A stretch of 21,448 bases of DNA from a virus: IMG/VR virus record IMGVR_UViG_3300005735_000009, positions 1-21,448 of that record. The stretch is one strand, 5' to 3'. Within the stretch, counting starts at the first letter, position 1, and each line of letters begins with the position of its first letter. This document shows, piece after piece, positions 1 to 21,448 of this stretch. The notes under the pieces were generated by a model. That model saw only the letters and a program-made list of their open reading frames with translations. It made no database searches and was not told the DNA's origin. A program made the translations under genes and the position numbers.

Positions 1-117
1 ACTGGTCGGAAGAGTATAAACCCTTTGGGTAGCACTCTGAGTTAAGTCACTAGTAGCTAAGTTTGGAGAAGTGCCGCTAAGATCTTCTTCTGTAAGAACT
101 CTTTTCCAGCTAGCCAT
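1..117 (-). CDS. Fibre/whisker-type structural protein, N-terminal fragment
   Basis: An open frame starts at an ATG at 117 on the minus strand and runs off the left edge after 39 codons with no stop. The protein begins MASWKRVLTEEDL. This resembles the start of the 453-residue protein encoded just upstream (MATWKKLLHEDS), so the two probably share an N-terminal attachment segment, as often seen among paralogous phage fibre proteins. It lies six bases after the stop of the 52-residue gene and is likely the next cistron of the late operon. The structural role is inferred from that N-terminus and the context. Confidence 0.6.
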   Translation of the reverse strand, partial: MASWKRVLTEEDLSGTSPNLATSDLTQSATQRVYTLPTS

Positions 118-123
118 ATTTTG

Positions 124-282
124 TTACGCTACAGAATCCTTGCTAGACAATTTTTGGAGTCTAACGAACTCTTTATCAATTTTAGACATAAGGTCTGAAG
201 CAAACTTCGCATCAGAGACTTTGATAGATGCAACCTCTAGGGCTGACTTCACGAAGTAAACTTCGTCAATATCAAACTTCAT
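124..282 (-). CDS. Small unknown protein (52 aa) in the fibre gene cluster
   Basis: A 52-residue frame starts MKFDIDEVYFVKS and ends with TAA at 124-126. It is mostly predicted helical and mixed-charge (segments KIDKEFVRLQKLSS). The start lies one base after the stop of the 57-residue gene and the stop six bases before the next start, so the packing supports a real gene. No family is recognised. By position between fibre genes it could be a small assembly helper. It contains a perfect 7-bp inverted repeat (ACGAAGT/ACTTCGT, 251-266). Confidence 0.6.
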   Translation of the reverse strand: MKFDIDEVYFVKSALEVASIKVSDAKFASDLMSKIDKEFVRLQKLSSKDSVA

Positions 283-283
283 A

Positions 284-457
284 TTACTTTGAATTTAATT
301 GGTTTGTGAGCTTATTGACTATGCTCGACAACAAATGTACATCTTTTCCTCTAAAGTTCGACTCACTGATAGCCCACAAAAGATGCTCAAGCTCTTCTCC
401 TGTTAGGGTATCGGAGACTGCCTTAGGCGTCTCTTTTTTTGTTCCTAGAATACCCAT
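284..457 (-). CDS. Small unknown protein (57 aa) in the fibre gene cluster
   Basis: The ATG at 457 overlaps the TAA of the 453-residue gene by one base (TAATG), the standard coupling in this operon. The product begins MGILGTKKETPKAVSDTLTG and continues with a helical segment rich in Glu, Leu and Asn (ELEHLLWAISES). No membrane segment, no cysteines and no recognised family. The coupling and length make it a believable gene; the function is unknown. Confidence 0.6.
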   Translation of the reverse strand: MGILGTKKETPKAVSDTLTGEELEHLLWAISESNFRGKDVHLLSSIVNKLTNQLNSK

Positions 458-1818
458 TATCCAACTTGAATGTAGAGTTCTGGAGTGGCGTCAGTGTCTA
501 CAAGGTAAAACGCTCCAATTCCGTGATCATAAAGGCCGTCCAGGGTCGACTGCGTGATGTTGCCTGTGCTGTGGTTCATAGCCGCAATACCAACCTCAGT
601 GCTAGCAGAGGTTATTGAACTGTCACTACCTCCCGACCCCTTGCTGGCCATAACCCAACCTTGAGTAGTGGTGGCTGAATTGCTCCACAGAACCCTAGGT
701 AGTTTGTTGTCGGCGTTGCCTTCATAATCCGTTTCATCAGCGTTGGTCCCCAACGGCGTCCCATCTCCAATGTTAACTACGATACCTGAGTTTTGGGCTT
801 GGGCGGTTGAGGTGTCGTTGGAGGTAGCTACCCTTATAGTTTGATCCTGTACGGCAAGGTTGACAGTGTCTACAATCGTATTTGTTCCAGTTACCCTAAG
901 ATTATTGACCGTAAGGGTGCCTTCGACAGGATTGTATGTAAATGACTTGTGAGCGACCAAGTGAGAAGGGCCAGAGTCTTCAAATTGACCACCATCGGCT
1001 CCCTGAGACGCCAGGGTTACCGCAAACTCCTGGTCTGTTTGAGCATTATCATTACTTACATAAGCTCGCATCGCCGTACCTGCGGTTCCAGTGATATTGG
1101 TCTTTATGTCTGGAACATGCAAGTCAGCAGTACCCTCAAGAGCTACTGGAGCTACAGTACTGCCAGTGTGATTTTTGTATGCAGCAGACTCAAAAGTCTC
1201 GCCCTCCTTGTATGAAAAGTTTGGATAGTCTTTTCTAATTGTGGCCGAAGTGTCAGAAGTGTCGTCAAGGTCGCCACCTATAATTACAGCCCTTCTATTG
1301 GCGTCATGAAGAGATATATCTACAGACGAAGCAGAAGAGCCCGCAGCAAACTCAAATCCATTAGCGTCACTGTTAACCTTAAGAACCTGTCCAGCCGTAC
1401 CCCCTTCAATGAATGTGGGGATACCAGTACCATCAGCATCAGAATCATCGTAAACCATGATCCCGTGAGCATTCTGATGCGCAAGCTTAGCAATGGTCAC
1501 ATTGTCATCCTTTATCTTGGATGTGGTGACGGCATCAGCAACGATCTTAAGCTTAGCGTCTTGGGTGATAGTACTGGCGTTTAAGACCTCATGAACAACA
1601 ATGTCTCCAGTGCCAGCAGTATCAGATACCAGGGTGGTGATCTTAGCATGGCTGCTACCGTCACCCATAAGGATTTTTTTATGGGGGAGGAGGTGATTAT
1701 CGGCCTCACCATTAGCGGAGCCAATAATAATATGGCCCTCGTCAATGTCGTCGAAGTTCTCAATTTGAGTTATAGCTATCTCGCTATCCTCATGAAGTAG
1801 TTTTTTCCAAGTTGCCAT
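457..1818 (-). CDS. Tail fibre/whisker-like structural protein (453 aa)
   Basis: A 453-residue protein starting MATWKKLLHEDS, a start shared with the partial gene at the left edge. Residues about 85-165 carry the pattern usual in phage fibre proteins: an AVTTSKIKDDNVTIAKL segment followed by GGTAGQVLKVNSDANGFEF. The rest is Ser/Thr/Asn/Asp/Gly-rich with few cysteines, typical of beta-structured virion appendages. A C-terminal stretch (GIGAFYLVDTDATPELYIQ) resembles the closing strands of related proteins. It sits after the portal and two other fibre-like genes, so a role in host attachment or tail/head appendages is inferred. The exact organelle cannot be told. Confidence 0.65.
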   Translation of the reverse strand: MATWKKLLHEDSEIAITQIENFDDIDEGHIIIGSANGEADNHLLPHKKILMGDGSSHAKITTLVSDTAGTGDIVVHEVLNASTITQDAKLKIVADAVTTSKIKDDNVTIAKLAHQNAHGIMVYDDSDADGTGIPTFIEGGTAGQVLKVNSDANGFEFAAGSSASSVDISLHDANRRAVIIGGDLDDTSDTSATIRKDYPNFSYKEGETFESAAYKNHTGSTVAPVALEGTADLHVPDIKTNITGTAGTAMRAYVSNDNAQTDQEFAVTLASQGADGGQFEDSGPSHLVAHKSFTYNPVEGTLTVNNLRVTGTNTIVDTVNLAVQDQTIRVATSNDTSTAQAQNSGIVVNIGDGTPLGTNADETDYEGNADNKLPRVLWSNSATTTQGWVMASKGSGGSDSSITSASTEVGIAAMNHSTGNITQSTLDGLYDHGIGAFYLVDTDATPELYIQVG

Positions 1819-1827
1819 GGCTTTTAA

Positions 1828-2568
1828 TTAAGCGTTTAGTCCGATATAAAAGTTATCGTTAGATGTGTTGTAATATATGCCTCCCTTGTGTGCAGTTGGG
1901 GCAGACGTTTGAGATGCAAATATAGTAGTTTTTTCCTCGTTGATTTTTAGAGCAAGCTCTTGTCCCCCAGAAGAACTAGAGGTGTAGAACTCAATCTTGC
2001 CCCCAACAGAGGAAGAGCCCGCAGCCCCCACCTGAGTAAAGTCTATCCTAGGGCCTACGGCAGCGGCGCTAGAGCCAGTAGATTTAACTCCATTGGACTG
2101 AATCCTTCCGAGGACAGTGCCGTCAGCTGTGGCTCCAGACCGAGAGCTAGAAAAGTCCAACATAGGGTAGTTGGTCTTCTTTAGGGACATAGTAGAGAAC
2201 TCTGGGTCTCCAGTCCATCCAGCATCATAGTCGCTATCAGAAAGCTTTACAAGGGCGTTGTGTTCCAATCCTCCGCTAGGCAAACCATTGGTGGCGGACA
2301 GCCCAGCCCAGTTACCCTCCGTACCCCAATCCCCATCAAGGGTTGAGGCGCTGGTATATACATACGGCGTGGACCCTACTACAGCAAGGTATCCTTTGGT
2401 CCTATACCTAGACGTAACAGACGTTCTGTTAGAGATACTTGAAAACACCCCCATGCCCTTCACTGGGCTCTTGCCAGTCTGGTTGAACTGAGTGTTGGAG
2501 TCGTCAGTAAGGTCTATTACTGGATAGGAGGCATTGGAATGCCTAACTTGTCCTGGAAACTCAGGCAT
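1828..2568 (-). CDS. Fibre-like virion structural protein (246 aa)
   Basis: A 246-residue protein whose ATG at 2568 overlaps the upstream stop by eight bases (ATGCCTGA). It is rich in Ser, Gly, Thr and Asn with low charge. The middle (about 120-215) has repeated DFSSSRSG and GRIQSNG-like segments ending in KIEFYTSSSSGGQELALKI, the kind of region seen in distal fibre domains. The C-terminus, SAPTAHKGGIYYNTSNDNFY, matches the tail end of many phage fibre proteins (GxIYYNTSxxxFY). Likely a receptor-facing appendage protein; no catalytic motif is visible. Confidence 0.6.
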   Translation of the reverse strand: MPEFPGQVRHSNASYPVIDLTDDSNTQFNQTGKSPVKGMGVFSSISNRTSVTSRYRTKGYLAVVGSTPYVYTSASTLDGDWGTEGNWAGLSATNGLPSGGLEHNALVKLSDSDYDAGWTGDPEFSTMSLKKTNYPMLDFSSSRSGATADGTVLGRIQSNGVKSTGSSAAAVGPRIDFTQVGAAGSSSVGGKIEFYTSSSSGGQELALKINEEKTTIFASQTSAPTAHKGGIYYNTSNDNFYIGLNA

Positions 2569-3808
2569 CTTTCAGGGTTACGGTTAGTACTACGTCGTCA
2601 TTGAATGCTCCTGTGTCATTCGTTCTGTAAATATAGTAACTAATATTTACGTTGTTTGAGTTGGTGACGGTGTACTCCCCAACAAGAACAAAGTCAGCGG
2701 TTACGTCAGTAGAGTTGTTTTGAAGAACAGACTTTATAACCCCATAAGAACTAGGCCAAATAAGGAAAGTGTGATTTGCGTCATTGGCGTTGGCAGCCGT
2801 ACATGTGAGATTAAAAGAAGAGTTTCCTGGGTCGTTAATCAAAGTAGAAACCACGAGGTTTTCATAGATGTCAGTAGCGGTAGAGTTACTTGAGGGTATG
2901 GTGGGGTATGCCCCAAGCCCCACAACGTATCTCCAAGATATGGTGGAAGTGCTGGAATTTAAGTTGTACTCAACTCCACTGGGGTTTCCGTTATCTACAG
3001 CAGTCATCTTATAAGAATCTGTTCCAGGCGTGTTTTTCTGAGCATTTATTACTGGACTAACAGACACATTGGTTGTGCTTGTTTCAGAAAGACCAGCCAT
3101 GTAAGAAGAGGAGTCCTTTTTCAACTTGACGCTCCCATCTTTCACCTTGGATGGATCAGCCACCCCATAGCTAAATGAAGTAAGACTAATTGATGTTCCC
3201 ACCTCAACGGCAACTGTTTGACCTCCAGAAACAGAAAAGGAGGATAAGTTATTAGTGCCCGATAAACTACTAAGTGATATTGAGGTTAGCGTATACGGGT
3301 TTAAGATGTCGTTGAGTATGTTCGTCATACTCGTATTGGTCTCATACGTTGTACCTATGATTGTATCAAAAGCCCCGTCAGAATTTGTCACTTGGATGGC
3401 ATAGTCCGTGAGCTCTTCACTATCACCACCTCCACCGCCCCCACCAGTCTGATCGGCAAATTGGAAATTGTTTTCTCCTTGATTGTATATGAGGACCTGA
3501 CCACTAGTAGGGTCCCCTATAACATCAGTGAGATCCCTTAGTCTAGTAGCTCCAGATATGAGGTTGGAGTTGGTAGAAACCTCTACGGTAAAAGGAGTTG
3601 TGTTGACAGAAAGGGACTGAGTGTCTGGGGAGGAAACAGTAACCTCTGTAGAGGTAGAGGATATAGATACCGATTGAGAGTCTACGGAAGCAACGGACAC
3701 AGAAGTGCCTCCAGAAGGAGTGACAACTATTGATTGCCCCTCCGCTGAATTGACAGAAATGGAGCTAGCCCCACCCTGCCCAAGGACTATTTCGGCAGGA
3801 GAAGACAA
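2561..3808 (-). CDS. Beta-rich Ser/Thr structural protein (415 aa), TTG start
   Basis: A 415-residue frame. Residues 1-85 are a Ser/Val/Thr repeat of short strands (VTPSGGTSVSVASVDSQSV), followed by a fibre motif RLRDLTDVIGDPTSGQVLIY (about 91-110), a run of seven glycines (about 123-129), and a long Ser/Asn/Thr-rich beta domain. No ATG occurs until around residue 157, so translation must start at a non-ATG codon, most simply the TTG at 3808. That codon follows directly on the TAA of the upstream gene and is in the same frame, so stop read-through would fuse the two. The role is inferred to be a neck/tail appendage. Confidence 0.6.
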   Translation of the reverse strand: MSSPAEIVLGQGGASSISVNSAEGQSIVVTPSGGTSVSVASVDSQSVSISSTSTEVTVSSPDTQSLSVNTTPFTVEVSTNSNLISGATRLRDLTDVIGDPTSGQVLIYNQGENNFQFADQTGGGGGGGDSEELTDYAIQVTNSDGAFDTIIGTTYETNTSMTNILNDILNPYTLTSISLSSLSGTNNLSSFSVSGGQTVAVEVGTSISLTSFSYGVADPSKVKDGSVKLKKDSSSYMAGLSETSTTNVSVSPVINAQKNTPGTDSYKMTAVDNGNPSGVEYNLNSSTSTISWRYVVGLGAYPTIPSSNSTATDIYENLVVSTLINDPGNSSFNLTCTAANANDANHTFLIWPSSYGVIKSVLQNNSTDVTADFVLVGEYTVTNSNNVNISYYIYRTNDTGAFNDDVVLTVTLKDA

Positions 3809-4318
3809 TTAGTACCTACCCTTTACAATAGCCTTGACATCATTCTCTAGGCCTCTGGCGGCTCCAACAGTGTAATCGGTTACATCTTCGTTTACGACAA
3901 AGGCACCCTCTATAAAAGTAGTGGTGACGTCTTTCCCGTTTGATGCTCCTTCTACAAAAACGTACTGAAGGTCATACACGTATCGACCAGAAGGAATCTT
4001 TCTCATCTCAACATCAGTGATGAAGATCGTTATACCTCCAGTATTTGCGCCAACTATTTCTTCTATAAGAATATAGTTAGATGCACCATCTGGCAAACCC
4101 TCTATAGTAGAAGCAATCAAACCTGCAGAGCCGTCAGCCTCTGCAGCGGTTCTGACCTGCATAGAAAATTTATACACATTGGTGTTATCATCTCTTTTCT
4201 CTAGGTCTATGGGTGTCCCACTAGAGTCTTTAAGAACCATATCAAGCTTAAACGTGTCACCTCTGCGGCACGTAATATTCAGCTTCTGAGCTACGTCTAG
4301 ATTTACCTTGTTTGCCAT
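3809..4318 (-). CDS. Ig-like/baseplate-upper-protein-like structural protein (169 aa)
   Basis: A 169-residue protein beginning MANKVNLDVAQKLNITCRRG. It has the order RGDTFKLDMVLKDSSGTPIDL (about 19-39), FSMQVRT (about 50-56), GGITIFITDVEMRKIPSGRY (about 105-125) then VYDLQYV. That order is typical of small phage beta-sandwich proteins related to the N-terminal domain of BppU-type baseplate proteins: a strand on gain of 'D.G.P.DLTG', a central MQ.R strand and a closing G.YvYDLq strand. It is coupled to the portal stop by TAATG. Its own stop is immediately followed, in frame, by the next gene. It may be the base onto which the downstream fibres attach; this is inference. Confidence 0.55.
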   Translation of the reverse strand: MANKVNLDVAQKLNITCRRGDTFKLDMVLKDSSGTPIDLEKRDDNTNVYKFSMQVRTAAEADGSAGLIASTIEGLPDGASNYILIEEIVGANTGGITIFITDVEMRKIPSGRYVYDLQYVFVEGASNGKDVTTTFIEGAFVVNEDVTDYTVGAARGLENDVKAIVKGRY

Positions 4319-6774
4319 TACTCTCCAAGTATGTCGTCAATGATTTGCGATGTATCCCCCTGATCAGAAACCTCTTGCATCTCGCCTCGCTTGCCCTGAC
4401 GCTGAGAGATAAGCTTGCTTTGTTCGGCTGATTCTTTCTTGATCCTGTCGTCCTTTCTGTCTTCCTTGAGAACCTCAAGCTTCTCCTTAAACTCTTCGTC
4501 CTCAGTTCTAAAGCCAAGAGTAGCCTGTGCTTTGATGAGCTCAATCTCTTTCCTAAACTCATGCTTAGCGGTCTCAAGCTGTATCTCTAGCTGATTCTTG
4601 AGCTGCAACGTCTGGGCCTCTATCTGAGCCTCCATTTGCATCTCCTGCTGCTTAGACTGTGATGCCGCCTGAGTAGCCTGAGCTTGCTGCTGAGCCTGCA
4701 TCTGAGAGTTCTGCTGAGCCATCTCCTGCTGCTTCTTCATGCGCTTTTGACGGCGGACGATGAGCAAGCGCTCGGCTTGGTTGATGTCCTTGAGCTGACG
4801 AATAGCAATAGCGTCCTCTAGGTCCAATTCCTTCTGAGCTAGGGAGGCCTGTATGTTCTGCTCAAGAAACTGTCTTTCGGTATCCTCCATCTCTTTCTGA
4901 ACCGTGACACCGAAGTTGTACATGGGTAAGTCAGAGAAAGTAGAAAGGACTTCCATGTTCTCCTCGCCAATAGCGTTTTGATACGCCTTCATGATAACAG
5001 AGCCCTGAGGTATGATTTGAAGACATTTGACGATATCTTCGCAAACCTTCTTAAACAGAACCATAGATGCGTTAGTGATGTCATAGATGGCATTGTTTCC
5101 TGCAGCAATAGCTTGCTCACGCACACCAACCAGCATATCACCCTTAGGAGAGCTTGCATCCATGGCCTCGTTAATACCAGTAGCGTCCCTGATGAGGCGC
5201 ATGTAGTGGTTGTATATGCCAATGAGTTCGTTTATGTTTCTAATGCTGTTGCCGATCTCACGGATAGGTGGATTTTGAAAACCTCCTTCTGGATCCTTAC
5301 TTCTGTAGTAGAATACACCAGTCTGCTCGTAGATATCATGAAGCTCCAAGGGTTGCAACTCTCCAGCTTTACCTAGCTGAACGTTCTCAAGGCCTTCAAT
5401 ATCAATGATCAAGCCATCGGGCTTAGCCTTTGCAATAGCCTGTTGGATCTTAAGGTGTGTAATCTGCAACATGTCTGCAAAACCTACACAGCTATCAACC
5501 ATAGACTTGGGTATCATCTTCCTCAAGTTGGTAGCAACAGCAGAATAGGAAAGCCTGCACTTGGAGATGTCGTGGATGTTTCTAGGCATGTTGGCCTTCA
5601 TCCCGTAGTCGTACAGAAAGTTAGTTCCAACAATGCAGCTACCACCGTAGACAGTGGCAATATTCATCTTCCTGGGCTCTCTCTCAAATACGCTTCCTGG
5701 ACGCTCCTTGTACTCAAATCCTTCGTAGAAGAAGAGCTTGTTGCCATATCTGTTCTCCTTGTCCTCGAAGTGCATGCAGTCGACAGAAAGGAATTCAAAG
5801 TCCAACACGTCTACCATGTACTCATCATAACCATACATGGTTCTTTTGAGATGGTCGTCGAAGTAGCTGTAGTTGAGCTTGCTTGAGTCGTTACCATTGG
5901 TGCCTGCTGCACCTGATGCAATCTTAGCGTAGTCGTCCTCGGTAAGCTGATCACCAGCCACACGCTTTAGCTCCTGTATAGAAATGGTTTTGATGTGCCC
6001 AGCATACGTGAGGTCGTTTAGACCTGGGTCCTCGCTGTAGCTGTGTACAAACTTACAGGGGTCTACGTAGTCTGTCTTAATGCCGTAGTTCGGATCGTTA
6101 GATCTTTTTACCACAGCCATGCCTAGTGCAACCAAATCGTTGACACATCTTCGATAGATGTTATCGTTAAAGCTGTTCCAGGATAGGGTCAAGTTAGTGC
6201 CTATCTGTGCGGCTATTTCGGCGTCAGTCTTAAGGTTTGTTTCCAAAAAGATTTCCGCCTCCTCAAGACTATCTGGAAGCTCACTAGGGTCTTTGTCAAG
6301 AACCAAGCCACCCGTCTCAGCTTTCAACGCCTCTAGATCTGGCTTAATCTGAACCTGAACCTTTATTCTCTGCTTCTCTTTATTCTTCTCTGAAGAAGAG
6401 ATAGGGTCAATAGCCTCAAGATTGGGATATGGGTTTCTAGACAGTATCTTGTTTTCTACAACTCTAGAAAATTTAGGTAGGATTGGAACAGGCGTGTAGT
6501 CTAGGTTTACAAGACTTCCATCTCCACTGTTGGGATCCATAGACGTAAGGATCCTCTTGTAGATGTTTGTGTCCTGAGTTCCGTTAGCGTAATCTCTATT
6601 CCTGTCCCACACCTTGTTTCTCTTTCTGAAAAGAGAGTCGTTGTCCTGCATCCTACCCCACTGGCCCTCTATAGCTTTAGCGTACTTCAGACCATACTTT
6701 TTGCCAGCCTTAATATCTTGTGGCGCGAGCGGATCTGGAAAGCTCTTGCTTTGCCTTTTATTATTACTGTACAT
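4318..6774 (-). CDS. Portal protein (818 aa)
   Basis: A large protein immediately downstream of the large terminase, the usual place of the portal, which forms the dodecameric head vertex through which DNA is packaged. It has a charged N-terminus, a 'NRDYANG' and 'LDYTPVPILPKFSRVVENKI' region (about 60-110), a central mixed alpha/beta body, and conserved-looking segments such as VDPCKFVHSYSEDP. From about 630 to 800 it becomes a long Gln/Glu/Lys-rich coiled coil (MAQQNSQMQAQQQAQ). Such Q-rich tails are common in long portals of Bacteroidota phages. The identification rests on overall pattern, size and position; no structure comparison was possible. Start ATG at 6774. Confidence 0.75.
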   Translation of the reverse strand: MYSNNKRQSKSFPDPLAPQDIKAGKKYGLKYAKAIEGQWGRMQDNDSLFRKRNKVWDRNRDYANGTQDTNIYKRILTSMDPNSGDGSLVNLDYTPVPILPKFSRVVENKILSRNPYPNLEAIDPISSSEKNKEKQRIKVQVQIKPDLEALKAETGGLVLDKDPSELPDSLEEAEIFLETNLKTDAEIAAQIGTNLTLSWNSFNDNIYRRCVNDLVALGMAVVKRSNDPNYGIKTDYVDPCKFVHSYSEDPGLNDLTYAGHIKTISIQELKRVAGDQLTEDDYAKIASGAAGTNGNDSSKLNYSYFDDHLKRTMYGYDEYMVDVLDFEFLSVDCMHFEDKENRYGNKLFFYEGFEYKERPGSVFEREPRKMNIATVYGGSCIVGTNFLYDYGMKANMPRNIHDISKCRLSYSAVATNLRKMIPKSMVDSCVGFADMLQITHLKIQQAIAKAKPDGLIIDIEGLENVQLGKAGELQPLELHDIYEQTGVFYYRSKDPEGGFQNPPIREIGNSIRNINELIGIYNHYMRLIRDATGINEAMDASSPKGDMLVGVREQAIAAGNNAIYDITNASMVLFKKVCEDIVKCLQIIPQGSVIMKAYQNAIGEENMEVLSTFSDLPMYNFGVTVQKEMEDTERQFLEQNIQASLAQKELDLEDAIAIRQLKDINQAERLLIVRRQKRMKKQQEMAQQNSQMQAQQQAQATQAASQSKQQEMQMEAQIEAQTLQLKNQLEIQLETAKHEFRKEIELIKAQATLGFRTEDEEFKEKLEVLKEDRKDDRIKKESAEQSKLISQRQGKRGEMQEVSDQGDTSQIIDDILGE

Positions 6775-6793
6775 CAGGGAGTCGGCATTTTTG

Positions 6794-6801
6794 CAAATAT
6801 A
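6794..6801 (-). promoter_or_regulatory. TATATTTG box upstream of the portal gene
   Basis: The minus-strand word TATATTTG fits the Bacteroidota -7 element (TAnnTTTG). It lies 19 bases upstream of the portal ATG in the short terminase-portal gap, leaving room for a start site and short leader. No TTG is found at the expected -33 position, so this is only a candidate internal promoter. Confidence 0.3.
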
Positions 6802-6816
6802 GAAATATTCTGGTTG

Positions 6817-8955
6817 TCAGCTTATTGGCTTATATCTCCTAAAGAATTTCTTTTCGTCGAACTTAACTGGCTCTTTTTTCTTGCTTCCTTTTTGAGCCCC
6901 AAGTAAGGCAAGGCCCGAACTAATCGTAAGGTCAAACTTAGTACGATCGTTAATTTTGAAGCCAATCCAATCCTCAAGAGTGCTGTTGAAATACATCTTC
7001 CCGTACTCCCCAGTTTCTCTGTGCATGCCAACGTGGTCATGTATGTATGCTTCAATGGCGTGTGCATGGGCCTGTATTACGTCTTGAGAGTTAGATGGTA
7101 TCCCCTTAGTCTTTACGTTGACCTTAGAGTTCTTAGATGACAGGTGGCCTGGTCTAGCCATTAGGTACCCGTCATAACCCCTTGTCTCAAAGTATCTTGC
7201 AATCCCGTACTTGTTGTTCTCAATCAATATAGGGTATCCGTAGAATACGGCTGCCATAAGAACATCCTCGTAGAAGATTTTAGCTAAAGGCGGACGGGAC
7301 GCATACTCCACAACAAACATGTTAGCAGGATGCTCCATGTGAAACTTGTTGTATAGGTGTAGCGCTCCCTTAGACCCCCGTCCATCGACGGTGGCGTCAA
7401 GGTCATAAGAGTCGACCCCGCCTACCCCCAGCTCTGCATTTGGCGCAATACGTTTACCTCTTTCTTCTTTCTTGAGGTTTCTTAATTCTTCTGGTGGCAT
7501 CCAAGCCACTCTAAACCTACCCTTAGGGTCTGGCTTAAAAACAACCTTGGTGTCCTGAACGCCGTCCTTCCATACGAAATTTCCTCGGACAACAGGGTTC
7601 GGGAATAGATCATCGTTATACTGAATCTGCTCATAGATCTTGCCTATGTTGAATAGGCTACCATCAATGCTATCCCTAAAGGCCTCATCTGTAGTAAAAG
7701 GAAACTGACGAGTAACCTCATTCAGTTCCGAGGGATCACCCTTAAGGCTTTCTCTTTCGTTTTTAAGATATGTCTTAGCTCCAAAGATGATATCCTCTCC
7801 ATCAAGCCCCTCAATGACCTTAGGAGGATCATCTACCACTGGATGACCATACTTATCAAAGAAGCCCTCTAAGGACTCGTATGACGGCATAAACAGCCTA
7901 TATAGACCCGTTCTGGTTCTTCCGTTTGCGTTTCTTTCGTTTGGGTCCGAGTCCCTCCATAGTTCCTTGTACTCCTTCCCACCCTTGTCCATAGGATTGA
8001 CGGTGCTTCCGACCATCGCTTTTCCGACTATTTTCCGCCCGACGATCAAACACGTCCGTTGAATCCTCCAGGCGTCTCTTATGTCTGTAGGTTTTTCCCA
8101 TTTTCCAGCTTCATCTAAATACATCAAATGGAGCTTCTCTCCATCGTAAGCATTGTTTGTTGTATTCTTCCAGTTAATTACTGTATTAAGAGCCTCTCCC
8201 TTCTGAGAAGTCTTATTGTTTTTGGTAATTCTCTTACTTGGCTCCCTGAAGGCAAGCTCCATACGTGGATTGGTAGTACCATCTTGGATAGGCTTAAAGA
8301 AGAACGGATAGCCTCGGAAGATATACACCACCTTCTTCATAAAGATGTTCTCCTGTGCGTCTTTACCAGTCTTAGATTGGATGCCCAGAAGTTTGTCCTT
8401 AACCTGGGTGGCCTCATCAACCAAAACGGCGGAACAGATATTCGTATATCCACTCCGCCGACACTTGGTGTACAGCTGCCCTATGCAGCGTGGGTCCGCC
8501 TCACACGCAGCCAAATGTAAGAAAATATCTCTTTGGAACTCAAGGAAGTTGGGGTAGCCAATATCCATTCGAGTCCACTGGAGCATCATGTAGTGGCGCC
8601 CCGTAATATATGTAGGCTCACCGTTATTATAAAACCAAAAGCCCTCACGCCTACGGCGAAACTCCTCCTCGATATACGGAGAAAACTTCTGTCGAAACTC
8701 CCTAGGCATTTCGAGCCACTCATCCATAGACTTAATCCTAGACAGCTCCTTTGGCATAGGAATCCTTTCCCACAGCTGCAGGTCGTCTGGGCGTCCATAT
8801 CCCGCAATTTCCTTTTTGGGAGGCTGAGAGGGAAGAACAATGAGTAGCCCACCGACTGAAACAGTTTCACCTTGCGAACCGTTGGGACAAATTGAGACAG
8901 CAGGGTCTTCATAACCTTCTATGTTTACTAGTACACTCAAAACACTTGTCCCCAC
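6817..8955 (-). CDS. terL: Terminase large subunit (packaging ATPase/nuclease)
   Basis: This is the DNA-packaging motor: ATP-driven translocation into the prohead and cutting of concatemers. Visible signatures, in order: an N-terminal PKKEIAGYGRP...LWER region (about 46-64), EGFWFYNNGEPTYITGRHY (about 104-122), a Walker-A-like segment YTKCRRSGYT (about 162-171) lacking the classical GKS/T, Walker B LMYLDEAG (about 278-284), coupling motif GSTVNP (about 316-321), and the start of the RNase H-like nuclease domain GVDSYDLD (about 513-520). The arrangement resembles terminases of Bacteroidota phages. There is no ATG before residue 67 and the conserved region starts earlier, so a GTG start at 8955, overlapping the upstream gene by 19 bases, is the best choice. 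Confidence 0.88.
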   Translation of the reverse strand: MGTSVLSVLVNIEGYEDPAVSICPNGSQGETVSVGGLLIVLPSQPPKKEIAGYGRPDDLQLWERIPMPKELSRIKSMDEWLEMPREFRQKFSPYIEEEFRRRREGFWFYNNGEPTYITGRHYMMLQWTRMDIGYPNFLEFQRDIFLHLAACEADPRCIGQLYTKCRRSGYTNICSAVLVDEATQVKDKLLGIQSKTGKDAQENIFMKKVVYIFRGYPFFFKPIQDGTTNPRMELAFREPSKRITKNNKTSQKGEALNTVINWKNTTNNAYDGEKLHLMYLDEAGKWEKPTDIRDAWRIQRTCLIVGRKIVGKAMVGSTVNPMDKGGKEYKELWRDSDPNERNANGRTRTGLYRLFMPSYESLEGFFDKYGHPVVDDPPKVIEGLDGEDIIFGAKTYLKNERESLKGDPSELNEVTRQFPFTTDEAFRDSIDGSLFNIGKIYEQIQYNDDLFPNPVVRGNFVWKDGVQDTKVVFKPDPKGRFRVAWMPPEELRNLKKEERGKRIAPNAELGVGGVDSYDLDATVDGRGSKGALHLYNKFHMEHPANMFVVEYASRPPLAKIFYEDVLMAAVFYGYPILIENNKYGIARYFETRGYDGYLMARPGHLSSKNSKVNVKTKGIPSNSQDVIQAHAHAIEAYIHDHVGMHRETGEYGKMYFNSTLEDWIGFKINDRTKFDLTISSGLALLGAQKGSKKKEPVKFDEKKFFRRYKPIS

Positions 8956-9122
8956 CTGTTGCTTTTGAAGCTAGGGGCTCCTGTCTTGGGGCTCTTAAGG
9001 ACCATGTACTTTCCACATGGGCACTGAATTTGATGCTGGGCCTTGCCGTCAACAAACTTGATGGTAACCCCAGACTTATCCTCTTCGTGCTTTTTCTCGC
9101 AATCGCAAATGTAGGTAGCCAT
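8937..9122 (-). CDS. Small zinc-ribbon-like protein upstream of terminase (61 aa)
   Basis: A 61-residue protein with two Cys pairs, C6-x-C8 and C34-x-C36 (QIQCPCGKYM), suggesting a small metal-binding knuckle. The C-terminal segment LKSPKTGAPSFKSNRWG is basic. Similar small proteins sit just before the terminase in Bacteroidota phages as far as I recall. The position would suit a small terminase partner or DNA-binding accessory, but no helix-turn-helix is visible and the role is not established. It starts two bases after the stop of the 43-residue basic protein. Confidence 0.65.
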   Translation of the reverse strand: MATYICDCEKKHEEDKSGVTIKFVDGKAQHQIQCPCGKYMVLKSPKTGAPSFKSNRWGQVF

Positions 9123-9124
9123 AT

Positions 9125-9256
9125 TTATCGACCTTGTGAAGCGTAAGGCTTCTTATAATTAACTGAATCTTTATTCTTAGATGTCTTTGTCTTAGCGTGG
9201 ACACCTTTGCGCTTTACACGCTTCTTCTCGTAGTTACTGACCTGAACTTTAGCCAT
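9125..9256 (-). CDS. Small Lys-rich conserved phage protein (43 aa)
   Basis: A 43-residue, strongly basic protein starting MAKVQVSNYEKKRVKRKGVH followed by AKTKTSKNKDS and NYKKPY, ending SQGR. I recognise this pattern (VKRKGVHAKTK...NYKK.Y.GQGR) as a short protein recurring in Bacteroidota phages, function unknown. The net charge suggests nucleic-acid contact. It overlaps the preceding small secreted-type gene by eight bases (ATGGCTAA) and is followed within two bases by the next start, so it belongs to the same tightly packed transcript. Confidence 0.65.
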   Translation of the reverse strand: MAKVQVSNYEKKRVKRKGVHAKTKTSKNKDSVNYKKPYASQGR

Positions 9257-9410
9257 GAATAGGTTTATTTAAGTGATTTAATGTAATTATCATTTCATGA
9301 ATTTGCCCCCTATTGTATCTAGTTGTTCTTCTGTTTGAAACAGAGGAAGCGCTATCCATAAATGGAATAAGCATTAAGATCAATAGTGCAAACCTAGAAA
9401 CAACTTTCAT
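9249..9410 (-). CDS. Small protein with signal-peptide-like N-terminus (53 aa)
   Basis: A 53-residue frame preceded by an A/T-only leader (AATTAAATTAAA) of the type favoured by Bacteroidota ribosomes. Residues 1-6 are basic (MKVVSR), followed by a hydrophobic core FALLILMLIPFM (7-18) and a small-residue stretch DSASSVS where a signal peptidase could cut, leaving a basic peptide of about 30 residues. It could be an exported or membrane-anchored peptide. A holin-like role cannot be excluded, but it has only one hydrophobic segment and lies far from the endolysin. Function unknown. Confidence 0.55.
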   Translation of the reverse strand: MKVVSRFALLILMLIPFMDSASSVSNRRTTRYNRGQIHEMIITLNHLNKPIHG

Positions 9411-9425
9411 TTTAATTTAATTTAG

Positions 9426-9499
9426 TACACCCGCAGGGACTCGAACCCCGAACCCTCGCCTTAGAAGGGCGATGCTCTATCCAGTTGAGCTACAGGTGC
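9426..9499 (-). tRNA. tRNA-Arg (anticodon UCU)
   Basis: Read on the minus strand, the sequence folds into a canonical cloverleaf. The acceptor stem is GCACCTG/CGGGTGT with two G-U pairs, U8-A9 and the D-arm GCTC...GAGC are present, the anticodon stem is TCGCC/GGCGA with loop CTTCTAA, and the T-loop is TTCGAGT. The anticodon UCU decodes AGA. No CCA is encoded at the 3' end. AGA is frequent in the surrounding minus-strand late genes, so the tRNA probably supports their translation. Confidence 0.93.
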
Positions 9500-9504
9500 A
9501 GCTA

Positions 9505-9732
9505 TTACCTACTGCGTCTCCGCCTAGGTCTATTGTTTGCTCTGTTTTTAGATTCAGGCTGAGGTGTAGTTCTGTCAGACGACCCTACGTGGGCCTCGTC
9601 AAGACCATCACCATTACCGTCAGTTCCCTTTCTGCGGTTGATGCGAAGGAGATCAGCTCTGTAGGCCTTGGCCTTGCCGCCCGCGCCGTACTTAGCATAC
9701 TCCTTCTTGTAGTCTCTCTTTTTGACTTTCAT
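9505..9732 (-). CDS. Small basic phage protein (75 aa)
   Basis: A 75-residue protein starting MKVKKRDYKKEYAKYGAGGK. It then has an Arg/Lys-rich helix, an NRRKGTDGNGDGLDEAHVG segment, and a very basic Arg-rich tail (NNRPRRRRSR). The RDYKKEY...GDGxDxxH arrangement recalls a family of small conserved podovirus/siphovirus proteins ending in a KGDGKDVDH-type motif, whose function is not established. Basic character and position between two tRNA genes suggest a nucleic-acid contact or minor virion role. A TATATTTG box ends four bases before its ATG. Confidence 0.6.
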   Translation of the reverse strand: MKVKKRDYKKEYAKYGAGGKAKAYRADLLRINRRKGTDGNGDGLDEAHVGSSDRTTPQPESKNRANNRPRRRRSR

Positions 9733-9736
9733 GCTA

Positions 9737-9744
9737 CAAATATA
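9737..9744 (-). promoter_or_regulatory. TATATTTG box abutting the 75-aa gene
   Basis: Minus-strand TATATTTG (TAnnTTTG-type -7 element) sits between tRNA-Ile and the 75-residue gene, four bases before its ATG. If it acts as a promoter the message would be almost leaderless. No -33 TTG is seen in the upstream tRNA. Confidence 0.25.
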
Positions 9745-9752
9745 ATAAATTG

Positions 9753-9826
9753 TTGGGGCGGCGGGACTTGAACCCGCGACTTCCTGTGTATAAGACAGAC
9801 GCTCTAACCAACTGAACTACGCCCCA
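9753..9826 (-). tRNA. tRNA-Ile (anticodon UAU)
   Basis: The minus strand folds as a complete cloverleaf: acceptor TGGGGCG/CGCCCCA, U8-A9, D-arm GTTC...GAGC with GG in the loop, anticodon stem TCTGT/ACAGG (one U-G pair) with a seven-base loop CTTATAC, T-arm GCGGG-TTCAAGT-CCCGC, discriminator A. The central bases of the loop give anticodon UAU, decoding AUA isoleucine. CCA is not encoded. AUA is common in the late genes and scarce in the plus-strand block. Confidence 0.9.
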
Positions 9827-9876
9827 GTTGAAAAACCCTATGATACGTAGAGGGTCGTCTGACGAAAACCAACAAC

Positions 9877-10020
9877 TCAGTCTTCTTCTTTTTCGTTCCA
9901 GGAATCCTCCCAGAACTTGTAATCTGTTTTATTGTGTTGCCATACTATTTCTTTCCAATCATTTAGAGAACTTTTCAGCGAAACCTCCGCTGTAGTCTTT
10001 GGCTTCTTCGATGCCTCCAT
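9877..10020 (-). CDS. Candidate overlapping small gene (47 aa)
   Basis: A frame starting at ATG 10020 inside the 3' end of the 96-residue gene, in a different frame, and continuing 82 bases past that gene's stop. The first part is basic (MEASKKPKTTAEVS). The non-overlapping part is Trp-rich and acidic, LNDWKEIVWQHNKTDYKFWE then DSWNEKEED. Four tryptophans and the acidic tail make it look more like a protein than a chance frame. There is no gene otherwise in this gap, but no independent signal confirms translation. Its true start could also be downstream at a non-ATG codon. Confidence 0.42.
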   Translation of the reverse strand: MEASKKPKTTAEVSLKSSLNDWKEIVWQHNKTDYKFWEDSWNEKEED

Positions 10021-10249
10021 TGGTCTGTAAGTCTTTGATCATTTGCTCAAGTCGCTGTCTTTCAACGATTAGCTCTTTTGCGTCAGTAGCTGTCTGCTTG
10101 ATAGACTGCAGCTCTGCTTTACGTGCGCTCCCGTTGATCTCAGGATCAACAGGCTTTTTGATCTCGTCGATCATGTTGTCGATAGCCGTCTCCATGGACG
10201 ACATAAGACGCTTGGCAGCGTCAATCGTTGTGAACTTCTTCTTCGACAT
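9959..10249 (-). CDS. Small coiled-coil protein (96 aa), unknown
   Basis: A 96-residue, almost wholly helical protein: MSKKKFTTIDAAKRLMSSME, then TAIDNMIDEIKK, and a heptad-rich second half (KAELQSIKQTATDAKELIVE, RQRLEQMIKDLQ) that would form a coiled coil. The ATG at 10249 lies inside the 3' end of the GroES-like gene (29-base overlap). Helical hairpins of this size occur among small terminase subunits and scaffold-like proteins, but no DNA-binding motif is visible, so the function is left open. Confidence 0.65.
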   Translation of the reverse strand: MSKKKFTTIDAAKRLMSSMETAIDNMIDEIKKPVDPEINGSARKAELQSIKQTATDAKELIVERQRLEQMIKDLQTNGGIEEAKDYSGGFAEKFSK

Positions 10250-10826
10250 ATAGGATATCTTCTGCTCTAACTCTAAAGTACTTGACGCCGTCGATTGTTA
10301 TCTCGTAGTCTCTGTTCTTCTTAATCCCCACAATATCGCCAGTACCGACGCCAAGCTCTTCAAGCCAAGGAGCATCGAAAGCAATGCAAGCTTTTCGAAC
10401 GGGAGACTCTGTAAGCTTGACAACCTCGATAAGGTCGCTCTGCTCACCAGCTTCAGGGTCTTCCTCAACAGGCGTAAGTAGCGCCCAACCACCGAGGGTA
10501 TATATGTGTCCACTTTTTGAGCTCTTGTAGGCGATGGCTTGGTTGTTGATCGTTTGCTCTGGATCATACCTCACAAGGTAGTGCTTGTCGTGGCCAGTAA
10601 GAACCTGACCCTCATTAAGAACAACGAGGTGGTGAAAGTAAAGGGTGTCACCCTCTTCCACTCCTGTGTCGTGTTTTAGAGGGGCTGCCACCACGGGGCC
10701 TTCAGTAACTCTGTGTTTGAACTCGTTGAACTTAGAGTCCACGTATAGCTCAAGGCCATTATCTGTTGTAATGGTGTCGTTGATCTGCTTGTCTAGCTCA
10801 ACAACGAAAAGATCAAGTGTCTTCAT
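10221..10826 (-). CDS. Probable GroES-like (Cpn10) co-chaperonin, tandem domains
   Basis: A 201-residue protein from the ATG at 10826 (MKTLDLFVVELDKQ), matching the start of GroES (MK.L.DRV.V). Residues about 35-65 (VTEGPVVAAP...VEEGDTLYFHH) follow the GroES 'G.VVA.G...V..GD.V.F' order. The second half repeats the plan: WALLTPVE (about 108-115), ACIAFDAPW, GVGTGDIVGIKKNRDYEITI (about 165-185) and DGVKYFRVRAEDILYVEEE, closely matching the GroES C-terminus (GxxYxxvrExDILav). GroES is about 97 residues, so this looks like two Cpn10 folds in tandem. Phage versions such as T4 gp31 help the host GroEL fold the capsid protein; that role is inferred. Confidence 0.6.
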   Translation of the reverse strand: MKTLDLFVVELDKQINDTITTDNGLELYVDSKFNEFKHRVTEGPVVAAPLKHDTGVEEGDTLYFHHLVVLNEGQVLTGHDKHYLVRYDPEQTINNQAIAYKSSKSGHIYTLGGWALLTPVEEDPEAGEQSDLIEVVKLTESPVRKACIAFDAPWLEELGVGTGDIVGIKKNRDYEITIDGVKYFRVRAEDILYVEEEVHND

Positions 10827-10980
10827 TTTTGTAGGGAAACATTTCATTTAATTTGTCTTGCCGTTGAGAGCAGCCGCAGTCTTCTGGGCCGTACTTCTCA
10901 ACGAGCTTTTTAATTCCTGTGGCCCTGGTGATCTTCTCTACAGTATCGCCCAGGCCCTTGCTTTTAGAAGTTGCAGTCAT
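10813..10980 (-). CDS. Small conserved phage protein with DCGC motif (55 aa)
   Basis: Start chosen at ATG 10980 (MTATSKSKGLGDTVEKITRA) because the pattern GLGDTVEKIT.ATGIKK begins there; an upstream in-frame ATG at 11004 would add eight residues. The C-terminal half has EDCGCSQRQDKLNEMFPY, a Cys-x-Cys element followed by R..KLN..FPY. That arrangement recurs in short proteins of Bacteroidota phages near the packaging genes (recalled, not searched). It overlaps both neighbours slightly. It might bind metal through the CxC; function unknown. Confidence 0.65.
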   Translation of the reverse strand: MTATSKSKGLGDTVEKITRATGIKKLVEKYGPEDCGCSQRQDKLNEMFPYKNEDT

Positions 10981-11200
10981 ATTCAATAATACATGGCATT
11001 TCATCTACGGATTTCCACAGAACTTGAGATCCGTCCTTCTGCAAATATACTAGATATCTCTTCTTATTGTACCTGAATAGGTGCTCATCATCAAGTATGA
11101 TTGTAGAGACTTCGCCTCCTCCAGCCCTCATACCAACAAAATACGCCATGGCATCCTTCGGGTCTCTACCGATGATGATCTTCCTTATAAGTCCGTCCAT
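10964..11200 (-). CDS. Small unknown phage protein (78 aa)
   Basis: A 78-residue mixed alpha/beta protein: MDGLIRKIIIGRDPKDAMAY, then FVGMRAGGGEVSTIILDDEH, then a strand-rich end LFRYNKKRYLVYLQKD and SVDEMPCIIEYDCNF. It is coupled to the upstream gene by TAATG and overlaps the next start by 17 bases. No catalytic motif is apparent. Compactness and placement suggest a conserved accessory protein of the packaging/assembly operon; function unknown. Confidence 0.65.
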   Translation of the reverse strand: MDGLIRKIIIGRDPKDAMAYFVGMRAGGGEVSTIILDDEHLFRYNKKRYLVYLQKDGSQVLWKSVDEMPCIIEYDCNF

Positions 11201-11502
11201 TAGTTCAGTGAAATGTCAAGGCCGCCCAGAAGCTCATCTAGGTCTGGGCCGTTTTGATCCTTGTATGTTTTTTCTATAAAACTCACCATCTCTTCCATCT
11301 CTTCTTTGGAGCCCAGGTTGTAGCTAAACAAAGCTTTCATCTGACTGGTATCTTCGTCGATAGGCTCAAGGACGCCAGTGACTACTACAGACATAACCCT
11401 GTCGCGCATGTCGTATCTCTCTATGAGGACTTCCATCTGACTGTGCAGCTGTTGCATCTCAAGGAGGAACTCGTAGTCTTCTGTATCTTCGTAATCCATC
11501 AT
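11200..11502 (-). CDS. Small acidic protein (about 100 aa), first gene of its sub-operon
   Basis: An acidic protein beginning MMDYEDTEDYEFLLEMQQLH, then a helical segment SQMEVLIERYDMRDRV, a strand VMSVVVTGVLEP and an acidic C-terminus (KDQNGPDLDELLGGLD). ATGs at 11502 and 11499 and a GTG at 11505 are all possible starts. The start lies only about 11 bases from the ATG of the divergent regulator gene, so its promoter must overlap that gene's coding sequence. The family is unknown. Confidence 0.6.
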   Translation of the reverse strand: MMDYEDTEDYEFLLEMQQLHSQMEVLIERYDMRDRVMSVVVTGVLEPIDEDTSQMKALFSYNLGSKEEMEEMVSFIEKTYKDQNGPDLDELLGGLDISLN

Positions 11503-11513
11503 CACTTTATTTC

Positions 11514-11939
11514 ATGCCTAAAAGCGTCGTGTCAAAGAAGAAACTCTTCAGGGAGTTTTCTCGATTAAATCAAAGGTACGTAAAAAACAACTACCTCAAG
11601 GGTCTTAGAGTCACCATCAGGAGCTTCTGCAGGAGGAGAGACATTTTCGAAAGAGAGCTTATGTTTTTGCTGTGGGCCTACGATATGGAGTTCTGGACAC
11701 TCAGGTATGCAGCGGAAGAGTTTGATTACTCAGAGAAGAAGCTTGCAGAACGGATTGTGTATCAGCTAGTTAAGGAGGGTTACATCTACAAACACTTTGA
11801 TAAGATGACACCGTCTACCACTATGGAGGATCATCTGTTTAGAGAGGAGACGAAATACAACTACAGAGTCAGGTATGGTATAACGCAAAAAGCCCGACTC
11901 TTGGTCCAGGCTTTTTACAAAGACCTCGAAGGGTCTTGA
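11514..11939 (+). CDS. MarR-like winged-helix transcriptional regulator (141 aa)
   Basis: The only plus-strand gene within the late block. The product is basic at the N-terminus (MPKSVVSKKKLFREFSRLNQ), then ELMFLLWAYDMEFWTLRYAAEEFDYSEKKLAERIVYQLVK (about 44-85) with the spacing of a winged helix-turn-helix, followed by the wing region GYIYKHFDK and REETKYNYRVRYGITQKARL, and a terminal helix. This matches the MarR-like regulators that I recall from Bacteroidota phages. It probably binds DNA and controls phage transcription. It is divergent to the 100-residue gene and convergent with the 352-residue gene, so unterminated minus-strand transcription would run antisense to it. Confidence 0.72.
   Translation: MPKSVVSKKKLFREFSRLNQRYVKNNYLKGLRVTIRSFCRRRDIFERELMFLLWAYDMEFWTLRYAAEEFDYSEKKLAERIVYQLVKEGYIYKHFDKMTPSTTMEDHLFREETKYNYRVRYGITQKARLLVQAFYKDLEGS
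11887..11936. terminator. Candidate bidirectional terminator at the convergent gene ends
   Basis: AAAAAGCC (11887-11894) pairs with GGCTTTTT (11909-11916) with an inner GAC/GTC extension. The arms end in A/T runs that would give a U-tract in either direction. A second small inverted repeat (AGACC/GGTCT, 11921-11936) follows directly. Both lie inside the last codons of the regulator and close to the end of the convergent minus-strand gene, where termination on both strands would be useful. Position inside the coding region lowers confidence. Confidence 0.45.
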
Positions 11940-11954
11940 TATACAATATGCCTA

Positions 11955-13013
11955 TCAAAGAGTAATGGATATAAATTTGGTTTCTGAAGGCAATACTGTA
12001 TACGGACTTGGATACCCTGGGGAGTTTCCATAATAATCGTCTATTTCTCCGTCTCCATCACTATCGACACCAATAAGCGACATCCCGCATCCAGTTAAAC
12101 CTAGGTTTGGATAGCCTGCCGATATATTTTCAATAATGATTTTATCGCCATAATGAAAGTCATTTATAAGCGGGAAGCCCACGTAACCACCAGCAGTCAA
12201 TGCTTCTTGACTCGGTGCATTAGATGCGTTTATAGGCTCTAGAGTATTTGCGTAGTAAAAGAAATCACTTATGTCTCTTTGACCCCCAGTGTCCATAGTC
12301 AAGAAAGAATGGCTTGTGTTAGTTTCGTTGGGGTCGATGATAATATCTCCTTGTTCTTCTGGGGCTTCACTGTCGTTGGACACGATTGTAAGGAGGTGAT
12401 TAAGGTTTTTTGCTTGAAAGTACAGTTCCTGAACCTCCCCGTTAAATCTAATAATTCTTGCTTTTCCAGACAGAACTAAGAAAAAATGATTGATTATAGG
12501 TAGGTTGCAAATACCTGAGTTGCCAGCAAGAATCAAGGTCATCAACATATCAAGCTTCGCGCTTGCGTTCAAAAAATAATCTCCATTTGCGTTGGTAGTA
12601 CCAAAGAACTGTGCGAATTCTGGACCGCTGATGTTCCCAAGTCCACTTAGGGTAGGCGGGTAAAGATGGGTTTCAATATTAGGACCATACGGAAGGCCAT
12701 CGAGGCCTTGACCCATAGGGCCGAGACCCATAGGGTTAGTCCAAAACACGGACATGCAGTAAGGATCGGGCGCATTTGAAGGTACCGCAGCGGCAGACTT
12801 AGGCACTGTGAGCGTCTGAAGGCCTGTAATCCCTGCTCTTCTCTGAGACGGAATAGGTTGATGCCTGATAAGATATTCTTTACCTAGGTCCTCTATGCTA
12901 ATGTTCCTGTCTTCATAAAACATCTTGCGCTTACGACCAGAGCCCTTTCTTCTTCTTCTCGTGTTTGTAGAGGTGTTAGCCCCCCTGTTCACGTCTTTTC
13001 TTCTATATGCCAT
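11955..13013 (-). CDS. Virion-type protein with Arg-rich N-terminus (352 aa)
   Basis: The start is taken at ATG 13013 (MAYRRKDVNRG), two bases after the upstream stop; upstream in-frame starts are only TTG. Residues 1-32 are extremely basic (NTRRRRKGSGRKRKMF), suited to binding DNA or acidic partners. The body is a beta-rich, Pro/Gly/Asn-containing domain with hydrophobic patches (LDMLMTLILAG, LPIINHFFLVLSG). Near the C-terminus a calcium-loop-like segment GVDSDGDGEIDDYYG appears, as in EF-hand or type-3 thrombospondin repeats. It is probably a structural or attachment protein of the particle; no family is recognised. Confidence 0.6.
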   Translation of the reverse strand: MAYRRKDVNRGANTSTNTRRRRKGSGRKRKMFYEDRNISIEDLGKEYLIRHQPIPSQRRAGITGLQTLTVPKSAAAVPSNAPDPYCMSVFWTNPMGLGPMGQGLDGLPYGPNIETHLYPPTLSGLGNISGPEFAQFFGTTNANGDYFLNASAKLDMLMTLILAGNSGICNLPIINHFFLVLSGKARIIRFNGEVQELYFQAKNLNHLLTIVSNDSEAPEEQGDIIIDPNETNTSHSFLTMDTGGQRDISDFFYYANTLEPINASNAPSQEALTAGGYVGFPLINDFHYGDKIIIENISAGYPNLGLTGCGMSLIGVDSDGDGEIDDYYGNSPGYPSPYTVLPSETKFISITL

Positions 13014-13015
13014 TT

Positions 13016-13270
13016 TTATTCTGGTATTTCTTGTTCTTCGTACCAACCTTCGCTTTCATCAGCGACAATAGCTCTCATTTGAGGGTGAGTGTATGTGGTG
13101 TAGGAGTCAAACACACTGGGTGTAGATCCTCCGTCCCAAGACATGATGACTCTGTCGTCACCAGAGACAGACCTCCTGAGGGAGGCCTTGACCTTGATGG
13201 ACGATACAGCCAACATGTCGTCGGTGACGTCTGCGTAGTTGACGATGCAGTAAGTTCTGTTCGGATTCAT
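13016..13270 (-). CDS. Unknown protein (84 aa)
   Basis: An 84-residue protein: MNPNRTYCIVNYADVTDDML, then AVSSIKVKASLRRSVSGDDR and VIMSWDGG, ending in an acidic stretch (ADESEGWYEEQEIPE). Predicted mainly beta in the first 55 residues. Its ATG overlaps the stop of the LamG protein (TAATG) and its stop is two bases before the next start, so it is a firmly packed operon member. No family is recognised; a small virion or tail component is possible from context. Confidence 0.6.
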   Translation of the reverse strand: MNPNRTYCIVNYADVTDDMLAVSSIKVKASLRRSVSGDDRVIMSWDGGSTPSVFDSYTTYTHPQMRAIVADESEGWYEEQEIPE

Positions 13271-14103
13271 TATGTTGGTACGCTTGTAGAGAATGTAGCT
13301 CCAGTGACTGTAAAGTCATTGCCGTTGGCGCTTCCATCGGTTCCGTTGTCTTCGAGCCTCCAGTATCCAACAAGTCTGCTCCCGTGTACTGCCAATTCAT
13401 CTCTAGGAACTCCACTGTTGTATATCTCCGATATCTGACTGCCGTTCAAAGCAGTGTTGTAAAAAGCAATCTCATCCAATGAAATTTCCGAGAAGGTGGT
13501 GAGTGCACTATTAAAGAAAGTCGAACCGATTGCGAATGCTGGAAGAGGTTCGCTTGAAAAATCTCCACCAGGTATACTATTAAAGTCTGTGTTGTTTGTC
13601 AAAACAGATCCATTGATATACACCAGGCCATCTCTAGAACTCCCATTTATGGTGTTGGTATATGCTATGTGAATCCACGTGTCGTCAGACAATGTGGCGC
13701 TAGAATGATCAGCTTTAGTTTGAAAGAAAATTCCAGATGGTCCTTGAAAATTAAATTCTATTACGTTCTTCAAGCTGTTCGTGCTATGATTAGGACCATA
13801 TATCCTGCCAATAGTCAAAAGACCGAAGCCACCGTCGGTCTTCACTCCAGCGGCCAAGGTCAAGGTGCCTGCATTACCTCCTTGTACAATGTCTGGTGCT
13901 TTAACCCAGTACGAAATAGTAAACGAACTAGCACCCAAGAGAGATTGGAATGTGGTTGTTGGATTGGAGCTAAACGACATAGAGTCGCTGACCCCGTCAA
14001 AAGACAAGGACTTGGTGTTGGAGAAAGAAGGGACGTTTCTATTCCCTTGGCTAGAAGCCTCTGTTGCTGCCCCTCCTACTATAGATAATCCTAGTCCTAT
14101 CAT
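13270..14103 (-). CDS. LamG/concanavalin-A-like lectin domain protein (277 aa)
   Basis: A 277-residue protein with a short small-residue N-terminus (MIGLGLSIVGGAATEASSQG) and a LamG-type (Laminin_G_3, ConA-like jelly-roll) domain from about 30 to 235. Key elements in order: KSLSFDGVSDSMSF, SFTISYWVKA, DTWIHIAYT, DGLVYINGS, AIGSTFFN, and ISLDEIAFYNTALNGSQI then EIYNSG. The C-terminal LVGYWRLEDNGTDGSANGND repeats the typical 'GYWRLEENSG...' element. Such domains bind polysaccharides, and in phages they occur in virion adhesins. It is coupled to the endolysin gene by ATGA. Binding of host surface glycans is inferred. Confidence 0.8.
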   Translation of the reverse strand: MIGLGLSIVGGAATEASSQGNRNVPSFSNTKSLSFDGVSDSMSFSSNPTTTFQSLLGASSFTISYWVKAPDIVQGGNAGTLTLAAGVKTDGGFGLLTIGRIYGPNHSTNSLKNVIEFNFQGPSGIFFQTKADHSSATLSDDTWIHIAYTNTINGSSRDGLVYINGSVLTNNTDFNSIPGGDFSSEPLPAFAIGSTFFNSALTTFSEISLDEIAFYNTALNGSQISEIYNSGVPRDELAVHGSRLVGYWRLEDNGTDGSANGNDFTVTGATFSTSVPT

Positions 14104-14579
14104 AATCTCTTACCAAAAATTACTTCGTAGTACGTCTTTCCCTCATCATCACGACAAGCCTTGAGGCAGCGACCACGATTAACGCCATCATAAACGTAAG
14201 ACACGTGAACCCAATCAGGATTGTCCTCAGTACCAAACTCCCAAATAAGCTGATCAAACGTAAGGTTATTGAGTATATACTGGAAGATTTCAGCGTTCGA
14301 ACACCTTCCGAATACATCTGCGTCAAGATCCAGTGCTCTTCCCTCCACGTGCTGACTACGAACTGAGCCGCCGATCGCAACATTGAGATCAGCCGAACGA
14401 TACCCGCTCGACACGAATATAGGACACTTGAAAGCGTCCCTAAGAGGTTGAAATACGTGTTCTGCAATCGCCTTGAGATTTCCTTGTACCCAATCATCTG
14501 GTGTGTTATCTATGCCTAGACGCTTAGCTGTGATGCTTTTGGTCACCTCGGCGAGTGATAGATTTTTTGATAGCTTCAT
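14100..14579 (-). CDS. Peptidase M15A-type endolysin (159 aa)
   Basis: A zinc peptidase of the M15A/D-Ala-D-Ala carboxypeptidase-like family that cuts peptidoglycan stem peptides at lysis. Signature segments: LSLAEVTKS at the N-terminus, PIFVSSGYRSADLN (about 53-66), GGSVRSQHVEGRALDLD (about 70-86) and DWVHVSYV (122-129). The predicted Zn ligands are H77, D84 and H125, all present. The length fits the family. There is no signal peptide, so it needs a holin or other release; no clear holin is seen beside it. Its start is overlapped by a small basic gene and its stop overlaps the LamG gene. Confidence 0.9.
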   Translation of the reverse strand: MKLSKNLSLAEVTKSITAKRLGIDNTPDDWVQGNLKAIAEHVFQPLRDAFKCPIFVSSGYRSADLNVAIGGSVRSQHVEGRALDLDADVFGRCSNAEIFQYILNNLTFDQLIWEFGTEDNPDWVHVSYVYDGVNRGRCLKACRDDEGKTYYEVIFGKRL

Positions 14580-14655
14580 TGTGTACTCTTGTTTTTTCGT
14601 TTTCTACTACAGGGTCCTTTCTTTTCTTCTTAGGATTGAAGTAGAATTTCTTCAT
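14524..14655 (-). CDS. Small basic protein overlapping the endolysin start (43 aa)
   Basis: ATG at 14655, three bases after the upstream stop, reading MKKFYFNPKKKRKDPVVENE then KTRVHNEAIKKSITRRGDQK. It overlaps the first 56 bases of the endolysin in another frame. It fills an otherwise empty 79-base gap, which argues for it. Strongly basic, no hydrophobic segment, so not a holin. Function unknown. Confidence 0.5.
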   Translation of the reverse strand: MKKFYFNPKKKRKDPVVENEKTRVHNEAIKKSITRRGDQKHHS

Positions 14656-14658
14656 GCC

Positions 14659-15090
14659 TTACGCGGCGATGAATAGTTCGACTAGACAGTCAGCAGAGTC
14701 AGCTTGAGCTTTTATGGAGTCCATAGCTGCCAAAGACACAGAGGCTGCTCCAGAATCGTTGTCTGCATCCATCACAGATTCAAACAATATGTGGGAGTCT
14801 CCTGCTGCAAGCTTCACGAAGTACTCGTCGTTGCCAGCCGTAAACCTCAGGGTTACGAAGTTGGCAGAGTCTAGGTTAGTGATACGAAGGTAGTCCAAGC
14901 TACCGTCAGCAAACTGCCCAGCAGCTTCTGCGGTATCGAACAAAACCAAGGAGTTTTCTGATGCAGAGTCTACATTGACAATCCTTTGGTTCAACTGGGT
15001 GATACCCGTAATGTCGATCGTGTTAGAAGCATTGCGCTCCTGTCCATTGATTGTAATGGTCTCTGAGATGTTTACTGAGAGTGTTGCCAT
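14659..15090 (-). CDS. Virion structural protein-like, beta-rich (143 aa)
   Basis: A 143-residue protein starting MATLSVNISETITINGQERN, followed by NTIDITGITQLNQRIVNVDS, a segment LVLFDTAEAAGQF, and LDYLRITNLDSANFVTLRF. It ends with a Ser/Ala/Asp-rich strand (GAASVSLAAMDSIKAQ). The pattern 'isetvtlnG....ss..i.gi.e...rivtv' followed by 'yl.itN.D..n.v.lr' is familiar from small structural proteins of marine phages. It is coupled to the upstream gene by TAATG. The virion role is inferred from this resemblance. Confidence 0.6.
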   Translation of the reverse strand: MATLSVNISETITINGQERNASNTIDITGITQLNQRIVNVDSASENSLVLFDTAEAAGQFADGSLDYLRITNLDSANFVTLRFTAGNDEYFVKLAAGDSHILFESVMDADNDSGAASVSLAAMDSIKAQADSADCLVELFIAA

Positions 15091-15773
15091 TATCTAGGGA
15101 GTTTAGCCCCGAACATAGCTCTGAGCAATTCAAAGTCTTCTCTGGAAAGCCTTCCGTCGTTGTTCTTGTCGAGTCTCTTTTGTCCTCCTACCAAGCCGCC
15201 TTCTTTCAAGATCCTCATCCCGTACTTACCTCCAGGTCCACCGTAATCAAACTCCTCTTCGTCATTTCCAAACTCATCAATCTCGCCAAGCTCCATATCT
15301 TCTATTTCAGTTGCAGGAGCTCCTCCGTATTGACCCGAGTTGGCTGTGGCTGAACCAGTGCCTCTAAAGAAACCAGACTCACCAAGAGCTTCTTGTGCCT
15401 TCTTCGCCTTGTTCAATTTACCAAAAAGGCCTTTGAACTTACCCGCTTGGGCCGCTGTCTTGAGCTTTCCAAGACCAGCACCGATCTTGCCTACACCGCC
15501 AGCCATACCAGCAGCTCCTCCAAGGGCAGCTAGACCTGTAGCAGCTGCAGCACCACCTATGATCGCCTTCTTAAAGCGATCACCTCGTACCTTCTTCATG
15601 TACTCAAGGGCCTGAGCGTCTTTACCGCTCAAACTAGTGCCTTTTCTCTTGGCTCTTCTGAGATCTCGGAACTTCTTTCTATCGAAGCCCCCTTCTGCTC
15701 CCGCCATGTGGGAGAACTTGTCTTGGGAGTTGCCAAAGAAGCCCCCTAGCTTGTAATCTTTCTGTACGTTCAT
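15090..15773 (-). CDS. EF-hand-ended, Ala/Gly-rich membrane-active-type protein (227 aa)
   Basis: ATG at 15773 is preferred (MNVQKDYKLGGFFGN); an in-frame GTG at 15779 would add two residues. Residues about 35-70 are basic. About 70-95 is a small-residue hydrophobic helix (AIIGGAAAATGLAALGGAAG) followed by more Gly/Ala/Lys-rich helix, as in membrane-penetrating or ejected virion proteins. The middle is acidic. The C-terminus carries an EF-hand-like loop LDKNNDGRLSREDFELL with calcium-ligand spacing D-x-N-x-D-G. The role may be in the virion or membrane; the family is unknown. Confidence 0.6.
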   Translation of the reverse strand: MNVQKDYKLGGFFGNSQDKFSHMAGAEGGFDRKKFRDLRRAKRKGTSLSGKDAQALEYMKKVRGDRFKKAIIGGAAAATGLAALGGAAGMAGGVGKIGAGLGKLKTAAQAGKFKGLFGKLNKAKKAQEALGESGFFRGTGSATANSGQYGGAPATEIEDMELGEIDEFGNDEEEFDYGGPGGKYGMRILKEGGLVGGQKRLDKNNDGRLSREDFELLRAMFGAKLPR

Positions 15774-15778
15774 GGCCA

Positions 15779-15786
15779 CAAATATA
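15779..15786 (-). promoter_or_regulatory. TATATTTG box abutting the EF-hand gene
   Basis: Minus-strand TATATTTG followed by TGGCC and the ATG at 15773. The whole run TTATATTTGTrGC before ATGAA is shared with the gene starting at 9732. It fits the -7 part of a Bacteroidota promoter, without a visible -33 TTG. Confidence 0.25.
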
Positions 15787-15794
15787 ACACGATA

Positions 15795-16127
15795 TCATTT
15801 ACCGTATCCTGCAGCTTTCCCCTTCTTAGTTACACGTACTCTGGACCCACTTTTCTTGTCTACTTGCTTAACAAGAAGCTTATCATCCTTGTCCTTGATC
15901 TTAAAAGTGGACTTAGACCTTTTCTCTTGCCCCTGTCTTGAGACAGACTTCGTCTTCTGCTCCGTCGAACCACCCGTATCAAGATCTTTTACCGTCGATT
16001 GCTGCTTCACCACAACCTTTGACTTCTCCTTACCAGACTTCTTCTTCTTAGACTTGGTCTGAGTAGAGGTTTCGCTGGTCACCTTACTGTTAATGGTGCC
16101 GCCTGTGCTGTATTTTCTTACTTTCAT
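15795..16127 (-). CDS. Lys/Ser/Thr-rich low-complexity protein (110 aa)
   Basis: A 110-residue basic, low-complexity protein: MKVRKYSTGGTINSKVTSET, then runs of Lys and Ser (KSKKKKSGKEKSKVVVKQQS), ending KSGSRVRVTKKGKAAGYGK. No folded domain is apparent. Similar disordered basic proteins in phages bind DNA or are minor virion components. It is the first gene after a recognisable promoter (16233-16263) with a leader of about 100 bases, so it heads a transcription unit. Function unknown. Confidence 0.6.
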   Translation of the reverse strand: MKVRKYSTGGTINSKVTSETSTQTKSKKKKSGKEKSKVVVKQQSTVKDLDTGGSTEQKTKSVSRQGQEKRSKSTFKIKDKDDKLLVKQVDKKSGSRVRVTKKGKAAGYGK

Positions 16128-16138
16128 ACTAGATACTA

Positions 16139-16192
16139 CTATTCCCGCGCCATAAACATAAAGGACTCCTCTGTGTAAACAGAAAAAAACAT
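16139..16192 (-). CDS. Possible leader peptide (17 aa)
   Basis: A 17-codon frame in the leader between the promoter and the 110-residue gene, reading MFFSVYTEESFMFMARE. It is preceded by a hairpin-forming AGAAGGGAAAGCTTCT stretch. It is hydrophobic/aromatic and could be a leader peptide or a chance frame; nothing else confirms translation. Confidence 0.25.
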   Translation of the reverse strand: MFFSVYTEESFMFMARE

Positions 16193-16232
16193 TCTTAGAA
16201 GCTTTCCCTTCTTAGAGTCGCTTAATATTCCG

Positions 16233-16263
16233 TAAAGGTATAAACAAAAATCTTAAAAGTCAA
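16233..16263 (-). promoter_or_regulatory. Bacteroidota-type promoter for the 110-aa gene and downstream late genes
   Basis: On the minus strand TTG (16263-16261) is followed after 20 bases by TACCTTTA (16240-16233), matching the Bacteroidota sigma-A pattern TTG-N19/20-TAnnTTTG except for the last base. Transcription would start near 16226, about 100 bases before the next gene. The same nine-base word TACCTTTAC recurs 6 bases before the ATG of the 95-residue gene at 16585, where no -33 TTG is seen. Confidence 0.55.
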
Positions 16264-16297
16264 TAGTTTACCAACGCTTTAAGAGCAAAGGCTTAAG

Positions 16298-16585
16298 TTA
16301 CTGACCCCCAAGTAGTTGCGATATGGAATTCATAACAGAGCTCTCTCCAGCTTTAGTAGCAGACTCCTTAAAAAGGTTTTTCATTAGGCTTTTTGCTCCA
16401 GAAGATCCGATCTTGGCTAAAGCTTTTGGCCCAAGAAGGGCCTCAAGAAGCATGTCTGGACGCATCTCAGCAGCACCGTCGCCATAGTTGTTCTCTGGAC
16501 TGTAATCTATAGAGTCGCCCTTAAACCCGAAAACGTCTCCAGAGCTTATCTTGACAGGGTCTCCGTTATTCCTCAAAAGTTTCAT
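16298..16585 (-). CDS. Unknown protein (95 aa), first minus-strand gene at the divergent junction
   Basis: A 95-residue protein: MKLLRNNGDPVKISSGDVFG, FKGDSIDYSPENN, then a helical half (MLLEALLGPKALAKIGSSGA, KSLMKNLFKESATKAG) ending NSISQLLGGQ. It has no cysteines and no recognised motif. The helical, Ala/Leu/Lys-rich second half could contact membranes or other subunits. It lies at the left border of the structured divergent region and its message must start there or within it. Function unknown. Confidence 0.55.
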   Translation of the reverse strand: MKLLRNNGDPVKISSGDVFGFKGDSIDYSPENNYGDGAAEMRPDMLLEALLGPKALAKIGSSGAKSLMKNLFKESATKAGESSVMNSISQLLGGQ

Positions 16586-16639
16586 GGGGTAAAGGTAAAA
16601 AAACCGCAGTAATGTAGATCGTGGGGATTATATATACTT

Positions 16640-17074
16640 GTGGACGCTAGGTACGCAGTACCTAAACGGTTTTCCAGACCCCACCCCCCTACTATCTTCG
16701 ATAGTAGCCGCTATACTTTCAGCTTTCTACCTACTGACTATCAGTCAGTTAGGTAGGTTCACTTCTACCACTGCAGGAACCGCAGGCATTATGCAGCGCT
16801 GTTAAGCAGGGTGGGACAATCCCTCCCCAACTCTCCAATCGGCTTGACTTCACCCCGTTAAGGGGTGGCATTTCGAGGCTCTTCACGTTGCCTAACCTAC
16901 GGAGATAACTTGTTATCTCTCAGCGTGTTAGGGGCTGTTGACTCCACTACTACTACCAAGGTAGTAGGTAGTGAGAAGCTGGAAGGGTAGAGATGTAGTA
17001 TAAGAGAGAGAGGAGTCTACGACTCTCTCTTATACTACTATCTCCTAAAGGGTTTGAGAGTCAGCCCTTCGGAA
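16640..17074. other. Structured divergent intergenic region (array of inverted repeats)
   Basis: No convincing gene lies between 16,586 and 17,099. Instead a row of hairpins: TAGGTAC-gca-GTACCTA (16648-16664), CTACTATC-ttc-GATAGTAG (16689-16707), a 13-bp stem with one bulge (16727-16756), a G/C-rich imperfect repeat (16809-16829), CACCCC-gttaa-GGGGTG (16851-16867), nested CCTAAC(GAGATAAC-tt-GTTATCTC)GTTAGG (16891-16932), a 13-bp stem with one bulge (16945-16973), and the long header hairpin at 16995. It separates leftward late genes from rightward genes. It could be a structured RNA, a replication origin or a promoter region; the sequence alone does not decide. Confidence 0.7.
16995..17038 (+). 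repeat. Header hairpin 1 (16-bp perfect stem)
   Basis: GTAGTATAAGAGAGAG (16995-17010) is exactly complementary to 17023-17038, with a 12-base loop that holds the GAGTC-TAC-GACTC mini-hairpin. A GAGAT/ATCTC outer extension with one bulged base adds about five pairs. It stands about 60 bases before the first plus-strand gene. Compared with header hairpins 2-4 the purine and pyrimidine arms are swapped. There is no U-tract, so it is not a classical terminator. Confidence 0.8.
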
Positions 17075-17089
17075 TCAAACTTCAATTAA
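17075..17089 (+). promoter_or_regulatory. Operon leader word 1 (TCAAACTTCAATTAA)
   Basis: One of five copies of CAAACTTCAA(T) found upstream of the first gene of each plus-strand group, here ending 13 bases before the ATG at 17100 (counted from CAAT). There is no Shine-Dalgarno sequence. A 5'-untranslated translation or transcription-start signal is inferred from its position. Confidence 0.7.
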
Positions 17090-17099
17090 TTCATTTCCA

Positions 17100-17612
17100 A
17101 TGAATAGTTTCACTTTCAGTGACTGCAAGAAGGCAGTCAACCAAGCCACCTTCCGTCCAACCGCAGCCCGCAAAGCCGCCGCAACGAAGCTTCTGCAAGA
17201 AGCTTTGGACTTCATCTCTAACCTCGAAGAGGTTAAGGAGCCTTCGAAGAAGGCTAAGAAGACTCGTCGTAAGACGAGGAAGAAAGCAACCCCAACTCAA
17301 AGAGTTGCTGACAGTCAAGAAAAAGCCTTTCATGGAAAGGCTGACAGTCCAGTCAAGCCTTCGAAGAAGGCAAAGACAGCTTCAGTAGAAGCTGCTAAAG
17401 CATCTCTGAAAGAGATGGATGAGAAGAAAGCAATCAAGAAGTCAGCGAAGCTGAAGGCTAAAGCAGTGGCTTCAGGGGTCAACGAAGTTGACAGAGTAGC
17501 TTCCTTGGAAGCTAAGATTGAGGCTCTCACAGCCTGCCTTGCAGTGCACATGGAGTCTACGACTCTGGCTTCTCCTTCTAACGAAGTTAGCCTTGACGAA
17601 ATGCCCTTCTAA
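17100..17612 (+). CDS. Lys/Ala-rich H1-like basic protein with SSB-tail-like C-terminus (170 aa)
   Basis: A 170-residue protein. Residues 1-45 are a helical head (MNSFTFSDCKKAVNQATF, LLQEALDFISNLEEV). Residues 46-125 are a disordered, histone-H1-like stretch with repeated PSKKAK units (48-53 and 87-92) and KKTRRKTRKK. Residues 128-150 look like a short coiled coil (VDRVASLEAKIEALTACL). The protein ends VSLDEMPF, resembling the acidic-hydrophobic SSB C-terminal tip (DDDIPF; DDLPF in many Bacteroidota). No OB fold is seen. A role in coating or recruiting factors to nucleic acid is inferred. Its coding sequence is packed with perfect mini-hairpins. Confidence 0.65.
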   Translation: MNSFTFSDCKKAVNQATFRPTAARKAAATKLLQEALDFISNLEEVKEPSKKAKKTRRKTRKKATPTQRVADSQEKAFHGKADSPVKPSKKAKTASVEAAKASLKEMDEKKAIKKSAKLKAKAVASGVNEVDRVASLEAKIEALTACLAVHMESTTLASPSNEVSLDEMPF

Positions 17613-17626
17613 TCCTTTAGGATTAG
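17120..17626 (+). repeat. Array of perfect mini-hairpins inside the coding sequence
   Basis: Stems of 5-8 bp with 2-6 base loops at 17120-17139, 17187-17205, 17219-17235, 17239-17255, 17263-17278, 17293-17307, 17324-17342, 17357-17371, 17377-17394, 17401-17417, 17442-17454, 17478-17492, 17497-17514, 17553-17565, 17578-17590 and 17609-17626. The commonest loop is GAA closed by C-G (CGAAG). Random sequence would give roughly one such 6-bp hairpin per kilobase. The last one spans the stop codon. Confidence 0.85.
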
Positions 17627-17655
17627 TTTAACTGATAACCCTTAATTCATTGAAA

Positions 17656-17928
17656 ATGAACTACTTAGTTTCTGACCTTGATATCGAAGATATCAAACAC
17701 ATTGATGCCTCCTACCCACAGGACGCAACGCTCGACTCTGCGACCTTCAGCGAAGCTGTCTGCTTGCTTGACCACTTCGTTGATAACGAAGAGGATGGCC
17801 GAAAACTCGAAATGCTTTGGGACTTGCAAGGTCTGAAAGACCTCCTGCATGACGCAACAGCGGGCGCTGTGGAGATTACCATCTCCCGAAGCCTGCTTGC
17901 CCTTGGAAGCGGTTGCTCCATCGGCTAA
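17656..17928 (+). CDS. Small acidic unknown protein (90 aa)
   Basis: ATG at 17656 preferred over an in-frame TTG six bases earlier; a TTAATTCATTGAAA leader precedes it. The product is acidic: MNYLVSDLDIEDIKHIDASY, then FSEAVCLLDHFVDNEEDGRK, LEMLWDLQGLKDLLHDAT and a C-terminal AGAVEITISRSLLALGSG. Mostly helical, no recognised family. The mini-hairpin theme continues in it: TTGATATC-gaa-GATATCAA (17678-17696), TTCGTT/AACGAA (17776-17790), AGGTCT-gaa-AGACCT (17829-17843), ACAGCG/CGCTGT (17857-17870). It lies 43 bases after the Lys-rich gene and probably shares its message. Confidence 0.6.
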   Translation: MNYLVSDLDIEDIKHIDASYPQDATLDSATFSEAVCLLDHFVDNEEDGRKLEMLWDLQGLKDLLHDATAGAVEITISRSLLALGSGCSIG

Positions 17929-17944
17929 CCCTTTAGAGAGTTAC

Positions 17945-17985
17945 GTGTATATACTCTCTGAACAGAGTGAAGAGAGTATATACAC
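17945..17985 (+). repeat. Header hairpin 2 (15-bp perfect stem)
   Basis: GTGTATATACTCTCT and AGAGAGTATATACAC flank the loop GAACAGAGTGA. Flanks GAGAGTTA and TAACCTCTC extend the stem with one bulged base. The loop can pair differently (CTCT-gaac-AGAG), so two conformations are possible. The element is repeated at 19006 and 20725 and precedes the 46-residue gene. Confidence 0.85.
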
Positions 17986-18000
17986 TTAACCTCTCAATAA

Positions 18001-18014
18001 CAAACTTCAATTAA
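18001..18014 (+). promoter_or_regulatory. Operon leader word 2 (CAAACTTCAATTAA)
   Basis: The second copy of the leader word, 15 bases after header hairpin 2, with CAAT ending 15 bases before the ATG at 18027. Confidence 0.7.
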
Positions 18015-18026
18015 ACCCTTTCCGTT

Positions 18027-18167
18027 ATGGATATGAACCTACGCCATCAGCTTATTGCTGACCTCCTCGACCTTCACTTCTCCTTCGACGCAGTGCGTGC
18101 CACCGCTGAGTGGGACGAACTCACCTGCCTTGAGCAGATGACAATGGAAGACCTCATTGATATGTAA
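18027..18167 (+). CDS. Small acidic protein (46 aa)
   Basis: A 46-residue helical acidic protein, MDMNLRHQLIADLLDLHFSF followed by DAVRATAEWDELTCLEQMTM and EDLIDM. The leader word and header hairpin upstream define its start; a second ATG two codons later is possible. The stop codon lies in the loop of a perfect 8-bp hairpin, ATTGATATGTAATATCAAT (18156-18174). The family is unknown. Small acidic proteins in this phage block could be host-takeover or DNA-mimic proteins, but nothing shows this directly. Confidence 0.6.
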   Translation: MDMNLRHQLIADLLDLHFSFDAVRATAEWDELTCLEQMTMEDLIDM

Positions 18168-18175
18168 TATCAATC

Positions 18176-18236
18176 TTCAGGTACACTGAAGAGTCCTGAA
18201 TGGACGAAACACCCGTAACGGAGCCGTACCTCTGAA
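18176..18236 (+). ncRNA. Hammerhead-ribozyme-like motif (partial match)
   Basis: The order fits a type I hammerhead: stem I TTCAGGTAC (18176-18184), core CTGAAGA (18186-18192), stem II GTCC-tgaat-GGAC (18193-18205), core GAAA (18206-18209), then stem I return GTACC...TGAA (18226-18236, two-base bulge). The cleavage strand does not fit well: GCC instead of the usual GUC, and stem III (18209-18224) is weak with an A-C at the first pair. A competing hairpin CTTCAG-gtaca-CTGAAG uses the core. So this may be a degenerate ribozyme or a coincidence in a hairpin-rich area. Confidence 0.35.
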
Positions 18237-18346
18237 TACGTGCCCATCAGTGGTTTTGCCCTGACACTACTTTGTAGTGGAGCAGTAGGAGGATAAAAGA
18301 ACGACCCGCTTGTTGGTTCTGCCCAAGCGTTACGTGGTGTCTGTAT

Positions 18347-18360
18347 CAAACTTCAATTCA
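18347..18360 (+). promoter_or_regulatory. Operon leader word 3 (CAAACTTCAATTCA)
   Basis: The third copy of the leader word, with CAAT ending nine bases before the ATG at 18367. This group has no long header hairpin. The 199-base gap before the gene instead holds the hammerhead-like motif and CACTAC-ttt-GTAGTG (about 18265-18279). Confidence 0.65.
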
Positions 18361-18366
18361 TCTACG

Positions 18367-18735
18367 ATGACAACAATTTCTTTATACCACCTGCTCCAAA
18401 GCGGAGAGGGGTTCAGCGTCCGACCCGTCGGAATCGACAAGCTTCACACATACAACGGAGGCGGTTATGCAGTAGGCGGAGCGCAAGATTTCAAGCCCTT
18501 TGAAATCGACAACGAAAGCCTTTCTTTCATTCACTTTGAGAAAGTGATGAACGGCCTCGTATGCTCCGCACTCGATCGGGACACCCAGGTGATTGGGGGT
18601 TGGGTCGACGAAGGTCGAGTTTACATCGAACTCTCCGACATCGTTCAGTCCAAGTACGTAGCGGTTGAACTCGGGAAGGCTCGCAAGGAGAAGGCCATCT
18701 ACGATTTTGCTAACAGCAAATCCATCTACCTATGA
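18367..18735 (+). CDS. Unknown protein (122 aa)
   Basis: The start is set by the leader word; an in-frame TTG/GTG extension further upstream would run through that leader and is rejected. The product starts MTTISLYHLLQSGEGFSVRP, continues VGIDKLHTYNGGGYAVGGAQ, has an acidic-aromatic middle (DNESLSFIHFEKVMNG), and ends with a basic helix (AVELGKARKEKAIYDFANS). Alpha/beta, soluble, no recognised motif. It is followed by two further small genes, the first coupled by ATGA, forming a three-gene group. Confidence 0.65.
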   Translation: MTTISLYHLLQSGEGFSVRPVGIDKLHTYNGGGYAVGGAQDFKPFEIDNESLSFIHFEKVMNGLVCSALDRDTQVIGGWVDEGRVYIELSDIVQSKYVAVELGKARKEKAIYDFANSKSIYL

Positions 18736-18893
18736 ACGAATACCTTATGACGTACTATCGTGGCCATGACCGCGACGATTGGAGGGAGGAGAAATTCCTC
18801 GCCTACACCTTGGACCTTGCGCTCGAACACGCTGTGGACTGGTGTCCTGATGGGTGGACGGTCAAGAAAGTCGAACCAACTAACAATCAATGA
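18732..18893 (+). CDS. Small acidic Trp/Tyr-rich protein (53 aa)
   Basis: The ATG at 18732 overlaps the preceding stop by four bases (ATGA). The product is MNEYLMTYYRGHDRDDWREE followed by KFLAYTLDLALEHAVDWCPD and GWTVKKVEPTNNQ. Three tryptophans and tight coupling support a real gene. The 'Y..YY.G.....D...F.A.....A...A....P.GW.V..V' layout suggests a small alpha/beta fold. No family is recognised. Confidence 0.65.
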   Translation: MNEYLMTYYRGHDRDDWREEKFLAYTLDLALEHAVDWCPDGWTVKKVEPTNNQ

Positions 18894-18896
18894 GTT

Positions 18897-18992
18897 ATGG
18901 GTAAACGATTAAAGCAAAACTTGAACCTCCCGTTCCTTGCGTTCCTTGCATGGATGGGTGGGTTGTTGACTCTAGTTGCTCTGCTCAACTAA
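18897..18992 (+). CDS. Single-pass membrane micropeptide (31 aa)
   Basis: Starts three bases after the previous stop. The sequence has a basic N-terminus (MGKRLKQNLN) and one hydrophobic segment LPFLAFLAWMGGLLTLVALL (residues 11-30), ending at Asn. This is a classic one-helix inner-membrane peptide with the basic end expected in the cytoplasm. It could act on the host membrane or on a membrane protein; a holin-like role is possible, but it lies in the small-gene block, far from the endolysin. Confidence 0.6.
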   Translation: MGKRLKQNLNLPFLAFLAWMGGLLTLVALLN

Positions 18993-19005
18993 TATAGAGA
19001 GTTAC

Positions 19006-19046
19006 GTATATATACTCTCTGAACAGAGTGAAGAGAGTATATATAC
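19006..19046 (+). repeat. Header hairpin 3 (15-bp perfect stem)
   Basis: GTATATATACTCTCT and AGAGAGTATATATAC around the same loop GAACAGAGTGA as header hairpin 2. Two stem positions differ from copy 2 by paired changes (GTGTAT/ATACAC versus GTATAT/ATATAC), that is, compensatory substitution, evidence that the fold is maintained. The flanks AGAGAGTTAC and TTAACCTCTCA are also shared. Confidence 0.85.
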
Positions 19047-19062
19047 TTAACCTCTCATACTT

Positions 19063-19077
19063 CAAACTTCAAATCCA
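19063..19077 (+). promoter_or_regulatory. Operon leader word 4 (CAAACTTCAAATCCA)
   Basis: The fourth copy, slightly diverged after CAAACTTCAA, between header hairpin 3 and the ATG at 19084. Confidence 0.65.
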
Positions 19078-19083
19078 ATTTCA

Positions 19084-19308
19084 ATGGACAACTTCTTCAA
19101 ACGCCCCGTCGGTGCGGCGGTGCTCTACCTCAACGACTTCCACCACGGGAAGCGACTCAATGACCTCAATCGGTGCGCTCGGCTTGTGCCGAAGGACGTA
19201 AAGGGCATGGCCTCCATGCTGTCTGCCGCGAACACTGCGGAATCAGCGGGCTATGCCATTGACATCCTTGTTGGATGGGCTAACGATGCCGAAAACTCAG
19301 AAGCATGA
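19084..19308 (+). CDS. Unknown protein (74 aa), first gene of a six-gene coupled operon
   Basis: Starts after header hairpin 3 and leader word 4. The product is MDNFFKRPVGAAVLYLNDFH, then HGKRLNDLNRCARLVPKDVK, GMASMLSAANTAESAGYAID and an acidic end (ANDAENSEA). Mostly helical, soluble, no recognised family. The stop overlaps the next ATG (ATGA). It is followed by five further genes, all joined in the same way, which implies one message and translational coupling. Confidence 0.65.
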   Translation: MDNFFKRPVGAAVLYLNDFHHGKRLNDLNRCARLVPKDVKGMASMLSAANTAESAGYAIDILVGWANDAENSEA

Positions 19309-19619
19309 AATTTACACAAAAGTTCAAGACCACGCTACCACACGTGGCAATGACCACGGCCTATGACGTGGACCAAGACCGAGCCACCAACGTAGTCATG
19401 GACTCTTCGGTGTCCATTGACCCTGACCACCAATATGGTGGGTGGTATGAAACCTACGACCTCGAAACAGGAGGCGACCGCTTCTATGCAGAGGGCATAC
19501 TCGAAACCGCACATGACGAGGACGGCAGTGTCCGCCTTGTTGGGTACGATGGATGTTTTGAACTCCCTGAATTTATAACCGAAGCCCTCGAAGAGAAGGG
19601 CGTAATCATTGACCTATGA
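19305..19619 (+). CDS. Acidic unknown protein (104 aa)
   Basis: A 104-residue acidic protein: MKFTQKFKTTLPHVAMTTAY, then DVDQDRATNVVMDSSVSIDP, an aromatic stretch YGGWYETYDLETGGDRFYAE, and FELPEFITEALEEKGVIIDL at the end. The pattern of strands followed by a terminal helix and strand suggests a small alpha/beta domain. No catalytic motif is visible. It is coupled by ATGA on both sides. Function unknown. Confidence 0.65.
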   Translation: MKFTQKFKTTLPHVAMTTAYDVDQDRATNVVMDSSVSIDPDHQYGGWYETYDLETGGDRFYAEGILETAHDEDGSVRLVGYDGCFELPEFITEALEEKGVIIDL

Positions 19620-19807
19620 CACACCACGAACACGACACCTGCCACAAGTGCGGAGGCACAGGAATCTTCCTCGAATCCCAAGAGGTTGGCTACGGCCAAC
19701 ACGGCACATCCATGTGGCTGTACGACTACGAGTGCGAGGACTGCCAAGCAACGTGGGATGTAAGCCTTGAACTCACCCCCGTATCACGAGAAAACCACGA
19801 ATCATGA
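19616..19807 (+). CDS. Zinc-ribbon protein (63 aa)
   Basis: A 63-residue protein with two CxxC knuckles: CHKC at residues 9-12 followed by GGTG, and CEDC at 40-43 after an aromatic strand (MWLYDYE). This is a typical small zinc ribbon (four Cys ligands). Such ribbons in phage block proteins often contact nucleic acid or RNA polymerase, which is only a guess here. The N-terminus is His-rich (MTHHEHD). It is coupled by ATGA on both sides. Confidence 0.7.
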   Translation: MTHHEHDTCHKCGGTGIFLESQEVGYGQHGTSMWLYDYECEDCQATWDVSLELTPVSRENHES

Positions 19808-19986
19808 CACAAGAACAATGCGAACGTGCAGTCAAAGAACTGCAAAACAAAGGCTTCTCTGCCACCCATGTAATGGGTGCGCCTGACGACCACGGGGTGT
19901 GGTTGGACAGCGTATGGAACGCAGACTTGGAAGAGGCGTTCAGCTTCCGAATCCACAACGAAGAAATAGAATTTTGGTCAGCATGA
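19804..19986 (+). CDS. Small unknown protein (60 aa)
   Basis: The product is MTQEQCERAVKELQNKGFSA then THVMGAPDDHGVWLDSVWNA and DLEEAFSFRIHNEEIEFWSA. A helix, a GFSA turn and two aromatic strands give a plausible small alpha/beta fold. It is acidic and has no recognised family. It contains CACCCAT-gta-ATGGGTG (19863-19879) and TGCAGT/ACTGCA (about 19828-19845), continuing the hairpin theme. Coupled by ATGA on both sides. Confidence 0.6.
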   Translation: MTQEQCERAVKELQNKGFSATHVMGAPDDHGVWLDSVWNADLEEAFSFRIHNEEIEFWSA

Positions 19987-20129
19987 CACAACACGAAAGA
20001 CTTTCCCTCCGACAGACCCACTGCGGTAGCTTCGAACTTGCGCTCATCACGGCGTGGTTCAAGGCAGACATGGGCAACAAGAAAATCCTCGAAGAGGCAT
20101 TTAAGAATACACAATTTGATTTGACATGA
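19983..20129 (+). CDS. Small unknown protein (48 aa)
   Basis: The ATG at 19983 overlaps the previous stop (ATGA), so it is preferred over a longer GTG-started version that would overlap the upstream gene extensively. The product is MTQHERLSLRQTHCGSFELA followed by LITAWFKADMGNKKILEEAF and KNTQFDLT. It looks helical, with no recognised motif. Its first residues (MTQ) resemble those of the preceding gene, but no further similarity is evident. Confidence 0.6.
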   Translation: MTQHERLSLRQTHCGSFELALITAWFKADMGNKKILEEAFKNTQFDLT

Positions 20130-20407
20130 ACAACATTCAAGACATGACGAACGACGAGTTCATCAGCCACCTCATGACGGGGTACAGCAAGCACGGGGCA
20201 CTCGTGCAAATGGTCCTCATCGACTGCTTGCAGAAGGGACTCGACAACTATATCGACAACAAGGATGCTATCCTCGAACAAGCCGAGGCTGACCGCAAGG
20301 CAGGTAAGTTCTCCTTCGTAAACATGGAGGCGTGGGTAGCGTGTTGCGAGGATACCAAGCAACGAATCGAGGACAAGTACAACCCCACAAAGGAATTGGT
20401 TAATTGA
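20126..20407 (+). CDS. Conserved-type phage protein of unknown function (93 aa)
   Basis: A 93-residue acidic helical protein: MNNIQDMTNDEFISHLMTGY, then SKHGALVQMVLIDCLQKGLD, NYIDNKDAILEQAEAD and a closing FVNMEAWVACCEDTKQRIED. The layout 'E....LM..S..GAL.Q.fv..al........' followed by 'aW..ca..i...l...y' is one I recognise from small hypothetical proteins in many phages; no function is known for them. Last gene of the six-gene operon. Its stop codon falls inside the antisense copy of the leader word. Confidence 0.65.
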   Translation: MNNIQDMTNDEFISHLMTGYSKHGALVQMVLIDCLQKGLDNYIDNKDAILEQAEADRKAGKFSFVNMEAWVACCEDTKQRIEDKYNPTKELVN

Positions 20408-20414
20408 AGTTTGA
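20400..20414 (-). promoter_or_regulatory. Antisense copy of the operon leader word
   Basis: TTAATTGAAGTTTGA on the plus strand is the exact 15-base reverse complement of leader word 1 (17075-17089) and of 14 bases of leader 2. It overlaps the stop of the last gene in the operon. In the plus-strand transcript it could base-pair with the leaders of the other operons; on the minus strand it would be a leader pointing back into the operon, where no minus-strand gene is evident. Confidence 0.6.
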
Positions 20415-20546
20415 CCACGGGGGGACGCCTTTCGGGATGCAATTCGATCGGATGAGCGTGTGAAACGTCACACCTTCCCCCCATTTCTTTCAAGGGAGCG
20501 CACAACACAAGTAGCAAATGACCAAAGCTGTAGCGGTGAGTAGCAA

Positions 20547-20717
20547 ATGACCAACGTGTGGGTGCAAGAGGTGTTCGATTCCCCTCCTCCCTTCTGTGTC
20601 GTGAGAAAGCTACTCACGATGGGCGTAGCCCGCAAGGTGTTCCTATGGATTAGGGAGGGGTCGGTTATCTACGGAGCCGTTATCCTCGAAGGTTCGATTC
20701 CTTCAGCACCTCTATAG
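20547..20717 (+). CDS. Doubtful small ORF (56 aa)
   Basis: The frame begins at the ATG in the second copy of the direct repeat: MTNVWVQEVFDSPPPFCVVR, KLLTMGVARKVFLWIREGSV, IYGAVILEGSIPSAPL. It uses AGA, AGG and CTA codons, unlike neighbouring plus-strand genes, and has no leader word. Its end (EGSIPSAP) is what a tRNA T-arm gives when translated, so it may be a chance frame over tRNA-like DNA. Confidence 0.28.
   Translation: MTNVWVQEVFDSPPPFCVVRKLLTMGVARKVFLWIREGSVIYGAVILEGSIPSAPL
20635..20712 (+). other. tRNA-like segment or tRNA-derived attachment-site-like sequence
   Basis: A perfect T-arm, GAAGG-TTCGATT-CCTTC (20688-20704), is followed directly by AGCACCT, which pairs over seven bases with AGGTGTT (20635-20641), giving a tRNA-sized 77-base unit. 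An anticodon-like stem CGGTT/AGCCG (20662-20679) has an eight-base loop, and the D-arm and U8 are not convincing. So it is a degenerate tRNA, or the 3' part of a tRNA as found in phage attachment sites. No integrase gene lies in this window. Confidence 0.35.
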
Positions 20718-20724
20718 TATGTAT

Positions 20725-20764
20725 GTATATATCTCTCTGAACAGAGTGAAGAGAGTATATATAC
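20725..20764 (+). repeat. Header hairpin 4 (one-base deletion in the left arm)
   Basis: GTATATATCTCTCT (20725-20738), loop GAACAGAGTGA, right arm AGAGAGTATATATAC (20750-20764). It is the same element as 17945 and 19006, with one base missing in the left arm, so the stem has a single bulge. It precedes leader word 5. Confidence 0.8.
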
Positions 20765-20792
20765 AGACAATACTTATCTCAATTTAATTTTT

Positions 20793-20806
20793 CAAACTTC
20801 AATCTA
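20793..20806 (+). promoter_or_regulatory. Operon leader word 5 (CAAACTTCAATCTA)
   Basis: The fifth copy, after an AT-rich spacer (TCAATTTAATTTTT), with CAAT ending nine bases before the ATG at 20813. Confidence 0.65.
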
Positions 20807-20812
20807 ATCAGC

Positions 20813-21448
20813 ATGAAACAATATGCAGTAATCCATGCGGTAGCTGGCCTCTTCGAAGGCTACTCCGACACCACTTGCGAGTTCTTCCCCAAGCGGGGGT
20901 TCGCAGACAAGCACATCAAACAAATCCTTGACGACTACCGAAAGGATGAGATGTGCGTCAACATCGACCACTCAACAGAGGACGATGTGTACGTCACCAT
21001 GACCCGTGACTACGAGGACTACAAAGCCTGTGTCCCCTCCGACATGGACCACGACGATTGGGTGGCAGACAATGGCGACGACTGCACGGTCGAGGTGTTC
21101 CGTGTCATCGAGATTGATATGTCCAACCGCAGTGGCTCTACCGAGTCATGCTGGCTCACATGGAACCAACAGGACTGCTGTGTGGCTTGGGACTACCAAC
21201 CCCTGTGTATGTCCTTGGTGGCTCGTACGGCATCCGATGTCATGGAGTACGACCCCTCGACTCACGGCCTCGAACAACTGACGGACTTCATCTCCTCTGT
21301 GTACTACCGCAGTCATGCGTTCATCGACGTTGACGACTATGTGATGCACGCTTTCCGTATCCCCAAACCCAAGGGTTCAGACAGCTATGATGCACCCAAG
21401 GAGGATGCCCTCGGAGAGTGGATGGACACTAACGTAAACTTTATCTCA
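20813..21448 (+). CDS. Acidic unknown protein, C-terminally cut by the window edge (212+ aa)
   Basis: An open frame from the ATG at 20813 to the right edge with no stop: 212 codons. It begins MKQYAVIHAVAGLFEGYSDT, and is very rich in Asp and Glu with many Trp, Cys, Tyr and His (SDMDHDDWVADNGDDC, SCWLTWNQQDCCVAWDY). Later segments are THGLEQLTDFISSVYYRSHA and FIDVDDYVMHAFRIP. No family is recognised. The unusual acidity could mimic DNA, but this is speculation. Codons are mostly C-ending with no AGA or ATA, as in the other plus-strand genes. The start is defined by header hairpin 4 and leader word 5. Confidence 0.7.
   Translation, partial: MKQYAVIHAVAGLFEGYSDTTCEFFPKRGFADKHIKQILDDYRKDEMCVNIDHSTEDDVYVTMTRDYEDYKACVPSDMDHDDWVADNGDDCTVEVFRVIEIDMSNRSGSTESCWLTWNQQDCCVAWDYQPLCMSLVARTASDVMEYDPSTHGLEQLTDFISSVYYRSHAFIDVDDYVMHAFRIPKPKGSDSYDAPKEDALGEWMDTNVNFIS

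Follow-up and report, generated by a model that had tools for sequence, protein, structure and literature searches.

We analyzed a window of 21.4 kb, namely the whole stretch (21,448 nt) of the IMG/VR virus record IMGVR_UViG_3300005735_000009. Its PHROG family matches were terminase and portal, and in tblastn searches the nearest relatives of the terminase, at 41-50% identity, were an unclassified Manatee Spring phage, Maribacter phage Panino, and Flavobacterium elemoviruses; given these relatives, our initial idea of membership in Crassvirales was dropped. Host assignment via GTDB genomes was uninformative, returning a single MAG contig labelled Maricaulis. Leftward late genes occupy the window up to 16.6 kb, and small rightward genes follow from 17.1 kb. 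The rightward block is labelled as putative early by analogy, because the corresponding block of a near-complete relative (G003) encodes a primase-helicase and an exonuclease. A conserved GGGGATTATAYA motif (window 16620-16635) marks the edge of the noncoding junction that faces the late genes and was found in 40 of 56 relatives; its reverse complement contains TATAAT, and it may be a candidate late promoter.

On the rightward side, a Lys-rich ORF (17100-17612, plus strand) encodes a basic protein of 170 aa with no Pfam or PHROG match, for which 75 loci were found in IMG/VR. Structure prediction gave a helical model (mean pLDDT 72, pTM 0.27), with a helical N-terminal domain, a basic linker, and a C-terminal helix, and offered no functional clue. 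The next gene (17656-17928, plus strand) encodes 90 aa and belongs to no family.

An island of perfect mini-hairpins covers this locus (about 16640-18192). It begins at about 16640-16648 in the noncoding junction (16648-17039), fills the Lys-rich gene, thins across the next gene, and stops at about 18192, at the start of the following intergenic region. The junction holds mini-hairpins at 16648-16664, 16689-16707, 16733-16749, 16851-16867, 16902-16919, and 16950-16967, and the order of hairpins and unpaired motifs in it is the same in relatives. The Lys-rich gene start codon is itself contained in a hairpin, ATTCATT-tcc-AATGAAT (17089-17105), which is kept in the homologous contigs L001, L018, and L029. 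Within the gene, and written on the plus strand, there follow TGACTGC-aagaag-GCAGTCA (17120-17139), AAGCTTCT-gca-AGAAGCTT (17187-17205), TAACCTC-gaa-GAGGTTA (17219-17235; compensated in many relatives as CAACCTC/GAGGTTG, TGACCTC/GAGGTCA, or TAATCTC/GAGATTA), AGCCTTC-gaa-GAAGGCT (17239-17255), CTCGTC-gtaa-GACGAG (17263-17278; CTCGAC/GTCGAG in L001), CAACTC-aaa-GAGTTG (17293-17307; CAACCC/GGGTTG in L001), AGCCTTTC-atg-GAAAGGCT (17324-17342), GCCTTC-gaa-GAAGGC (17357-17371; GCCTTG-ttc-CAAGGC in L016), CAGCTTC-agta-GAAGCTG (17377-17394), CATCTCT-gaa-AGAGATG (17401-17417), GTCAAC-gaa-GTTGAC (17478-17492, encoding VNEVD; GTCAGT-gaa-ACTGAC, encoding VSETD, in L009 and L013), and TAGCTTC-cttg-GAAGCTA (17497-17514). 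As had been predicted, one hairpin, CTAATCC-ttta-GGATTAG (17609-17626), spans the stop codon of the Lys-rich gene. The plus-strand hairpin TTCATT-gaa-AATGAA (17646-17660) contains the start codon of the next gene, whose other hairpins lie at 17678-17696, 17775-17791, 17829-17843, and 17871-17886.

Longer intergenic hairpins, with 16-20 bp arms and 11-12 nt loops, flank the early genes at 16995-17038 (in the junction; 16-bp stem, 12-nt loop), 17940-17990 (20-nt arms, 95% complementary, 11-nt loop), and about 18995-19057 and 20724-20764, the last two being near-identical copies of the one at 17940-17990. In relatives, such hairpins occur just before the Lys-rich gene and in a following intergenic region, with stems that differ and are self-complementary. 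RNase III-type processing or terminator signals are possible. An Rfam search of 16200-19200 returned nothing above the gathering score and only sub-threshold matches, among them one to Hammerhead_1 (18.7 bits against a gathering score of 34) at 18180-18219, where the intergenic DNA is rich in hairpins; this match has a CTGAAGA...GAAA core and no convincing stems I/III by eye. An array of intrinsic terminators, that is, hairpins followed by a T-run on the transcribed strand, was not found; terminator-like sites are mostly on the minus strand and arise from Lys codons.

Counting perfect stems that do not overlap, are at least 6 bp long, and enclose loops of 3-6 nt, we found 12 in the Lys-rich ORF, compared with 1.37 +/- 1.14 (maximum 5) in codon-preserving shuffles (n=300). 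At a threshold of at least 5 bp there were 16, the very number of perfect inverted repeats that the original prediction had given for this gene, versus 3.2 in the shuffles (maximum 9, n=300). The more than tenfold excess claimed there holds as an excess and is smaller in size, about 9-fold over codon shuffles. Four more hairpins had been placed in the next gene; 4-5 stems were counted against about one expected, and its own excess is therefore modest. The predicted spacing of 20-35 bases describes most of the array, with gaps of 76 and 112 nt as exceptions, and the predicted limits of 17120-17870 within coding sequence proved too narrow, since noncoding DNA is included. The late genes of the window, suggested beforehand as a control alongside the shuffles, have hairpin counts at chance, and perfect stems of at least 6 bp amount to about 1.5/kb or fewer in the window outside the island.

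The island was also found in relatives. Each of the five near-complete relatives (G001-G005, 56-65 kb) carries a single island, about 2-3 kb long, at the same late/early junction, over a background of about 1-2 stems per kb outside it, and the size range across the family is 1.5-3 kb. The densest kilobase contains 20-25 stems in G001, G002, and G004, 18 in G003, and 8 in G005, where the island is weaker. The search in related phages proposed with the original prediction showed that homologues down to about 40% identity retain hairpins, with just 3-5 in the most distant; in the distant homologues L108 and L032, the few hairpins left are located at the same sites. An excess over codon shuffles was likewise seen in homologues and was strongest in the closer ones. 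Thus, codon shuffles do not give a similar count, and homologues with the protein keep the hairpins. In L029, an extra gene upstream of the Lys-rich gene (L029:9028-9570), the N-terminal part of which resembles that of the Lys-rich protein (AANQAINHP...NLEEV), has 16 stems versus 1.95 in shuffles (maximum 6). Since this additional gene is equally filled with hairpins, the trait belongs to the locus. The hairpin trait is a property of the locus, graded over the family, and its description as a saturated coding sequence was right and understated, given that it covers noncoding DNA and the extra L029 gene. No island was present in the scanned parts of Elemovirus, Panino, phi14:2, crAss001, and MW202828 (50 kb each for phi14:2, crAss001, and the elemovirus), and in two contigs reaching the early genes (L105 and L116), the stretch examined lacked both the Lys-rich gene and an island.

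Several side observations were made on these contigs. Contig ends fall within 1 kb of the Lys-rich gene in 10 of 34 cases versus 3.1 expected (terminase control: 5 versus 5.4), and 12 of the 17 contigs that are 48 kb or longer have ends clustered within 4.5 kb. Fixed genome termini at the island were rejected, as the exact positions of these ends vary and five contigs continue without a break; the scatter makes hairpin-related coverage loss, assembly breaks, or local sequence diversity likelier. L010 (9750 bp) consists entirely of a perfect 4875+4875 bp inverted repeat whose centre lies near the island, and it probably folded back on itself during amplification or assembly. This fold-back (L010/L159) was included in several counts and left out only of the count of 65 compensated pairs; its share of one sequence in 22 to 57 makes an effect on any conclusion unlikely. 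Moreover, a tRNA-like element of 45-47 nt lies 3' of the Lys-rich gene in distant relatives (L199:3347-3391, L203/L205:3439-3485, and L201:3809-3855). It has a covarying 7-bp acceptor stem (AAGCCAA/TTGGCTT, AACATAG/CTATGTT, AGCATAG/CTATGCT), a short GCAC-acag-GGTGC arm, and a T-arm (GGGGTTCGAATCCCC), lacks an anticodon arm, and received no call from ARAGORN. In form the element is close to a minimal substrate of RNase P, and it may signal mRNA processing.

The hairpins follow a sharp grammar. Stems are 6-9 bp long with a mode of 7 (7-bp stems: 56 versus 6.9 expected), the excess being absent at 4-5 bp and almost nothing being found above 9 bp. Loops are 2-4 nt with a mode of 3 and little or no excess at 5-10 nt; 3-nt loops numbered 72 versus 8.9 in the gene and 64 versus 2.2 in noncoding DNA. 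Across 57 non-redundant regions, perfect 7-bp stems with a 3-nt loop occurred 221 times, compared with 4-11 times for loops of 5-9 nt. In the same regions, 16 stems had one internal G-T (9-19 in the control) and 13 had one A-C (13-23). Perfect stems are thus enriched about 28-fold whereas G-T-containing stems are not, and single-mismatch stems are mildly enriched (96 versus 48-73). In noncoding DNA, the triloops TTC (27) and GAA (20) together make up 28% versus a background of 3.9%, and GNA or TNC triloops 44% versus 12.5%; the closing pair is pyrimidine-purine in 160 of 170 and C-G in 109 of 170. GNA triloops closed by C-G are therefore an enriched class and not every hairpin. DNA hairpins with GNA triloops, of the d(GCGAAGC) type, are known to be unusually stable (Hirao and colleagues; described in PMC4686876), and C-GAA-G triloops are the commonest loops of the island. 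The difference is that the former are known as a stable oligonucleotide motif rather than as a genomic array, and GAA in the island is a preference, not a rule. In sum, the element is a discrete, perfect Watson-Crick stem of 6-9 bp with a loop of 2-3(4) nt and 5'-pyrimidine/purine-3' closure, independent of sequence and arrayed.

A codon alignment of 22 homologues, with core sites defined in any single sequence and identical cores counted once, contained perfect 6-bp cores 103 times, versus 0-6 times when one (3') arm was slid by 1-6 columns. The distribution was bimodal, cores being either perfect or mostly lost. Whether stem changes are compensatory had been raised with the original prediction, and the answer is affirmative: among 31 close pairs, changed pairs in otherwise intact stems comprised 67 double Watson-Crick replacements, 15 other single mismatches, 3 non-pairing doubles, and 3 G-T versus 11 A-C, the last comparison resting on small numbers. 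Because the homologues share ancestry, such counts are not independent events. Of 65 compensated pairs in the codon alignment, 40 alter the amino acid on both arms, 20 on a single arm, and 5 on neither, so that 60 of 65 carry a change on at least one arm. This strongly supports the earlier claim that the protein code has been bent around the hairpins. The replacement of VNEVD by VSETD with GTCAACgaaGTTGAC becoming GTCAGTgaaACTGAC is a clear example. Hairpin order is retained over wide divergence. The structure is conserved and the stem sequence is not, and the structure overrides codon and even amino-acid choice.

These features bear on the molecule in which the hairpins act, for which both DNA and mRNA had been proposed. 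Under selection for RNA stems, G-U stems should also be enriched, and the lack of such enrichment points to DNA. We read the structure as DNA also on the grounds that pairing is strictly Watson-Crick, loops are tight, triloops of the GAA/TTC type occur on either strand, and stems contain a stop codon as well as the start codons of two genes. It is strongly suggested by these sequence patterns that the structure works in DNA and not in one mRNA.

Of the two proposed mechanisms, we therefore favor action in DNA: an array of DNA mini-hairpins at the early/late divergence, which would probably serve as an initiation platform for early transcription or replication (we put the probability at roughly one half). 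Divergent transcription would make the junction negatively supercoiled, or initiation would open it and leave it single-stranded. Tight loops and perfect stems would then allow many of the predicted hairpins to form there, and these would offer a platform, independent of sequence, on which early transcription or replication starts; it would be physically similar to the N4 promoter hairpins and yet arrayed. Single N4 promoter hairpins are known to extrude at physiological and even sub-physiological superhelical density (PMC4496689). No switch in GC skew was seen at the island; a replication origin inferred from skew was rejected, and an origin function gains no independent support. More generally, we tentatively suggest that dense DNA mini-hairpins selected for structure over coding genes may constitute a single-copy genomic organ, be it an initiation platform, a supercoil sink, or a single-stranded DNA scaffold. 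If so, no known system works via such an array, and the overlaid protein would evolve under the constraint of the hairpins. REP/BIME repeats are also arrays of short palindromes in prokaryotic DNA, with units that share sequence and are extragenic (PMC3733652); in contrast, the island stems vary, share no palindrome sequence, and are mostly genic. Text searches of one literature library returned no earlier phage report of such a hairpin array, which is not proof of absence.

The main rival to the reading as DNA hairpins is local template-switch conversion, in which the hairpins have no function and template switching or hairpin-templated repair perfects near-palindromes in a region that is often single-stranded. 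We consider it unlikely, even though stems that are either perfect or absent, arms that change together without intermediates, and amino acids that change on both arms are all as it would predict, and the same pattern prompted a proposal of repeat conversion in nematomorph mitochondrial genes (PMC6649704). There, too, perfect inverted repeats lie in translated genes with both arms coding, imperfect repeats are not in excess, and gains and losses occur between species. However, the nematomorph palindromes have arms of 15 bp or more, averaging 43 bp and reaching 142 bp, and are scattered over many genes (PMC6649704), whereas the phage stems of 6-9 bp with 2-4 nt loops form one dense island per genome, include noncoding DNA, and show a loop-sequence preference. 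Conversion does not readily account for the sharp limits on stem and loop size (4-5 bp stems are not in excess, and stems longer than 9 bp are nearly absent), for the preferred loop sequences and closing pairs, or for hairpin order being kept across wide divergence, and with no excess elsewhere in the genomes the process would need to be confined to one locus.

The leading idea of the original prediction, action in the mRNA, is in our judgment rather doubtful. In this reading, the hairpins would act in the early mRNA as a stem-loop armour protecting the transcript, by pacing ribosomes, or by binding a protein, possibly the Lys-rich product. The stems are also stable and foldable as RNA, the gene as RNA folds better than shuffles (z -4.4), the encoded protein is basic, and the coding part has loops of the GAA, GTAA, and CTTG types in sense orientation. 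The coding loops are strand-biased (GAA 36 versus TTC 9, together with GTAA and GAAA tetraloops), for which codon bias accounts in part, perhaps not wholly; we do not take this bias to prove action on the sense strand, given that loops in noncoding DNA show strand symmetry and that cGAAg is favored in codon shuffles, too. RNA foldability and sense-biased coding loops leave room for an mRNA role, against which stand the lack of enrichment of G-U-compatible stems and of G-U intermediates, the preference for 2-3 nt loops, the strand symmetry of noncoding loops, and the start codons of two genes and the stop codon within stems.

It is very improbable that the hairpins are N4-type promoters for a virion RNA polymerase entering with the DNA. 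In N4, a known polymerase reads three promoters that share conserved bases (PMC4496689), and these are also DNA hairpins near early genes, with a stem of about 5-7 bp and a 3-nt loop with a sheared G-A (PMC4496689). The island matches these dimensions (modes 7 and 3, beside the putative early block; about 7-bp stems and 3-nt loops with G-A). Moreover, a giant late protein of at least 2670 aa with a C-terminal LPD38 domain is encoded in relatives (G003 and L048:7-8019); most of its sequence has no known family, and it is polyvalent and probably injected, a type found in phages. By contrast, the island comprises dozens of hairpins, most in coding sequence, with unrelated stems and varied loops, and conserved stem and loop bases of the N4 kind are not shared among them. 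No T7/N4- or crAss-type polymerase motif appeared in a convincing context in four near-complete relatives, and no crAss- or N4-type virion RNA polymerase was recognized using PHROGs, Pfam, a weak motif scan, or a PDB sequence search covering half of one giant protein. Finally, chance, codon usage, or an assembly artefact, as the fold-back contig L010 might hint, was ruled out by codon shuffles that never reach the observed count, by agreement among homologues on independent contigs with the pattern inside conserved ORFs, and by the slid-arm alignment control.

The island represents an unusually clean natural case in which a structure, DNA-like by its pairing rules, dominates over protein sequence. 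With it, one can test whether arrays of short cruciforms or single-strand hairpins function in vivo and how a phage exploits hairpins at its transcriptional divide; were conversion the cause, the question would instead be whether mutation templated by hairpins can shape a gene. Other genomes can be searched with the same statistics (stem/loop spectrum, wobble test versus control loops, and strand symmetry). In this environmental phage family, the pattern points to preservation of DNA shape as such.
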